From assembly GCF_027942295.1 (NCBI RefSeq), contig NZ_CP101416.1:744001-808000 (forward strand): DNA of 64,000 bases, read 5' to 3'. The position numbers and the translations under genes were made by a program. How positions within the stretch are numbered: position 1 is the stretch's first letter; each line of letters opens with the position of its first letter. This document shows, piece by piece, positions 1-64,000 of this stretch. Below the pieces are notes generated by a model, which worked only from the letters and a program-made list of their open reading frames with translations, ran no database searches and had not been told where the DNA came from. Source of the stretch: Pseudanabaena sp. Chao 1811. GTDB taxonomy: Bacteria > Cyanobacteriota > Cyanobacteriia > Pseudanabaenales > Pseudanabaenaceae.

Positions 1-2
1 AT

Positions 3-3000
3 ATGTTGCAATTATTTCGTGGTGGAGATTCTCCAGAAAGCCGATCGCAGTTACAGGAGATTTGCAATTACTTTCAAGAGACAGGCAATAACTTTGACTT
101 AAGAAATTGGACTAATCTCGCTACCCAAGTCAAAAATGCGATCGCCCAGCCTACTAACTCCTATCGAACCCTTGCACCTATTTTAATTAGAGAATTAAAA
201 GACGCGCAGGATCTAGTTTTGGCAAAGCGTGAAGCTGAAATTTCCATATCCTCTCAAATTCAAAGCCTATTACCCTATCGATTTTCTGATTCAGAAGATG
301 ATGAGGTTAGCACAATTTTCACCACGGCATCTGGCAATATTCAAGATGATGCATTTATCGAAGATTTCCAAGTTGCAGAAAGTGAAGAATCCCAAGATTT
401 AAACCTAATTGAGCCAATGGAGCAACAAGCCTCCAGTGCCGATATTGTTGATCTATTTGCCGATTCTGATGACATTGCTAACTACAGCAGTGAAGAAGAA
501 TTCGATTTATTAGAACTTCCCCAAGAGCAAATCGATCAAATGGATTGGATGGATAGTGAATATGAAATCACTGAAAACCAACATATTGACGGGCCTAAGG
601 TTGGAGCATCAGAATTAAAATCCCTAGCAGTTCTATTTGAGAATGATGATATTGATTTCGACTCCGCTTGGGAAGATATCAAGTCTAACGAAACTAGTAT
701 CTCTAATCATGGCTCTGAACAAACCACAAATAATAATCAGGATGAGTTTGCCGATCTACTCGAAAACACTTCAAACAATCTTCAAAGTGATGCTGCCACA
801 GATCTGGGAATAGAAGAATCTAGCATTGCTCAATTGTTTGGAGATTTTTCTGCCGATGAAAAAACAGACAACTTAAACGCAATCGGCGAATCTTCTCAAG
901 GTTTATTTCCCGAAGATCAGAACTTGTTCCCAGATGATATTGATATCACTGGTTCCGATTCTCAATTAGAGGCTGAGAATGCTCCAGTAAGTTTGGATGC
1001 ACTAATTGATGACGAATTAGACAAAGAATTAATTGTCGATGATTCCATAGATCAGGGTTTTGATGATTTTGATCTAGGTATTGAGATCATTGATCAAATT
1101 AGTGAGAGTGAGAGTCCCAGTATAAATGTTGATGAAATTGACTTTACTGAAGGTTTCGATCAACTTGCTGATCAGCCAACAGGCGAAGATTTACTCACAT
1201 CTCAGGGAGATTTTGACTCACTCTCTAGTGAAGAATATTTTGCTGAGATAGAAAGACAAGAAAATGAAATATCTAACCCAACCTCTGACGATTTCTATGG
1301 AATCGAAGAACCCAGTGAGCCATTTGCCTTAACTGTTTCTGAAGAAAGCATGGCGTTACTAGAAGATCCCTTTGCGATCAGTGACAATCTTGATATGGAT
1401 TTTCTAGATACACCAGCAAATATTACAGATAGTGACGTTAGCAGTTCTAGTGGAGATATCTTTTCCAAGGATTTTTCTGAAGAAATTGATATAGACAATA
1501 ACTCGCCAATAATATCGAGCAGTGAAGACTTCGATACTAGTGATACATCAGGCTTAAATATATTTGATGAGCTAGGTTTCGATAATGATGAATTTGAGGA
1601 AGAAATTGCCACACCCACAGATCGTAGTAATGATGAGCAAAATTTCTTAGATAATCTAGATAATATTGACGAATTGGCAAATCAACCAATTTCTAGCAAT
1701 AGTGATTCTGACTTAAATGAAGATTTAAGTTTTCCTGCTTCAGACAACTTTGAGGCAAACTTTGACGAGTTTATAGATGCTGATGCAGTCAATGGTAATG
1801 ATGAAGTCGATGGTTTGTTTGCTGATTCTCTAGAAGTTGAAAATGGTGATCATGCGGAAGTGATTACAAATGATTTAACCGATGATTTCTCAGACTTTGA
1901 TGACGATGGCATTGATCCAACAATTAATATTGCTGATGAGTTAGGTGATTTCTTTAGTCATGAAGTAGAATCTGCTGAGACTAAATCTGCTTCTACAGAT
2001 AGTGAAGAATCGATCTACAATCTTGAGAATACTGATGAGTTAGGTGACTTTTTTGGTGATGCGGCAGAACCAGATCTTGTAACCAGTCTTAGTAATGAAG
2101 TAGGCAATCTTGACGGACTAGATGGATTTGGTGATTTCTTTGATGGAGAAGATGCAGACACAGATCACAGCGCTAATACCGATGAAAACTATGGCGAGGA
2201 ATTTTCTCAAGGTCTAGACAATACAAATGAATTAGCTGATTTCTTTGCTGCTTCGGAATCTCCTGAAAACTTAGCAGAAGATTTCATTGATGATAACTGG
2301 AGTGATTTAAGTACTAGTGATGAGCAGAATATCGTTGATATAGAAGACGAATTGAATGACTCTATATCTTCTTTGGAATCTAATTTAGATTTAGAACTTA
2401 ATGATGAGTTTATTGATTTAGATAAAGACTCTAATTCTCTAGAAGAGATAGAGGACGAGTTGTTTAATCAAATTGATCAAACTAGCTCTTCAGAAAATGA
2501 CGACAATTTAGTCAATTTATTTACTAATGCCAAGGAAGACGATCTGACGATACTAGAGAATGACATCAATACTTTTGGTGATGATTTTGACTTTCAAGAA
2601 ACGCGATCGCCTAGTCAAGATCTTAGCCAAGATAATGACATCAATTTCGATGGACTAGATGATTTAGAAAATAATAATTTGGCAAATGCAGTTAATAGTC
2701 TAGTATCTCAGACCTCAATAGATGACTCTCTAACAACTATTCAAGATGATCTAGATTTTGATGTTCAAGAGGAGGATATTACAGCTAATAGCACTATTGA
2801 TAGTTTGGTAGATTTTTTCCAAGCTGACGATGACTTAGACAATACTGACATTAACTCATCCACATCATTAATTAATAATGATGACTTTAGTGTCAATGAA
2901 GATAATGAAGCTTTGGACTTCGGAGAATTTAACGAGTTGACGGATCTAAATGGTGCTGGTTTAGAAGTCTCTGATATGGATGATATAGAGATGTCGGAAG

Positions 3001-5387
3001 ATTTTGATAACCAAAGCTTAGCAATTGACAATCAATCACCATCAGAAGAGCTAAATGGTATCGATGACAACTTTGACTTTGATGATTTAGAAGCAATGAT
3101 TGGTAATTCGAGTAATTTACCAAATGAGCCAAATGAGTCGGCTAATGGAGAATTTACCAGCCAATTGACAGATCTTAATCAGAGCAATGGTCATCAATCT
3201 AGTGATGCCGACGATATGAACTTTGATGAACTAGAAGCTCTATTAGGTGATAGTGGTAGCTTTGATATAACAGCTAAGACTGCGACAGCAACCAAAGACG
3301 AAGGTGACACTCTTACGGCAATTGCCAACAACAAGACAACTGACGACTTTGATGAGTTGGAAAATATGTTGCAATCGGCATTTGCTAAAGATGTCGGACC
3401 TATCAAGACTAAAACACCCACACGTCCTCCTGCAGCCCCACGCAAGCAAAGGTTGACGGATTCAACCATGCGGGTCGATGTTAAGTATCTTGATAGTTTG
3501 AATAACCTAGTTGGGGAACTCGTAGTTAATCGGAACTTGTTAGAGCAGGAGCAGGAACGCTTACAGCAGTTTATTACTAATCTATTACATCAAGTACAAC
3601 TGCTCAGCGATGTGTCTCAAAGGATGCGTGATCAGTATGATCGTTCCTTGTTAGAAGCATCATTAACCGCAGGTCGTGGACGTTCCTATAGTAGCTTTGA
3701 TGCTGGCTATTCTAGTTCTACCGATGGAGCAACTTCGAGTAGTAATGTCAGTAGCGATTTTGAAGGCATTGAATTTGACCGTTACAACACTTTCCACGTT
3801 CTATCACAGGAAATTATTGAGCTAATTGTCAGAGTGCGTGAGTCTGCTTCTGACATTGAGTTTGTGGTTGGTGAGACGGATCAGGTAACTCGTCAGTTAG
3901 GCACGATTACGACTCAAGTTCAGGATGATTTGAAACAATCACGCATGGTTCCCTTTGCCCAGATTGCCGATCGCTTGCCTAGAGGTATTCGCGATCGCGC
4001 ACTCAAGACTGGCAAGCAGGCGGAATTGGAAATCTATGGACGTGAGACCTTGATCGATAAGGCAATTTTGGAATCTCTCACAGATCCGCTTACTCACCTT
4101 GTCAATAATGCGATCGATCACGGTTTAGAAGATCCTGTTACTCGTCAAGCTGCGGGTAAATCTGCAACTGGTAAACTCACAGTCAGAGCCTATCACCAAG
4201 GTAACCAAACCGTAATTTCGATTAGTGATGATGGTGCGGGGATTAGTACCGACAAGGTAAAGAAGAGTGCCGTGGCTAAGGGTATCCGTTCTCAATCAGA
4301 AGTCGATCGCCTCAATGATACTGAGGTTTATAGCTTGCTCTTTGAAGCTGGCTTTAGTACTGCAGCCCAAGCCGATGAATTTAAAGGTCGTGGTGTTGGT
4401 CTCGATGTGGTTAAAACCTGTCTAGATGACATTCGTGGCGTAATTATTGTGGAGTCGATAGTTGGTAAGGGGACAACCTTTACCATTCGCTTACCATTGA
4501 CCCTCAGTATTTCTAAGGCGATGTTCTGCATTAGCGATCGCGCCAGAATTGCCTTCCCTGTGGATGGTTTCGAGGACATGGTGGAAGTTCCCCAAAGTCA
4601 GATTGTACTGAATGAGAAAGGTCAACCATGCTTACCTTGGCGCGATACAATTTTGCCATTCCAGCATCTCTCCAATTTGCTTTCCTACAGCCGACATCTC
4701 AGCCGCAGCAATATCTATGGCAAACAAGACAATGACGAACTTTGCATCATTATTCTCCGTAATGACACAAGCTATCTAGCATTACAGGTGGATCAGTTCC
4801 TTGGTGAATACGAAATCGTAATCAAACAGTTAGAGGGTCCAATTCCTCAACCTGCGGGGATTGCAGGAGCAACGGTGTTAGGGGATGGTCGAGTGATGGC
4901 GATCGCTAACGTTTTAGAACTATTTGATATAGCTAGTGGCAGACTCCGTCCTTCTGCTTCGGGCATCACAATTCAGCCAACGATCGAAGAAGATGTAGCT
5001 GTCGATCCAACGGTACTAATTGTGGACGACTCAATTACAGTTCGCGAGCTATTGTCGCTAACCTTTGCCAAAGTTGGCTATCGTGTCGAACAGGCAAAGG
5101 ATGGTCAGGATGCATGGGAAAAATTGCGTGCAGGACTGCCCTGTGACATGATCTTCTGCGATATTGAAATGCCACGGATGGATGGATTGGATCTACTATC
5201 CAGATTGCAAAAGGATTCTCGACTTAAGGATATTCCTGTAGCGATGTTAACTTCCCGTGGAGCCGATCGCCATCGTCAAACGGCAATTCAGCTTGGAGCA
5301 AAAGGCTACTTCACTAAGCCCTATCTCGAAGAAGAATTGTTGAGTGCCTCAAAGCGCCTCTTAAATGGAGAAACTCTGCCGATCTAA
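3..5387 (+). CDS. CheA-type hybrid histidine kinase/response regulator (5' end outside window)
   Basis: Chemotaxis-type kinase that autophosphorylates and passes phosphate to response regulators controlling type IV pilus motility or phototaxis. About 1794 residues are visible. Residues 1-95 match the segment that follows the Hpt domain in cyanobacterial CheA proteins, so the Hpt with its phospho-histidine should lie upstream of the window. Residues about 95-1135 are a highly acidic D/E/S/N-rich linker with recurring DELGDFF-like and FDELEALL-like motifs. Then come the CheA dimerisation helices (about 1155-1250), an HATPase with N box LVNNAIDHG (about 1366), DDGAGIS and GRGVGLDVV (about 1462), a CheW-like domain (about 1500-1660), and a receiver domain starting VLIVDDS with phospho-acceptor D1720 in CDIEMPRMDG. 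It resembles PilL/HmpE/PixL; which system it serves cannot be decided without the upstream genes. A 13-bp stem hairpin follows the stop. Confidence 0.9.
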   Translation: MLQLFRGGDSPESRSQLQEICNYFQETGNNFDLRNWTNLATQVKNAIAQPTNSYRTLAPILIRELKDAQDLVLAKREAEISISSQIQSLLPYRFSDSEDDEVSTIFTTASGNIQDDAFIEDFQVAESEESQDLNLIEPMEQQASSADIVDLFADSDDIANYSSEEEFDLLELPQEQIDQMDWMDSEYEITENQHIDGPKVGASELKSLAVLFENDDIDFDSAWEDIKSNETSISNHGSEQTTNNNQDEFADLLENTSNNLQSDAATDLGIEESSIAQLFGDFSADEKTDNLNAIGESSQGLFPEDQNLFPDDIDITGSDSQLEAENAPVSLDALIDDELDKELIVDDSIDQGFDDFDLGIEIIDQISESESPSINVDEIDFTEGFDQLADQPTGEDLLTSQGDFDSLSSEEYFAEIERQENEISNPTSDDFYGIEEPSEPFALTVSEESMALLEDPFAISDNLDMDFLDTPANITDSDVSSSSGDIFSKDFSEEIDIDNNSPIISSSEDFDTSDTSGLNIFDELGFDNDEFEEEIATPTDRSNDEQNFLDNLDNIDELANQPISSNSDSDLNEDLSFPASDNFEANFDEFIDADAVNGNDEVDGLFADSLEVENGDHAEVITNDLTDDFSDFDDDGIDPTINIADELGDFFSHEVESAETKSASTDSEESIYNLENTDELGDFFGDAAEPDLVTSLSNEVGNLDGLDGFGDFFDGEDADTDHSANTDENYGEEFSQGLDNTNELADFFAASESPENLAEDFIDDNWSDLSTSDEQNIVDIEDELNDSISSLESNLDLELNDEFIDLDKDSNSLEEIEDELFNQIDQTSSSENDDNLVNLFTNAKEDDLTILENDINTFGDDFDFQETRSPSQDLSQDNDINFDGLDDLENNNLANAVNSLVSQTSIDDSLTTIQDDLDFDVQEEDITANSTIDSLVDFFQADDDLDNTDINSSTSLINNDDFSVNEDNEALDFGEFNELTDLNGAGLEVSDMDDIEMSEDFDNQSLAIDNQSPSEELNGIDDNFDFDDLEAMIGNSSNLPNEPNESANGEFTSQLTDLNQSNGHQSSDADDMNFDELEALLGDSGSFDITAKTATATKDEGDTLTAIANNKTTDDFDELENMLQSAFAKDVGPIKTKTPTRPPAAPRKQRLTDSTMRVDVKYLDSLNNLVGELVVNRNLLEQEQERLQQFITNLLHQVQLLSDVSQRMRDQYDRSLLEASLTAGRGRSYSSFDAGYSSSTDGATSSSNVSSDFEGIEFDRYNTFHVLSQEIIELIVRVRESASDIEFVVGETDQVTRQLGTITTQVQDDLKQSRMVPFAQIADRLPRGIRDRALKTGKQAELEIYGRETLIDKAILESLTDPLTHLVNNAIDHGLEDPVTRQAAGKSATGKLTVRAYHQGNQTVISISDDGAGISTDKVKKSAVAKGIRSQSEVDRLNDTEVYSLLFEAGFSTAAQADEFKGRGVGLDVVKTCLDDIRGVIIVESIVGKGTTFTIRLPLTLSISKAMFCISDRARIAFPVDGFEDMVEVPQSQIVLNEKGQPCLPWRDTILPFQHLSNLLSYSRHLSRSNIYGKQDNDELCIIILRNDTSYLALQVDQFLGEYEIVIKQLEGPIPQPAGIAGATVLGDGRVMAIANVLELFDIASGRLRPSASGITIQPTIEEDVAVDPTVLIVDDSITVRELLSLTFAKVGYRVEQAKDGQDAWEKLRAGLPCDMIFCDIEMPRMDGLDLLSRLQKDSRLKDIPVAMLTSRGADRHRQTAIQLGAKGYFTKPYLEEELLSASKRLLNGETLPI

Positions 5388-5389
5388 AC

Positions 5390-5420
5390 ATTCCAAAATG
5401 TGCAAATCACATTTTGGAAT
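5390..5420. terminator. Palindrome after the cheA-type gene
   Basis: Perfect 13-bp inverted repeat (5390-5402 and 5408-5420) with a 5-base loop, three bases after the kinase stop and just before recN. It has no long T run, so termination is only inferred. Confidence 0.55.
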
Positions 5421-5433
5421 CAAGAAATAAACT

Positions 5434-7251
5434 ATGCTGCTGAGTCTTAAAATTGAAAATTTTGCCCTAATCGATCGCTTAGAACTGGAGCTTTATGCAG
5501 GGCTAAATATTCTCACAGGCGAAACTGGGGCAGGGAAGTCAATTGTGCTAGATGCCCTTGATGCAGCATTAGGGGGCAAAGTTTCGGCGAGAATGCTCCG
5601 AACTGGTACTGATCGCGCCAATATCGAGGCAACATTTTCAACGAATCAGGCGATCTCCCAATGGTTAGAAGTACAGGAAATTGATGCCCTTGATGCTGAC
5701 ACTTTAATTTGTAGTCGCGAAATTACGGCTCGGAGCAATCGTACCCGTGTGAATGGGGTGGTAGTAAATAAGCAGCAAATTCAGGAACTACGCGATCGCC
5801 TAGTCGAAATAACAGCTCAAGGTCAGACAATTTTACTCAGTCAAGCCGCTCAACAGAGGGAATGGCTAGATAGTTTTGGCGATCAAGCTTTCAATCAGTC
5901 TCTATCCTTACAACGTCAGAAGGTCGCGAAATTATTTGAAATCAAGGAGCGATCTCGTAGGGCTTTATTTGATCGTCAGCAAAATGAACGTAATCGGTTG
6001 CAGCATCTAGATATGTTGCGCTACCAACTCAAAGAGCTTGAAGCGGCTAATCTTGACGATCCCGATGAATTGGAAAATCTAGAAAGTGATCGCAATCGCC
6101 TTGCCCATAGTGTGGAATTGCAAAAGCAAGGCTATGCAGTATACGAGGCACTTTATCAGAATGATAGTGGCAACGCCTGTGCGGATTTATTAGGGCAGGC
6201 AGAATCCATTCTCACATCAATGGTAGAACTAGACCGCGAAGCCGAAGGGATTTTGGAACTAGTGGCAAGCGCTCTTGCCCAAGTAGAAGAGGCAGGAAGA
6301 CAAATTAATAACTATGCCAATCGTCTTGACTCTGATCCTGAGCAATTAGAATCCATTGAGCAAAGAATTAATCAAATCAAACAAATTTGTCGCAAATACG
6401 GCACATTACCCGAAGCGATCGCCTATACCGAAAAGTTGCAAAATGAGCTTGCAGAACTTACCGATCAAAGTATTTCTATTGAAGACTTAGAACGTAAAGC
6501 AGAGGCGGATTTACAGGCATTACTCAAAGCTTGCAAAAAGCTTACAGAACTGCGGCGACAGACCGCGATCGCCTTAGAACAGGCACAAATCGAAGCTCTC
6601 AAAATGCTGGCGATGGAGAAAGTGCGCTTTCAAGTTGGCATTTATCCAGTGGAACCCACAGCTTTAGGTAGCGATCGCATTGTGTTTGAGTTTAGCCCTA
6701 ACCTCGGCGAACCCTTGCAACCGCTAGCAGAAACAGCATCGGGTGGAGAAATGAGTCGATTTTTGTTAGCGTTGAAAACCTGCTTTGTCAAACAAAAAAC
6801 TCAGGAAATCAATCAAACTATCGATGTAGAAATGAGTCATGCCCATGTTGGCACGATGGTATTTGATGAAATTGATGCGGGTGTGTCAGGTCGTGTTGCC
6901 CAAGCGATCGCTACCCAACTCTGGCAACTTAGCCGCAGTTCACAAATTCTCTGTGTCACTCACCAGCCCCTAATTGCGGCGATCGCGGATCGACATTTTC
7001 ATGTCAGTAAAGATGTAATTGGCGATCGCACCCAAGTCCAGATTCGTCTGTTGGAAATAGAGGAACGCAAGCAAGAGTTAGCACAAATTGCTTCAGGAAA
7101 AAGCTTTGAACAAGATAAACCTCAAGGCAAATCTCAAGGTAAAAGTAAAAAGGTAAAAGATAAAAGTGAGATAGATAGCGCATTGAGTCAAGCGATCGCC
7201 TTTGCCGAATCATTGCTTGATCAGGCAGCCACAATTAAAGCCAATATTTAA
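5434..7251 (+). CDS. recN: DNA repair protein RecN
   Basis: SMC-like ATPase used in double-strand break repair. The 605-residue length is close to the family norm (about 550-580). Walker A GETGAGKS lies at about residues 29-36, a central coiled-coil region at about 150-380, the ABC signature ASGGEMSRF at about 430, and Walker B VFDEIDAGVSG at about 475. The C-terminus has an unusual Lys/Gln-rich insertion (about 555-580, repeated QGKS units) before a conserved closing helix. The ATG start begins with the typical MLLSLKIENFALID. The stop overlaps the stop of convergent cobN by 4 bp. Confidence 0.96.
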   Translation: MLLSLKIENFALIDRLELELYAGLNILTGETGAGKSIVLDALDAALGGKVSARMLRTGTDRANIEATFSTNQAISQWLEVQEIDALDADTLICSREITARSNRTRVNGVVVNKQQIQELRDRLVEITAQGQTILLSQAAQQREWLDSFGDQAFNQSLSLQRQKVAKLFEIKERSRRALFDRQQNERNRLQHLDMLRYQLKELEAANLDDPDELENLESDRNRLAHSVELQKQGYAVYEALYQNDSGNACADLLGQAESILTSMVELDREAEGILELVASALAQVEEAGRQINNYANRLDSDPEQLESIEQRINQIKQICRKYGTLPEAIAYTEKLQNELAELTDQSISIEDLERKAEADLQALLKACKKLTELRRQTAIALEQAQIEALKMLAMEKVRFQVGIYPVEPTALGSDRIVFEFSPNLGEPLQPLAETASGGEMSRFLLALKTCFVKQKTQEINQTIDVEMSHAHVGTMVFDEIDAGVSGRVAQAIATQLWQLSRSSQILCVTHQPLIAAIADRHFHVSKDVIGDRTQVQIRLLEIEERKQELAQIASGKSFEQDKPQGKSQGKSKKVKDKSEIDSALSQAIAFAESLLDQAATIKANI

Positions 7252-10200
7252 ACATTTTGAGATTCAATTGCACCTTCAGCATCATTAGCGATCGCCTTTA
7301 AGCGATCCAACATATCCGCCGTCACATCTTGCCACATCCCACGCTGATTCGCTTCTAGCAAGCGTTCCGACATATCTCGCAACGCCCAAGGATTGCTAGA
7401 TTTAATGAAATTCTGGACTTCAGGATTAAAGATATATGCCTCCGCAACACCCTCATACATGAAGTCGGAAACGCAGTTAGTCGTAGCATCATAGGCAAAC
7501 AGATAATCAAGAGTTGCCGACATCTCAAAGGCTCCCTTATACCCATGACGCATCGCTCCTGCTATCCATTTGGGATTGACGACACGCGATCGATACACTC
7601 GCGCAATCTCTTCACTCAATTTACGAACCTTGGGCTGAGCCATCCGTGAATTATCACCAAAGTACACCTCTGGAGCGTTACCAGATATAGATTTGACAGC
7701 CGTTGTCATCCCCCCCTGAAATTGATAATAATCATCGGAATCGAGAATGTCATGCTCGCGATTGTCCTGATTTTGCAGCACGATTTGCATATTACTGAGC
7801 CGTTGATTAAAGGCTTCAGGGGCGGATTTACCCTCGGATTTACTGGTATAGGCATAGGCACTCCAATTGATATAGGCTCGCGCTAAATCTTGCTCACTTT
7901 CCCAGTTTTGCGACTCGATTAAACCTTGCAAACCTGCACCATAGGCACTTGGCTTTGAGCCAAATACCCGATAACGCGATCGCTCTTCAGCCTGTTCTAA
8001 AGTCAATCCTTCCTTTTGCCAATGTGCGGATTCTGCTTGAACTTTTGCCGCTAAGGGATTCTGATCGGCAGGTTCATCGAGATTTGCTACAGCATTCACC
8101 GCACTATCAAATAAATCGATGAGATTGGGAAACGCATCTCTAAAGAATCCTGAAATCCGCAAGGTTACATCAATACGAGGACGACCTAAAATTGATAATG
8201 GCAAAATCTCAAAATCAATCACGCGCCGCGATACGCCATCCCAAACAGGTTGCACTCCCAATAAAGCCAGCGCTTCAGCAAGATCATCGCCACCCGTTCG
8301 CATTGTCGAAGTTCCCCAAATGGATAGCCCCAAGGTTTGCGGATATTCACCATGCTCTTGCGTATAGGTTTCAATCAGCACATCCGCAGCTTTGTGCCCA
8401 ATATCCCAAGCGGTTTCCGTCGGCACGGCGCGAATATCCACCGAATAGAAATTCCGTCCTGTGGGTAATACTTCGGGTCTGCCCCTTGTCGGCGCACCTG
8501 ATGCACCGCTAGGGACATATTCGCCATTAAGTCCGCGTAGGAGATTGGTAATTTCTTGGTTGGTTTTGTAGAGAGATGGCAAAAGGCGATCGCGAATCCA
8601 TGTTAGTTCTGTTTGAATTGCAATACCCTCATCCCCCAACCCCTTCTCCCATGAGGGGAGAAGGGGAGCAATATTGATTTTCTTGTCCCCCTCTCCCTCC
8701 TTGGGAGAGGGGCTAGGGGTGAGGGCATCCACCAACCCTGCCGCATATTCTTCTATAACTTCAATCGCATCGCCAATAATCCGAGAATTTGCTAAACGTG
8801 GATGCGAACTTGATGGAAGTGACTCACCTAAATTTGCAGTCAAGGGATCGAAATCTAAACCCCAATCCTGCGCGATCGCTCGCGTCAGTCCCAAACGGTT
8901 AACCGTCGGATTACGGGCGATCGCTACGACTAAATCCCTTAACTGCCGACCTTCTGGGCATTGACCGAAAATATGTAAACCATCACGAATTTGGGCTTCC
9001 TTAATCTCGCATAGATAACCATCGGCTGTCATGAGAATCGTATTTAGTGAATCCTCTAAACGGTCTAGGGAAATTCCTAGATCGTGATAGAGATTTTCCT
9101 GTTTGATTGTATCTATCAGGCGATCGCGGATCATGCCCAAACGAGAGGGATCGAGGGTTTCCGCTTCGTAATATTCATCAATCAAGCCTTCCAATTGCTG
9201 CAAACCACCATACAACTCAGCACGAGTCATCGGCGGCGTAAGATGATCGAGAATCACCGCTTGCGATCGCCTTTTTGCTTGAGAACCTTCCCCAGGGTCA
9301 TTGACGATAAAGGGATAAAAATGTGGCATCGCCCCAAAAGCGGCTTCGGGATAGCAATTTTCCGATAGAGCCACGCTTTTTCCAGGGAGCCATTCAAGAT
9401 TGCCATGTTTGCCGATATGGGCGATCGCATGGGCGTTAAATTTGTCGCGCACCCAATGATAGAACGCCATATAGTCATGGGTCGGCTCTAAATCGGGTGC
9501 ATGATAATTGAGCGTAGGCTCGAGATCGTAGCCCCGTGATGGCTGAATACCGACAAAAATATTGCCAAATTGCATACCTGCGATCGCAAATTCTTGTTCG
9601 CATTTCGGCTGATTCCATCTTGTCTGAATTCCATTTTGGACAGGCTCAGGCAAATTCTGGAAATAGCTTTGATAATCCTCTAAAGATAGCGATTGATAGA
9701 CCTGACGTACTCCAAAGGATTCGCGATCATTAGTCACGCCTGTAGTTAACAACTTCATCAATTCATCGCTAGTCTCAGGAATCGCCCCAACGCTATAGCC
9801 TGAACTTCGCAAAGCTTTAAGAATCTCTAAACAACTGGCTGGGGTATCTAACCCGACTCCATTGGCTAATCTGCCATCACGATTAGGATAGTTAGCAAGG
9901 ATTAAAGCAATTTTGCGATCGCCTACATCCGTATGCTTTAGCTGGATCCATTTCGCCGCCAGATCCGCCACAAAGTTGATGCGTGATCGTACTGGTTCAT
10001 AGGTCAATACTTCCGTTTGCAAAGCGAGATTTTGCCCCTGCATTGCTTTAAAAGAAACTGCCCTTGTAATAATTCTGCCATCGACTTCAGGCAAGACTAC
10101 ATTCATCGCCATATCTCGAGGATTCAATCCCTGTGTACCATTTACCCAAGTTTTCTTCAGTCCACCACTAAAAATCACCTGAAACACAGGCACATTCAAG

Positions 10201-11051
10201 GCTTCCCAAAGATCAACCTGTGGCGTATCCGTTTTTAGACTTGCCAAAGAGAAGCTAGTCGTATTCAAAATCACATCAACTTTTTGACCAGATTCAGGCA
10301 AGCAATAGCGAATTAATTCCGCTTGCACATCGGGTTCTTTTAAGGATGAAACATAGATCGGTAAAGGCGTAAGATTACGTTCAGTTAAGGCTTTACATAA
10401 AGCTGCGATCGCCCCCGTATTTCCTGACAAATAATGAGCGCGATAAAAAAGAATCGCCACTCGTCCCCCCTCTCCCAATGGGAGAGGGGGCTGGGGGGAG
10501 AGAGTTTCAAATATCCCAATCCGAGGCACTGATTGCGGAATTGCATATTCTATCGCTATCTCTAGAAATTCCTTTGCAACAAACTTCAATAAATTCTGAT
10601 AGTTCTCAATCCCTGCTTCAATAAAATATTGCCAAGCCTGATTTACTAAAGTTAGCGTTGTTGTCGAATGGCTAGTTAAGCTCGGATCGGGACGCTCATC
10701 CCCCGGTAATACGATCAAGACTGCGCCTGTATTTGCCACAGTTTCCTTAACCACCTCTAAGCCGTAGCTCCAGTAAGACTGTCCCCCAATTAATCTGACA
10801 ATAATTACTTTGGCTTGCTCTAACACCTCTTCTGCATAGGTATCGATCGCGATTTGTTGCTGCAATTGCAAGACATTCACCACCCGAATCTGCGGAAAAT
10901 CTTCAGGCAATTGAGCCGTAGCCGCCGCAAGGGTTTGGATATCCGTATCCGCAGCAGTAATGATCACAATCGGTGCAGGTTGCTGATCAACAAAAACAAC
11001 GCTGTCGGTGGACTGGTTCCAGCCGCCTGAAATAGTGGCAATACGGTGCAT
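7248..11051 (-). CDS. cobN: Cobaltochelatase subunit CobN (magnesium chelatase H-like)
   Basis: Large subunit that inserts cobalt into the corrin ring in aerobic cobalamin synthesis, related to ChlH. At 1267 residues it fits CobN. Family features seen include RVAILFYRAHYLSGNT near the N-terminus, HIGKHGNLEWLPGK in the middle, and IWGTSTMRTGGDD and GAMRHGYKGAFEM near the C-terminus. No CobS/CobT is visible here; cyanobacteria are thought to use ChlI/ChlD instead. Two in-frame GC-rich palindromic insertions interrupt the protein: ETLSPQPPLPLGEGG before VAILFY, and a longer one around DALTPSPSPKEGEG. A second copy of its first 70 codons lies about 2.9 kb upstream. CobN rather than ChlH is supported by divergent cobB nearby. 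Confidence 0.93.
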   Translation of the reverse strand: MHRIATISGGWNQSTDSVVFVDQQPAPIVIITAADTDIQTLAAATAQLPEDFPQIRVVNVLQLQQQIAIDTYAEEVLEQAKVIIVRLIGGQSYWSYGLEVVKETVANTGAVLIVLPGDERPDPSLTSHSTTTLTLVNQAWQYFIEAGIENYQNLLKFVAKEFLEIAIEYAIPQSVPRIGIFETLSPQPPLPLGEGGRVAILFYRAHYLSGNTGAIAALCKALTERNLTPLPIYVSSLKEPDVQAELIRYCLPESGQKVDVILNTTSFSLASLKTDTPQVDLWEALNVPVFQVIFSGGLKKTWVNGTQGLNPRDMAMNVVLPEVDGRIITRAVSFKAMQGQNLALQTEVLTYEPVRSRINFVADLAAKWIQLKHTDVGDRKIALILANYPNRDGRLANGVGLDTPASCLEILKALRSSGYSVGAIPETSDELMKLLTTGVTNDRESFGVRQVYQSLSLEDYQSYFQNLPEPVQNGIQTRWNQPKCEQEFAIAGMQFGNIFVGIQPSRGYDLEPTLNYHAPDLEPTHDYMAFYHWVRDKFNAHAIAHIGKHGNLEWLPGKSVALSENCYPEAAFGAMPHFYPFIVNDPGEGSQAKRRSQAVILDHLTPPMTRAELYGGLQQLEGLIDEYYEAETLDPSRLGMIRDRLIDTIKQENLYHDLGISLDRLEDSLNTILMTADGYLCEIKEAQIRDGLHIFGQCPEGRQLRDLVVAIARNPTVNRLGLTRAIAQDWGLDFDPLTANLGESLPSSSHPRLANSRIIGDAIEVIEEYAAGLVDALTPSPSPKEGEGDKKINIAPLLPSWEKGLGDEGIAIQTELTWIRDRLLPSLYKTNQEITNLLRGLNGEYVPSGASGAPTRGRPEVLPTGRNFYSVDIRAVPTETAWDIGHKAADVLIETYTQEHGEYPQTLGLSIWGTSTMRTGGDDLAEALALLGVQPVWDGVSRRVIDFEILPLSILGRPRIDVTLRISGFFRDAFPNLIDLFDSAVNAVANLDEPADQNPLAAKVQAESAHWQKEGLTLEQAEERSRYRVFGSKPSAYGAGLQGLIESQNWESEQDLARAYINWSAYAYTSKSEGKSAPEAFNQRLSNMQIVLQNQDNREHDILDSDDYYQFQGGMTTAVKSISGNAPEVYFGDNSRMAQPKVRKLSEEIARVYRSRVVNPKWIAGAMRHGYKGAFEMSATLDYLFAYDATTNCVSDFMYEGVAEAYIFNPEVQNFIKSSNPWALRDMSERLLEANQRGMWQDVTADMLDRLKAIANDAEGAIESQNV
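8624..8727. repeat. GC-rich palindromic repeat inserted in frame in cobN (long form)
   Basis: About 100 bp bounded by CCCTCA...TGAGGG ends. It consists of two stem-loops, CCCCTTCTCCC/GGGGAGAAGGGG and CCCCTCTCCC/GGGAGAGGGG, around a short AT-rich spacer. It keeps the cobN frame open and is translated as a Pro/Gly/Glu-rich insertion. The same unit occurs in cobB (14649-14736) and, in short form, at 10462-10505. Confidence 0.85.
10462..10505. repeat. GC-rich palindromic repeat inserted in frame in cobN (short form)
   Basis: Core inverted repeat CCCCCCTCTCCC-AAT-GGGAGAGGGGG (10465-10491). It encodes SPQPPLPLGEGG between IFET and VAILFYRAHY, a place where CobN homologues normally have only a short linker. 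It is half of the unit seen at 8624-8727. Confidence 0.8.
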
Positions 11052-11158
11052 TAGTTAGCTAAATTAAGGATAAGCATTTCTATATAGCGTACATTGCAAA
11101 GGCAGATAGAATCAGTTGAGTCTAAGAGAAAGCCTTGTAAATGTTTAAGGATAAGTAA

Positions 11159-13474
11159 CTATTTCGGATCTGACCAAGGCGCAAATTTAATTTGTAATCC
11201 CCTTACTTCCATTTTGAAGTAAGCATAGGGTGCTTTTGCCAACTCTGGAAACTGAGGTATTTTTAAGTCATAACCATTGGTTAGTCTTAAAGGTAGTTTT
11301 TTCCCTAGTTTTTGTATTGCCACTTGATTAATTGCTTCATAGTCAACGATTTGCCCATCAGCAGAGACTTTCAGCTTAAAGATAGCAGGTTCTTCATAAT
11401 AAATACCTTTATCATTCATTATGGCCAGAAAATTTTGGCTTAACTGTAAAATTGACTGTAGTACTCCTATTTCTGAAGGATTATTAAGATCAGGTGCATA
11501 GTTTTTAAAAACTGAACTAACACGAGATTCAAGGATAAGATTTTTGCAATTTTCTTGCTTACATATTTGATCAAAATATTTCTCACTGCTTGGATATGCG
11601 ATTGCCCAAGGAAGAATATGCTTTACTTTGCCCTCTGAAGAAATCAAAACCTTAAAATCAACAAATTCTATTTTGCCACCTTGAGCCAATTCTGCACTTA
11701 ATGTATTGATTGTTTTTTTCTCCAGCGCTTCTATAATGAAAGGCTGAGCATTTCCTAGTTCCCGTGATTTCTCATCATAGGCAAAGTATGCGATCAATTC
11801 TCCATTTTTATTCAGTAAAAATCTCCAAACAATGTCTTGGTCATACTTCTGGTTACTTTTGACATACTTATTTTGAATAACTTGAGTCAACTGATTAGCC
11901 AAATCTGCCCAAGTCTGAGGATCTTGGATTAAAACTATTCTATTGCCATATTTAGATTTAGATATTGCTTCCTCTCGTCGGTAAGAGTAAACCAGACCCA
12001 TAAAAGAGATAATATTACGAATCTCCGACGCAGAATGTACATCTATATTCGATATTGGAAGTTTATAATTTCTGAACAAAGTTACGTCGGATGGTATGTA
12101 AAATTTTGTGCCCCAACTTAGTGCAGACCAACAGTCGTCCAGTATATTCTGATCGTTTATCAAAGGATCGGTTCCATTTACTTTCAAATAGTCTGATATT
12201 CTGCCAAAGAAAAAAGCCTGTTGGTAATAACATTTTGTTCTTTTAGATCCTAGGGTAGACGCAACTGTTATAGCGTCTTGCTGCTCTGCCGACTCTTTTT
12301 TAATTAAACTATCAAGACTGATCAGATTATCAACAATTCTATTTAATGAAGCTCGTGTTTTTTCGCTGATATTTTCTTCGTATTTAAGCTGTGCCATTAT
12401 CACAATGGCTTGATTAATCGCAATATCTGCGGATAATCTAGGGTCTTGACTAAGATCGTTAGATGCGCGACTGAGGTTAGTTATTGCTTTGTTAGCACGG
12501 ACAAGTAAACTCTCAGCTTCACGGACTATCCGCTCATCAATTCCACCCTGCCAATTATTCTTTTGCAACTCTGCCATGAGCATCACCCTTGCCTGAGCAT
12601 TTAGAAATTGGGGAACTCCATAAAAAGCTCCTTTTTTGTATACTTTTAAAGCCTCATCAAAGTTACCTAATTTCTCATACAAAAAGCCAATAGCAATTTG
12701 TGATTTATAGTCATCTTGGGCAAAGTTTAAAGCTCGCTTATAACTTTGCACTGCTTGAGACCACTCGCCATTTTTTTCATGCTGCTGCGCCTGATCAAAG
12801 TAAAAATCCCCAACTTTAGGCAAATTATGATGGATGCCATATGCTGCCCCCATTAATAACAATGATGCTCCAAAGGTAGCTTCAGCATGAAGCGAAGCAG
12901 GAACTTTCATACTCATCAAAGTACTTTCAACAGCTTTTTTGCCTTTATCAGTAAGTGCGCCCCCTGCAACAAAAGCTAAACCTGCACCCTGTCCGATTGT
13001 GCTGAGAGTACCTAAAAAGTCAAAACCTTCATTAGAGAAAGCCTTCGCAGTTTGGGTAATAAAAGATGTTGCAACCACCAAACAAACTACTGTACCTACA
13101 TTCCATACCCAATCAAACTTGTCCAACCAAGTCTTGGATTGAGAAGATTCTATAACTGGTTCAAGATACCACCACCAAGAAGATTCTGGCGGCTGTAAAT
13201 TCTGGCGCAATTGCAGCAACTCTTCAGCATCACAAACAATGTCTGAGCGTTGTTTCAGTTCTAAGTCTAGTTCAGCCAATATTACCAATTGCTCATCATC
13301 TAGCTGTGCAACTTGGGAGAGCGCATCTTGGAGGCGATCGCGCGATCGCAATACTTGGAGAACTTGCCGATAAGATGACTTGGATTGAGATGGTAAACCT
13401 TTAAGAGCCTCCGCATAGTCAGTAAGGAGTTGGGCTAAATTAGACTCGTTATGCTGACTACCAAGGTTTTCCAT
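11159..13474 (-). CDS. TPR-containing membrane protein of unknown function
   Basis: 771 residues; no enzymatic domain recognised. Residues 1-90 look helical and soluble, rich in Leu/Glu/Gln. A Trp-rich stretch PESSWWWYLEP (about 95-105) leads to two hydrophobic segments (about 123-140 and 155-175) and a further one near 205. TPR-like helical repeats (GEWSQAVQSYKRAL, GNFDEALKVYKKGA) follow at about 235-290. The C-terminal 450 residues have no motif I can name. I believe similar WWWYLEP/TPR proteins occur in other cyanobacteria, but no function is known to me. It sits between cobN and a broken copy of the cobN 5' end, as if inserted. Confidence 0.8.
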   Translation of the reverse strand: MENLGSQHNESNLAQLLTDYAEALKGLPSQSKSSYRQVLQVLRSRDRLQDALSQVAQLDDEQLVILAELDLELKQRSDIVCDAEELLQLRQNLQPPESSWWWYLEPVIESSQSKTWLDKFDWVWNVGTVVCLVVATSFITQTAKAFSNEGFDFLGTLSTIGQGAGLAFVAGGALTDKGKKAVESTLMSMKVPASLHAEATFGASLLLMGAAYGIHHNLPKVGDFYFDQAQQHEKNGEWSQAVQSYKRALNFAQDDYKSQIAIGFLYEKLGNFDEALKVYKKGAFYGVPQFLNAQARVMLMAELQKNNWQGGIDERIVREAESLLVRANKAITNLSRASNDLSQDPRLSADIAINQAIVIMAQLKYEENISEKTRASLNRIVDNLISLDSLIKKESAEQQDAITVASTLGSKRTKCYYQQAFFFGRISDYLKVNGTDPLINDQNILDDCWSALSWGTKFYIPSDVTLFRNYKLPISNIDVHSASEIRNIISFMGLVYSYRREEAISKSKYGNRIVLIQDPQTWADLANQLTQVIQNKYVKSNQKYDQDIVWRFLLNKNGELIAYFAYDEKSRELGNAQPFIIEALEKKTINTLSAELAQGGKIEFVDFKVLISSEGKVKHILPWAIAYPSSEKYFDQICKQENCKNLILESRVSSVFKNYAPDLNNPSEIGVLQSILQLSQNFLAIMNDKGIYYEEPAIFKLKVSADGQIVDYEAINQVAIQKLGKKLPLRLTNGYDLKIPQFPELAKAPYAYFKMEVRGLQIKFAPWSDPK

Positions 13475-13616
13475 AATCCAATACTTGCAAAAAACTTACT
13501 AGTTAAATTTCTCTATTGATAGGGAAGTGAGCAAACGGCTTAATTTAGTGGCAAGCGATCGCATCTCACTTAACGTCAAAATGTCTCATTTATTTTCTGC
13601 TGTAATCATTGATTAT

Positions 13617-13943
13617 TCACCAATTCCTTAATAATTTTTTGTTTTTGAGATCGCTAAAACTAAAACCAAAACATCTTCCAAACAATCTAAAAATCATTAC
13701 TTTAGCGATCGCCAAAATCTTTTTATCATAGATATCGATCGCGATTTGTTGCTGCAATTGCAAGACATTCACCACCCGAATCTGCGGAAAATCTTCAGGT
13801 AAGTTCGCAGTAGCCGCCGCAAGGGTTTGGATATCCGTATCCGCAGCAGTAATAATCACTATCGGCGCAGGTTGCTGATCGACAAAAACAACGCTGTCGG
13901 TGGACTGGTTCCAGCCCCCTGATATAGTAGCAATACGGTGCAT
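13617..13943 (-). pseudogene. Truncated, decayed copy of the cobN 5' end
   Basis: A 108-codon frame whose first 70 codons match cobN. Positions 13733-13943 align without gaps to 10841-11051 with about 12 mismatches in 211 bp (counted by eye). After that the likeness drops abruptly: the next 38 residues are only weakly recognisable as CobN (AKVMIFRLFG against AKVIIVRLIG) and the frame stops. It lies 25 bp from divergent cobB, the place where the intact cobN start may once have been. It is probably non-functional as a chelatase; it may still carry the ancestral cobN/cobB promoter region. Confidence 0.85.
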
Positions 13944-13968
13944 TAGGTTCAGCTAGGAAAATTAGGCA

Positions 13969-15372
13969 ATGGCAATTATTATCGCAGGTGAACGCAGTGG
14001 TGTGGGGAAAACTACAGTTACCTTGGCGCTACTAGCAGCCCTGAAAGCGCGATCGCAATCCGATCGAGTGCAATCCTTTAAGGTTGGTCCCGATTACATC
14101 GACCCGATGTTCCATGCCTATATCACAGGGCTACCCTGCCGCAATCTCGATCCCGTCTTAACCTCTGAAGACTATGTGCGATCGTGCTTTTCTAAACATT
14201 CTCAAAATGCTGCATATTCTCTAATCGAAGGAGTAATGGGACTATTCGATGGTGCGACAGGAAAGGATGACACCGCAAGTACTGCCCATATTGCAAGATT
14301 ACTAAACGTACCAGTAGTTTTAATTCTCAATTGCGCCAGTACATCACGATCTGTTGCCGCGATCGCTCATGGATATCGCACTTTCGATCCACGTATTCAG
14401 ATTGCAGGTGTAGTTCTCAATCGTGTTGGCAGCAATCGCCATTTAGAACTCTTAACTCAAGCTCTTGAGCCTCTTAACTTACCAATTTTAGGTGTTCTCC
14501 GTCGCCAAGATAATATATCAATTCCCGATCGCCATCTTGGACTAATACCCACTGCCGAAATGTCTGATCTCGATGGCATTATTCAGCGATTGGCGCATCT
14601 AGGCGAAACTTGCTTTGATTGGGAGAAGTTATTGCCATTGATGAAAATCCCTCACCCCCACCCCCTCTCCCATGGGGAGAGGGGAGTAAATATTACTCCC
14701 CCTCTCCTGCGGGAGAGGGGGCTGGGGGGTGAGGGCAAAATCCGCATTGCGATCGCCAAAGATCGCGCCTTTAGTTTCTACTATGCCGATAACCTCGATT
14801 TGTTTCGAGAATTAGGAGCAGAATTAATCTTTTGGAGTCCGATTAGCGATCGCCAATTACCAGAAAATATTCAAGGTTTATACTTTGGTGGTGGCTTCCC
14901 AGAAGTATTTGCTGCTGAATTAGCTGACAATAAAACTGCAAGAGAATCTGTTCACAATGCCATCAAATCAGGAATACCCACCTATGCTGAATGTGGCGGC
15001 TTAATGTATCTATGCGATCGCATTGTTGATTTTCAAGACCAATCTTTTCCAATGGTGAATATTTTGCCGACAGCAGCAAAAATGGGTAAGCGGCTAACTT
15101 TAGGCTACCGACAGGCGATCGCTTTGCAAGATAGTCCTTTGATGCATAAAGGCGATCGCCTCTGGGGACACGAATTTCATCGCTCATCTTTAACAGAAAC
15201 TAGCGATCGACCCTTATATGCTCTGCAAGGCTATGAATCGCATTTGCAGTATCCCAATGAAGGCTGGCAAAAGTATCAAGTTCATGCCTCCTATACTCAT
15301 CTCCATTTCGGCGCACAAACCCATCTTTTAAAAAGATTTTTGGCGAATTGTAAGGCAATGCGTTGCCTCTGA
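13969..15372 (+). CDS. cobB: Cobyrinic acid a,c-diamide synthase (CobB/CbiA)
   Basis: ATP- and glutamine-dependent amidation of the a and c side chains of the corrin ring. The 467-residue protein starts with the P-loop IIAGERSGVGKTT, continues with the dethiobiotin-synthetase-like domain (KVGPDYIDPMFH, EGVMGLFDG), and ends with a type I glutaminase domain containing YAECGGLMYL (nucleophile Cys) and GHEFHRS. A palindromic repeat inserted in frame (14649-14736) adds a Pro/Gly/Arg-rich loop in the linker between the two domains, at about residues 228-255. It is divergent from the cobN remnant. CobB and CbiA cannot be separated by sequence alone, but CobN suggests the aerobic route. Confidence 0.93.
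   Translation: MAIIIAGERSGVGKTTVTLALLAALKARSQSDRVQSFKVGPDYIDPMFHAYITGLPCRNLDPVLTSEDYVRSCFSKHSQNAAYSLIEGVMGLFDGATGKDDTASTAHIARLLNVPVVLILNCASTSRSVAAIAHGYRTFDPRIQIAGVVLNRVGSNRHLELLTQALEPLNLPILGVLRRQDNISIPDRHLGLIPTAEMSDLDGIIQRLAHLGETCFDWEKLLPLMKIPHPHPLSHGERGVNITPPLLRERGLGGEGKIRIAIAKDRAFSFYYADNLDLFRELGAELIFWSPISDRQLPENIQGLYFGGGFPEVFAAELADNKTARESVHNAIKSGIPTYAECGGLMYLCDRIVDFQDQSFPMVNILPTAAKMGKRLTLGYRQAIALQDSPLMHKGDRLWGHEFHRSSLTETSDRPLYALQGYESHLQYPNEGWQKYQVHASYTHLHFGAQTHLLKRFLANCKAMRCL
14649..14736. repeat. GC-rich palindromic repeat inserted in frame in cobB
   Basis: Outer CCCTCACCCCC/GGGGGGTGAGGG ends enclose two stem-loops, CCCCTCTCC/GGAGAGGGG and CCCCTCTCC/GGGAGAGGGGG, with an AGTAAATATTACT spacer that is itself palindromic. 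It is the same architecture as 8624-8727, and translation continues through it. Confidence 0.85.
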
Positions 15373-15439
15373 ATTAAATTACATCAGCAAACGTTTTCTC
15401 CATTTTTCTGAAGTATCAAATTCCACTCCAAAGAAACAG

Positions 15440-15525
15440 GGCACTGGTCAGCTAATGTGGGATGAGTTCTGAAACGTCCATTTCATGTCGATAAAAAAGA
15501 CTCAAATATGTCACTGACCAGTGCC
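15440..15525. repeat. Inverted repeat between cobB and the ABC exporter
   Basis: GGCACTGGTCA (15440-15450) is repeated inverted as TGACCAGTGCC (15515-15525), 64 bp apart, in the convergent gap. It could be the ends of a small non-autonomous element or a long-loop transcript structure. Confidence 0.5.
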
Positions 15526-15531
15526 GAATTC

Positions 15532-17391
15532 TTATGCGTTTAAATTAGAGCCAGAATTTTGCATCTGATGATATTTCCATAAAGCACCCTTCCTATCAAT
15601 TAGTTCCTGATATGTACCCTGCTCAACAATCCTTCCCTGTTCCAAAACCACCACTTTATCTGCATTAGCGATCGTTGAAAGGCGATGGGCGATCGCAATT
15701 ACAGTACATCCTTTAGATAGTCGATCAAGCGATTCTTGAATCAATCGTTCCGTCACAGAATCAAGCGCACTTGTCGCTTCATCCAAAATCAAGATATCAG
15801 GTTTACGGAGTAAGGCACGGGCGATCGCAATTCTTTGGCATTGACCACCAGATAAACGTACACCGCGATCGCCAAGTACAGTGTCAAAGCCCTGTGGCAT
15901 ATCCAAAATAAAATCAAGGGCATTAGCTTGGCGGGCGGCATCTATCAACAACTCTTCATTAATATTACTGTTGTCTAACCCATAGGCGATGTTATAGCGC
16001 ACAGAAGCATTGAAGATGAAAGTATTTTGACTCACAATTGCCATTTTGCGCCGTAAGGAACTAATTTTTAGCTCTTTTAAGTCAATTCCATCAATAAAAA
16101 TTACGCCATTAGTAGGATCATATAATCTTGGCACTAGATCCGCTAAAGTAGTCTTCCCCGCCCCCGAACTACCGACTAGAGCCGTAGTTTCTCCCTGTTT
16201 GATCGATAGATTAATGTCATGTAATACAGGCTTATCAGTGGAGTTGTAACTAAAATCAACAGCACAAAAATCAATCGAATTCTTAAGATGAGTAAATTCT
16301 AATTCTCCATCTTTAAGATAAATCTTGTCTTCTGTACTTAAAACAGCTCTCAGTCTAGCAAGAGACCCCCCATAGGAGCCGATTTCCACTCGCAATCCAT
16401 TTACTTGCTCAACTAAAGGCATCATTCTAAAGAGAATGAACATAAAAGTCAGCAATGATGCTGTTTGTAGCTGACCACTACTCACAAAAGCAAAAAAAGC
16501 AGATACAATTACGCAAATTAAAATTGTGGTAGAAATTGCTTCGGCAAGGGGACGAATCAAATCGACAGATTTATTCAGTCGAAATAAGGCTTGTTTAACT
16601 CTTTCAGATACCTTATAGAAACGGACTCTCTCAAAATTTTGGGTGGCTGAGGTTTGAATTGTTCGCATTGCGCTAATTAATTCAATACCACTAGAAGTAA
16701 AATCAGCCCCCGCCTGTGATACGGGGAAACTAGCCTCTCTTACTCGCACCACAAAACTGGATATAAATACGGATAGCATCCCAAAAAGCACAAGTGCGGC
16801 GATCGATAACTGCCAAGAGATTAAAAACATGGCAACGATATAAACCAACAGAGTTGAGCCTCTAATCGCAAAGTTAGAAACCGCACCAAAACCTCTTTGG
16901 ATCGTCGCAATCTCATTATTAAGGCAGTTTACTAAGTCTCCTGAGCGAGTTTGAGAATAATAACTAAGACTTAAGCTAATTAACTGCTCAAACATCGACT
17001 TGCGCATCCGATCCGCAAAGGAGGCATCGGTTAGTTTGGCGTAGACTGGTCCCAAGTAGGCAAATAGCGATCGCATCCAAGCCAAGAGAATTACTAAAAA
17101 TCCTAGACGGGCAATGCGATCGTTTGTACTAGTTGTTGGGCTAAACACCCATAAATTTAGCCAGTCAAATCCTAGATTGATCGAACTATTTGTTGGATTA
17201 GTTAAAACTTGTAGAAAAGAGTTGATAACGACAAGGGCAGCCCCTTCAAAAACTGCGCCTAAAAAAGAGAATATAACCGCAAGAACGGCTATATCCCCAA
17301 AATACTTAAACTCTCGCAGAAAAACGCGGTTTTCTTGCCAAAAGGAAGTAACCTGAATTAGGCTTCGGAAGAACGCGAAGACTTTCTGCAT
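15532..17391 (-). CDS. ABC exporter, fused permease-ATPase (HepA/MsbA-like)
   Basis: A half-transporter of 619 residues in the usual order. The N-terminal membrane domain (about 30-340) has several hydrophobic helices. The nucleotide-binding domain has Walker A VGSSGAGKTT (about 415), signature LSGGQCQRIA (about 515) and Walker B ILILDEATSALD (about 540), followed by the H-loop IAIAHRLST. The first 50 residues (SFWQENRVFLREFKYFGDIA) resemble HepA, the exporter needed for heterocyst envelope polysaccharide in Nostoc. In a non-heterocystous strain the substrate is more likely another polysaccharide or lipid, so the substrate is unassigned. Confidence 0.88.
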   Translation of the reverse strand: MQKVFAFFRSLIQVTSFWQENRVFLREFKYFGDIAVLAVIFSFLGAVFEGAALVVINSFLQVLTNPTNSSINLGFDWLNLWVFSPTTSTNDRIARLGFLVILLAWMRSLFAYLGPVYAKLTDASFADRMRKSMFEQLISLSLSYYSQTRSGDLVNCLNNEIATIQRGFGAVSNFAIRGSTLLVYIVAMFLISWQLSIAALVLFGMLSVFISSFVVRVREASFPVSQAGADFTSSGIELISAMRTIQTSATQNFERVRFYKVSERVKQALFRLNKSVDLIRPLAEAISTTILICVIVSAFFAFVSSGQLQTASLLTFMFILFRMMPLVEQVNGLRVEIGSYGGSLARLRAVLSTEDKIYLKDGELEFTHLKNSIDFCAVDFSYNSTDKPVLHDINLSIKQGETTALVGSSGAGKTTLADLVPRLYDPTNGVIFIDGIDLKELKISSLRRKMAIVSQNTFIFNASVRYNIAYGLDNSNINEELLIDAARQANALDFILDMPQGFDTVLGDRGVRLSGGQCQRIAIARALLRKPDILILDEATSALDSVTERLIQESLDRLSKGCTVIAIAHRLSTIANADKVVVLEQGRIVEQGTYQELIDRKGALWKYHQMQNSGSNLNA

Positions 17392-17410
17392 ATGGTGTTC
17401 TCAAAAATAG

Positions 17411-18415
17411 TTAAAACTGGCGCAGAAACCGCAAATCACTAGTGAATAAGCGGCGAATATCATCAATTTTATGCAAAACCATGGCAACTCGATCTACACC
17501 AAATCCCCATGCAAAACCTGTAACTAATTCAGGATCATAGCCAACAGCTTTAAATACATTAGGATCGACCATACCACAACCACCAAGTTCTAGCCAACGA
17601 CCATTCCACATGACATCAACTTCGGCGGATGGTTCAGTGAAGGGAAAGTAGCTAGGGCGAAATCGAATCGGACATTCACCGAGGAGTTCTTCCACAAAGG
17701 TTTTCACAGTACCCTTTAGATCACCAAAGGTGAGTCCTTCCTCGACAGCTAATAGCTCGATCTGATGAAAAATTGGGGAATGGGTGGCATCAATATCATC
17801 TTTGCGATACACACGTCCGGGGCAAGCAATTCGCAATGGTGGTTCATTTTCTTCCATATAACGAATTTGCACAGAGGAAGTCTGAGATCGCAATAGTTTA
17901 CCATCACTCAAATAGAGGGTATCTGCCATATCACGGGCAGGATGATCCGCAGGGGTATTCAACGCCTCAAAATTGTAGTAATCCGTCTCAATTTCAGGAC
18001 CTTGAGCAACCGTAAACCCCATACCCACAAGAATGTCCAGCATTCTATCAATAGTGCTATTAATGGGGTGCATTCTACCTTGATGCGATCGCAGGATACC
18101 TGGCATAGTTACATCAAGGGTCTCCGATTCTAAGCGCTTAGCAATTACTGATTGTTGAATCGCAACTTTGCGCTCTTCTAGTTGATTTTGTAATGTTTGC
18201 TTAACCTGATTGGCGATCGCTCCGACCTGAGGACGCTCCTCCGCCGATAACTTACCCATCGCTCCCAGAATTTGTGAAAGAGTTCCCTTCTTTCCTAAGT
18301 ACTCAACCCTTAGCTGTTCTAATTCTTCAGGAGTTTGCACATCCCCAACTGATTTTGTTGCTAGTTCTGCCAGAGATTGCAATTGAGATTTTAAGCTCTC
18401 TAAGTCCGTTGCCAT
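17411..18415 (-). CDS. pheS: Phenylalanine-tRNA ligase alpha subunit
   Basis: Charges tRNA-Phe together with PheT, which is not in this window. The 334-residue protein has the N-terminal coiled coil (about 1-90) with [16 protein letters not shown], then the class II catalytic core with [24 protein letters not shown] (motif 2 region) and the C-terminal [13 protein letters not shown] (motif 3). I chose the ATG at 18415; a TTG immediately upstream would add one residue. Isolated pheS without adjacent pheT is common in cyanobacteria. Confidence 0.96.
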
Positions 18416-18490
18416 CAACGTTTCCCGTTTATTTATGAAGAATTTTTGCTCTCCTAACTGTAGCAGAAAACATCCAATCTATACGATTAC

Positions 18491-18541
18491 CACAATAAAA
18501 AGCGAAGGTAGCACAATGTGCTACCTTCGCTTTTTATTGTG
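18491..18541 (-). terminator. Perfect 24-bp palindrome, terminator of the LysM/M23 gene
   Basis: Arms 18491-18514 and 18518-18541 pair without mismatch around the loop AAT. On the minus strand it lies 5 bp after the M23 peptidase stop, and its distal arm begins with a run of A/T pairs. Confidence 0.75.
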
Positions 18542-18545
18542 GGAT

Positions 18546-21104
18546 TTATCTTTTAGCACTAGCTAGGAATGACATTGGGTCGATTGCGCTACCACCATTA
18601 GGACGAATCTCAAAGTGAAGGTGAGGACCAGTACTAAACCCAGTACTGCCCATTGAACCAATGGTTTGACCTTGGCTAACAGTTTGACCTTCCTTGACAT
18701 AGAGTTCGTTCATGTGGGCATATCTGGTGATTGTGCCATCAGGATGACGAATATCAATCATGTTGCCATAGCCACCATCGTTCCAGCTTGCATAGTCCAC
18801 AACACCAGAAGCTGCTGCCAAAATAGGAGTACCAATCGGTGCGGCAATGTCGATACCCGCATGGATGCGCCCCCATCTCCAACCAAAACCAGAGGTGAAC
18901 ACACCATCTGCTGGCCAAATAAACCCCGTCGATAGTCCATAATCATTGACATCAGGCAGATAAGCACTAGCAGTCAACTGTGGCAACTGTGGTGTAATTC
19001 CTGAACGATCACCAGGGTTAGCGATCGCACTACGACTAGAATCAAAACTGCGATCGGGATTAGGAGAAGCATTTAAATTAGCGGCAGCAATCTTTGCGGC
19101 TTCTAGCTTACGAGCCTCTTCAGCTTTACGTGCAGCTTCTTTAATCTCAGCATCGCGGACTTTGGCATTGAGCTGCTCCACCTCAGTCTCTAAACGCTTA
19201 ACTTCCAGAGAAGTCATTCTAGACTCAGGCTCAGGCAACAAAGCTACTTGACTGGGCTTACCGTTCGTAGCAGTTGTTTGCTCTACTGAATCTGGTGCAG
19301 GTACTTTAGGCGCTAGATTAGCCGCCAGTTTTGCAGGAATCTGGACATTGGGTTCAGCAGCAGGTTGAGCAGAAACGTTAGCAGGCTGAGAACTAGAGAT
19401 AGTATTCTGCTCGATCGCACGGTTAGCAGGAATATTAGGAGCTGAGATTGCAGCTACGGTCGCAGGCTTTGCTTTTGGCTCAGATGCTGGCTGATTTTGG
19501 GCTTCAGCAGGTGCTGCATTACGCAAGCTGACTCGTTGCTCAGATAGCAAAGAAGTAGGAATCTGTGGAATTGACAACGCGGTAGCAATCTTTGCGGGAA
19601 CCTGAACCTTTGGCTCAGCTACAGGTTGAGCAGAATTAGCTTCTACAGGAATTGAGCGATTAGAACTGTACTGTTCGGTAGCACTCGTTGCAGGAATTGA
19701 TGGTGCAGCGATTGATCGAGCTGGCACATTGAGAGCCGTTGGAGATAGCGCCGAATTTTTCTTATTACCATTGCCACTAAGTTCGCTAAATAGTTGGTCA
19801 GGAGCAAATGGAAAGAGAGATACAGCAACCTTAAGAGCAGGCTCGGCAGCTACAGGTAAATTGGGTTGAATAGACGTAGCCTTAGCTGGAATGCCAGCTG
19901 ATTGTTCTTGAGCAGGAGAATTAGGGAGATTAGCAGTACCTGTTCCTGTAAGCTGCATCAAGCCATCCCAAGGCGCAACACGATTTGCCGCCGCCACCTT
20001 AATACCCGTATTAGCAGAATTATTTGCCAACACCATAGGAGTTGCAGCCACAACACGTACCTGTGAAACCTCTTTTGGCGAAGATGCACTGGTAGTATTT
20101 GCAGATGCGGACAAATCACTTACAGGTGATGGGACTTGCTTAAATGGCTTTTCATTAGTGGCAGCAACCGTCTGGACTTGTGGTAAGTTGCGTTCTTGAG
20201 GAAGCTTTAATTCCTGATTAAGCTCTAACCATTGAGGATTTTCTAGCTTATTTGCCTCAATGATTGACTTTTGAGTAATACCGTAACGGCGAGCAATTGT
20301 CTCAATGGTGTCACCGTTCTGTACCTTGTAAGCAGTGTACTTAGGCTGTTTGGCGATCGCATTGTCAGCAACATTAGCCTTCGAGTTAGCACTAGCGAGC
20401 GTAGCGGTTGCTTTCTTCCCTTCAAGCTCTTGCAAACGCTGCATCAAGCGTTCTTTCTCAGCAACTAGCTGCCTTTTAACATGGGCTTCTTTGACCTGCA
20501 TCAAGGAGGCAACATTACCTGGAATAACTAGAGGTTGGTCGATCGCTAAGAAATCCCCAGAAGTTAGCGATGTAAACTTGATAATCTCGTTTTTAGGAAC
20601 ATTATAGTAACTAGAGATCGCTTCTAGCGTATCTCCTGGTTTTACCTTGTGAACTAAACCATTCACAGGTGGGATCATTAATTTCATACCAGGCTGCAAT
20701 TCAGTATTTGCACTGATGCCATTAGAAGCTGCGATCGCTGCCGCATCAACTTGATAAACCTGAGTTAGCTTCCATAAAGTTTCATCTTCACGCACTTCAT
20801 GGACAATCACTCCTTGCGCATTGTCCCATGTACCCGAAGCGATCGCTGTGCGTGCCATTTCATACTTGCGATCTTGGTTTTGTGCCATCACGTCTGTCAA
20901 AGTACGGGACGAAGCTGCCACGGGTGTAGCTTTGAGATTATTATTCGCCGATTGTTGGTTGACTAATACCCCCACGGTTCCTGCAGATAGAGCAAACCCT
21001 AATGCTGCAAGTGAGCGACGTACCTTCAAAGAGGACAACTTCTCGCCCAATGCCAGGGAAACACTGGTGGTTAGATCCTCGTCTTTGGAAGATATCTTTT
21101 TCAA
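18546..21104 (-). CDS. LysM-repeat M23 metallopeptidase (peptidoglycan hydrolase, NlpD-like)
   Basis: Envelope protein predicted to cut peptidoglycan cross-links or to activate amidases during division. It has 852 residues. A hydrophobic segment at about 30-50 (LAALGFALSAGTVGVLVN) should anchor or export it. Three LysM repeats follow at about 105-150, 155-200 and 255-300 (VHKVKPGDTLEAIS, YKVQNGDTIETIA). A long Pro/Ala/Ser/Asn-rich linker (about 305-700) contains a Lys/Glu coiled coil. The C-terminal M23 domain (about 725-845) has HAGID and HLHFEIRP zinc-site motifs. The start is TTG at 21104, decided by a very strong Shine-Dalgarno, AGAGGAGGC, six bases upstream. The gene is followed by a perfect hairpin. 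Confidence 0.92.
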   Translation of the reverse strand: MKKISSKDEDLTTSVSLALGEKLSSLKVRRSLAALGFALSAGTVGVLVNQQSANNNLKATPVAASSRTLTDVMAQNQDRKYEMARTAIASGTWDNAQGVIVHEVREDETLWKLTQVYQVDAAAIAASNGISANTELQPGMKLMIPPVNGLVHKVKPGDTLEAISSYYNVPKNEIIKFTSLTSGDFLAIDQPLVIPGNVASLMQVKEAHVKRQLVAEKERLMQRLQELEGKKATATLASANSKANVADNAIAKQPKYTAYKVQNGDTIETIARRYGITQKSIIEANKLENPQWLELNQELKLPQERNLPQVQTVAATNEKPFKQVPSPVSDLSASANTTSASSPKEVSQVRVVAATPMVLANNSANTGIKVAAANRVAPWDGLMQLTGTGTANLPNSPAQEQSAGIPAKATSIQPNLPVAAEPALKVAVSLFPFAPDQLFSELSGNGNKKNSALSPTALNVPARSIAAPSIPATSATEQYSSNRSIPVEANSAQPVAEPKVQVPAKIATALSIPQIPTSLLSEQRVSLRNAAPAEAQNQPASEPKAKPATVAAISAPNIPANRAIEQNTISSSQPANVSAQPAAEPNVQIPAKLAANLAPKVPAPDSVEQTTATNGKPSQVALLPEPESRMTSLEVKRLETEVEQLNAKVRDAEIKEAARKAEEARKLEAAKIAAANLNASPNPDRSFDSSRSAIANPGDRSGITPQLPQLTASAYLPDVNDYGLSTGFIWPADGVFTSGFGWRWGRIHAGIDIAAPIGTPILAAASGVVDYASWNDGGYGNMIDIRHPDGTITRYAHMNELYVKEGQTVSQGQTIGSMGSTGFSTGPHLHFEIRPNGGSAIDPMSFLASAKR

Positions 21105-22016
21105 AAAACTGCCTCCTCTAAACTAGCTTCGCTCCTAATAAATCAAGTGTGAGAACAAGACGAACTACATGAGTGTATTTATGCAAATGACATAAATCAC
21201 TAATTCGGTAAGGAGCAATTACAGATATTAAGTTACCTTGATTTTTTCCTTAAAACAAGTTCATGGTGAACAACAAAAAATCTATTATTGTGCATTCAAA
21301 CCCCTTTCCACCCCAGAAACATGCAATGCGCGTTTTGTCAACAACCGATTCGGTAAAATAATCTCTCAAAATCTCCAAAAATAAGAATCAGAATTATATC
21401 TGCCTAAAGATAGTTTTTACTTAAAAACTAGATATCTAGAAGATCATTCTTTTGAGGCTAGGAGGTAACTTTACTTAATTTGCCACTCCAAGATATCTCT
21501 GATTTCCCAGCATAGCAAGAGAGGACTTTGTAGTTATTTATAGAGTCAATCTCTTAATTACTCTTTCTTACGTCTATTTACTCTGCTTTTCACAAAAATA
21601 TACATCCCCTCTTTATGTAAGCTTTTTTTAACAATTTATATAAAAAAATTTACTAGCCGTCCTGCTTTTAGACATCACAAGATCTCGAAAACCAGAAAAT
21701 TACAGGTTCAGCACTTTGACTGACCATGCCACCTTTATTTTCTGGTAAATGCCGATACAGAATCATACTAAGTACAGCAATAGCTTAAAATTACTTTAAA
21801 AATGCATTAAGAAATGAAACGACATTTATTTCAGGATCGCCAAAGCTCGACGCTTTCAGCAGCATCAAGGTACAACAAGCCTCTCTATGCTGCACAGGAT
21901 AAAGCTTTTAGGTAATCTATATTATCTAGAGTTTAAAGTGTGATGTGTGACACTTTAAGCCCCATCATCTCAAGCATCATTGGCTAAATTAAGGACTTTT
22001 TAGGAAAAGAAGATCT
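21105..22016. other. 912-bp divergent intergenic region
   Basis: AT-rich, with no plausible ORF on either strand. It must carry the promoters of the M23 peptidase and the GH57 gene. Two inverted repeats stand out: ACCAGAAAAT (21691-21700) with ATTTTCTGGT (21737-21746), and TTAAAGTGT (21933-21941) with ACACTTTAA (21950-21958). It could encode a small RNA, but no known Yfr-type signature is recognisable. Confidence 0.6.
21933..21958 (+). promoter_or_regulatory. Inverted repeat upstream of the GH57 gene, possible operator
   Basis: Perfect 9-bp half-sites TTAAAGTGT and ACACTTTAA separated by 8 bp, 58 bp before the GH57 start codon. The spacing suits a dimeric regulator; the regulator is unknown. 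Confidence 0.35.
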
Positions 22017-23615
22017 ATGAGCATTGGATATCTCGCGCTGGTCTTACACGCTCACCTGCCTTACGTCCGTCACCCTGAAAGTGACTATGTACTTGAAGAA
22101 GAATGGCTGTATGAGGCAATCACTGAGACTTATATTCCCCTAATTAAGGTTTATGAGGGACTCAGACGAGATGGCATTAATTTCAAAATGACCATGAGTA
22201 TGACACCACCATTGGTGTCTATGTTACGCGATCCACTTCTCCAAGAACGTTATGACAAACACCTTGCTCTACTACAACAACTAGTTGAGCTTGAGGTCAT
22301 CCACAATGAACATAACGGTCATGTTAAGTATCTTGCTGAGTACTATGTCAAAGAATTTGCCGAAACTCGCGAAATTTGGGAAAAATATGGCGGCGATCTT
22401 GTCACTGCTTTCAAACAATTTCAAGACACTAACAATTTAGAGATCATCACCTGTGGTGCAACTCACGGCTACCTGCCATTGATGAAGATGTATCCAGAGG
22501 CAGTCTGGGCACAGCTAGAAGTTGCGGTTGAACATTATACAAATGAATTTGGACGCGCCCCTAATGGCATTTGGTTGCCAGAATGCGCCTATTATGACGG
22601 TTTAGAGCGGATGCTTGCCGATGTGGGGTTGCGATATTTCCTCACCGATGGACATGGTATTTTGTACGGTCAGCCCCGTCCCAGATTTGGAACCTATGCC
22701 CCTGTATTCACGGAAACAGGTGTAGCTGCCTTTGCCCGTGACCATGAATCATCGCAGCAAGTATGGTCATCGAAGGTGGGCTATCCTGGCGATCCTGTTT
22801 ATCGGGAATTTTACAAAGATTTGGGCTGGGAAGCTGATTATGAGTATATTAAGCCGTTTATCATGCCCAATGGTCAACGTAAAAATACGGGTATTAAGTA
22901 CCACCGTATTACAGGGCGTGACTTTGGTTTAGATGCAAAGCAACTTTATGATCCTTACTGGGCAAAGGAAAAGGCAGCAGAACATGCAACTAACTTTATG
23001 CAGAATCGCCAAAGTCAAGTTAGTTACTTACATAATATGATGGGTCGCCCACCACTTGTAGTATCACCCTATGATGCGGAGTTGTTTGGTCACTGGTGGT
23101 ATGAAGGTCCTTGGTTTATTGATTTCTTAATCCGTAAATCCTATTACGATCAAACGACCTATGAAATGACCCATCTTGCCGATTATCTCCGTGGCAATCC
23201 TACGCAACAGGTGTCACGTCCTGCTCAATCTAGTTGGGGATACAAAGGTTTCCATGAATATTGGCTCAATGAGACCAATGCATGGGTATATCAGCATTTG
23301 CATAAGGGTGCTGAGCGGATGATTCATCTCTCCTATCGTGAACCTGCGGATGAGTTGGAGTGGCGCGCACTCAATCAAGCCGCCAGAGAGTTACTCTTGG
23401 CGCAATCCTCAGACTGGGCATTCATTATGCGAACTGGCACGATGGTTCCCTATGCGATTAGAAGAACGCGATCGCACTTAATGCGATTGGAAAAGCTATT
23501 TGAAGATATTGAGGCAGGCAAGATTGATGCTGGCTGGCTAGAAAAAGTGGAATATATGGACAATATCTTCCCTGACATCAATTACAGAACCTATCGTCCT
23601 CTTACCGCTGTTTAA
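22017..23615 (+). CDS. GH57 family 1,4-alpha-glucan branching enzyme
   Basis: Introduces alpha-1,6 branches in glycogen-type glucan. The 532-residue length is typical of GH57 branching enzymes. Conserved features are LVLHAHLPYVRHP at the start (metal/substrate His), GATHGYLP, the catalytic nucleophile motif GIWLPECAY, the acid/base region SPYDAELFGHWW, and the C-terminal helical domain (LLLAQSSDWAFIM). It has no signal peptide, so it is cytoplasmic. It stands alone as a transcription unit, with a palindromic repeat after its stop. Assignment to branching enzyme rather than amylase rests on overall likeness and length. Confidence 0.9.
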   Translation: MSIGYLALVLHAHLPYVRHPESDYVLEEEWLYEAITETYIPLIKVYEGLRRDGINFKMTMSMTPPLVSMLRDPLLQERYDKHLALLQQLVELEVIHNEHNGHVKYLAEYYVKEFAETREIWEKYGGDLVTAFKQFQDTNNLEIITCGATHGYLPLMKMYPEAVWAQLEVAVEHYTNEFGRAPNGIWLPECAYYDGLERMLADVGLRYFLTDGHGILYGQPRPRFGTYAPVFTETGVAAFARDHESSQQVWSSKVGYPGDPVYREFYKDLGWEADYEYIKPFIMPNGQRKNTGIKYHRITGRDFGLDAKQLYDPYWAKEKAAEHATNFMQNRQSQVSYLHNMMGRPPLVVSPYDAELFGHWWYEGPWFIDFLIRKSYYDQTTYEMTHLADYLRGNPTQQVSRPAQSSWGYKGFHEYWLNETNAWVYQHLHKGAERMIHLSYREPADELEWRALNQAARELLLAQSSDWAFIMRTGTMVPYAIRRTRSHLMRLEKLFEDIEAGKIDAGWLEKVEYMDNIFPDINYRTYRPLTAV

Positions 23616-23621
23616 TTTCTT

Positions 23622-23698
23622 ATACAGCACTTTGCGCTGTCATACAGATAAGAGCATAAAAGTGCAGCGCAGAGGCACTTTTATGCTCTTATCTGTAT
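23622..23698 (+). repeat. Head-plus-palindrome repeat, likely GH57 terminator
   Basis: Starts with the head TACAGCACTTTGCGCTGT (from 23623), followed by a perfect 24-bp stem (23642-23665 and 23675-23698). Other copies with the same head are at 31416, 40246 and, inverted, 63489. Confidence 0.7.
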
Positions 23699-23770
23699 CT
23701 TTCAAGAAGCAAGTGGTTACAACTTATGGTTCTGCTAATTGCCGTAGCTTTAGACAGTTACTAAAACCCG

Positions 23771-23799
23771 AAAAAAGACTTACTAAGTAGGTCTTTTTT
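23771..23799 (+). terminator. Rho-independent terminator-like hairpin
   Basis: A 13-bp stem with one G-T pair (23771-23783, 23787-23799), starting with an A run and ending in a run of T, typical of intrinsic terminators and able to act in both directions. Confidence 0.65.
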
Positions 23800-23825
23800 C
23801 TTTACATTTATTTAAAAAACTTTTA

Positions 23826-23839
23826 GTAACATACGCTAC
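23826..23839 (+). promoter_or_regulatory. NtcA-binding site (GTA-N8-TAC)
   Basis: GTAACATACGCTAC matches the NtcA consensus exactly. A TATGTT (-10 type, TAN3T) lies at 23859-23864, 19 bp downstream, close to the 20-23 bp usual for NtcA-activated promoters, and the 51-aa gene starts at 23906. This points to control by nitrogen status. Confidence 0.7.
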
Positions 23840-23905
23840 GTTTTTTATATTTATATGTTATGTTAAGCATATAAATAATACGTGGAACTTATTAGGATAT
23901 TAACT

Positions 23906-24061
23906 ATGAATGTTAGTCAAAGAAAGGCAGAAGCAGCAGCTAATCACAAAGCAAATCTATCAGCTTCCATTAAGCGCCGTATGGAAGTTGCAAGATCTAA
24001 TAATGACACCAACTTGCTAAATGTCCTTGAACAAGAAATGAAGCAATTAGGCTTAAATTAA
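23906..24061 (+). CDS. Small 51-aa protein behind an NtcA box
   Basis: 51 residues, no Cys, strongly helical and charged, with SASIKRRMEVARSNND followed by LLNVLEQEMKQLGLN. AGGAT nine bases upstream serves as ribosome binding site, and a strong hairpin follows the stop by 24 bp, so this is a complete single-gene unit. The NtcA consensus suggests a role in nitrogen control. Small NtcA-regulated proteins that bind PII or metabolic enzymes are known in cyanobacteria; PirA is also about 51 residues, but I cannot confirm that this is PirA from memory of its sequence. Function is otherwise unknown. Confidence 0.7.
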   Translation: MNVSQRKAEAAANHKANLSASIKRRMEVARSNNDTNLLNVLEQEMKQLGLN

Positions 24062-24085
24062 GCGAAAAAGGCATAAAAAGGGGTA

Positions 24086-24112
24086 CAAAAAGGGCAATTG
24101 ATGCCCTTTTTG
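24086..24112. terminator. Bidirectional terminator between the small gene and tldD
   Basis: An 11-bp stem CAAAAAGGGCA/TGCCCTTTTTG (24086-24096, 24102-24112) with flanking A and T runs. It serves the 51-aa gene on the plus strand and tldD (ending at 24114) on the minus strand. Confidence 0.8.
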
Positions 24113-24113
24113 T

Positions 24114-25604
24114 TTAGTCAGCACCACCAAAAACTTCTATATTTTCAAATAAACAGACGGGGGATGCGTGTCCGACGCGAATTACTTGATTAGGCTCGCC
24201 TTTGCCACAGAAGGGGGAACCATAGGCTTCGACGGTAGGTTGACTACCGACTCTAGCGAGACTACTCCAAAATTGATTAGTGACACCACGATAGTTAGGA
24301 TTGCGAAGAGTTTTGGTTAATTTGCCATTTTCGATGAGTTTGGCGTATTCGCAGCCAAATTGGAACTTGTTACGATAGTCATCAATTGACCATGAGCGGT
24401 TGGATTCCATATATACGCCATGTTCAATATCAGCAATGATTGATTCAAAGGAATGTTCGCCTGCTTCGAGGTTGATGTTTGCCATGCGATCGATCGCTGG
24501 GCGGTTCCATGAAGTAGCCCTAGCATTCGCCACACCTTGAAGCCCCGATCTCACTTGACTTTCGGAACTACCTAAACCTCGCAATAGTTTTCCCTCTTTA
24601 ATTAAGTATTCCTTAGTGGCGGGAATACCTGCATCATCAAAGGCATAGCTAGCAAATTCCCCAGCCCTAGTAGGGTCAAAGGTGACATTCATCAGCGAGG
24701 AGCCATACTGCATTTTGCCAAAGTCTTCCAGTTTGACAAAGCTACCACCTGCGTAATTACGTTCGTCACCGAGAATGCGATCAATTTCTAGGGGATGTCC
24801 AATGCTTTCATGGATTTGCAGCAACATTTGATCGGGCGCAAGCACTAGGGATGTCGTTTCTGTAGGACATTCGGCGGCAGAAAGCAATTCCACAGCTTGC
24901 TCTCCAACTACTTTAGCTCTTTGCAAGATGGCACTGCGATCAAAAACTTCCATGCCGATTTGATTGCATCGGGCGAGTTGTCCATTATCACCACGACGCT
25001 GAATGATCGCCCCATCTTGGGCAGTTGCAGCATAGTCGGTAGCAACAACTAAAAACTTTTGATAAATATCCGAACCATTACTACTAATAAATTGGGTCTC
25101 TATTTCTGTAATTACTGCATAGGCACTGGTTTTGACAATTTTATCGGAGACCTTTAAGGTATCGCAGATCTCAATTAGTAATTCATTGAGTTCTTTAGGG
25201 GCGATCGCATCGGTTGGTTTGAGAAAAGGTGAGAAATACTGTCCAACTGCTTTGGGTCTTTGATTAATTGTGAAGCGATGTATTGCCCACCTTGCCGCAG
25301 TTTTTGCTTGTTGGTAAGCTCTTTGGGCTGTGAGTTGGATATTGGCGAGATCAAGATGATTGGTACTGGCATAGCCAAACTGACCATCAACTAATACTTC
25401 GATCATCACACCATGAGATAAGCTGCGACCATTGGACTGAGGGATGCGATCGCGCACATAACGAGTGGTATTAATCTCTTTAACTTCACGTAAGCCAATC
25501 CATTCCGCTTGGGGTAAATCAATATGAGATAGGGCAATTTTTAAATCAAATTGACCATCAGATTTTAAGTCCAATGCAGAATCAGTCTTTACATCAAGTT
25601 TCAT
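24114..25604 (-). CDS. tldD: TldD/PmbA family metallopeptidase
   Basis: Predicted cytoplasmic zinc protease of the TldD type, which in other bacteria degrades unfolded or modified peptides together with TldE/PmbA. It has 496 residues. The TldD-type motif HESIGHPLEIDR (HExxxH) is intact at about residues 258-269, followed by GDERNYAGGSF and the C-terminal glycine-rich CLFENIEVFGGAD. The partner TldE is not in this window. The presence of HExxxH makes this the catalytic D subunit rather than TldE. Confidence 0.9.
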   Translation of the reverse strand: MKLDVKTDSALDLKSDGQFDLKIALSHIDLPQAEWIGLREVKEINTTRYVRDRIPQSNGRSLSHGVMIEVLVDGQFGYASTNHLDLANIQLTAQRAYQQAKTAARWAIHRFTINQRPKAVGQYFSPFLKPTDAIAPKELNELLIEICDTLKVSDKIVKTSAYAVITEIETQFISSNGSDIYQKFLVVATDYAATAQDGAIIQRRGDNGQLARCNQIGMEVFDRSAILQRAKVVGEQAVELLSAAECPTETTSLVLAPDQMLLQIHESIGHPLEIDRILGDERNYAGGSFVKLEDFGKMQYGSSLMNVTFDPTRAGEFASYAFDDAGIPATKEYLIKEGKLLRGLGSSESQVRSGLQGVANARATSWNRPAIDRMANINLEAGEHSFESIIADIEHGVYMESNRSWSIDDYRNKFQFGCEYAKLIENGKLTKTLRNPNYRGVTNQFWSSLARVGSQPTVEAYGSPFCGKGEPNQVIRVGHASPVCLFENIEVFGGAD

Positions 25605-25648
25605 AAGTGGGTAGATCTCAATATAATTTTGTCATCATAGCCGAATTA

Positions 25649-25681
25649 AAAAAGAAGAGACGCTTTGCGTCTCTTCTTTTT
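25649..25681 (-). terminator. Terminator of tRNA-Gly
   Basis: Perfect 15-bp stem (25649-25663, 25667-25681) with loop TTT, starting 9 bp past the tRNA 3' end on the minus strand and ending in a T run in that direction. Confidence 0.85.
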
Positions 25682-25690
25682 GTTAGGTAA

Positions 25691-25761
25691 GCGGGTGATG
25701 GGATTCGAACCCACGACATTCTCCTTGGCAAGGAGATGCTCTACCACTGAGCCACACCCGC
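25691..25761 (-). tRNA. tRNA-Gly (GCC)
   Basis: 71-nt cloverleaf on the minus strand. The acceptor stem is GCGGGTG/CACCCGC, the D-arm GGCTCAGTGGTAGAGC, the anticodon stem TCTCC/GGAGA around TTGCCAA (anticodon GCC), and the T-arm GTGGGTTCGAATCCCAT. The 3' CCA is not encoded. Confidence 0.97.
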
Positions 25762-25844
25762 ATTTGGTGTTGTTTTTGTGCGCTCTTGCGTTTTGCGCTT
25801 TATTAATATGCCAAACATTGCAACGAATGTCAACTATTTTTTTT

Positions 25845-25883
25845 AAACAAACTAAAACTCCCGTAGGGAGTTTTAGTTTGTTT
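25845..25883 (-). terminator. Terminator of the flavin reductase-like gene
   Basis: Perfect 18-bp stem (25845-25862, 25866-25883) with loop GTA, overlapping the stop codon of the minus-strand gene and followed by a T run in that direction. Confidence 0.8.
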
Positions 25884-26370
25884 AATATTTGAAGCCATTT
25901 TTGCGTGTGTGGACAGCAGGTTCACCTTCACGGAGGCGATCGCCTGCATTAATTGTTGCCAAGATGATCGTATGGTCACCCGCATCAAGGCTACTAGTTA
26001 CCGTTGCATCAAGATAAGCGATCGCCTCGGTGAGATAAAGCTGACCACTAGGAGCAGTTGCCGTGTCAACCCCATCAAAAGGATCGACATCGGGTGCGAA
26101 ACCTTTCGCAAAATGTCCAATGATTTTCCCCTGCCCCTTTTCAGCAACATTAATCACTACGGGACTACCTACAGTTAAGAATGACTCAATTGGTCTACCT
26201 TTACCAACCACAAAAGTTACAGATGGCGGATTAAAGCCTGCTTGTTGTACCCAAGAAGCGAGCATCGTACCTGTTGCGCCATTTTGTTGAGAAGTAACGA
26301 TAAACAAGCCACTGGGAATCGTCCCGATCGCAGCTCCAAGTTGTTCATTTTGGGAAATAGTTTCGGTCAT
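25882..26370 (-). CDS. Flavin reductase-like (FMN-binding) domain protein
   Basis: A single flavin reductase-like domain of 162 residues, as found in NADH:flavin oxidoreductases and at the C-terminus of cyanobacterial flavodiiron proteins. Visible features are IPSGLFIVTSQQNGATGTMLASWVQQ (start of the beta barrel, FMN site), NPPSVTFVVGKGRPIE, and the C-terminal GDHTIILATINAG. Because it stands alone, it is probably an FMN-binding reductase or flavoredoxin; the electron donor and acceptor are unknown. It is cytoplasmic and monocistronic, with hairpins on both sides. Confidence 0.85.
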   Translation of the reverse strand: MTETISQNEQLGAAIGTIPSGLFIVTSQQNGATGTMLASWVQQAGFNPPSVTFVVGKGRPIESFLTVGSPVVINVAEKGQGKIIGHFAKGFAPDVDPFDGVDTATAPSGQLYLTEAIAYLDATVTSSLDAGDHTIILATINAGDRLREGEPAVHTRKNGFKY

Positions 26371-26444
26371 TTTTTAGATTAAATTTTGGCTATTGAGGAA
26401 TTCTGTTTTAGCTTACCGTTTCAGACGGACACAAGTTAAGACAT

Positions 26445-26479
26445 AAGAAAAAGGCGACGCAATGCGTCGCCTTTTTCTT
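26445..26479 (-). terminator. Terminator of the 44-aa membrane protein gene
   Basis: Perfect 16-bp stem (26445-26460, 26464-26479) with loop AAT; T-rich on the minus-strand exit side. It lies about 100 bp downstream of the 44-aa gene. Confidence 0.7.
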
Positions 26480-26580
26480 GACTCTAAAAATAAAAAATAT
26501 CTTAAGGGCATTAGCAAAGCTAAAATCCTTAGAAACAAAAAATTAAATGTACAAATCAGGGTCAATTCAGGGTCAAAATA

Positions 26581-26715
26581 CTAGACGTAAGCAGTCTGGA
26601 AGCCCCACCAGAGAAGGAACCCGATCGCACTCAGGACAACAATGCTCGATAGCACGATTGATAAAGGGCTATCGGCATTTTCAAATTTCATGATGCCGCG
26701 ATTAAAATCTGACAT
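26581..26715 (-). CDS. Small single-span membrane protein, 44 aa
   Basis: A 44-residue protein beginning MSDFNRGIMKFENADSPLS, followed by one hydrophobic helix (VLSSIVVLSAIGFLLWWGF) and QTAYV. It resembles the small one-helix subunits of photosynthetic or NDH-1 complexes in size and layout, but it is none of PetG/L/M/N, PsbX, Psb30 or PsaM as I know them. An AGG lies upstream at usable spacing. Coding is supported by the clean amphipathic-then-hydrophobic layout and the dedicated terminator. Confidence 0.65.
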   Translation of the reverse strand: MSDFNRGIMKFENADSPLSIVLSSIVVLSAIGFLLWWGFQTAYV

Positions 26716-26845
26716 ATAAGCAAAACCTAACTAGTTGATTTAGATTACTTAAGCAAAACAATTTAGTTATAGCTCAACTATGAGTGAAATTACTCAAAAG
26801 TAACAAAATCTCTGGGAATCAGGACTCTAGGATAAGAAATTACCT

Positions 26846-27253
26846 ATGCTCGAAAGGATGCGTATTTTTTGGTTGCCATCAAAGCCCGTTAAAAAATTAA
26901 AAGAGTTGCCTCCAGATGCAGGGGTCTATTACATTACGGCACTGTGGATTGTGCTGTATGTGGGTAAAGCCAAAAATCTCCGCAATCGTTGGAAGACCAA
27001 CCATCATCGCTATCAACAATTTAAGTTGCTGCACCCATTTGGCAGACTACATTACAAGGTTTTAGCAGCTAGCCAAATTACTGCCTACGAGAAATCAGAA
27101 ATCACAAAATTTCGTCCTGCGTGGAATGGTACTGCTAGAGTCACTTTTTGGAATCTACTATGCTTATTTATCGCTGTGTGGGGTCGCGTGATTATTTATG
27201 CCCTGTTGCTATTGCTGGCGATCGCTGCTTTTATTTATCTGCTCAGGCAATGA
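26846..27253 (+). CDS. GIY-YIG-like nuclease domain with membrane anchor
   Basis: 135 residues. Residues about 22-92 show the GIY-YIG fold signature: GVYYIT...LYVGKAKNLRNRW, with the conserved Arg, and a distal Glu in YEKSEITKFRPAWNG, as in UvrC-type nuclease domains. Residues about 98-133 are strongly hydrophobic (one or two helices), so the nuclease-like domain would be tethered to the membrane. The catalytic Tyr/Arg/Glu pattern appears intact, but activity is not demonstrable by reading. The small protein gene and the permease gene follow on the same strand. Confidence 0.75.
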   Translation: MLERMRIFWLPSKPVKKLKELPPDAGVYYITALWIVLYVGKAKNLRNRWKTNHHRYQQFKLLHPFGRLHYKVLAASQITAYEKSEITKFRPAWNGTARVTFWNLLCLFIAVWGRVIIYALLLLLAIAAFIYLLRQ

Positions 27254-27335
27254 GTCAAGGACTTGATTGATATGCCAACGCTAGAGCCTATTTGTTGATG
27301 CTAAATTAGATAGTTAATCATCAGGAGATTGATAT

Positions 27336-27521
27336 ATGCCACAGCTAATTGGAATTTTGGTACTAGTCGCCTATGTATTTGGGGTTGTGAAATTTTTGCA
27401 AGGTTTTCAACGTACCGATTTTTCGGGTAATCAGATTGGACTTGCTTTACTCTGGCCAGTCCTATTTGTCATGAATGGTAACTATCGCAAAAATTTCTTC
27501 AAAGCACTTAAAGGCTCTTAA
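27336..27521 (+). CDS. Small membrane protein, 61 aa
   Basis: 61 residues with a hydrophobic N-terminal helix (LIGILVLVAYVFGVVKFL), the motif QGFQRTDFSGNQ, and a second hydrophobic patch LALLWPVLFVMNGNYRKNF. AGGAG lies upstream of the ATG. Its stop overlaps the start of the following permease gene (TAATG), indicating translational coupling. Function is unknown. Confidence 0.75.
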   Translation: MPQLIGILVLVAYVFGVVKFLQGFQRTDFSGNQIGLALLWPVLFVMNGNYRKNFFKALKGS

Positions 27522-28549
27522 TGAACTGGTGGAAAAGACTCAGATCCAATCCTCTCGCTTGGATTGGAATCACGATTTTAACTGTTTTTTATGCGGCAGC
27601 TCTATTTGCTGATTTCGTAACGCCTTACGGAGTCAACGAACAGGTAAAAAATGCCGCTTTGCTGCCACCCACACAGATATATTGGCATGATCGCCAAGGT
27701 CAATATATTGGCGCACATGTCTATCCGACCACCCAAGGTAAGGTTGATCTCGAAACAGGCGATCGCGCCTTGATTGTTGACTATACCAAACCATCGCAGA
27801 TTCAGATTTTCCACGGTGGGCATTTATTTAGTACCACCAGCGAGGGGAAACTGAACCTGTTAGGAACCGATGAGCAAGGACGGGATCAACTAACCCGCTT
27901 ACTGCATGGCGGCAGAATTAGTCTGTTGATAGGCTTTATCGGTACGACTATTTCCTATGCGATCGGTTGCCTTGTTGGTGGCATTTCTGGCTATATTGGC
28001 GGCTGGCTAGACGTAGTCCTGATGCGGTTCGTCGAAATTTTAATGTCAGTTCCTTCAATTTATTTATTAGTAGCATTAGCTGCAATTTTGCCTCCCCAAA
28101 TCAGTAATACTCAACGATTCGCGTTAATCATTGCGATTATTTCCTTTGTGTCATGGGCAGGACTAGCCAGAATCATTCGTGGACAGGTATTGTCCATCAA
28201 AGAGCAGACCTTTATTTTGGCGGCTCGTGCCTCAGGCGCAAGTCCATTGCGGATTATTGTGAACCATGTTTTACCTCAAACCATTACCTTCATTATTATT
28301 TCGGCAACTCTCGACATCCCCCGATTTATTGTCGTAGAAGCTGTCTTAAGCCTTGTTGGACTAGGCATCCAACCTCCCGATCCGTCATGGGGTAATATGC
28401 TATCTTTGTCTACTAACGCTTCGATTGTGATCCTGCAACCTTGGCTAGTGTGGACTCCTGCATTAGCGATCGTGTTAACGGTGCTATCATTTAATCTCTT
28501 AGGAGACAGTTTGCGTGATGCCCTTGACCCCAAAAACATTAGGCAATAA
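27521..28549 (+). CDS. Oligo/dipeptide ABC transporter permease (DppC-like)
   Basis: Inner-membrane permease of the OppC/DppC family, 342 residues. There is an N-terminal helix (about 12-32), a 90-residue extracytoplasmic-like insert, then five helices from about residue 110. LLGTDEQGRDQLTRLLHGGR precedes the first core helix, as in DppC. The ATPase-contacting EAA loop is AARASGASPLRIIVNHVLP. No DppB permease or binding protein is adjacent. The fused ATPase at 37343-39145 is the likely energising partner. Confidence 0.88.
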   Translation: MNWWKRLRSNPLAWIGITILTVFYAAALFADFVTPYGVNEQVKNAALLPPTQIYWHDRQGQYIGAHVYPTTQGKVDLETGDRALIVDYTKPSQIQIFHGGHLFSTTSEGKLNLLGTDEQGRDQLTRLLHGGRISLLIGFIGTTISYAIGCLVGGISGYIGGWLDVVLMRFVEILMSVPSIYLLVALAAILPPQISNTQRFALIIAIISFVSWAGLARIIRGQVLSIKEQTFILAARASGASPLRIIVNHVLPQTITFIIISATLDIPRFIVVEAVLSLVGLGIQPPDPSWGNMLSLSTNASIVILQPWLVWTPALAIVLTVLSFNLLGDSLRDALDPKNIRQ

Positions 28550-28826
28550 GCTTTATGCCGTTTGCTCTAGCAAGTTTAAGGTTAAGAAAACCTATGCCCG
28601 ATAACAGTTTTAGTATCAGTTTTTTAGTCAGTAGCTTTTAGCATGATTTCAGAGTGCAATAACCTAAGAATTTCCAAAAAGTCTTCAAATATGTCGCCAA
28701 AAAACTCATGCAATTAGGTAGTATGAGATGAGGATCTAGACTATTTTGTATTTTCTATGACGGGTTTTTGCTCTTTCGTCATGTCAATCTGAAAGTTAGC
28801 ATCAGCAAAATAGGAGTATATTCAGC

Positions 28827-30515
28827 GTGCAGTACTTAGCGGAACTTCAAAAAACTCAAGCAGCTTTTGGATTAGGTGGTAACTCGTCTGTCCGTCTACT
28901 AGCACGTAATACGGGTGAAAATGTTTGGCAGCCGATTACGAACGAGCAAGTTTTGCAGGTTCAAGATTCGAGCCAAGCCAAAGATTTTAAAGATGGTCAG
29001 ATGGTCATTGCCGAAGTTACAGGCAGTAACCAAGTACAAAGTATCCAAGACGCTTCTAAAAAGATCGTCAATATTCTCCAAGCCTATTCGCGATCGCAGG
29101 ATAAGTATAAATCTGCGGAAGAAGAAGTTGAACAGTGGAAGCAATCTCTTAATTTTCAAAGCCAAGAGTTACATCGTCGTGAGCAGGAATTAGAACAAAA
29201 GGAAATAGAGCTAGAACACCTCGATGCAAGACGGCAAGAGATTGAAGAACTAGAAGAAAAGTTTGCTAAAGAACGCAATGAAATTGAGCAATTACGAGCA
29301 GGTATCGAAGCCGAACGGGGACAGTTTGAAGCCAAAGCAGCCGCGCTTACGTCAGAGCAAGCACAGCACCTCAAAACGCTAATAGGACAATTATCATCTA
29401 GCTTCACAAGTCCAGATTCTCTAAGGGATCGGATTTATAGCGCTCTTGATCTAATCAATAAGCGTCAGGAAGTACTTACAGGATTTTGGCAAAATTTAGA
29501 TGCCCTCAAAAACGAAGCAGAAAATCAAAAGAGTATTCTCAATAAATCCACGGAAGATCTGAATGCACGTAAAGCCCAATGGCAGCAAACTCAAGTTGCT
29601 TTAGCGGATGCACAGGCAGAGCTAAAAGCACAAAGGGGCATTCTTAAGCTCCAAGAAAACAATATGGCAATGTCTAGGGTGCAACTTGATGCCCAAATAG
29701 AGCTATATGAACAAACCTCCAATGCGATCGAAGCCTTTGGTGGGCCTGGCAGTATGGAAGTTCTCAGTCCAGAGGAAGAACATCGACTCCAGTCCATGCC
29801 CATTGAGGAGTTAGAGTCAACCATTAAGGCATTGCAAGCAGATTTCGATAAGTTAACTAACTACATCGGCGCTCAAGAGGATGAGCTAGCTGGTCTAGAA
29901 GGAGAAATCGCTGATTTGCAAAGTCAGGTCGAAACGGCTGATCAGTTTGCACGGATCGAATTAGAAAGTAATAAAGAATTTGCAGAAGAGCAGTACAAAC
30001 TCCTTGAGGAAAGCGTTTCAGGTATGAGACGTGGTATGCAGGAACGTCTGTCATTGCTAAATCAGCAAAAGGCAATTCTGGATCGTCGCAAAGGAATTAC
30101 CGTTGAGGCAAGTCCTGTTAAAAGCTTGATGCCTCTATTGTCCCAAATCGAATCTCAGAAAAACCGTCAGGAACAAGATTTGCGGAAAATGGAAAGTCAA
30201 ATTGAGGCGGTTAGAAACTATACACAGCAGCAACAAGAAATGCTGGCAAAGCAAACTCAGGAGCATTTGCAACAAGAGCAGGCTATTCGGACAGCAGAAC
30301 TGCAACAGCAAGAGCGTATCAAAACTGTAGCTGAGTTGCTAGGACAAATTATTGCTCAAGAGCAATTACTACGTCCCGTGCAGGATATTGTCGATACTTT
30401 GCGTCCACAGTTAGAAGCAGCAGTTCAGGATTTAAGCTCTGGTTCTAATGGAAGTAATTCTTCGCAAGTTCTAGCTGATTTACAATCTATCATCCAGAAT
30501 TTAGTTACTTCCTAA
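28827..30515 (+). CDS. hmpF: Pilus motility/taxis coiled-coil protein HmpF
   Basis: A 562-residue protein, almost entirely coiled coil after residue 90 (long Glu/Gln/Leu-rich heptads). It starts MQYLAEL and has an N-terminal globular part, as in cyanobacterial HmpF. HmpF localises to the junction-proximal pole of motile filaments and is needed for type IV pilus-driven gliding and phototaxis. The start is GTG at 28827, supported by TAGGAGT nine bases upstream. The chemotaxis-type kinase at the window start is a possible functional partner. Confidence 0.87.
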   Translation: MQYLAELQKTQAAFGLGGNSSVRLLARNTGENVWQPITNEQVLQVQDSSQAKDFKDGQMVIAEVTGSNQVQSIQDASKKIVNILQAYSRSQDKYKSAEEEVEQWKQSLNFQSQELHRREQELEQKEIELEHLDARRQEIEELEEKFAKERNEIEQLRAGIEAERGQFEAKAAALTSEQAQHLKTLIGQLSSSFTSPDSLRDRIYSALDLINKRQEVLTGFWQNLDALKNEAENQKSILNKSTEDLNARKAQWQQTQVALADAQAELKAQRGILKLQENNMAMSRVQLDAQIELYEQTSNAIEAFGGPGSMEVLSPEEEHRLQSMPIEELESTIKALQADFDKLTNYIGAQEDELAGLEGEIADLQSQVETADQFARIELESNKEFAEEQYKLLEESVSGMRRGMQERLSLLNQQKAILDRRKGITVEASPVKSLMPLLSQIESQKNRQEQDLRKMESQIEAVRNYTQQQQEMLAKQTQEHLQQEQAIRTAELQQQERIKTVAELLGQIIAQEQLLRPVQDIVDTLRPQLEAAVQDLSSGSNGSNSSQVLADLQSIIQNLVTS

Positions 30516-30593
30516 AGTATGGATGGATCTGGATACTTCTAGGCGATCGCACTTTCTCAGTACCTATCAACTATTTAAGAAACAATTGCCGAC

Positions 30594-30785
30594 ATGTCGC
30601 AAGCTGTTGAACTAAGTTCATCAAAAACTCTAAATCCCATCACGTCCATTCCAAAACCTGAGTCTACGGCATCGCCAACTCTGACAGAGCTTAAACAAGA
30701 GTTAATTCTGTGTCAGCATTGTTTGCGTACTGCTAGCAATGGCATTAAATGTCAGGGAATCTGTGTGGCAGACAGCAACTACTAA
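30594..30785 (+). CDS. Small Cys-containing conserved protein, 63 aa
   Basis: 63 residues. The first 30 are Ser/Thr/Pro-rich and probably disordered. The C-terminal half has CQHCLRTASNGIKCQGICVADSNY with a CxxC followed by CxxxC, a pattern suited to zinc or iron-sulfur binding. I believe similar CQHCxRTAxNGIxC small proteins occur in other cyanobacteria, but no function is known to me. It is followed directly by a terminator shared with the convergent cyclophilin gene. Confidence 0.65.
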   Translation: MSQAVELSSSKTLNPITSIPKPESTASPTLTELKQELILCQHCLRTASNGIKCQGICVADSNY

Positions 30786-30796
30786 TCTCATAAGAC

Positions 30797-30823
30797 AATA
30801 AAGGGGGCTAAGCCCCCTTTATT
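30797..30823. terminator. Bidirectional terminator
   Basis: AATAAAGGGGGCT pairs with AGCCCCCTTTATT across a very small loop, between two convergent genes, with flanking A/T runs. Confidence 0.85.
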
Positions 30824-30826
30824 AAT

Positions 30827-31309
30827 TTAATCTTCAATTTTGATTGAGATAATTTTGTCGCCGCGACGGATGGCTTGGGCAACTTCCACATCATCGGTGT
30901 AACCGAAAGCCGCATATTGACCATCTAAAAATGATGCGTCGCCAAGGGTCACAAAGAATTGACTGGTGGCACTGTTGGGATCGTTAGTACGCGCCATAGA
31001 GAATACGCCAGCTTTGTTGTGCTTGATCACTGGCTTTTTACCGCGAGCTAAAACATTGCCAATTGTTGCTTCGCTATCACCTTCTGCCCAAATTTCGAGC
31101 TTAATGCGATCGCCTGATCCGCCAGTACCGTTACCGAGAGGATCGCCGCCTTGAATGACAAAACCGGGTTCGACACGGTGAAAGGTTAGCCCATCATAAA
31201 AACCATGCTTGGCGAGGTCTACGAAATTTTTCACAGTGATGGGGGCATGTTGGTCATCAAGCTCAGCACGCATGGTTCCTTTAGCGGTCTCAATTACAGC
31301 ACGGATCAT
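30827..31309 (-). CDS. Cyclophilin-type peptidyl-prolyl cis-trans isomerase
   Basis: Catalyses proline isomerisation during protein folding. It is a single cyclophilin domain of 160 residues with no signal peptide (cytoplasmic). Core motifs are ITVKNFVDLAKHGFYDGLTFHRV (catalytic Arg in FHR), GFVIQGGDPLGNGTGG, FSMARTNDPNSATSQFFV and LDGQYAAFGYT. The usual Trp of the CsA site region is absent, as in many bacterial PpiB-type enzymes. Confidence 0.94.
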   Translation of the reverse strand: MIRAVIETAKGTMRAELDDQHAPITVKNFVDLAKHGFYDGLTFHRVEPGFVIQGGDPLGNGTGGSGDRIKLEIWAEGDSEATIGNVLARGKKPVIKHNKAGVFSMARTNDPNSATSQFFVTLGDASFLDGQYAAFGYTDDVEVAQAIRRGDKIISIKIED

Positions 31310-31415
31310 AAATAAACTTACCTAAAATTTTTTGCAAGGTTAGAGCAGCTTAAAGTATAACAATCGCTGGGGCAAATGTCTGTAAACCTCAAAAGTATTG
31401 CGATCGCAAGATCTT

Positions 31416-31488
31416 TACAGCGCTTTGCACTCAAACCCAAACCAAGAAAAAATTTAAAAGTGTTGTAAAGCAACACTTCTGGTTTGTT
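31416..31488 (+). repeat. Head-plus-palindrome repeat
   Basis: The head TACAGCGCTTTGCACTCAAA precedes a hairpin AGTGTTG-TAAAG-CAACACT and an outer AACCA/TGGTT pair. It lies in the divergent gap upstream of the phasin-like gene, so here it is not at a gene end. Confidence 0.65.
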
Positions 31489-31574
31489 TAATAGGAAATT
31501 GCTGTAAGCCCCTTATTCAATTTGAGGAGTATGATGGAGAGATAGATCGTCTTTTTTAAGGATCGCGTAGGGTT

Positions 31575-31898
31575 ATGGATAGCAATAATTTGCTGAAGCA
31601 GTTATTAATGCTTGGTGTCGGTACAACTTCGATTGTGCTGGAAAAGATCAAGGACGCTAGCGAAGATTGGGTCAAGGATGGCAAGATCGATCCAGAGCAA
31701 GCCGCAGAGATGTTCAATGATATTGCCGATCGCCTCAAGTCGGAACAGGGAAATTTAGAATCTTTAATTCAGCGTCAAATTCGCAATGTAATGCAGGATT
31801 TGGGTGTACCGCGTCAAAATGAAATGGATGAGTTACGGGGAAGAATCGATCGCCTTGAGCGTCAAGTACGCGAATTAGAAAATAAACAGTGGCGCTAG
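31575..31898 (+). CDS. Phasin-family-like helical protein
   Basis: 107 residues. The N-terminal half resembles the helix of phasin or poly(3-hydroxyalkanoate) regulator-like proteins (LLMLGVGTTSIVLEKIKDA followed by a DGKIDPEQA turn). The C-terminal third is a short coiled coil (LRGRIDRLERQVRELENKQ). Such proteins may coat storage granules or bind membranes. No PHA synthase genes are in this window, so the role is open. AAGGA lies upstream of the ATG. Confidence 0.75.
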   Translation: MDSNNLLKQLLMLGVGTTSIVLEKIKDASEDWVKDGKIDPEQAAEMFNDIADRLKSEQGNLESLIQRQIRNVMQDLGVPRQNEMDELRGRIDRLERQVRELENKQWR

Positions 31899-31905
31899 AT
31901 CAAAA

Positions 31906-31960
31906 CCGAATATTTTTGTTAAAAGTGTTGCAATGCAACACTTTTAACAAAAATATTCGG
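31906..31960. terminator. Perfect 26-bp palindrome
   Basis: Arms 31906-31931 and 31935-31960 pair without mismatch around the loop AAT. It lies 8 bp after the phasin-like stop and 23 bp before rsmI. Confidence 0.75.
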
Positions 31961-31983
31961 TTGCTATATATGGATATTAATTA

Positions 31984-32820
31984 ATGGAAGCTTCAGGAAT
32001 TCTCTATTTGGTGGGAACACCGATTGGTAATTTGGAGGATATGACTTTTCGGGCGATCGCCACGCTTAAACAGGTGGATTTAATTGCTGCTGAAGATACA
32101 AGGCATACGGGCAAGCTCCTGCATCACTTTGGGATTGATACCCCCCAAACCAGTTATCACGAACATAATGCCCATAAGCGCGTACCTGAATTAGTCGAGA
32201 AATTACAGCAAGGCATGGCGATCGCCTTAGTCACCGATGCGGGGATGCCCGCAATTTCTGACCCCGGAGTAGAACTAGTACAGAGTTGTATTGCCGCAGG
32301 GGTGCGCGTAGTCCCCATCCCCGTAGTCACCGCAGGAATTGCGGCTTTGACAGCTTCAGGTTTTGCGACCCAGTATTTTGGCTTTGATGGATTTTTGCCA
32401 ACGGATAAAAAGGAACGCCGCGATCGCCTAGAAATTTTGCGATCAGAAACTCGCACGATGATTCTCTATGAAGCACCACATCGATTATTACGAACCCTTG
32501 AGGATTTAGCCGAGAGTTTTGGCAAAGAAAGACGCATCTCGGTGGCAAGGGAATTAACTAAACTCCATGAGGAATTTTGGCGCGGCTCCATCGAAGAGGC
32601 GATCGCTTATTTCACAGATCATGCCCCCAAAGGAGAATTCACATTAGTTTTAGAAGGCGCGAAACCTAGCGAAAAGCCTATATGGACGGAGGAAGTAATT
32701 TTAAAAGAGTTGCAAAATTTGATTGATGATGGTATTTCGCGATCGGATGCTAGTCGGCAATTAGCAGAGCTAGCTGATTTACCGCGTCGCCAAATTTATC
32801 AGTTAGCACTGACGCTATAG
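31984..32820 (+). CDS. rsmI: 16S rRNA (cytidine(1402)-2'-O)-methyltransferase
   Basis: Methylates the 2'-OH of C1402 in the ribosomal decoding centre using SAM. The 278-residue length fits. The tetrapyrrole-methylase fold is shown by LYLVGTPIGNLEDMTFRA at the N-terminus, AAEDTRHTGKLL, and ALVTDAGMPAISDPG; FDGFLP and EAPHRL follow. The gene is cytoplasmic and convergent with the pseudouridine synthase gene. Confidence 0.96.
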   Translation: MEASGILYLVGTPIGNLEDMTFRAIATLKQVDLIAAEDTRHTGKLLHHFGIDTPQTSYHEHNAHKRVPELVEKLQQGMAIALVTDAGMPAISDPGVELVQSCIAAGVRVVPIPVVTAGIAALTASGFATQYFGFDGFLPTDKKERRDRLEILRSETRTMILYEAPHRLLRTLEDLAESFGKERRISVARELTKLHEEFWRGSIEEAIAYFTDHAPKGEFTLVLEGAKPSEKPIWTEEVILKELQNLIDDGISRSDASRQLAELADLPRRQIYQLALTL

Positions 32821-32870
32821 CGATTTTGATTTTGTCTTTCAATCCCCGCATGAAATTATCACTTGATTAC

Positions 32871-33833
32871 TCATCTTTTACGTCGCAAAACCGTCAATAG
32901 CTTCTCAAAGCCTTCGGGCAATGGCGCAATATTTTCAATGAGTTCGCCTGAGACTGGATGCGTAAAGGTCAACCGCCATGCATGGAGGGCTTGACCCGAG
33001 AGATATTGCGAGACTTCTTTATTGGGATGTCCATAGACAGGATCACCTGCGATCGCCCAGCCCATATATGCCGAATGCACTCGAATTTGATGGGTGCGTC
33101 CCGTTTCCAACTCAAATTTAATGAGAGTGTAATTGCCTAAGCGTTCCTTAATTTGCCAATGGGTAATGGCTTTGCGCCCATTTTCGACTACTGCCATTTT
33201 TTTGCGATCGCTACGATGTCTAGAGATCGCCGCATCAATTACTCCTGATTCGCCCCCTAATTGACCTTTAGGAACTCCGCGCACAATTCCTAAATATTCC
33301 CGTCGTGCTGTTTTTGCCTGTATCTGAGCCTGCAAATCCTGATGAGCGCGATCATTTTTCGCCACCACCATCACGCCACTTGTATCTTTATCTAAACGAT
33401 GCACGATGCCCGGACGTTGAGTTCCATTTATACCTGATAGTTCCTTACAATGGGCTAAGAGAGCATTAACTAAAGTTCCATCGCTATGCCCTGCGGCAGG
33501 ATGTACTACCAGTCCCGCAGGTTTATTAATGACAATCAAATGCTCGTCTTCGTAGAGAATATCTAAGGGAATCTCTTGAGCAATTAAATCTAGAGGTGTT
33601 GCTGCTGGGGTGATTAACTGAATGCGATCGCCTGCCTTGATTAAGTCCTTTTTGTTATTACAATTAACATCATTAACGGTGACATAACCTTCATTAATTA
33701 AGTCTTGTATTCGCGATCGCGATAGATCAGTATGCTTTGCTAAAAAGCGATCAATACGTTCTGGTTTAGTAAGATCGCGTGATACTTCAATCAAATTAAT
33801 ATTATTTTCTATAGAACTTATCGTTAAACTCAT
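32871..33833 (-). CDS. rluD: RluA-family 23S rRNA pseudouridine synthase (RluD-like)
   Basis: Converts specific uridines of 23S rRNA to pseudouridine. It has 320 residues. An N-terminal S4 RNA-binding domain (about 20-80: RIDRFLAKHTDLSRSRIQDL) is followed by the catalytic domain with RPGIVHRLDKDTSG (catalytic Asp), LIVINKPAGLVVHPA, and GRTHQIRVHSAYMG. The S4 domain and length favour RluD over RluA or RluC; the exact target sites are inferred. Confidence 0.9.
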   Translation of the reverse strand: MSLTISSIENNINLIEVSRDLTKPERIDRFLAKHTDLSRSRIQDLINEGYVTVNDVNCNNKKDLIKAGDRIQLITPAATPLDLIAQEIPLDILYEDEHLIVINKPAGLVVHPAAGHSDGTLVNALLAHCKELSGINGTQRPGIVHRLDKDTSGVMVVAKNDRAHQDLQAQIQAKTARREYLGIVRGVPKGQLGGESGVIDAAISRHRSDRKKMAVVENGRKAITHWQIKERLGNYTLIKFELETGRTHQIRVHSAYMGWAIAGDPVYGHPNKEVSQYLSGQALHAWRLTFTHPVSGELIENIAPLPEGFEKLLTVLRRKR

Positions 33834-33918
33834 GGAAATTTATTTATGGAGCATCTAGAGATAGGGAGACAAATATTAAACCCCTAAGAGATTTGTTATG
33901 GTTGGGCAAATAATTAAG

Positions 33919-34013
33919 TTAGGACTTACGCAGTGCTAACGAATTTACTGGGTTTTGAGTGGATATGGCGCGGGCAAAGCCCGCGCCATATCCACTCGAT
34001 GCGTAAGTCCTAA
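33919..34013. mobile_element. 95-bp MITE-like element with terminal inverted repeats and inner palindrome
   Basis: Perfect 14-bp terminal inverted repeats TTAGGACTTACGCA (33919-33932) and TGCGTAAGTCCTAA (34000-34013) enclose a perfect 19-bp palindrome (33957-33975, 33979-33997; loop AAA). Ends of the GGACTTACGC type are, as I recall, found on many cyanobacterial insertion-sequence-derived miniature elements. No transposase is present. Confidence 0.7.
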
Positions 34014-34050
34014 TATTTTAAAAAATATTTTAAAAAATATGCTTAGCGGC

Positions 34051-34560
34051 TTACTGAGGAGCGCCTAAGAAATCACGCTTGCCTAACTCCACACCATTAT
34101 GTCTGAGAATGTCATAGGCAGTCGTCACATGGAAATAGACATTTGGCAAAATGAAGAACAATAAATAGGCTTCTCCTGTAAAAGTCATGGTCTCCTTGCC
34201 AACGGGTAAAGTAATTACCTTCTCTTCCGAACCATCAATCTGTTCAGGAGTAAAAGTCTCGATAAAAGCGACCACATTTTTCAGGCGATCGCCTAATTCT
34301 GCAAATGTAGTTTCCTTATCTTCTATTGCTGGTGCTTCCACACCCACTAATCTTGCAACACCACGTCTAGCAATGTCTGAAGCGATCTGCACTTGGCGAC
34401 TGAGAGGAAACATATCAGGATACAATCGACTGGCAATTAGTACAGCAGGATCAATTTTTTTGGTTTCCGCATGGGCTGCTCCCTTTTCGAGAATGGAGAC
34501 TAAATTATTTAGCGATCGCACTAGGGAAGGAACCGCAACCTGATACATCGAAATGGTCAT
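34051..34560 (-). CDS. DUF1993 family protein
   Basis: 169 residues, matching the DUF1993 family (MYQVAVPSLVRSLNNL at the start, a central LIASRLYPDMFPLSRQ, and YFHVTTAYDILRHNGVELGK near the end). The family is thought to adopt a four-helix DinB-like fold, and the His residues of YFHVTTAYDILRHN would suit metal binding. The function is unknown. It is a single-gene unit on the minus strand. Confidence 0.85.
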   Translation of the reverse strand: MTISMYQVAVPSLVRSLNNLVSILEKGAAHAETKKIDPAVLIASRLYPDMFPLSRQVQIASDIARRGVARLVGVEAPAIEDKETTFAELGDRLKNVVAFIETFTPEQIDGSEEKVITLPVGKETMTFTGEAYLLFFILPNVYFHVTTAYDILRHNGVELGKRDFLGAPQ

Positions 34561-34795
34561 TAATACCTCTCCAGTTTCTTAATAAATTAATCTTTGTAAC
34601 TTGCCTATCACTATAACCGATCTCGCCATTGATCCCGAAGCAACGAGAAAATCCAAGCACAACGGAGGATTTGGATTTTTGTTTTGTCATAGTCAAAATG
34701 AAAATCCCAAATCCTAATTTCCAACGGGACGATCCAAACAAGATTACAATATGTTAAGCAAACTTAACGACGGTAAGGGTCGAGCATAACAAAAG

Positions 34796-36199
34796 ATGAA
34801 AGCAGCGATTATTGGTGCAGGCTTAGCTGGTATGAGTACTGCCGTAGAACTCAGTGAGCAGGGCTATGAAGTAGAACTTTTTGAATCCCGTCCCTTTGTC
34901 GGAGGCAAGGTCAGCAGTTGGCTAGACAAAGATGGCAACCATATCGAGATGGGCTTGCATGTATTTTTTGGCTGCTATTACAACCTCTTTGCGCTGATGA
35001 AAAAGACAGGAGCCTTCGAGCATCTTCGCCTCAAGGAACATACACATATTTTCGTTAATCCCGGTGGCGCACAGGCTGCCCTAGATTTTCGTAACTTTGG
35101 TGGTGCACCTTTTCATGGTTTAAAGGCATTTGTGACCACAGGACAGTTACCACTTAAGGACAAAATCCAAAATGCGATCGCGATCGGGCGGAGTCCCTTG
35201 ATTCGCGGCTTAGTCGATCATGTTGGCGCAATGAAAGAAATCCGCGCCCTTGACAACATTAGCTTCAAAGATTGGTTTTTGGGCATGGGTGGATCGCAAG
35301 CGAGCCTTGACCTGATGTGGGATGCGATCGCCTATGGTTTAGGTTTCATCGACTGCGAAAATATTTCGGCTAGATGTATGCTCACCATCTTCCAATTCTT
35401 TGCATCCCGCACCGAAGCTTCCATTTTGAGAATGCTCGAAGGTTCTCCCGATGTGTTTTTACATCAGCCGATTGTGAAGCATATTGAATCTAAGGGCGGT
35501 AAGTTCCATTTGCGTCGTGGCGTGCGTGAAGTTCTGTTTGAAGGGGAAGGCGAAGATACTCGCGTCACTGGCTTGATTGTCGGTAAAGAAGATGGCGAAG
35601 AAGTCGTCACTGCCGATGTCTATATTTGTGCCACGGATATCCCAGGGGTGAAGCGGATTATCCCTGAGAAATGGCGGGTATGGTCGCAGTTTGACAATAT
35701 CTATAAGCTTGATGCTGTGCCAGTCATTACGGTACAACTGCGCTTTGATGGTTGGGTAACGGATATTGATAACTTGCTCTATGCTGTGAAAGTCGATTTC
35801 TCGACCTTTGCGGATTTGGCGATTACTAGCCCCACTGACTACTACAAAGAAGGCGAAGGCTCTCTATTGCAGTTAGTAATTACCCCTGCGGATGATTACA
35901 TTAAGCTTAGCAATGAAGCGATCGTCGAGAAGATGATTGCTCAAGTGCATCAGATTTTCCCATCTTCTAATAAGTTGAATGTCACTTGGTCGAGCGTGGT
36001 CAAACTCGCCCAGTCCCTCTATCGTGAAGCCCCCGGCAAAGATCCCTTCCGTCCCGATCAGGCAACTCCTGTAAAGAATTTCTTCCTTGCAGGTAGCTAC
36101 ACGATGCAGGACTACATCGATAGTATGGAAGGTGCAACTCTATCGGGTCGGATGTGCGCGGCAGAAGTAATTAAGAGCAAACAACTTGCTAAAGTCTAA
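34796..36199 (+). CDS. crtQ: Zeta-carotene desaturase (plant-type CrtQ/ZDS)
   Basis: FAD-dependent desaturase converting 9,9'-di-cis-zeta-carotene to lycopene, in the thylakoid or plasma membrane. It has 467 residues. The dinucleotide fold [19 protein letters not shown] is followed by [24 protein letters not shown] (the C-Y-Y-N form marks ZDS rather than phytoene desaturase), and [18 protein letters not shown]. The C-terminal FAD-closing motif is [18 protein letters not shown]. No other carotenoid gene is adjacent. Its stop overlaps the truncated toxin gene. Confidence 0.95.
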
Positions 36200-36396
36200 A
36201 CAAGAAGCGCCGCAATGCGGCGCTTCTTGTTTATTAGACCTTGCAGATCTCCTTTCAATAATTCGTAGTCTGGAGGATATTGCAATGGATCTTCTTCAAT
36301 GATTTTCAGCAGTTGTAAAACTTTGTCTTTCAATCCACTAGAAGCAAGCTTTTTCGCATCTTTTTGAGCTTGTGTCATGAAAATTAATTTGTACAT
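36196..36396 (-). pseudogene. Truncated Txe/YoeB-type toxin
   Basis: 66 residues. The N-terminal part, YKLIFMTQAQKDAKKLASSGLKDKV through YELLKGDLQGL, matches Txe/YoeB mRNA interferases. The expected continuation, with the catalytic RINIQHRLVY strand and C-terminal aromatic-rich tail, is missing. Instead the frame enters the palindrome at the crtQ end and stops. The start overlaps the antitoxin stop (TAATG). The toxin is presumably inactive. Confidence 0.75.
36197..36233. terminator. Perfect 17-bp palindrome at the crtQ stop
   Basis: Arms 36197-36213 and 36217-36233 with loop AAT. It starts in the crtQ stop codon and makes up the final codons of the truncated toxin. It is the probable crtQ terminator. 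Confidence 0.75.
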
Positions 36397-36614
36397 TACC
36401 AGTCTAGTTCATCTAAAGTTAAGCCTTGATCAATAGATTCAGAGCGACCTTCTTGAATACTTTGAACCATTCCTTCAATTCCTCTTAGGTATTCATCATC
36501 ACTGACATAAATAGATTGTTCTATAATCTTCACTTCGTCCTTAGAGAAATGAGCAAGTAACCATAGAAATTTGTCACTAATGCTGTCGTCAATTTTTAAG
36601 GTAATTGTTCGCAT
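36396..36614 (-). CDS. Antitoxin of a type II module
   Basis: 72 residues, acidic. An N-terminal strand MRTITLKIDDSISDKFLWLL, suited to ribbon-helix-helix-like DNA binding, is followed by a C-terminal segment (EGMVQSIQEGRSESIDQGLT) that would wrap the toxin. It is directly upstream of the truncated toxin with overlapping stop/start, the standard antitoxin-first order. With the toxin broken it may survive as a stand-alone repressor or be decaying. Confidence 0.75.
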   Translation of the reverse strand: MRTITLKIDDSISDKFLWLLAHFSKDEVKIIEQSIYVSDDEYLRGIEGMVQSIQEGRSESIDQGLTLDELDW

Positions 36615-36693
36615 AAACTAACTACGAAGTTTTCTATATTTACTTTTGCAGTAAAGTTTTATTTTTTGTATCCTAGCATTTTTATCCTATCTC

Positions 36694-36726
36694 ATTTATA
36701 TTCCTGCCGAAGGCAGGAATATAAAT
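36694..36726 (-). terminator. Palindrome after the gamma-carbonic anhydrase-like gene
   Basis: Perfect 15-bp stem (36694-36708, 36712-36726) with loop GAA, immediately beyond the stop codon on the minus strand. Confidence 0.75.
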
Positions 36727-37224
36727 TTAAATGTGTAACAGCGATAGCTGGTAATAATTTTCAGCGTGGGCGATCGCATCTTGTTGTTCTGCTTCTGAAA
36801 GTTCGCGCATTACTTTTGCTGGCACACCTGCCACCACCACACCCGCAGGCACATCTTTAGTCACTACGGCTCCCGCGCCGACAATACTACCTGCACCAAT
36901 TTTCACACCTTCGAGTAGAATCGCGCCCATGCCAATTAAGCAACCTCTCCCTATTTCGGAACAATGAATTACGGCTCGATGCCCGATGGTTACATAATCG
37001 CCGATCGCTAAAGGTTTGTCGGGATCGCCGTGGATGATTGTGCCATCTTGAATATTGGTGCAGTAGCCAATATCCATACGGTTGACATCGGCTCTGATGA
37101 CGACTTTGTACCAAATATTTACGCGATCGCTAAGATGCACATCGCCAACCACTACCGCATCATTGGCAATAAAAGCGGCTTTACTGAGATCGGGAATGGG
37201 AAGTTGAGAATAGGGAAGACGCAT
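36727..37224 (-). CDS. Gamma-class carbonic anhydrase family protein
   Basis: A left-handed beta-helix protein of 165 residues, as in YrdA/CamH and the N-terminus of carboxysomal CcmM. Hexapeptide repeats run from about 20 to 135. The three candidate zinc ligands are visible in TIIHGD and [11 protein letters not shown]-terminal helix ends with [11 protein letters not shown]. It could hydrate CO2, but many members of this family have no proven activity. It lacks the RbcS-like repeats of CcmM. It is transcribed as a single gene, with palindromes on both sides. Confidence 0.88.
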
Positions 37225-37246
37225 ATTTACTGACTTTTTCTAAAAT

Positions 37247-37291
37247 AATAGGAGATAATTTGCCCACAAAGCGGGCAAATTATCTCCTATT
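37247..37291. repeat. 19-bp palindrome upstream of the ABC ATPase gene
   Basis: Arms 37247-37265 and 37273-37291 match perfectly; the 7-base centre nearly continues the pairing. It lies in the divergent gap between the carbonic anhydrase-like and ABC ATPase genes, so it is not at the end of either. Confidence 0.65.
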
Positions 37292-37342
37292 GCGAATCAC
37301 CCTCCTATAATAATGATTAATTCTGCTGCTAATTCATAATCT

Positions 37343-39145
37343 ATGTCACCATCTCCAGCTTCTGACCAAGCCCCGACCCAGACTACAGATTTATTGCTTT
37401 CGGTATGCAACTTGCAAGTTAACTTCCGTGGCGATGAGGGACTCGTCCATGCTGTCAAAAATATTTCTTTCGAGCTTGCTCAAGGTCAAACCCTTGGCAT
37501 TGTCGGCGAATCTGGTTCTGGCAAATCGGCAACAGCTTTGGCAATTATGGGATTGCTAGGAGAATCAGGCAAAATTACTAACGGGCAGGTGCTATTTCGT
37601 CCCAAGGGTAGCCATCCCGTAGATCTGGTGCGCGTGTCGCCTCAGAAAATGCTGCAATATCGCGGCGATCGCATGGCGATGGTATTTCAGGAACCCATGA
37701 CTTCGCTCAATCCTTTGTTTACCTGCGGCTATCAGGTCATCGAAGCGATTCAAATGCATCAGAAAGTTTCTAAGGAGGAAGCAGAGACTCGCACGATCCA
37801 GTTATTTAATGAGGTACAATTACCCAATCCTGAGCAATTAATCGAACGCTATCCCCATGAGCTTTCTGGCGGACAATTGCAACGGGTGATGATTGCGATG
37901 GCGATTTCCTGCAACCCTCAGTTGATCATTGCCGATGAACCGACTACGGCGCTCGATGTAACCGTACAGGCGGCGATTTTGGAACTGCTCAAGGAAATTC
38001 AGCGATCGCGCCAGATGTCGATGATTTTTATTACCCATGATTTAGGGATTTTGGCAGAGATTGCCGATCATGCGATCGTCATGAACCAAGGGGAAATTGT
38101 GGAATCAGGGGATACGCAATCGATCTTCCAAAGCCCCAAACATCCCTATACCAAAGGCTTGATTGCTTGCCGTCCTCAACCCGATCGCCAGTTGCGCTTG
38201 TTACCAACGGTCAGCGACTTTATGGAATTACAAAATGGCGTAATCGTTGAGAAAGAACCATCCGATCCGCGCTATTTAGAAGTTGTTCCACCCGAAGAAA
38301 CGGCGGCGCGGTTGAGTGAACTCCAAAAGCAAGAACCACTTCTCTCTGTGCAAAATCTAAGAATTGAATTCCCTATTCGTAGCATTTTAGGCTTAAAAAA
38401 ACGCTATCTCGTTGCAGTTAATAATATTAGTTTCGATGTCTATCCGGGGGAAACCCTTGGGCTTGTGGGTGAGTCGGGCTGTGGGAAAACAACGACGGGA
38501 CGGGCTATTTTAGGCTTAACCAATTCTGTGATGGGTTCCGTTAAGTTTGAAGGTAGAGAAATCTCTAAACTTAAGGGTGAGGCTCTTCAGAATTTACGCT
38601 GTGATTTGCAGGTGGTATTCCAAGATCCCTATGGTTCACTCAATCCAAGGATGTCCGTTGGTGATGCGATCGCCGAGCCATTGATTGTCCATAGTCATCA
38701 AGAACGCTTTCACCGCTATCGTAAAGCCGAAGCGAGAAAAGAAAGAGTTGCCTATTTGTTAGAGCGGGTGGGCTTGACCGCAAGTGCCATGCGCCGCTAT
38801 CCCCATGAATTCTCAGGTGGTCAACGCCAACGCATCTGCATCGCTAGAGCCTTAGCTCTCAATCCCAAATTAATCGTTGCCGATGAACCTGTTTCCGCCC
38901 TTGATGTTTCCGTACAGGCACAGGTTCTCAATTTATTAAAGGAACTACAAGCGGAATTTGGATTAACCTATATTTTTATTTCCCATGATCTCGGTGTAGT
39001 TAAATTTATGAGCGATCGCATTATGGTGATGAACAAAGGCGCGATCGTCGAACTAGATACCGCCGAATCTATCTATACCAATCCTCAACAGGAATATACC
39101 CAAAAGCTAATTAGTGCGATTCCTAAAGCTTTAGTATCCTCATAG
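37343..39145 (+). CDS. Fused oligo/dipeptide ABC transporter ATPase (DppD-DppF fusion)
   Basis: 600 residues with two complete nucleotide-binding domains. The first (about 15-290) has Walker A GIVGESGSGKSATA, signature LSGGQLQRVM and Walker B LIIADEPTTALD. The second (about 330-600) has GLVGESGCGKTTTG, FSGGQRQRICI and LIVADEPVSALD. Each has the oligopeptide-family extension after the core. Such fusions replace separate DppD and DppF. The DppC-like permease at 27521-28549 is the nearest partner; no permease is adjacent. Confidence 0.93.
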   Translation: MSPSPASDQAPTQTTDLLLSVCNLQVNFRGDEGLVHAVKNISFELAQGQTLGIVGESGSGKSATALAIMGLLGESGKITNGQVLFRPKGSHPVDLVRVSPQKMLQYRGDRMAMVFQEPMTSLNPLFTCGYQVIEAIQMHQKVSKEEAETRTIQLFNEVQLPNPEQLIERYPHELSGGQLQRVMIAMAISCNPQLIIADEPTTALDVTVQAAILELLKEIQRSRQMSMIFITHDLGILAEIADHAIVMNQGEIVESGDTQSIFQSPKHPYTKGLIACRPQPDRQLRLLPTVSDFMELQNGVIVEKEPSDPRYLEVVPPEETAARLSELQKQEPLLSVQNLRIEFPIRSILGLKKRYLVAVNNISFDVYPGETLGLVGESGCGKTTTGRAILGLTNSVMGSVKFEGREISKLKGEALQNLRCDLQVVFQDPYGSLNPRMSVGDAIAEPLIVHSHQERFHRYRKAEARKERVAYLLERVGLTASAMRRYPHEFSGGQRQRICIARALALNPKLIVADEPVSALDVSVQAQVLNLLKELQAEFGLTYIFISHDLGVVKFMSDRIMVMNKGAIVELDTAESIYTNPQQEYTQKLISAIPKALVSS

Positions 39146-39198
39146 TTAAGACATACCGCCATTCTCATCACCACAAACATTATTTTGGATAGAAAGCC

Positions 39199-39783
39199 AT
39201 GCTAACACTAAAAAAAAAATATTCGCTTACGGAATACTTTGAGCGTGAAATTCTTGCCGAAACTAGAAATGAATATATTGACGGAGAAATTGTTGAAATG
39301 ACTGGTGGTACACCAACCCATAACACCCTTGTTGTCAACTTATTATCTATCCTGCATATATCTTTGCCTGACCCATATAGGGTCTTCGTAACCGATCAGC
39401 GTCTCTGGATTCCTGCTCAACGTATTGCGACATACCCTGATGTGATGGTCATTGCTGAACCTTTTTCATATCAAGAAGGTCGCAAGGATACTTTAGTTAA
39501 CCCTGTTTTGATTGCCGAAGTTTTATCTCCATCAACAGCAAACTATGATCGTAGTGGTAAATTTGCCGCTTTTCGGACTATTCCTAGTTTCCAAGAATAT
39601 TTGCTGATTGCTCAAGATCGCATCTATGTAGAGCATTTTTATAAAGAAGGCGATCGCTGGATCTTTGCAGCCTATGAGAGGGATGAGACAATTTCTCTGC
39701 AATCCGTTGATTTAGCGATCGCCACAACTGCCATATATAAGCGTGTTAACTTTGAACTAGAAGCATCAGCATCGGAGCAGTAA
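39199..39783 (+). CDS. Uma2 family putative endonuclease (DUF820)
   Basis: 194 residues of the Uma2/DUF820 family, a PD-(D/E)XK-fold group abundant in cyanobacteria. Key elements are YIDGEIVEMTGGTPTHN, the catalytic-type TYPDVMVI (Asp) and VLIAEVLSPSTANYDR (Glu), then LIAQDRIYVEHF. Nuclease activity is inferred from fold only. Two bases separate it from the DUF29 gene, so the two are co-transcribed. Confidence 0.88.
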   Translation: MLTLKKKYSLTEYFEREILAETRNEYIDGEIVEMTGGTPTHNTLVVNLLSILHISLPDPYRVFVTDQRLWIPAQRIATYPDVMVIAEPFSYQEGRKDTLVNPVLIAEVLSPSTANYDRSGKFAAFRTIPSFQEYLLIAQDRIYVEHFYKEGDRWIFAAYERDETISLQSVDLAIATTAIYKRVNFELEASASEQ

Positions 39784-39785
39784 TC

Positions 39786-40241
39786 ATGACACAAGCAGTT
39801 AAATCTCCATCACTCTATGAACAGGATATTTTACTCTGGGTTGAGGAAACAGTTGCTAAACTCAAAGCCCATGATTTTGAGAATTTAGATTTGGAGAATT
39901 TAATCGAAGAGGTAGAATCTTTGGGGATTTCGCAGAAAAAAGAATTGATTAGTCGCTTAATTACTTTACTGGAACATTTGCTAAAGCGTCTTTATGTTGA
40001 TCTTCCCTATGACTATAATGGATGGGAACGTACAATCCGTAATCAGCGCAATGGTCTTCAGGTTTTGCTAAAACAAGTGCCAAGCCTAAAAACTCGGTGG
40101 CATGACAGCTTTACTGATGCTTGGGAGATTGCCCTTAAAACTGTGCGTGAAGAATATCAACAAGTAGACTTTCCTGATCAATGGCAATTTGATCAGGAAA
40201 TAGAAACTATGCTCAACAATCGCTTTTGGGAACAGGAATAG
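39786..40241 (+). CDS. DUF29 family protein
   Basis: 151 residues, helical, matching DUF29: YEQDILLWVEETVAKL at the start, LDLENLIEEVESLGIS, LLEHLLKRLYV in the middle, and WERTIRNQR. The function is unknown. DUF29 proteins are numerous in cyanobacteria, and here one is paired with a Uma2 gene in a two-gene operon. A head-plus-palindrome repeat begins 4 bp after the stop. Confidence 0.88.
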   Translation: MTQAVKSPSLYEQDILLWVEETVAKLKAHDFENLDLENLIEEVESLGISQKKELISRLITLLEHLLKRLYVDLPYDYNGWERTIRNQRNGLQVLLKQVPSLKTRWHDSFTDAWEIALKTVREEYQQVDFPDQWQFDQEIETMLNNRFWEQE

Positions 40242-40245
40242 AAAT

Positions 40246-40325
40246 TACAGCGCTTTGCGCTTACTTAAAACCCAGAAATATTTTTGAAAGCAGCGCTTAG
40301 TGCCGCTTTCAAAAATATTTCTGGG
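40246..40325 (+). repeat. Head-plus-palindrome repeat
   Basis: The head TACAGCGCTTTGCGCTTA (from 40246), followed by CTTAAAACCCAGA and a 21-bp perfect stem (40271-40291, 40305-40325) with an imperfect tip. The head plus AAACCCAGA recurs inverted at 63489-63410. Confidence 0.75.
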
Positions 40326-40355
40326 CTACTCAATGTACTAAGGGTTCTGTGATTT

Positions 40356-40412
40356 AATAAACCAAAATTTTTATGGCGCGGCGAAGCCGCGCCATAAAAA
40401 TTTTGGTTTATT
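40356..40412 (-). terminator. Perfect 27-bp palindrome at the gshA stop
   Basis: Arms 40356-40382 and 40386-40412 with loop GAA, no mismatch. It overlaps the last bases of the minus-strand gshA gene and faces the repeat at 40246-40325 across 30 bp. Confidence 0.75.
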
Positions 40413-41556
40413 AGATTAGTAATAGAGCTTCTGCTAGTTCCTTATCCATTTTTTCGGCACTGGCGATCGCATCGGTCATGATTTGGCGAGGACTAAGCCC
40501 GTTATGATAAGCCGCTAGCCAACGTTGTGCTTCATTGCCCTGTTCGAGGATTTTCTTCAAGGGCGAGAGAAAACACCACACACCCGAATCCTTAGCTCGC
40601 GATCGCAATTCTTCGTAAAGATTAGATACCCACTCCCGCGCCGTAATCTCTTCACCTGTCTGCCAATGGGTTAACACAGCATCAAGACTATTAGTAGCTG
40701 CGGCGATTTCATTGCGATCGGCAATTTCCGCAAGTTCACTCGGCGTAAATTTACTAGAATTAGGCGCAAGTGGATCGAGAGATGAGCCAATTCCTGCTTC
40801 CAGAAATTGAGTGAGGCGCATTTCTAAAAGTGAAGTGATTGCTAATAGAGCCACAGGATCTATAACAAGATCGGAAATTCGTAATTCTAAGCGATTGAGG
40901 TTATAGGGACGATTGTCGCCATTGGGACGTACCGATGACCAGAGATGGCGCACATTTTGCATCGTTCCCAATTGCAATTGCTGCTCTGTCCATTCCACAA
41001 AATGATGATGATCGCGGAATAGAGGAACTTCCTTTGGTGTTTTAGGAAACATTTGCCAACGGGAAGAATGGAAACCAGTTGCCTTGCCATTGAGAAAAGG
41101 AGAAGCGGCACTGAGAGCTAGATAGAGAGGTGCTTCAAGACGAATGAGGCGACAGGCGGCAATTAATAGCTCTAAATCAGGAATCCCAACATTAATATGA
41201 ATACTAGCAGTGACTACATCCGTACCATAGGTCTGCTCAATATAGGTGTGATAGGGATTATTAGGATCGGAGCGATAGAAATGATCGGTTCCCCCCAGAG
41301 CCAGCGTACTCCCCGGCATCAAGGTGTAATCGCCCAGCGATCGCAAATAGCTGCGTAGTTTTTGGCGTGGTTCCACCAAAGCCATCAGTAATGGCTCATA
41401 TTTGAGAAAAGGTGGAGTGATGTATTCGACATTGCGGCTATCGGGTTCGCGCACAAACCCATGCAGATTTGCCACGATGCGATCGCTAAAGCCAATCACA
41501 TCCCCCGTTGGTGTAGAGGTATATATTTCTACTTCAAAGCCTTTAGATAAAAGCAC
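40411..41556 (-). CDS. gshA: Glutamate-cysteine ligase, cyanobacterial type
   Basis: First step of glutathione synthesis: ATP-dependent joining of glutamate and cysteine. I placed the start at the GTG at 41556 (about 381 residues), because AAAGGA lies eight bases upstream and the product then begins MLLSKGFEVEIYTSTP, as I recall homologues do. A longer frame from a TTG at 41604 has no ribosome binding site. Family features are NVEYITPPFLKYEP, LMPGSTLALGG, ASIHINVGI, and NRLELRISDLV. GshB is not in the window. Confidence 0.9.
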   Translation of the reverse strand: MLLSKGFEVEIYTSTPTGDVIGFSDRIVANLHGFVREPDSRNVEYITPPFLKYEPLLMALVEPRQKLRSYLRSLGDYTLMPGSTLALGGTDHFYRSDPNNPYHTYIEQTYGTDVVTASIHINVGIPDLELLIAACRLIRLEAPLYLALSAASPFLNGKATGFHSSRWQMFPKTPKEVPLFRDHHHFVEWTEQQLQLGTMQNVRHLWSSVRPNGDNRPYNLNRLELRISDLVIDPVALLAITSLLEMRLTQFLEAGIGSSLDPLAPNSSKFTPSELAEIADRNEIAAATNSLDAVLTHWQTGEEITAREWVSNLYEELRSRAKDSGVWCFLSPLKKILEQGNEAQRWLAAYHNGLSPRQIMTDAIASAEKMDKELAEALLLI

Positions 41557-41659
41557 GGGAGGTTTCCTTTTGCTATAGACACTATCTATTAGCGTACCCT
41601 GCAATGCGATCGCTTTAAAGATGCCTTAGGGTATACAACTTTTGACATTGCTTTGTGCT

Positions 41660-42859
41660 TTAACTTTTCATCAGTTCCTTCATCTGCTTGGCGGCTAGGG
41701 CATAGCCCCCATCAGCCCCATCCACAAAATGTACTTGCCGACCATCGCGTTCAAAAACTAAGCAGGTCATCAATGCGCGATCGGATATGTGAAAACCATA
41801 TACTAGCCGCCCCTCTTGAAACTTTTTCTCTAAATAATCAGTTAATTTTTGCCGCTGTTTGGTTCTACCAGAAATAACCATTCGCAATACATCATCAAAT
41901 TTTTTGAAGTCCGTGGCTTCCGAGACAATCTGCTTGTAATCACCCCAATTAAAGTTTCCTGTCTTGATATTAAAAGTCATCAGCAGTAGTCCTAACAAAT
42001 TAATCATACGGATTTTCCATAGATATAAAGTTTGTTTGATCCACCCCTGAGAAGCTTCAAAAACTCTCGTTTCCGATAATAAACTTTTCCCTCGAAAAGC
42101 AAGTTGTAGATTCTCTGTCACAACAGGATGGCATTCTGTACCTTGCCCATAGATGCGATCGATCTGGTTAATTACTTCACGATAGAGATTGTCGATTTGT
42201 GTCTGGCTGGGTGCGGTCACTTGCACAATTAAGCTTAAGATTTCCTCATGGCGAGTGGGGATATCTTGCCATCGGCATTCTAAACCAGAGAAATCAGCGA
42301 TCGCATATTTATGATTCAGCTTAGGGCTGTATAAATCCGTTGTTGCCTTGTCCTTAACTAATCTTGTTGCATAACTAATACCTCCACCCCTGATAATTGC
42401 TTGAGTATAGTTGTCGGAGATCCGCAACTTAGCAATTTTGACATCATAGCTTGAGGTAATTGCGTCCAATGGAACAATGCCAGTGCGTAGGATCAGGTTA
42501 AATTCCTCATTAGCCATTTTTTGAACTGCTAATAAGGCACGTTCAGCATCGGGAATAAATTTGGGAGGAATCAGAAGCGAGGCTCCATCACCACCAAATA
42601 CAAAGGGAATCTCTAAGTCTCCAACTAAGTTCAAAATAACAATAATCGAACAAGCCCCTAAAAGATTGACATCCTTATACCTCCCTGCTTCGATCGCTTT
42701 TGTGGAATCGGCAATATCAGTAATAATTACAGCCCAGTCTTTAGGAACTGCATAAAAATTTTCACTATGAGTAATATCTACAAAATTTTCAAGTACAGGT
42801 AGATTCGCATAAAAGTCTTCATTATCAGTATTCTGTTGTTGAGAGCTTTGAATACTCAT
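41660..42859 (-). CDS. DUF3095 family protein with cyclase-like N-terminal half
   Basis: About 399 residues from the ATG at 42859, which has AGGAT upstream; a longer TTG-initiated frame to 42904 is less likely. It belongs to DUF3095 by likeness. Residues about 40-180 contain AVIITDIADSTKAIEAGR and later FVFGGDGASLLIPP. The order and spacing recall class III nucleotide cyclases (metal-binding Asp, DIxxST, then GDG). The C-terminal half (about 230-395) has no motif I know. Cyclase activity is a suggestion only. Confidence 0.8.
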   Translation of the reverse strand: MSIQSSQQQNTDNEDFYANLPVLENFVDITHSENFYAVPKDWAVIITDIADSTKAIEAGRYKDVNLLGACSIIVILNLVGDLEIPFVFGGDGASLLIPPKFIPDAERALLAVQKMANEEFNLILRTGIVPLDAITSSYDVKIAKLRISDNYTQAIIRGGGISYATRLVKDKATTDLYSPKLNHKYAIADFSGLECRWQDIPTRHEEILSLIVQVTAPSQTQIDNLYREVINQIDRIYGQGTECHPVVTENLQLAFRGKSLLSETRVFEASQGWIKQTLYLWKIRMINLLGLLLMTFNIKTGNFNWGDYKQIVSEATDFKKFDDVLRMVISGRTKQRQKLTDYLEKKFQEGRLVYGFHISDRALMTCLVFERDGRQVHFVDGADGGYALAAKQMKELMKS

Positions 42860-42981
42860 ATCTATAATCCTAAATGCGAAGGGCGATTCAGTTGATTTTA
42901 TCAATAAAAATACGGGTAAAAGTAACCGCCACTTGGCGGCTGTTTACGCTCCTTCCACAACAGTGCTTAAAATGAAGTACG

Positions 42982-43016
42982 GGATTGTTTTTCCGCCTTC
43001 GGCGGAAAAACAATCC
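42982..43016. repeat. Palindrome with triloop
   Basis: Perfect 16-bp stem (42982-42997, 43001-43016) with loop TTC. An inverted head TATAGCGCTTTTCAATC ends at 43047. It lies between divergent genes. The stem sequence is very like the one at 51940-51972. Confidence 0.65.
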
Positions 43017-43138
43017 TTTGTATCACGCTTGATTGAAAAGCGCTATATACTAAATGCTAAGGTATCGCCTTCAGTACGAGACCTTAGCTAGCACTACCCA
43101 AAATATTTCGGCTTTACGTCAATCTTTGAGGTGTCACT

Positions 43139-43747
43139 ATGACCCAAGCCCTAAGTCGCCCCACTACATCCAGAGAACAAGATCGCGATCAACACCTTAT
43201 CTATTCAGGTATCACTTGGGAGCAGTTTAAGCTGATCCAAGCAGGTTTTGCCAATTCTACGGGGGTACGACTTTTTTATTATCAAGAAACTATTGAAATC
43301 ATTATGCCAGGACGCGCTCACGAAACAGTCAGCCGATTTATTTGTGTTCTACTAAGTATCTTTTGTATAGAAAATAATATCGAGTTTGAGCCAACAGGTT
43401 CAATGACTCAACAGCGTGAGGGGGAAGTTTCGGTTGAACCAGATGAATCGTACTGTTTTGGAACATCGAAGCCCACTCCTGACTTAGTAATCGAAGTTGT
43501 TTTTACTAGTGGCAGTCCTAAGAAGTTACAACGTTATCAAGCTTTAGAGATTCCTGAAGTATGGTTTTGGCAAGATGGCATATTTAGTCTCTATCGTTTA
43601 CGAGATCGCACCTATGAAGTGATTTCCCAGAGCGAGATTCCAGAGCTTGCAGGTTTAGATATAGAGTTATTGACCCGCTGCGTCTCAATGGCACAAACTT
43701 CCCGATTAGAAGCAGCAAATACTTTTCGTAATGCTCTTAAAAAGTAA
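43139..43747 (+). CDS. Uma2 family putative endonuclease (DUF820)
   Basis: 202 residues of a second Uma2 subgroup, only distantly like the one at 39199. Visible features are HLIYSGITWEQFKLIQAG, PGRAHETVSRFI, and the nuclease-type PTPDLVIEVVFTSGS followed by KLQRYQALEIPEVWFWQDG. Cytoplasmic. It has no adjacent DUF29 partner. Confidence 0.88.
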   Translation: MTQALSRPTTSREQDRDQHLIYSGITWEQFKLIQAGFANSTGVRLFYYQETIEIIMPGRAHETVSRFICVLLSIFCIENNIEFEPTGSMTQQREGEVSVEPDESYCFGTSKPTPDLVIEVVFTSGSPKKLQRYQALEIPEVWFWQDGIFSLYRLRDRTYEVISQSEIPELAGLDIELLTRCVSMAQTSRLEAANTFRNALKK

Positions 43748-43907
43748 GGGATACTGAATTTTATAATAGGTATAAGCATTCCAGAGCGATCGCGCCATCA
43801 CCAATAAATTTCCTGCTCGCTAAGGTAAGAAAACCGACAAGATCAGCGATCGCACTATATTCCTAAGTATGTTAGCTTTATATGTAATTTTGAACTGAGG
43901 TTAAGCC

Positions 43908-44195
43908 ATGTTAACTACAGAGACTTCTAAACAAATAAATGTTAGACAGGCGTTAATCCAAGAAATTGATCAGACTTCAGATTATCTTTTAAGCGAAGTT
44001 CTAGACTTTCTTTTGTTTATTAGAGCTAAACATTCGCCAGTACAGATGGAAATACAAACAGATGTTGGTGAATTAGTAGAAGATTATGATGATCCTAAAG
44101 AAAAAATCTTAGAAGATCTGCGTCAGTCTTTAGAAGATGTTAAAGCAGGTAGAGTTCACGATATTTCTGAACTTTGGGATGGCATTGATGTCTAG
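43908..44195 (+). CDS. Antitoxin (DUF2281-like)
   Basis: 95 residues. The N-terminal 45, with LIQEIDQTSDYLLSEVLDFL, match the DUF2281-type antitoxin N-terminus and closely match the antitoxin at 45965-46240. The C-terminal half is acidic (VGELVEDYDDPKEKILEDL) and ends ISELWDGIDV. Its stop overlaps the toxin start by 8 bp, giving an antitoxin-first operon. It probably neutralises the toxin and autorepresses. Confidence 0.85.
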   Translation: MLTTETSKQINVRQALIQEIDQTSDYLLSEVLDFLLFIRAKHSPVQMEIQTDVGELVEDYDDPKEKILEDLRQSLEDVKAGRVHDISELWDGIDV

Positions 44196-44538
44196 TAATG
44201 ATTCCAAATTGAAGATTCAGTTTACGGATGTTTTTAAGCGTCAAGTTCGAGATTTAGCAAAGCGCTATAGACGGATTAAATTAGATCTTCAACCAGTTTT
44301 AGATCAACTCCAAAGTGGTGACTTAGTTGGCGATCAAGTTCAAGGTACTGGATATACAGTATTTAAAGTTCGCATTAAAAATAGTGATATTCAGAAAGGT
44401 AAAAGTGGCGGCTATAGATTGATTTACTATATTAAAACCTCTGAGAATATTTTATGTGTTTTGATTTACTCGAAATCTGATGAGGACAATGTAACATCAT
44501 TAGAAATCAAGAAAATCATTCAAGAATTTTATGATTAA
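44188..44538 (+). CDS. RelE/ParE-superfamily toxin
   Basis: About 116 residues from the ATG at 44188, which overlaps the antitoxin end; an upstream ATG at 44137 would give a 17-residue extension read from antitoxin sequence and is unlikely. The RelE-like fold is suggested by FTDVFKRQVRDLAKRYRRIK, a central VFKVRIKNSDIQKGKSGGYRLIYYI and a final LVIYSKSDEDN-like strand. This is the long form often called type II toxin RelE. The target (mRNA on the ribosome) is inferred. Confidence 0.83.
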   Translation: MSSNDSKLKIQFTDVFKRQVRDLAKRYRRIKLDLQPVLDQLQSGDLVGDQVQGTGYTVFKVRIKNSDIQKGKSGGYRLIYYIKTSENILCVLIYSKSDEDNVTSLEIKKIIQEFYD

Positions 44539-44714
44539 TGACTAAAATTATAATAATTTACTGCCAATTACTCACCCAAATTCGATAATGATCGCCCACA
44601 GATTAGCCCCTCATCAGCAAATTTCCTGTTCGCTAAAGTATTCGATTTTGTTCAAAAATTAGGTGCGTTACTTTTCATTAACGCACCCTACAAGATAGGC
44701 GATCACACTAAACA

Positions 44715-44990
44715 TTAACCACCTCCTGCTGCACCAATTATAAATAGGATACCAAATACAATAAGTGATAAAAGAATCCACCCTCCCCCAAGTCCCCAAA
44801 TTATTTGCACAATAGGTGGAAGCATCTGCCAAACTTGAGGGAGAAAACGGCTGACTCCTTGACCAATAAGTAAAAAAACAAGTAGAACTAATACTACTAC
44901 TGTCCTATGTTTCTTTGGTATGAGTTCTAGTATCCACCAAAGAACTCCAACAGTAAGAAGTATTAAAAGTATAAATCCTTGTCCTTCCAT
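44715..44990 (-). CDS. Small hydrophobic membrane protein, 91 aa
   Basis: 91 residues with three predicted membrane helices (about 5-22, 30-45 and 63-88) and a Gly-rich end (FIIGAAGGG). A short basic loop PKKHRT lies between helices 1 and 2. There is no recognisable family. The length and layout would suit a holin-like or small transport accessory protein, but nothing proves this. Confidence 0.6.
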   Translation of the reverse strand: MEGQGFILLILLTVGVLWWILELIPKKHRTVVVLVLLVFLLIGQGVSRFLPQVWQMLPPIVQIIWGLGGGWILLSLIVFGILFIIGAAGGG

Positions 44991-45151
44991 ATAGAAACTA
45001 TAACTTGAACTTGATTGTGGATACTTATTCTTGCCTTTTACAATTGATAAGTAAAGCGGAAAAAGACGGGTATATAAAAATTTGCTTCAAGACGGGAAAA
45101 GGCGGAGAAAGACAGATATAATCGGGATTGAGGATTTATGGCTTTGTAAGT

Positions 45152-45657
45152 ATGGACGTTAAAGAATTGCTGAAGTTTGTTGATGAGAGTATGTTTGCGA
45201 AGACGGGGAAAAGACTTAATGATTTGCAGCGTCAGGTGATTGAGGGGGCGCTAAACCACCAAAAATAGTAGATATAGCCGAATCCTTTGAAAGGAGTGAA
45301 GGTCATGTTAAAGATACTGGTTATGAGCTTCTGCAAATGCTTTCAGATATTTTTGAAGAACCAGTTAAGAAAGGGAATCTTAAATCTGTTGTAGAAAGAC
45401 AGAGAAGTATAACTTTTAACGTTAGCGATGGAAGTATGGGGAATATTGCTGATGTTATCCATTGCGTAAATTTCAATAGCGATTCTAAATCCAAATCAAA
45501 TCAAGTTCCATTAGAAAAATCTGATTCTCAAAGAGAGAAGCAAATAGCCAAAATCAAGAAACTACGCGATCGCGGCTTAACTGATGATGAAATTGCTGAA
45601 TTGTTAGAGATCCCTTTAGAATCAATTATAGGTATAAATTTAGAAGAATCTGCTTAG
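45152..45657 (+). pseudogene. Frameshifted vMAP-like N-terminal module protein
   Basis: The frame from the ATG at 45152 (MDVKELLKFVDESMFAKTGK) stops at 45268 right after five A (45261-45265). In the next frame the family likeness continues without loss (VDIAESFERSEGHVKD), on to LLQMLSDIFEEPVKKGNLKS and the end at 45657. One missing A in the run explains the break. The first 85 residues resemble the helix-turn-helix module found at the N-terminus of cyanobacterial vWA-MoxR-associated and STAND-type signalling proteins. The rest is a 70-residue tail ending in a degenerate helix-turn-helix-like segment (LRDRGLTDDEIAELLEIP). It may be a pseudogene, a sequencing error or slippage. Confidence 0.65.
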
Positions 45658-45710
45658 TTCTTAAATCAATTAGCATCATTCGCTACATAACAAGCGATCA
45701 CCTCACCTAA

Positions 45711-45968
45711 TTACTGGTAAACATCCCTACGATGACCAATTTTAAGCACTAAAATTAACAGTTGATTATCCTGAATAGAGTAGATGATGCGATAGTTCCC
45801 CACCCTAATACGATAAAGATTATCTTCACCTACCAGCTTAACCACACCATCAGGACGCGGAACCTCAGCTAAAGCATCAATCTTTATCTTTATCCTTTGC
45901 TTCTCTTCAGTGGATAGAGCTTTTAACTGTTTGGCAGATTGTTTTACAAACTCAATACGATACGTCAT
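45711..45968 (-). CDS. RelE/ParE-family toxin
   Basis: 85 residues, close to canonical RelE: YRIEFVKQSAKQLKALSTEE, KLVGEDNLYRIRVGNYRIIY and the final LVLKIGHRRDVYQ with conserved His/Arg. It is expected to cleave mRNA at the ribosome. Its start overlaps the stop of the upstream antitoxin by 4 bp (ATGA). Confidence 0.93.
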   Translation of the reverse strand: MTYRIEFVKQSAKQLKALSTEEKQRIKIKIDALAEVPRPDGVVKLVGEDNLYRIRVGNYRIIYSIQDNQLLILVLKIGHRRDVYQ

Positions 45969-46240
45969 AGACCAATCTCAGCCTTGAGACTTTCCCAAGA
46001 GATAGTACCTTCAGAATCAATAGATGCTAGAGCAGCTTTAGCATCTTCAATATCCTCGTAATCTTCATCAGCTTCATAGTTGCCAGCATTTATATTCAAA
46101 ACAGCTTGTGAATGTTTTGCTCTCACAAATAAGAGAAAGTCTAAAACTTCACTTAAAACACTATCTGAAGTTAGTTCAATTTCTTGAATTAGAGATCGTC
46201 TAATATCGCTTTGAGTTGAAGTTTCTGTAGTTATCATCAC
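45965..46240 (-). CDS. Antitoxin (DUF2281-like N-terminus)
   Basis: 91 residues, or 90 from the second ATG at 46237, which aligns better with its paralogue. The first 45 residues (LIQEIELTSDSVLSEVLDFL) are nearly the same as in the antitoxin at 43908, while the C-terminal half (EDYEDIEDAKAALASIDSEG) is different, matching a different toxin. It is the upstream gene of a two-gene operon. Confidence 0.87.
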   Translation of the reverse strand: MMITTETSTQSDIRRSLIQEIELTSDSVLSEVLDFLLFVRAKHSQAVLNINAGNYEADEDYEDIEDAKAALASIDSEGTISWESLKAEIGL

Positions 46241-46351
46241 TTTACATCTCTCGCATATTTTAGTTTCTAAAATCTTAGCAAATTCTAACAGTAGATTGAT
46301 TGTATTAAAAACAATATCTGTATTGCGATCGCATTAAAGCTCTCAATAAAA

Positions 46352-46374
46352 AAGGGACGCGATGCGCCCCCTTC
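46352..46374 (-). terminator. Hairpin after guaA
   Basis: AAGGGACGC-GAT-GCGCCCCCTT pairs with one mismatch, about 10 bp beyond the guaA stop on the minus strand, with A/T runs on both sides. Confidence 0.5.
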
Positions 46375-46382
46375 TATTTAAT

Positions 46383-48056
46383 TTATTCCCATTCAATCGT
46401 GCCAGGGGGCTTAGACGTAATATCTAGCACCACGCGATTGACACCTTCTACTTCATTGACAATGCGATTGGAAATAGTTTCCAATAGCTCATAGGGAACC
46501 CTTGCCCAATCCGCAGTCATGCCATCCTCGCTACTGACTAGACGTAAAACCACAGGATGGGAATAAGTGCGCTTGTCACCCATTACCCCAACACTGCGAA
46601 CCGTTGGTAATAGTACCGCAAAGGCTTGCCAGAGATTATTGTATTGACCTGCACGATTGATTTCCTGACGCACGATCAGATCGGCATCGCGTAAAGTATT
46701 CAATCTCTCGCTGGTAATTTCACCAATGATCCGAATTGCTAATCCCGGACCAGGGAAAGGCTGACGCTTGACAATCTCTTCAGGAAGACCAAGGGCAGTA
46801 CCGACCTTCCGCACTTCATCCTTAAATAGTTTACGAAGAGGTTCCACAAGCGTGAAACGTAGATTTTCGGGCAAACCACCGACATTGTGGTGACTCTTGA
46901 TTTTGACAGCAACACGTTTACCCGTAGCAGGATCGACGTTGGTATCCGCAGATTCAATCACATCGGGATAGAGCGTCCCTTGAGCGAGAAAGTCAAATGG
47001 TCCTAAACGGCTGGATTCCTCTTCAAAGACATTGATAAATTCACCGCCAATGATCTTGCGCTTTCGTTCGGGATCGGTAACTCCTTTTACCTTTTCAAGG
47101 AATCTTTCGCGAGCATTGACATATTCCACATGAATATGGAACTGCTCCTCAAACAGCTTGACAAGTCGCTCAGGTTCTAGCTTCCGCATGAAGCCTTGAT
47201 CAATAAACATACAGGTGAGTTGATCGCCGATCGCTTTATGTAGCAAGAAGGCAAGTGTGGAAGAGTCCACCCCACCTGAGAGGGCTAGCAAAACGCGCTT
47301 AGTCCCAACCTGTTCGCGGATTTCACGAATCGCATTTTCGATAAAGGCATCGGTAGTCCAGCTTGGTTCGCATTGGCAAATGTGATAAACAAAGTTGCGA
47401 ATCATTGCCATGCCACCTGCGGAATGTACTACCTCAGGATGGAATTGCACACCATATAGCTTTTTGACATGATCAGCGATCGCAGCACAGGGAGTATTTG
47501 CCGTATGGGCAAGCACTTCAAATCCTTTAGGCAAATCCACTACGGAGTCGCCATGACTCATCCACATGGTGATCCCTGTATCCACATTAGTGAGTAGATC
47601 CGTGGGATCGTCGATTTGTAATTCTGCTTTGCCATATTCCCCGCGATCAGCGCGTTCGACAGTGCCGCCGAGCTGTTTCGCCATTAGCTGCATTCCATAG
47701 CAAACGCCTAAAACAGGAATACCTAAATCGAAAATCTTAGGGTCGCATTGTGGCGCACCTTCATCGTAAACAGAACTGGGACCACCTGACAAGATAATCC
47801 CTTTAATATTTGATTTCAGCAATTTTTCGGCTGAAGTGTGATAGGGTAAAACCTCGGAATAAACTTGTGTCTCACGGATACGTCGAGCAATTAGCTCCGA
47901 GTACTGAGACCCGAAATCAAGAATAGCAATCATGGAACGAGTGATTTTATTGGCTGTGGTACTATCAGAACTTGTGCTAGCTGAATCTATACTAGATGAA
48001 AGCGCACCTTCAAGATTGAGTACGGCATTCGATGATGTTGGGGGGGAAGAAACCAC
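46383..48056 (-). CDS. guaA: GMP synthase (glutamine-hydrolysing)
   Basis: Converts XMP to GMP using glutamine and ATP. It has 557 residues. The class I glutaminase domain (about 42-240) has [12 protein letters not shown] (nucleophile Cys) and GVQFHPEV. The ATP-pyrophosphatase domain has [11 protein letters not shown], followed by the dimerisation domain ending in the usual [10 protein letters not shown] 41-residue Ser/Thr/Asn-rich N-terminal extension precedes [15 protein letters not shown]. The GTG start has AGAGG eight bases upstream, whereas the internal ATG at 47933 has none, so the extension is probably translated. Confidence 0.95.
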
Positions 48057-48148
48057 AGTAGATACCTCTATCTTAATGAGATAGCATTTAATGAGAGTGT
48101 CAGGCTTTCGTTAAGCCTATCGCTGCGAAAAAAGTAGCTATTCGTACA

Positions 48149-48751
48149 ATGCTAGCAAAATGGTACGTGTTTATGTATAAAAAAGTTATGATAGCGATCG
48201 CATTGCTACCAATTTTAGGGTTTCCAGTTTCAGGATTGCCGATTTTGGAAGCAGGAGCAGTGCAGTTGCGGGATGGTAAGACTTATTTCTTGCATTTACC
48301 AACCTTCCTAGAGGCTGAATCAACCGTAAATGTGATCTATGCGCGGAATGCCACTTATTATTTCAAGATCGCGCTTCCCCAGAGTATGGGAGAAAACTTA
48401 CAAAGGCTGGAAATAGTTCAATCAGAAGGTTTTGAGACGCTTGACTTTCGGCTTGATGAAACAATTGCCTATTTGCAACCCTCCTCAGGCGATCGCATTG
48501 CTGTTTCTGGTAAAGCTGAAATTCTCCAAAATCAGGATCGCGATCAAAGGAAAATTGTCATTACTTTTGATCCCCCAATTCCTGCTAATGGTGAGCTTAA
48601 TCGCCAACTAGTAGTCGGACTAAGACCAATTCGCAATCCCCGTTATGATGGGGTCTATTTATTTGGAGTCTCTGCATCTCCGCAAGGCGATCGCCCTAAC
48701 ACCCAATTTCTGGGCTATGGCAGATTAAACTTCTATGATCCCTTCCGCTAA
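48149..48751 (+). CDS. DUF2808 domain exported protein
   Basis: 200 residues (192 if the ATG at MYKKVMIAIALL is used). A signal peptide with hydrophobic core MIAIALLPILGFPVSGLP is followed by a DUF2808 beta-sandwich-type domain: YYFKIALPQSMGENLQRLEI, ITFDPPIPANGE and NPRYDGVYLFGVSASPQG. This family is largely cyanobacterial and presumably periplasmic or cell-surface. The function is unknown. gvpK follows 20 bp downstream on the same strand, so the two may be co-transcribed. Confidence 0.85.
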   Translation: MLAKWYVFMYKKVMIAIALLPILGFPVSGLPILEAGAVQLRDGKTYFLHLPTFLEAESTVNVIYARNATYYFKIALPQSMGENLQRLEIVQSEGFETLDFRLDETIAYLQPSSGDRIAVSGKAEILQNQDRDQRKIVITFDPPIPANGELNRQLVVGLRPIRNPRYDGVYLFGVSASPQGDRPNTQFLGYGRLNFYDPFR

Positions 48752-48770
48752 ATAATTCTGCAAAAACATA

Positions 48771-49223
48771 ATGACCGATAGCAATGATAGTTTAATCGTC
48801 AAGCCCAAAAAATCTGGACTAGCGCCATTGATTCTCACTTTGGTGGAATTGTTGCGCCAGCTAATGGAAGCGCAGGTAATTCGGCGGATGGATGCTGAGA
48901 AATTAACTGAGTCGGAAATTGAGAGAGCCGCAGATAGCTTACAAGCTCTAGAGAAACAGATCTTCAATCTTTGTGAAGTTTTAGAAATTGATCCCGAAGA
49001 CCTCAATCTCGATCTCGGTGAATTTGGGAAGCTGCTGCCTAGACGCGGAGCCTATTATCCAGATCAGTCCTCTAGTGAGTCATCGATTTTGGAATTACTC
49101 GATCGCTTGATTAGTACAGGAATCGTCCTCGAAGGTGATGTGCAGATTGGACTCGCCGACATTAACCTAATCGATCTCAAATTAAAATTATTACTAACTT
49201 CAGGCGATAAATCCGCTTCTTAA
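48771..49223 (+). CDS. gvpK: Gas vesicle protein GvpK
   Basis: A 150-residue GvpK with the cyanobacterial layout. The N-terminal GvpK domain (about 15-95) has LAPLILTLVELLRQLMEAQV, IRRMDAEKL and LNLDLGEFGKLLP. The C-terminal GvpA/GvpJ-like segment is LELLDRLISTGIVLEGDV followed by IGLADINLIDLKLKLLLTS. GvpK is an accessory protein needed for gas vesicle assembly. No other gvp gene is present in the window. It is convergent with larC, with no gap. Confidence 0.93.
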   Translation: MTDSNDSLIVKPKKSGLAPLILTLVELLRQLMEAQVIRRMDAEKLTESEIERAADSLQALEKQIFNLCEVLEIDPEDLNLDLGEFGKLLPRRGAYYPDQSSSESSILELLDRLISTGIVLEGDVQIGLADINLIDLKLKLLLTSGDKSAS

Positions 49224-49724
49224 CTAGAAATTGGCAAAGCTAATCTCTAGCAAACTCTCTCCTGCAAGCTTTACAGCTTCTTGAATGCGAGTTAATGGCA
49301 CATGATGCGATCGCGCTAGCTTCGCACAGTCCTCATATTCTGGTTGAATTGTCCAGAAGCCGTCCCGCCATGCCATCTTCACTCGCGCCTTGCCATATTC
49401 CGTTACGACTTCACGAATCTCACGATGAAGGATTTTGCGCTCTTGCCAACGATAGCGAATACCGAGAGTACTAGTTTCCCGAAAGAGAATTTGCTCACAA
49501 ATAGACTGGCGATCGCAATGACAAATAACAGTAATGAGAGTCCCGTTGCGGGATTTTTTCATGCCCACTGCTTGGGTATACACATCCAGAGCACCGTTTT
49601 GCAATAACTGCTCCATCGTGTAGGCGATCAATTGAGCAGACATATCATCAACTTGAGTTTCAAGAATGACAATGGTTTCCGTAATGCTTGCGACTGTTTG
49701 CTGTTTGTCAATTTCTTGAATCAA
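49224..49724 (-). CDS. larC: Nickel-pincer cofactor protein LarC, C-terminal part (LarC2)
   Basis: The C-terminal half of LarC, the CTP-dependent enzyme that inserts nickel into the pincer cofactor. If read alone it would start at TTG 49724 (167 codons, no ribosome binding site). Typical motifs are VILETQVDDMSAQ, NGALDVYTQAVGMKKSRNGT and MAWRDGFWTIQPEYEDC. The same frame is open upstream to the A9 run in LarC1, so it is most likely translated as the end of a LarC1-LarC2 fusion after a -1 shift (see 49745-49753). Confidence 0.88.
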   Translation of the reverse strand: MIQEIDKQQTVASITETIVILETQVDDMSAQLIAYTMEQLLQNGALDVYTQAVGMKKSRNGTLITVICHCDRQSICEQILFRETSTLGIRYRWQERKILHREIREVVTEYGKARVKMAWRDGFWTIQPEYEDCAKLARSHHVPLTRIQEAVKLAGESLLEISFANF

Positions 49725-49738
49725 AGCAGCATTAATCT

Positions 49739-50632
49739 CTAATCTTTTTTTTTATCTTTGGACTTACTCTTCCCAACCCACAACCGTAAGGCATTAGGAA
49801 TTTCTAAATCCTGAGAACCTGCCCCTAAACCTACTTTTTTGATTTTCATTAAGGGAACTTCGCCAAACTTTTCACTGAGGGTGACAGCGATCGCCGCTCC
49901 TGTGGGGGTGACTAATTCCTTGCGAATGCCATTATCAAAGGTAGTTACACCATGTAGTTCCCATAATTTCAAGGTGGCGGGGGCAGGCACGGGCATCTTG
50001 CCATGATCGCAATTGACATAGCCCCCACCCGCAGGCAAAGCCGAGCAATAGATTTTTTCGACTTCTAACCAAACAAAGCCTGCACAGGTACAGACAATAT
50101 CGACGATCGCATCGATCGCTCCTACTTCATGAAAATGGACTGCTTCGGGGGCAATCCCATGCACGGCTCCCTCGGCGATCGCTAGTTCTTTAAATATCGC
50201 TAAACTCCATTTCTCAACCTGCGCTGGTAATTTAGCATGACGAATAATATTCTCAATATCGGGTAAATGCCGATGCTCTTTATGGGTATGCTTTTCATGA
50301 TGATCATGACGATGGGAATGTTCTCCATGAGTGTGCGCGTCATGATCGTGAGAGTGACTATGGGTATGATCATGGCTATGCTCATGGGAATCAGTGGCGG
50401 CTACGGTTGGTGGCTCATTACCGACATAATTCAATAACTCCACATGGAGCTTTGTTGCTTGAATGCCACCACGATAAACAGATTCTGTCCATAGCTTCAC
50501 TTCGCGATCAAGTCCCAATTTATGAACAATATCTTGCAGATATTCTAGTGGGACACCTGCGTTCACTAGCGCCCCCAGACACATATCACCTGCGATACCT
50601 GTCGGGCAATCTAAATATGCAATGGTTCCCAT
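49739..50632 (-). CDS. larC: Nickel-pincer cofactor protein LarC, N-terminal part (LarC1)
   Basis: 297 residues: AYLDCPTGIAGDMCLGALVN at the start, a His-rich nickel-binding insertion (about 80-125, dozens of His/Asp), AVHFHEVGAIDAIVDIV, and LVTPTGAAIAVTL. It ends KDKKKD at a stop directly after nine A. In Lactobacillus plantarum LarC is known to be made from larC1 and larC2 by ribosomal frameshifting, and the same arrangement is seen here. LarB and LarE are not in the window. The nickel enzyme served is unknown. Confidence 0.92.
   Translation of the reverse strand: MGTIAYLDCPTGIAGDMCLGALVNAGVPLEYLQDIVHKLGLDREVKLWTESVYRGGIQATKLHVELLNYVGNEPPTVAATDSHEHSHDHTHSHSHDHDAHTHGEHSHRHDHHEKHTHKEHRHLPDIENIIRHAKLPAQVEKWSLAIFKELAIAEGAVHGIAPEAVHFHEVGAIDAIVDIVCTCAGFVWLEVEKIYCSALPAGGGYVNCDHGKMPVPAPATLKLWELHGVTTFDNGIRKELVTPTGAAIAVTLSEKFGEVPLMKIKKVGLGAGSQDLEIPNALRLWVGKSKSKDKKKD
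49745..49753 (-). promoter_or_regulatory. A9 slippery site for -1 frameshifting within larC
   Basis: On the minus strand the LarC1 frame reads GAT AAA AAA AAA GAT TAG. A -1 slip on A AAA AAA gives AAA AGA TTA GAG ATT, which runs in frame into LarC2 without a stop. The zero-frame stop comes one codon after the run. Confidence 0.7.
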
Positions 50633-50735
50633 ACTTAATCACTACAGAAATTATAAAACTACTCTGGTCTGCATCCTAGCATTGATATTGATTTTCATGG
50701 CATCCAAGATCTAGAAAGTGACTCTGGCATATCTT

Positions 50736-51833
50736 CTATGGTAGCGAGAATCCAATTACTCCTTGAAGATTAGCACCTTCCCAAATAGTACTTTCCACTA
50801 ACGCATCTGTTAAATTAGCATTAGCAAGATTTGCCTTTGAGAGATTTGTTCCCATAAAGTTAGCACCACTTAAATCTGCACCGCCCAAGTATGAATTTTG
50901 CAATTCAGCCACAGCAAAATTTGCCTGTTTGAGAATTGCCATACTTAAATCAACTTCCTTCATTTCTGTATGACGAAATTTAGTTTCGATGCAGATTGCC
51001 TGTGTCAAGATTGCTCTGTACAGGTAGGCGCGACTAAAATCAGCATGACTAAGATTTGCCTTAGTTAAATTCGCCATACTCAAAAAAGCATCACCCAAAA
51101 AAGCGTCACATAGTTCAGCACCAAATAGTTGCGCTCCACTTAAGATTGCACCTCCCAGATTAGCTTTATTGAGAATTGCCTTATTTAAGATTGCCTCGCT
51201 AAAATTTGCCATCAGGCAACCAGCCATGCTGACATCTGCAAAATCAAGTGATGCACCACATAAATTTGCACGAGTTAGCAAGGTTCCCCGTAGTTTGGCA
51301 CGACTCAGCTTGGCATGACTTAGATTCACATTGCTCAAGTTTGCGCCACTAAAATCAGCATTTTGGAGATCTGCTCCACTGAGGTTTGCACTATGGAGAT
51401 TAATCTTTTTGAAACTCTCTCCACTTAGATTTACACCCCGTAAATCTGTATCACTGAGATTTGCGGAACCAAGATTGATACCCCTAAGCTCTAGCGATCG
51501 CAAGTCAGTACCAGCCAAATTAACATCTTGGACATTCGCTTGACTAATATTAGCCTGAGCCAAGATTGCACCACGCAAATCAGATCCCTTTAAGTTGGCA
51601 TTAGAAAACACGGCTTCGCTTAAATTTGCACCGACTAAATTTGCGTAGCTTAAGTCCGTCCTACTAAAATTAGCCTTGCTGAGGTTGACTTGACTCAAAT
51701 TTGCACCACTAAGCTTTAGCCCAGACAAATCTACTTTTGTGAGATCGATCGCCTCAGGTTGAGCTTTTTCGCGCCAAGCATTCCAATGCTCAGCACCATC
51801 TTTAATATGTCGAACAATTTTTAGATCAGCCAA
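50736..51833 (-). CDS. Pentapeptide-repeat protein
   Basis: 365 residues, of which about 35-360 are tandem A(D/N)LxX pentapeptides (SGANLSQVNLSKANFSRTDL-type), expected to fold as a right-handed quadrilateral beta helix with about 16 coils. There is no signal peptide or membrane segment. Residues 1-30 (HIKDGAEHWNAWREKAQPEA) form a short helical cap often seen before such repeats. The TTG start has no clear ribosome binding site. Such proteins are numerous in cyanobacteria and mostly of unknown function. Confidence 0.88.
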   Translation of the reverse strand: MADLKIVRHIKDGAEHWNAWREKAQPEAIDLTKVDLSGLKLSGANLSQVNLSKANFSRTDLSYANLVGANLSEAVFSNANLKGSDLRGAILAQANISQANVQDVNLAGTDLRSLELRGINLGSANLSDTDLRGVNLSGESFKKINLHSANLSGADLQNADFSGANLSNVNLSHAKLSRAKLRGTLLTRANLCGASLDFADVSMAGCLMANFSEAILNKAILNKANLGGAILSGAQLFGAELCDAFLGDAFLSMANLTKANLSHADFSRAYLYRAILTQAICIETKFRHTEMKEVDLSMAILKQANFAVAELQNSYLGGADLSGANFMGTNLSKANLANANLTDALVESTIWEGANLQGVIGFSLP

Positions 51834-51922
51834 GATGATAGTTACTCAAATTTATGCTTGGGTATCATTCTAATCTAAGGTTTTTTATTCAATAAATCTA
51901 GATAAGCGAAATGGCTGATATG

Positions 51923-51998
51923 GCTATATAGGTCTAGAAGATTGTTTCTCCGCCGAAGGCGGAAAACAATCCTCTAGACTGGAAAACGCTATATAGCT
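51923..51998. repeat. Palindromic repeat with GCTATATAG ends
   Basis: GCTATATAG (51923-51931) and its inverted match near 51989-51998 enclose an imperfect stem CTAGAAGATTGTTT...AACAATCCTCTAG closed by CCGCC-GAA-GGCGG. The right part carries an inverted head TATAGCGTTTTCC. The inner stem resembles that at 42982-43016. Confidence 0.65.
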
Positions 51999-52000
51999 AG

Positions 52001-52045
52001 TAATATTTTTGATGGTGCGACTTTTTCGCACCATCAAAAATATTA
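52001..52045 (-). terminator. 20-bp palindrome at the queG stop
   Basis: Perfect arms 52001-52020 and 52026-52045 with a 5-base loop, overlapping the queG stop codon on the minus strand. Confidence 0.75.
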
Positions 52046-52993
52046 AATTAGCAATGTTTTAGCGTTGCGATGCCAGCGATCACGTTTAATTCTTCGCAGT
52101 GCCGAACCTGTAAAATTCTGATCCCACTCTTCTTCAGTCATATTTACTAAATCTGTTAATTGGGGATCGACATTATGGGGAAAGGGTTGAAAATCAGCTT
52201 CTAAGGTCTCTTGAGCAAAACGCTGATTCCAAGGACAAACATCTTGGCAAATGTCACATCCTGCAACCCAGTTGTGTAAATTAGTGGCGATCGCATCAGG
52301 AATTTGTTCGCCTTTGTTCTCAATGGTGTGATAGGCAATACAGCGATTAGCATCTACCACAAAAGGCTGGGCGATCGCCCCCGTTGGGCAAGCATCAATA
52401 CAGCGCGTACAAGTTCCACAATGTTCGGTATGGGGGCGATCAGGTTCTAGTTCGAGATTGGTAAGAACTTCTCCGAGAAATAACCAAGAGCCATATTCAC
52501 GAGTAATCACATTGCTATGTTTGCCAATCCAACCGATTCCCGCCCTTTGAGCAAAGGCTTTTTCTGCGATCGGTCCCGTATCTACATAGTAACGAGTTTG
52601 AATTTTTTCCCCTTGATACTCACCCAGTGATTCTAACCAAGTAGCCAAAGCCTTTAACTTTTTAGTCAAAACCTTATGATAGTCGCGCCCCCAGCCATAG
52701 CGAGAAATTTTCCCCACTTGGCGATCGCTTGAATGTTGATGGGGGGTGTAATAATTCAGCGCTACACAAATGACCGACTTTACCCCTACCATTACCTGAG
52801 TGATATCTTGGCGCTTGGGATTTGCCATCCAGTCCATATCCGCTTGATAGCCCAGAGACAACCATTCTTGCAAGCGTTCTGCCTCAATCCCAGACTCAGC
52901 TTTGGTAATTCCGACTTTGCTAAATCCTAGATCTAAGGCTTTTTGCGCGATCGCTTGTTTGAGTTCTTGTGGAGATAATTGGTGCTCTTTCAT
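52043..52993 (-). CDS. queG: Epoxyqueuosine reductase QueG
   Basis: Last step of queuosine synthesis in tRNA: cobalamin-dependent reduction of epoxyqueuosine. It has 316 residues. The N-terminal domain has ALDLGFSKVGITKAESG; the tRNA/B12-binding part has RYVDTGPIAEKAFAQRAGIGWIGK-type sequence (read in two pieces: RYYVDTGPIAEKAFA and AGIGWIGKHSNVI). Two 4Fe-4S clusters are shown by CGTCTRCIDACPTGAI and GCDICQDVCPWN. Its need for B12 links it to the cob genes in this window. Confidence 0.95.
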   Translation of the reverse strand: MKEHQLSPQELKQAIAQKALDLGFSKVGITKAESGIEAERLQEWLSLGYQADMDWMANPKRQDITQVMVGVKSVICVALNYYTPHQHSSDRQVGKISRYGWGRDYHKVLTKKLKALATWLESLGEYQGEKIQTRYYVDTGPIAEKAFAQRAGIGWIGKHSNVITREYGSWLFLGEVLTNLELEPDRPHTEHCGTCTRCIDACPTGAIAQPFVVDANRCIAYHTIENKGEQIPDAIATNLHNWVAGCDICQDVCPWNQRFAQETLEADFQPFPHNVDPQLTDLVNMTEEEWDQNFTGSALRRIKRDRWHRNAKTLLI

Positions 52994-53000
52994 ATTTCAA

Positions 53001-53035
53001 ATCAAAAATGCGATGTTTAGCATCGCATTTTTGAT
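53001..53035 (-). terminator. Palindrome after the J-domain gene
   Basis: A 15-bp stem ATCAAAAATGCGATG/CATCGCATTTTTGAT with a 5-base loop, beginning 5 bp past the J-domain stop on the minus strand. Confidence 0.75.
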
Positions 53036-53039
53036 ACTT

Positions 53040-54125
53040 TTAGCCTCCACCTAGCCAACCAAAAAAACCACCTTTTTTCTCTTCTTTGGGTTTGGCTTGA
53101 GATTTATCTGTATTCGTGGCTATACCGCTAACTTGGTTAATGTACTGGAGTGCTAATGGTTCTTCAGGATTCAGCTTCAAGGCTTGCTGGAAACTGACTT
53201 TTGCCATACCTGCTAATTTTTGATTCATATAGACAAAGCCTAACAAAGCATGACATTTGCTGTTATTACAATCAATTTGAATCGCATTCCGTAATTCTTT
53301 TAATGCTGAAGCCCATAATTTTTGACTGATATAGATTTCAGCCTGACGAATATATTGACTACTAGAAACATCATTAGCATTACTAGCATTGCTACTAGCT
53401 TGGTTCGTATTTTTGCTTGATTCGTCCTTATTCGCAGTGTTGTTTGCCACATTACGGGATGACATTTGAGCCTCACTCCGCATTTGGTAACTGCTATTTG
53501 AACTATTAGCATAGGAAGCAGTAACTCGACTGGTACTAGCGCTACTAGCAACATTGCTATTGGTATTGTTAGCAAAGCTTTGAGGCGAAGCTTTTGGTGT
53601 ACTAATCCCTGAAATTGTTGGCGAGTCTGATGTGTGTCTATATCCTTCTTGTAACAGGATATGTACTAAATTCAGCTCACTTAGTAAGCCAATATGTTCT
53701 AGAACTTGATCGAGATTTTGATACTGAGATTTTGCAATTGTCTGAACTGTTTGTTCGTAATTGATCTCTGTCGCAGAAGTTAAATATTTTTTGGCAATTT
53801 CTGATTGGGGCAGAAATGTCTGGTTACGTTTCATTAAACGCTTGCCAAGTAGTTTTAGAATCGCCGAATATTCTGTACGTTCACGCTCTTGGGAAAGTAC
53901 ATCGTAGGCAGGATTAACGAGTTTGGATAGATATTGCGTAGCTACTTGCTTTTCTACTGCTGTGCGTCCATGAATGTCTGGATGCAGGCATTTTGCGATC
54001 GAGAGATAGCGTTTACGCACATGGGAAGCTTCAGCTGTCAGTGGTAAGCCTAATACAGCATAGTAATCATTAAAGTCATACTGACCGATGCCACGCTCTA
54101 TACGAAATGTTTTTGGGTTTTCCAC
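53040..54125 (-). CDS. J-domain and TPR protein
   Basis: 361 residues starting at GTG. The J-domain (about 15-80, NDYYAVLGLPLTAEASHVRK with the HPD motif in CLHPDIHG) should stimulate an Hsp70/DnaK partner. A Ser/Asn/Thr-rich, probably disordered region follows (about 175-255). TPR-like repeats at about 260-330 (KLWASALKELRNAIQI, KLAGMAKVSFQQALKLNPEE) precede a Lys-rich tail ending GGFFGWLGGG. It is not a full DnaJ: no zinc-finger region. Confidence 0.88.
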   Translation of the reverse strand: MENPKTFRIERGIGQYDFNDYYAVLGLPLTAEASHVRKRYLSIAKCLHPDIHGRTAVEKQVATQYLSKLVNPAYDVLSQERERTEYSAILKLLGKRLMKRNQTFLPQSEIAKKYLTSATEINYEQTVQTIAKSQYQNLDQVLEHIGLLSELNLVHILLQEGYRHTSDSPTISGISTPKASPQSFANNTNSNVASSASTSRVTASYANSSNSSYQMRSEAQMSSRNVANNTANKDESSKNTNQASSNASNANDVSSSQYIRQAEIYISQKLWASALKELRNAIQIDCNNSKCHALLGFVYMNQKLAGMAKVSFQQALKLNPEEPLALQYINQVSGIATNTDKSQAKPKEEKKGGFFGWLGGG

Positions 54126-54251
54126 TATCGATCCTCGGCTTTTTGCGACCCAAACAAAATTTTTTAGATTTTAAACTAGATAAGTAATAATAGCTTACCC
54201 ATAATTATTAATACAGCTATGATCGCCACAATTACACATTTTCCATAGATA

Positions 54252-54363
54252 AAATACAGCACTTTACGGAAAAATGTGGAAGATATTCGCAAGGTAAAAA
54301 CCATACTCAGTAAGGTTTTGAGCTATAAATTGTACCTGCGGTAATATCTAAGGTGCTGTATTT
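54252..54363. repeat. 112-bp MITE-like element
   Basis: AAATACAGCACTT at the left is repeated inverted at the right as AAGGTGCTGTATTT. The left end equals the head of the palindrome family (TACAGCACTTT). The interior is only partly self-complementary and shows no ORF. Confidence 0.6.
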
Positions 54364-54475
54364 AAAATTTACACATTTTTGCTTTGAGCGATACAGTAAT
54401 TCGTCTAGATGCCTTACCCCGTATACATAACTTAAAATTCAATCTCCGTAATAAGTAGCTAGACGTAATTAAAAC

Positions 54476-54520
54476 CCAAAGACATGTGACGCACGCGCAA
54501 CGTGCGTCACATGTCTTTGG
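54476..54520. repeat. Perfect 20-bp palindrome
   Basis: Arms 54476-54495 and 54501-54520, 5-base loop CGCAA. AAAACCC just before the stem recalls the AAACCCAGA that precedes stems in the head-bearing copies. Confidence 0.7.
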
Positions 54521-54602
54521 ATTATGCAATGAAATGACAAAGTTATTTATAGCCTCCCAAAACCTATTTCAACGTCAGTTCGGTCTAAGCTAGCAAATTT
54601 CA

Positions 54603-54653
54603 AAAGTCCAAAAGTAAAAGCCTTGCTATGCAAGGCTTTTACTTTTGGACTTT
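54603..54653. repeat. Perfect 24-bp palindrome
   Basis: Arms 54603-54626 and 54630-54653 with loop TAT. No gene ends next to it. Confidence 0.7.
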
Positions 54654-54725
54654 GAGAGAGGGTTTGCTTTTGTGAAAAGTGAGTTCCATGTAGCAACTTG
54701 CACCATACTTCGCATGAAAATTGCC

Positions 54726-54764
54726 AAAAATAGGAAGCATCGCTTAGCGATGCTTCCTATTTTT
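54726..54764 (-). terminator. Perfect 18-bp palindrome after the TPR gene
   Basis: Arms 54726-54743 and 54747-54764 with loop TTA, 28 bp beyond the minus-strand TPR gene stop, with A/T-rich outer arms. Confidence 0.7.
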
Positions 54765-54791
54765 GTTTGCGACAAACTGAAGTTAATGAAG

Positions 54792-55553
54792 TTATAGGCT
54801 CGCTAAAATCTGTTTTGCCGTTTGAATTTGATCGTTGCTAAAACCTGCTTCGTTTAGAAAGTTTAAGAACTCAGAACTGCGATATCTAACATCCACACCG
54901 ATCGCGTCTCGAAATGTTTTTTTGGCACTGGGTTGATTGCCCGATGTCCATTGGGCGATCGCTAGAGCAACGAAAGGATGCGGGTTAGTTGGTTCGAGTT
55001 CGATCGCATTTTTGGCATAGGCGATCGCAAGGTCATATTGTTGTAAGCGCTGATAGGCAAGGCTGAGATTATAGTGAGCAATCTCATTATCAGTTTTGAG
55101 AAGTGCTGCCCAACTATGCAAAACTACCGACTGGGGCAAATCTCCACGCACGAGATAGACAATGCCGATCGCATTAAAAGCTTGTAAGGATGTGGGCGAT
55201 CGATAAATTGCTTCCCAAAGAGATGCTGCTGCGGTGTCATGTCTTTTAGCAAGGTGCTGTGTCCAACCAAGGATAACTCTGCCATCGATATTCTGAGGAT
55301 CGAGGGTGACTGCTTTTTGGAAAGCAGCGATCGCATCGTCGAGGCGTTCTTGTTTGCGATAAGCCAGTCCCAATTGGCGATATTCTTCGGCAGCCTGTTT
55401 ATCAGCTTGAGATGTTTTGGCAGACTGTGCTGAGTTAGGTTTAAGATTAGCCGCAATTGCAGATGATGCAGATGACCAAGATGATATTGATATCCCGCTA
55501 GTAATGAGTATCAGCAAATTTAACAAGCTGAAAATATTAGACAATCTTTTCAA
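54792..55553 (-). CDS. Exported TPR protein
   Basis: 253 residues from the TTG at 55553, which has AGGGA about 11 bases upstream and gives a good signal peptide (LLNLLILITSGISISSWSS...AIAA). A longer frame from 55589 would start inside the hairpin of the upstream gene and is rejected. About five TPR units follow (AEEYRQLGLAYRKQERLDDA, AHYNLSLAYQRLQQYDLAIA). It is probably periplasmic or lipoprotein-like. The function is unknown; TPRs suggest a scaffold. Confidence 0.83.
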   Translation of the reverse strand: MKRLSNIFSLLNLLILITSGISISSWSSASSAIAANLKPNSAQSAKTSQADKQAAEEYRQLGLAYRKQERLDDAIAAFQKAVTLDPQNIDGRVILGWTQHLAKRHDTAAASLWEAIYRSPTSLQAFNAIGIVYLVRGDLPQSVVLHSWAALLKTDNEIAHYNLSLAYQRLQQYDLAIAYAKNAIELEPTNPHPFVALAIAQWTSGNQPSAKKTFRDAIGVDVRYRSSEFLNFLNEAGFSNDQIQTAKQILASL

Positions 55554-55570
55554 AGCAAGTTGTATCCCTA

Positions 55571-55607
55571 GAATAAAAAAGGTTCGCAAAGCGAACCTTT
55601 TTTATTC
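55571..55607 (-). terminator. Terminator of the 348-aa gene
   Basis: Perfect 17-bp stem (55571-55587, 55591-55607) with loop AAA and a T-rich exit arm, 17 bp past the upstream stop on the minus strand. Confidence 0.8.
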
Positions 55608-55623
55608 TATTTTATTTGCTGGT

Positions 55624-56670
55624 TTATTTGCTGGCAGTAAGTTGACGATAAGCTCTCGCAACGAGTTTGTCATTTACAAAGGTGGCATTCAGATTCATAT
55701 CTTTGTTTGACCAGCTCACAATCACTGCGCGATCGCCAAACTTGTGATCGATGCCTAAAGGCTTCCCTTCGCCTCCCAAGATACTTGCTACTTGGTCATA
55801 CCCCATTCCCCGTCCTAAACAGACATAGTTTTTGAGCGTGACCCCCGGATTGCCACAACGGTACTGCACGTTGGTGGTGATGTTATTGTCATAGTGGCGT
55901 GGAGGAAGCAGGGCAAGGTTGATTGTTGGTCCCGATAATGCTTCGGTTAGCCAATATAGACAGATCAGTAATACCCCCAGTACTAAGACATCTTCAATCA
56001 CAGCACGGACTAAATTGCGCTGATGGCGACGTTTGATTTGTTGGGCTTTTTCCTTTGTCCAAGTTTCCCAAGGAAAATTATCCACCCATTGGATCGTGTC
56101 GTTAAACTTGGCGATCACACTAGTACGGATTGCTTCTAAGGCTCCCTTAGGATCACGGATGGTAATACGGCTAGTAGTACGGGCAGCAGCAATGGTTTTC
56201 GGATCAAGTAACCATCCACGAAGACGACGTACTAGATTACCTGCTTTAGACTTGCCCTTTGACAATGCACTTTGTTGCGAATTCCGAGCAAGCGATCGCT
56301 TGTCCTCTGTTCTTGCAAGCGCACTTTTAGGTAAGGGGGCTGGTGCAGCAACTAATGGAATATCTCTTCCCTGTGATAGGACTAAATTATCTTCCCCAAT
56401 GACATAAAATTCCCATTCAATGCGGCGTACCCCAATCAACTGCAAGCGATTGAAGTATCGATCAATGCTTTGAGTAAATTCATTGAGGCGATCGCGATCG
56501 GAGTTAGCAGCAATCAAAGTAAAAGCAATGGATAGAACTTGCTGTTCAAACTTAAATTCCGTTTGCTCAGCCGCTACTAGATCCATATAGTCGGAAGCAA
56601 GACTAGTCAGAACATACTGTAATTTCTGCCAAGCCTGTCTATCTTCAAGATTTAACCGCACTGCTTTCAT
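55624..56670 (-). CDS. Membrane-anchored protein with BamE-like C-terminal domain
   Basis: 348 residues. The N-terminal 100 are soluble, mixed alpha/beta (GVRRIEWEFYVIGEDNLVLSQ). A basic middle region (about 120-225) leads to a single membrane helix (about 228-246, AVIEDVLVLGVLLICLYWL). The last 85 residues show MGYDQVASILGGEGKPLG and DMNLNATFVNDKLVARAYRQL, the pattern of the small BamE/SmpA-like fold (DUF3862-type). No known function. Topology suggests a cytoplasmic N-terminus with the BamE-like domain outside. Confidence 0.75.
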   Translation of the reverse strand: MKAVRLNLEDRQAWQKLQYVLTSLASDYMDLVAAEQTEFKFEQQVLSIAFTLIAANSDRDRLNEFTQSIDRYFNRLQLIGVRRIEWEFYVIGEDNLVLSQGRDIPLVAAPAPLPKSALARTEDKRSLARNSQQSALSKGKSKAGNLVRRLRGWLLDPKTIAAARTTSRITIRDPKGALEAIRTSVIAKFNDTIQWVDNFPWETWTKEKAQQIKRRHQRNLVRAVIEDVLVLGVLLICLYWLTEALSGPTINLALLPPRHYDNNITTNVQYRCGNPGVTLKNYVCLGRGMGYDQVASILGGEGKPLGIDHKFGDRAVIVSWSNKDMNLNATFVNDKLVARAYRQLTASK

Positions 56671-56805
56671 GATTTATCCTCATCTTAGACCTTAACTCGG
56701 TCCCAGTCTCTAGCAACTGATTTTGGGTATGTAGTTGCTCTGTTTGTAACACTCACGATGTTACCCAAACTAATAAAGGTTTTTAACATGGCTAGAAAAT
56801 ATAGC

Positions 56806-56860
56806 AATCCTCAATGATTTACGAGATGTGCAATTTACATCTCATAAATCATTAAGGATT
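56806..56860. repeat. Imperfect 23-bp palindrome
   Basis: AATCCTCAATGATTTACGAG... (56806-56828) pairs with 56838-56860 with two mismatches. It lies between two same-strand genes, near the 5' side of the upstream-region of the 348-aa gene. Confidence 0.6.
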
Positions 56861-56924
56861 CCCAAATAAATAAGTCCTACTATCACAAATTCAGAATGAC
56901 GGCGCTTTGAGCCGCCATTCTAAG

Positions 56925-56961
56925 AGAATTATCTCCCCGCCGAAGGCGGGGAGATAATTCT
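56925..56961 (-). terminator. Perfect 17-bp palindrome after ald
   Basis: Arms 56925-56941 and 56945-56961 with loop GAA, 26 bp past the ald stop on the minus strand. An inverted head TACAGCGATTTTCAATAA ends at 56979, between the stop and the stem. Confidence 0.7.
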
Positions 56962-56986
56962 TTATTGAAAATCGCTGTATTTGTAT

Positions 56987-58069
56987 TCATAAGTCAGGAA
57001 ATGCTTCGGCGACGGCAGGATAGACAATTTGACCATTTTGAATATTTAGTCCTTTCGCTAAGGTGCGATCGCGTTTTAATGCTTCCAAACCAAAATCCGC
57101 CAACGCACAGGTATAAGGAAGTGTGGCATTGACCAAGGCTTGAGTGGCAGTCCAAGGCACTGCCCCCGGCATATTTGGCACACCGTAATGCAAGACTCCT
57201 TCCTCCACATATATAGGAGAGGTGTGGGAAGTTGGGCGCACTGTTTCGATACATCCCCCTTGATCGACTGCCACATCAACAATGACGGAACGCGATCGCA
57301 TTTTCTGCACTAGTTCACGGTTTACTAGAGTCGGTGCGCGTTTGCCTGCGATTAAGACTGCGCCAATGACGAGATCAGCAGAACTAACAGAATCAGCGAT
57401 ATTGCTGCCGTTGCTATATAACAATTGCACCCGTGAACCAAAGAGGGATTCTAATTCACCAAGACGTTGAAGATTCACATCTAAAATTGTCACCCTTGCC
57501 CCTAGACCGATCGCCATTCTTGCCGCCTCTGTACCAACTACACCACCACCTAGTACAACGACATGTCCTGATCTGACTCCGGGAATGCCTCCGAGTAATA
57601 CCCCACTGCCGCCCTGTTGCTTAGTCAAGTAATGCGCCCCAAACTGTACAGATAGCCTTCCCGCGATAATGCTCATCGGTACAAGCAAAGGCAACTGACC
57701 ATTATCTAACTGTACTGTTTCATAGGCGATACAGGTTGCGCCCGATTTGATAAGCGCTTCAGTTAATTGGCGATCGGCAGCGAGATGGAGATAGGTAAAT
57801 AGAATTAGTTGCGGATGAATTAAAGCATATTCACTAGGTAAAGGCTCCTTCACCTTGACCACCATTTCTTGGGCGTATACTTCTTGGGGTGTGGCGACAA
57901 TTTTTGCCCCTGCACGGATATACTCATCATCGCTAAAGCCAGAACCAATCCCCGCATTGGTCTCAACAAAAACTTGATGCGATCGCGCTGTTAAAGTGGC
58001 TACCCCCGCAGGCGTAAGCCCCACACGAAACTCAAGATCCTTAATTTCCTTTGGCACACCAATTTTCAC
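56987..58069 (-). CDS. ald: Alanine dehydrogenase
   Basis: NAD-dependent interconversion of alanine and pyruvate plus ammonium. The 360-residue length is typical. The start [20 protein letters not shown] has the conserved Arg and Lys of the pyruvate site. [14 protein letters not shown] (catalytic Lys), the Rossmann motif [21 protein letters not shown] at about 168, and [12 protein letters not shown] (catalytic Asp) are intact. Cytoplasmic; single-gene unit. Confidence 0.96.
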
Positions 58070-58246
58070 TGCGATTTCTCCTCAAAAATCAAGAACTTGA
58101 CTAATTTCATCTAATTAGCTTGGCACAATTAAGAACTAGAACCTGTAGCAAGCTGCGCTTGCGCTAAAGTTTCTGGTTTATATTTAATTGGAATAGCAAC
58201 ACAAAGTATTGCCATCAATTAATTTTAATAATTTTAAACCCATTGT

Positions 58247-60559
58247 CTAAGCCTTGTGTGCGCTATGCTGCGATCGCAATAGAGCCTCCACTAACAAATT
58301 GACATTAACGGGTTTACTCACGTAGTCATTCATCCCCGCAGCCAAACAGAGTTCGCGATCGGTATCCATAGCATTTGCTGTAACAGCAATGATATAGGGC
58401 TTATTTTCCAAACCTAAATCATTAATTATCTGCTTAGTCACCTCAATTCCGTCTATTTCAGGCATTTGCACATCCATCAAAATCACATCATAGGTATGTT
58501 GGCGTAAGGTTTCCAAAACTTCAATTCCATTAACAGCAATACCAATTTCTTCGTAACCTAATCTATTTAAAATTTTACAAGCAACTTTTTGATTAACGAT
58601 GTTATCTTCAGCGATCAGAATCTTCAAAGGAAATTTCTGTGCTAAGTTTTGCTCGAAATATGATGGCTGATTAACTTCCAGTACATCATTTTTAGGTGTA
58701 GTCGTTATCAGTTTAGGGGCTTGCAGACTAACAGTAAACAGAAAAACACTGCCAATCCCTCTTCTACTATTGACAGTAATTTCACCCCCCATCATGTCGG
58801 CGATTCTCTGACTAATTGCTAATCCTAAACCAGTACCTTGATTTTTAAAGTTGTTTTCACCTACCTGTTCAAAGGGCAAAAATATAGATTCTAATTTACT
58901 ATTATCAATGCCGACTCCTGAATCTTCAATCTCAAATTTCAGTGACACCAATTTGTTTGATGAATTATCAGATGATAGCGTTTCAAGCTGAGAAGACTTT
59001 AGAGCAGCAACTCGAAATATCACATGCCCCTTATTCGTAAATTTAACGGCATTACCAAGCAAATTAAGCAGGATTTGCTTGAGCCTTTTACTGTCTGCAT
59101 AAACTAATTCAGGTAGATCAGGGGCAAACTGGTAAATGAAATCAATCTTCTTTTGATTAGCTTGAACTTGAATGATTTCTACTAAATTTTTGACCAATGA
59201 TAACAGGTGTACTTCTTGGAGATGAAGCTCCATTTTGCCAGATTCTATTTTAGAAATATCCAGTATGTCATCAATTAGGGTTAGTAAATGTGTACCAGAT
59301 TGATAAATTGTCTGAATATCTAGTTTCTCTTGATTGTCAATATTTTTAGATTCTTGTAAGAGTTGGACTAATCCTAAAATTGCATTAAGAGGAGTCCTTA
59401 ACTCATGACTCATATTAGATAGAAATTCAGTTTTAGCACGATTTGCCAATTCCGCAATTTGTTTTGCCTCTGTTAGGGCTATATTTTGTTTCTCCAAAAT
59501 GAATGCAGTATCATTTAGAATCGATTTACTTTTTTCGAGTTGAATTGATTTATTAGTTAATCTCAGCTTTGATTGTTGTAAATTTGTGATTGCCTGTTGT
59601 TTCTCCGAAAGTATGGCAATTAGGCTGAGCGTAGTTACAACAATCACAATAATAAAAGATTGTAATAAAACTAATGAAGAGGCATTGTTTTTAGAAGCAA
59701 ATGTTCCAAATCCTTGAACAGTTCCTAAAATTGCAATCGTTGAGATAATAACAATTAAACTCGTAGCTCCTAATTGCCCAAATCTTAGAACTGTCCACAC
59801 AAGACAAGGAATTAACATGTATTCTAAGTCATATCCTTTATAAAAGGATATAAACCCTAGAAAAATCACAACAACAACTAAAATAATTGCTTCTAGTATT
59901 TGCCATTGATGAATTTTGGGTGGTTTTGGTTTTGCAATATTAAATAAGATTTTGCTATCTTTAGGAACTTTGAAATTCTTGAAATAAAATTCATAAAAGC
60001 TTAAAATTAATGGCGTAAATATACATATACCCGCAACATTAGAAATCCACCAAGTTAACCAAGTAATATCAAAACTCGACCAAGAGACTTTGCTACCTAG
60101 ACATAAACAAACTACGCCGACGGTAGCATTAATCATTGGCGCAAAACCACAGGTCAAAAAGAGAAATTTATAAACATCATTCAACCTTCTGAATGGATGT
60201 TTTCCTTTAATTGTTTTGCGTAATAGATAGCCACCAGCCCCAGTACCAATGCTTGTACCGATCGCAATTCCTAATACTTGAAGGATAGAGGCAGTCATCG
60301 TAGACCAGCTCTGAGCATCCCAAAATGCCCAGATATTGGCAAGAAACGAACCAATTAAAACCCCTGGTAAAACCTGATACCCGAAAATTATTACTGCCGC
60401 AGATGCAAATCCATCAGGTGGCCACACAGGTGTAACAGATTGGGGTGTAGCTGCCACATGCCGTGAAATTTCAGCTGTGCCGTAATAAACTAGCGCCAAT
60501 ACTACAATTGCTACAATTCTTGGGAATGTCTTTAAACGTTTCTGTGAAAGAACCAACAT
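58247..60559 (-). CDS. MASE1 hybrid sensor histidine kinase
   Basis: A membrane sensor of 770 residues. The MASE1 domain (about 15-310) has about eight helices and VTPVWPPDGFASAAVI near the start. A coiled coil follows (about 325-370), then HisKA with phospho-acceptor H385 in NMSHELRTPLNAI, HATPase with KQILLNLLGNAVKFT, DSGVGI and GTGLGLAIS, and a C-terminal receiver with D696 in VILMDVQMPEIDG. The internal receiver makes it a phosphorelay component; an Hpt partner is not visible nearby. The signal sensed by MASE1 is unknown. Confidence 0.94.
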   Translation of the reverse strand: MLVLSQKRLKTFPRIVAIVVLALVYYGTAEISRHVAATPQSVTPVWPPDGFASAAVIIFGYQVLPGVLIGSFLANIWAFWDAQSWSTMTASILQVLGIAIGTSIGTGAGGYLLRKTIKGKHPFRRLNDVYKFLFLTCGFAPMINATVGVVCLCLGSKVSWSSFDITWLTWWISNVAGICIFTPLILSFYEFYFKNFKVPKDSKILFNIAKPKPPKIHQWQILEAIILVVVVIFLGFISFYKGYDLEYMLIPCLVWTVLRFGQLGATSLIVIISTIAILGTVQGFGTFASKNNASSLVLLQSFIIVIVVTTLSLIAILSEKQQAITNLQQSKLRLTNKSIQLEKSKSILNDTAFILEKQNIALTEAKQIAELANRAKTEFLSNMSHELRTPLNAILGLVQLLQESKNIDNQEKLDIQTIYQSGTHLLTLIDDILDISKIESGKMELHLQEVHLLSLVKNLVEIIQVQANQKKIDFIYQFAPDLPELVYADSKRLKQILLNLLGNAVKFTNKGHVIFRVAALKSSQLETLSSDNSSNKLVSLKFEIEDSGVGIDNSKLESIFLPFEQVGENNFKNQGTGLGLAISQRIADMMGGEITVNSRRGIGSVFLFTVSLQAPKLITTTPKNDVLEVNQPSYFEQNLAQKFPLKILIAEDNIVNQKVACKILNRLGYEEIGIAVNGIEVLETLRQHTYDVILMDVQMPEIDGIEVTKQIINDLGLENKPYIIAVTANAMDTDRELCLAAGMNDYVSKPVNVNLLVEALLRSQHSAHKA

Positions 60560-60663
60560 TTTCCCATACCTATGTAGTAGAGACTGTAAGTTGAAAGCGT
60601 ATAACGACTAGTTTTTTAGCTACTTTTTATATATACATGAGTATACATAAAAAATAAGTTTCT

Positions 60664-61305
60664 CTAGATTTCTTTAAAAGTATCTTTCAAAACGGTGCGA
60701 GCAGCTAACTGACTTCTTGTAGAAGACAATATTTCTGCTTCACGACGCAGTCTCGCGGCTGTATCAAGGGTTTCTAATAATGATTGCTGCTCTAGGCTAG
60801 CACCTTGAAAATTGCTCGCTACCCAGTAAGACAATTCAATCGGGCTGCGTGGAATTTTGGGTAACTCAATTTCTTGATCGGTTAACTTCTGGGAAAGACG
60901 GATCACATCATTGAGCAGTTCTCGGACCTCTGTAGCTAATAAATATGGCGCATCACTGCTCGGCTCGTCTTGAATCCACTCCACCAATCCAACTCGGTAG
61001 GGGGTTTCACGCACATACTCTAGTACTCGAAACCGTTGCTGTCCCATAGTCAGAAGCTTAAAGCGATCGTCTGGTAGACGGTGATACTGCACGATTTGGG
61101 CAACGCATCCGATATTTGCAGGTTTACCTGTCTCCGAGTCCCACATTAGTACACCAAACATGCGATCGCTCTCCAAGACAGTATTAATCATCATGCGATA
61201 GCGATACTCAAAAATATGAAGCGGCAGAGACTGTCCCGGAAATAACACCAACTCAGGTAAGGGGAACAGTGGTAATTCTCTAACTGAAACTGATGATGAA
61301 GTCAT
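60664..61305 (-). CDS. LON peptidase substrate-binding domain protein
   Basis: 213 residues covering only the N-terminal substrate-binding domain of Lon: LPLFPLPELVLFPGQSLPLH, FEYRYRMMINTVLESDRMFG and IGCVAQIVQYHRLPDDRFKLL, then a C-terminal helical bundle (LEQQSLLETLDTAARLRREA). It has no ATPase or protease domain. Such stand-alone proteins are widespread in cyanobacteria; the role may be in binding unfolded proteins. Confidence 0.92.
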   Translation of the reverse strand: MTSSSVSVRELPLFPLPELVLFPGQSLPLHIFEYRYRMMINTVLESDRMFGVLMWDSETGKPANIGCVAQIVQYHRLPDDRFKLLTMGQQRFRVLEYVRETPYRVGLVEWIQDEPSSDAPYLLATEVRELLNDVIRLSQKLTDQEIELPKIPRSPIELSYWVASNFQGASLEQQSLLETLDTAARLRREAEILSSTRSQLAARTVLKDTFKEI

Positions 61306-61386
61306 GTTGCTGAGCTTGACACTAAGACGTTTTTCCTAGTTTAGCCTGTTAAAGCCAGAAATGAGAGTGGCTACTCTACTTGTCCA

Positions 61387-62394
61387 TCATCCCCAGATTG
61401 CTGTCTGGTTACGTCCTTGTTGTTTTGCGTTATATAGAGCTTGATCTGCCTGATTAATTAGAGATTTTGGTGATTTGTCTAAACTAGGAACCAAGGTGGC
61501 TAACCCTAAACTAATCGTGACTATCTTACTCGCCTCAGAAGCTTGGTGGGGAATACCTAAGTCCTGAATGGTACTATGCAGCTTTTCAGCTACTGCGATC
61601 GCCCCTTGTGCATCTGTATTCGGCAAAATAATCACAAACTCTTCGCCACCATAACGAGCCACCAGATCGGCTGAACGGCATACGACCTGTTGTGTAGCTT
61701 GAGCTAGTTTCACCAAACACTCATCGCCAATTTGATGTCCATAGGAATCGTTATAGCGTTTGAAATAATCAACATCAAACAAGAGCAAAGAGATTGGTTG
61801 CATTTCTCGACATAACCTGAACCATTCCTGTTCTAGGCGATCGTCAAAACAGCGACGATTAGCAATTTTGGTTAATCCATCAATATTTACTAGCTTTTCT
61901 AGCTTCTGGGTTGCACAGTGCAACTCTTCATAGAGCTTTCGTAATTCTTTTTCTGTTTGTTTTTGAGAAAGGATTGCTGTCTCAGCAATCTTCTTTGATT
62001 TTAAAATTTCATCTTCGTAATGAATACGCTGACTAATGGGGATCAGAATGCAATTATTGACTAGAGTTTCTGAGTAATATTGACGCGCTGCATTAATCAG
62101 CATAGGAATATCTCTTCCCTCTTTAGTTCTTAGAGAAAAATAAATTTCTTCAGCTTTATTATGCAGTTTTAAAAGAGGCAAGAAATGAGTTTGATAAAAA
62201 ATTTTGCTGCCAATTGGCAAGATTAATTCTATTTTTTGTCCTATGATTTCATCTATTGAGTATCCCAGTATTTCTAATAGCGTGGTATTGACGATTAAAA
62301 TCTTGCTATTGTCATTGAATGAGAGGAATCCACAGGGTGCTGTATCTAATATAGAGTCTATCTGATAATCCACAGAAATAAGATTATTTAGCAA
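61387..62394 (-). CDS. PAS-GGDEF diguanylate cyclase
   Basis: 335 residues. A PAS domain (about 10-125) has APCGFLSFNDNSKILIVNTT and GYSIDEIIGQ. A coiled coil (about 130-165) leads to a GGDEF domain (about 170-335) with the active-site motif RYGGEEFVII, FDVDYFKRYNDSYGH metal-binding region and DQALYNAKQQGRNQ at the end. It should make c-di-GMP from GTP. No RxxD inhibitory site is seen five residues before GGEEF. The start is TTG without a clear ribosome binding site. Confidence 0.93.
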   Translation of the reverse strand: MLNNLISVDYQIDSILDTAPCGFLSFNDNSKILIVNTTLLEILGYSIDEIIGQKIELILPIGSKIFYQTHFLPLLKLHNKAEEIYFSLRTKEGRDIPMLINAARQYYSETLVNNCILIPISQRIHYEDEILKSKKIAETAILSQKQTEKELRKLYEELHCATQKLEKLVNIDGLTKIANRRCFDDRLEQEWFRLCREMQPISLLLFDVDYFKRYNDSYGHQIGDECLVKLAQATQQVVCRSADLVARYGGEEFVIILPNTDAQGAIAVAEKLHSTIQDLGIPHQASEASKIVTISLGLATLVPSLDKSPKSLINQADQALYNAKQQGRNQTAIWG

Positions 62395-62675
62395 ATAAAG
62401 TAAAAAATATTGATGAAATAACCACCTTTATTTGATCTATTTTATCGTAGATAAAATGATAATCAACTTAGTTTTCCGATCATCCCTCAGAAAATTCGAC
62501 ATTAATAATCTTGCGACTTTTTGAGCATTGTCTTTAGCGAGATTGTTTATGATAGTTAAGTTAGAAAGGCGATCGCTTTCAATGAACTTTGAGGATTAGT
62601 ACAAGTAGCGAGCGCAAAGCCCTATCTGTACGAAGGATCGCTGTCAAAAATTGCTTTCAGTCTGGAGTAAAAATC

Positions 62676-63263
62676 ATGAAGCAAAAGCTACAAACAATTA
62701 GTGGAGAGCTAAAAACTCAATTTAAGATTTTAGGAAGTTGCGTTATAGTCTTTTGGTCTGTAGTTATTGTTAATGAATTATTGTTTAGTGGCAGGCTTAA
62801 TGCCTTAGGGATTCTGCCTCATCACTTGATCGGTTTGCGAGGTATTCTGTTTGCTCCATTTTTACATGGAGGCTTTTATCATGTTGCCGCTAATACACTG
62901 CCCTTTATTGTTTTAGGGTGGTTTGTGATGTTACGAAACATCAGTGACTTTTATTTTGTATCTTTTATATCAGCGTTAATCGGGGGGCTAGGAACATGGC
63001 TAGTAGGTAGACCTGATTCTGTACACATTGGTGCGAGTGGCGTAATTTTTGGATATTTTGGATATTTGCTATTTCGTGGTTACTTTGAGCGAAGTTTTGT
63101 GGCGATCGCAATTTCCGTGATAGTCGCCATGATCTATGGCGGATTAGTTTGGGGGGTATTACCAACACGAGCCTACATTTCTTGGGAAGGACATTTGTTT
63201 GGGCTTATTGGTGGAATTATTGCCGCTAAGATGCTATCTGAGAGTAAGAATAATAGACTTTAG
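62676..63263 (+). CDS. Rhomboid family intramembrane protease
   Basis: 195 residues from the ATG at 62676, chosen for GGAG seven to eight bases upstream; a TTG at 62589 would add a basic 29-residue leader without such a site. Six membrane helices are predicted. The catalytic Ser is S121 in HIGASGVIFGYFGY, the His is in GHLFGLIGG, and the oxyanion-site residues are in FYHVAANTLPF. It is expected to cleave membrane-spanning substrates. A paralogue follows 251 bp downstream. Confidence 0.9.
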   Translation: MKQKLQTISGELKTQFKILGSCVIVFWSVVIVNELLFSGRLNALGILPHHLIGLRGILFAPFLHGGFYHVAANTLPFIVLGWFVMLRNISDFYFVSFISALIGGLGTWLVGRPDSVHIGASGVIFGYFGYLLFRGYFERSFVAIAISVIVAMIYGGLVWGVLPTRAYISWEGHLFGLIGGIIAAKMLSESKNNRL

Positions 63264-63409
63264 TTATAGATGGTTGAAAGCTCTGCTCATATTGTCTCCT
63301 AAAGCCTGAGATATTTATCTTGATAAATATCAAAATAATTCCTCACTGAAGCTGACGATACGATTAATTAAAAAATCTTTGTGTACAGCCTATTTAGGGT
63401 TTGTGTAAT

Positions 63410-63489
63410 ACAGATAAATTTTGAAAAAGCTTGCTTCGCAAGCTTTTTCAAAATTTATCTGGGTTTCGAGAAAGCGCAAAGTACTGTAA
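63410..63489 (-). repeat. Head-plus-palindrome repeat (inverted copy)
   Basis: Perfect 23-bp stem (63412-63434, 63438-63460; loop TTC), followed by the head in inverse orientation, reading on the minus strand TACAGTACTTTGCGCTTTCT then CGAAACCCAGA. It lies between the two rhomboid genes. Confidence 0.75.
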
Positions 63490-63514
63490 CTCTTTGAGAT
63501 ATGGAGATAAAAAT

Positions 63515-64000
63515 ATGAGTCAGAAAATAAACCCATTGAATAAAGAACAACAGAAAAAGATTTTTATTCTATTTTTTTTAGTATCAGTTTTTTGGATTGT
63601 AGTAGCTATAAATGAATTTTTATTTAATAGGAGCTTGATCTCATTTGGGATTATGCCTCAAAGTATTGTTGGTTTGCGCGGTATATTCATAGCTCCTTTT
63701 ATCCATGCAAGTTTTTATTCGGTTGCCGAAAATACAGTCCCATTTATTATTTTGGGTTGGCTGGTAATTAACAGAAGCATCAAAGATTTTTATTTTGTGT
63801 TTTGTTCGTCAGTTATTTTGAGTGGTCTAGGAACTTGGCTAATTGGCAAACCTAATACACTACATATTGGTGCAGGTGGTGTAGTTTTTGGATTCTATGG
63901 TTATTGTCTATTTCAAATTTACTTAGAACGTAAATTTGCGATATTTTATACTTCGATTGCTATTGCTATAATCCTTTGTGCGCTTCTATTTTTTGGTATA
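63515..64000 (+). CDS. Rhomboid-like protein lacking the catalytic serine (partial, runs off window)
   Basis: 162 codons are visible, with GGAGAT upstream of the ATG and no stop before the window end. It aligns residue for residue with the upstream rhomboid: LRGIFIAPFIHASFYSVAEN, GLGTWLIGKPNTLHIGAGG. At position 121 the catalytic Ser is Gly (HIGAGGVVFG), and the His of the FYHVAANT loop is Ser (FYSVAENT). The C-terminal His lies beyond the window. It is therefore probably an inactive, iRhom-like pseudoprotease that arose by tandem duplication. Confidence 0.87.
   Translation, partial: MSQKINPLNKEQQKKIFILFFLVSVFWIVVAINEFLFNRSLISFGIMPQSIVGLRGIFIAPFIHASFYSVAENTVPFIILGWLVINRSIKDFYFVFCSSVILSGLGTWLIGKPNTLHIGAGGVVFGFYGYCLFQIYLERKFAIFYTSIAIAIILCALLFFGI

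Follow-up and report, generated by a model that had tools for sequence, protein, structure and literature searches.

The larC locus

The window, a stretch of 64,000 nucleotides from Pseudanabaena sp. Chao 1811, carries on its minus strand a larC gene divided between two reading frames (Table 1). The 3' end of larC1 reads AAA GAT AAA AAA AAA GAT TAG AGA TTA, and larC1 ends at the TAG one codon after the three AAA codons, as the original prediction had stated. The larC2 frame lies at -1 and is free of stop codons from within the A9 run down to position 49224. Conceptual re-reading of one A in the -1 direction gave a LarC protein of 469 aa with the junction ...KDKKK-RLEINAAL..., in agreement with the predicted slip on A_AAA_AAA into a frame that is open into LarC2. 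Both parts of the joined protein exceeded their NCBIfam cut-offs: the larC1 product scored 215.6 bits against nickel_LarC1 (cut-off 90), and the larC2 product scored 147 bits against nickel_LarC2 (cut-off 50). The two products cover positions 1-242 and 235-374 of PF01969, respectively, and the larC2 product matches the solved chain 6bwo with an E value of 1.1e-26. A profile search of the window's genome, a single contig of 4.73 Mb, detected no second PF01969 match. No Rfam match was obtained within positions 49000-50800 of the window at E values up to 1.

Because the TAA of the -1 frame abuts the A9 run, slippage before the run would hit a stop, and a useful slip would be confined to the run itself. 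Nine consecutive A's matched three times in the window, two of the matches lying within one A10 run, against an expectation of 4.96 from shuffled sequences. The run alone is therefore not rare, and the excess over chance lies in its phase and its conservation.

Two other features were observed. An A10 run is present on the plus strand at 39210-39219, close to the 5' end of an open ORF at 39199-39783, and could serve as a control for polymerase slippage within this genome. Convergent with larC is a plus-strand ORF at 48771-49223 with weak GvpA/GvpM-like gas-vesicle matches that fall below the cut-off.

Table 1. Features of the larC locus and examples of long palindromes in the window
Feature	Position	Strand	Remarks
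larC1, zero-frame part of larC	49739-50632	minus	297 aa; His-rich stretch; TAG stop at 49739-49741
A9 run, in-frame AAA AAA AAA	49745-49753	minus	read from sequence
Slippery heptamer A_AAA_AAA within the A9 run	49745-49751	minus	
TAA of the -1 frame	49752-49754	minus	formed by the T preceding the run and its two leading A's
larC2, post-slip part of larC	49224-49745	minus	first codon AGA at 49745-49743; stop codon at 49226-49224
Weak predicted fold 3' of the A9 run	49692-49737	minus	z -0.88, no better than shuffles; not a clear stimulator
Example palindrome	18488-18544		
Example palindrome	31903-31963		
Example palindrome	40352-40416		
Example palindrome	63410-63462		

Phase and run length across the family

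The cyanobacterial family to which the window belongs was sampled with 38 genomes, one per species; a search at the level of the order returned the same 38. A larC gene was found in 37 of these genomes, split in 34 and unbroken in 3, and G008 gave no larC match in this search. In 33 of the 34 split loci larC2 is in the -1 frame, with an A_AAA_AAA or A_AAA_AAG heptamer within the overlap. Comparison of run lengths among related genomes, which had been proposed as a check, gave A9 at 27 of the 33 loci, A10 at 4 and A6G at 2. Between the run and the LarC2 core the -1 frame contains no stop codon at any of the 33 loci, frame 0 contains at least one at all 33, and frame +1 contains at least one at 29. 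A stop of the -1 frame directly abuts the run at 12 of the loci, including that of the window. The linker, measured from core to core, has 16 distinct lengths over the 33 loci and a single phase throughout, indicating that linker indels were retained only where the -1 relation was retained.

The one split locus that departs from this pattern belongs to G035 (83% complete, 320 contigs) and has an A8 run and phase +1. Its sister genome, G034, has A9 and -1, which makes an indel or an assembly error in G035 likely. Two of the 33 loci have further irregularities. In G018 (L038) an upstream stop interrupts frame 0 of larC1, giving 237 aa against about 280, and PF01969 is found in three matches. In G037 (L006) the LarC2 frame extends over no more than 29 codons of the core, close to the end of a contig, and a fuller larC2 match lies on another contig. 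Separately, L039 (G009:C17:475500-485800) has a second copy of larC2 about 7 kb from larC, with different upstream sequence.

The three unbroken larC genes belong to one genus of the family (L003-L005) and have no A-run. The original prediction had named relatives of this kind as evidence against it, and they are indeed present; they indicate gain or loss in a lineage rather than an artefact.

Possible ribosomal or transcriptional slippage

Judged from the sequences, larC of the family is probably one gene in which a programmed -1 frameshift restores LarC. Ribosomes staying in frame 0 would stop shortly after the A-run and produce LarC1. Ribosomes that move back by one base on the heptamer, which is A_AAA_AAG in one genus and A_AAA_AAA in the others, would continue into LarC2 and produce full-length LarC, the putative enzyme of nickel insertion in the synthesis of the nickel-pincer cofactor. 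The proportion of LarC1 to LarC would then depend on the frameshift. We infer that slippage takes place at some rate, mostly on the ribosome, and that the cell makes use of both products.

The same two frames might instead be fused in the mRNA by an RNA polymerase that stutters on A9 or A10 and adds one A in some transcripts. A run of nine or ten A's is present at 31 of the 33 -1 loci, that of the window among them, and an extract of PMC3711429 cites polymerase slippage on nine A's in dnaX of Thermus thermophilus and puts the usual range for transcriptional slippage at more than 7 A's. The two genomes of genus g8 (L006 and L007) fall outside this range: there CCA AAA AAG is followed by a stop, and only six A's and a G occupy the same place in the same phase. 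The suggestion of polymerase slippage in the original prediction is thus compatible with the A9 and A10 sites but hardly explains the two A6G genomes, and we regard it as unlikely. Ribosomal slippage is favoured over polymerase slippage, the best evidence being that genus g8 has only A6G, the dnaX heptamer. The A9 and A10 sites would suit ribosome and polymerase alike, and a mixed origin is possible.

In E. coli dnaX the shifted product is the shorter one, whereas in larC it is the longer one. The A_AAA_AAG heptamer of genus g8 is identical to that given for E. coli dnaX in an extract of PMC5009743. A published comparison of heptamers in E. coli argues against a high efficiency of A_AAA_AAA alone. 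Lysine codons elsewhere in these genes number 453 AAA and 213 AAG, raw counts from which codon usage does not appear to force all-A runs.

Selection on the two parts and starts for LarC2

The median dN/dS relative to the window over 23 congener pairs was 0.100 for LarC1 and 0.082 for LarC2, at high synonymous distances (median 1.1-1.3) and with one LarC2 pair saturated. Loci L006 and L038 were excluded from the selection analysis, and the other genera were also excluded from the dN/dS calculation. Both LarC1 and LarC2 are under purifying selection, and both halves look translated. At the level of sequence, the split architecture, its conservation and selection on both parts are demonstrated.

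Translation of LarC2 as a second protein by re-initiation, with LarC working as a complex of LarC1 and LarC2, would be in keeping with the solution of the LarC2 domain alone as 6bwo and with a possible start (ATG, GTG or TTG) in 23 of 38 split loci, of which 34 are from the family and 4 are others. In the window the closest candidate is a TTG that lies 17 nt beyond the first nucleotide of the larC1 stop, and larC2 has, judging by eye, no ribosome binding site of its own, as had been noted originally. However, between 25 nt before the LarC1 stop and the core, 15 of the 38 loci have no ATG, GTG or TTG and 24 have no ATG or GTG, so that LarC2 lacks a recognizable independent start in part of the relatives. 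Moreover, re-initiation needs no open -1 overlap at an A-heptamer, yet such an overlap is retained in all but one of the split family loci. Two separate proteins are accordingly a highly improbable arrangement.

Sequencing or assembly error, gene decay or on/off phase variation at the run could be suspected from the error-prone nature of A-runs, the A8 and wrong phase of G035 and the further damage in G018 and G037, but these explanations are ruled out, to within a negligible probability, by an identical phase in 33 of 34 genomes taken one per species, where free indels would yield three phases, by the purifying selection on both parts, and by the single-contig assemblies G000 (the window's genome) and G014; sequencing error in particular is a very unlikely source of the split.

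Folds and palindromes downstream of the run

Under the preferred reading of a programmed -1 frameshift, sequences downstream of the run could affect slippage. A stimulatory structure is a usual but not an indispensable part of such genes; stimulators usually begin 5-8 nt downstream, according to an extract of PMC4066793. The clade of the window (L001, L015, L018, L028 and L031) has no strong fold after the run. Fold z-scores below -5 were found at the junction in 12 of 36 loci. Among the 25 loci of the genus the junction fold was the strongest of the gene in 13, the second strongest in 2 and neither in 10, and it was among the top two in none of the 9 split loci of other genera.

Compensatory changes in the hairpin arms were counted in two sets of loci, and were clear in the first but weak in the second. 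In six hand-picked loci (L016, L020-L022, L034 and L035) 8 of 17 pairs had changed on both sides, a value reached by 9 of 500 shuffles, and 16 two-sided cells were found against 6.5 expected, reached by none of 500 shuffles. In a second set of six other loci 3 of 24 pairs had changed on both sides (40 of 500 shuffles reach this), with 5 two-sided cells against 1.5 expected (0 of 500); further pair types in this second set were not above the shuffles (429 of 500).

The hairpin of G020 and G016 includes a palindrome that is dispersed across the genus. This palindrome, of about 33 bp with the core GGGCGGCGC...GCGCCGCCC, gave 48 matches in the window's genome with both strands counted and 40 of 132 candidates scored, and 3-31 matches, again counting both strands, in each of nine congeners. 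Some of the dispersed copies (samples L163-L176) were seen to adjoin AGTCCTAAA or TTTAGGACT stretches, as a small mobile repeat might. The hairpin type of the second set was found at larC only in 5 of 14 genomes and gave no match in 9 of 14, in a search that misses diverged copies: G012 has one at larC (L024) yet gave none.

The window contains 19 long near-perfect palindromes with arms of at least 14 nt, 18 of them with 3-nt loops; examples are listed in Table 1. Thirteen are clear of ORFs of at least 100 aa and six overlap such an ORF by 1-22 nt, these ORFs covering 84% of the window. Long palindromes are thus frequent between genes in the window, and correction of palindromes at the DNA level could mimic covariation. 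Together with the dispersed palindrome, these two points undercut the case for the hairpin as an evolved stimulator, and the hairpins are possible stimulators rather than demonstrated ones. Since the clade of the window and the other genera are without it, the hairpin would be dispensable for slippage. Hairpins may aid slippage where they are present, and they may be repeats that inserted into a linker tolerant of them.

The assemblies of G310, G191 and G370 (L051, L055 and L057) are interrupted in or close to the larC linker, and short tandem repeats lie by the contig end. Other cyanobacteria, too, seem to accumulate repeats in this linker.

Distribution and origin of the split

Across the class, the family included, larC was found in 376 of 388 genomes. 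Outside the family 339 of 350 genomes gave a larC match, 309 of them a single match and 30 two or more; the single matches were counted without a base-level reading, and some are partial. A renewed search of the 30 multi-match genomes and of G221 returned 30 loci, with none for G280. The junction was readable in 22 of the 30 loci: 18 are in frame, L052 and L054 have A9 and -1, L053 is -1 without a run, and L058 is +1. The other 8 were unreadable because of contig ends or linkers longer than 900 nt. Two further A9/-1 cases are thereby known from outside the family, in G299 and G237. G299 is the sole genome of its genus in the sample. Six congeners of G237 have larC in frame without a run, so the split in G237 may have arisen recently or may be erroneous.

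A programmed frameshift has reportedly been found in larC of Lactiplantibacillus plantarum, and we scanned for relatives with the 6bwo chain. This chain, which we take to be LarC2 of L. plantarum, is 92% identical to the locus of L. plantarum EGD-AQ4 (L071). The scan, which favours relatives of the query, returned 78 loci, 23 of them from Lactobacillaceae. Of these 23, 21 are split (20 in -1 and L097 in +1) and 2 are intact; of the other 55 loci, 52 are intact and 3 unreadable. The runs at the 20 Lactobacillaceae -1 loci are A10 in 18, A11 in L091 and A8 in L095. The intact gene of L090 has no run. That of L082 (Apilactobacillus micheneri) has A11 and is in frame; one extra A at the slip site would there replace frameshifting by plain reading.

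L. plantarum and its relatives resemble the cyanobacterial family in that larC is split at the LarC1/LarC2 boundary, LarC2 is in -1, and the LarC1 stop comes right after the run; the site of EGD-AQ4 reads GAA AAA AAA AAC TAA, with A10. The original expectation that the window shares its break point with L. plantarum thus held, both for the boundary and for the kind of A-run. The family differs in having mostly A9 and another linker, and in having no LarA match in 37 of its 38 genomes (some of them incomplete), though 37 of 38 have larC. A further difference is that intact LarC lies between the two groups in a quick tree.

This tree comprised 94 rows of LarC alone and has weak deep forks; left out of it were short rows, 13 loci that were incomplete, those whose junction was unreadable, and one in every two of the non-Lactobacillaceae loci from the scan. 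It gave 7 changes of state between split and intact, at least 3 of them forced by starred branches, with L026 and L058 in no group and L053 scored as split though it has no A-run. The split genes of the family and of Lactobacillaceae do not form one group, and with intact relatives between them the two splits look convergent. An independent, repeated origin of the split is likely on this evidence. The original interpretation is supported in part: a probable programmed -1 frameshift sits at the same boundary on the same kind of run, but the idea of conserved control is weakened by the intact LarC of three family genomes, by the single matches in 309 of 339 genomes outside the family, by the 52 readable non-Lactobacillaceae loci, all intact, and by the tree.

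Known frameshift systems

DUF111 is, we assume, the old name of PF01969. Antonov et al. (2013) described a cluster of DUF111 frameshift genes, of the same Pfam family as larC, with up to 39% frameshifting in E. coli reporters (PMC3711429). A larC1/larC2 pair is named for Anaerobutyricum in PMC7702098. Frameshifting of this family was therefore already published in 2013 (PMC3711429), and what is new here is the family-wide cyanobacterial case. No title or abstract on frameshifting of cyanobacterial larC was found in a literature search covering few subscription papers. The frameshift genes of Mg-chelatase chlD, as described in extracts of PMC3711429 and PMC9227772, likewise combine a metal-insertion enzyme, a poly-A slip site and a -1 shift, but belong to another protein family and concern another metal. 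In Mg-chelatase cassettes shifting correlates with the length of the poly-A run, 7, 9 and 11 A's giving 10, 40 and 63%, respectively (PMC3711429).

Function and implications

With both halves over the curated family cut-offs, the LarC encoded in the window is a putative CTP-dependent nickel insertase. The window's genome has LarB (NF033503) and a TIGR00268 protein, presumably LarE, beside larC. According to extracts of PMC11796402, the synthesis of the nickel-pincer cofactor ends with the insertion of nickel by LarC, an intact Synechocystis LarC is active in a reconstituted pathway, and many cyanobacteria have larB, larC and larE without larA. The missing LarA of the family agrees with the last of these remarks.

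The His-rich LarC1 was considered as a cause of the split. The LarC1 part contains 7-28 His residues in the 33 split family loci and 11-14 in the 3 intact family loci, and intact genes elsewhere have up to 37. The counts of split and intact genes overlap, no simple link is apparent, and the proposal was rejected. A more speculative idea, which we hold to be possible though doubtful, is that the same slip design arose several times (in Lactobacillaceae, in the cyanobacterial family and as isolated cases in G299 and G237) because nickel is inserted best when free LarC1 exceeds full-length LarC by a fixed margin. Its odds are lowered by the His-rich stretch of LarC1 not being tied to the split state.

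If the -1 frameshift is programmed as proposed, annotating larC as a gene pair or as a disrupted gene would be a mistake across a whole cyanobacterial family. The slip site occurs in 33 natural versions, with A9, A10 or A6G and with or without a hairpin, and these offer material for the question of ribosome versus polymerase. Judging from the distribution, a metal-insertion enzyme seems to have acquired the same recoding more than once. Should an excess of free LarC1 prove to be its purpose, the frameshift would act, as in chlD, as a means of setting stoichiometry in metal-insertion enzymes, in this case for a cofactor whose LarA is missing.
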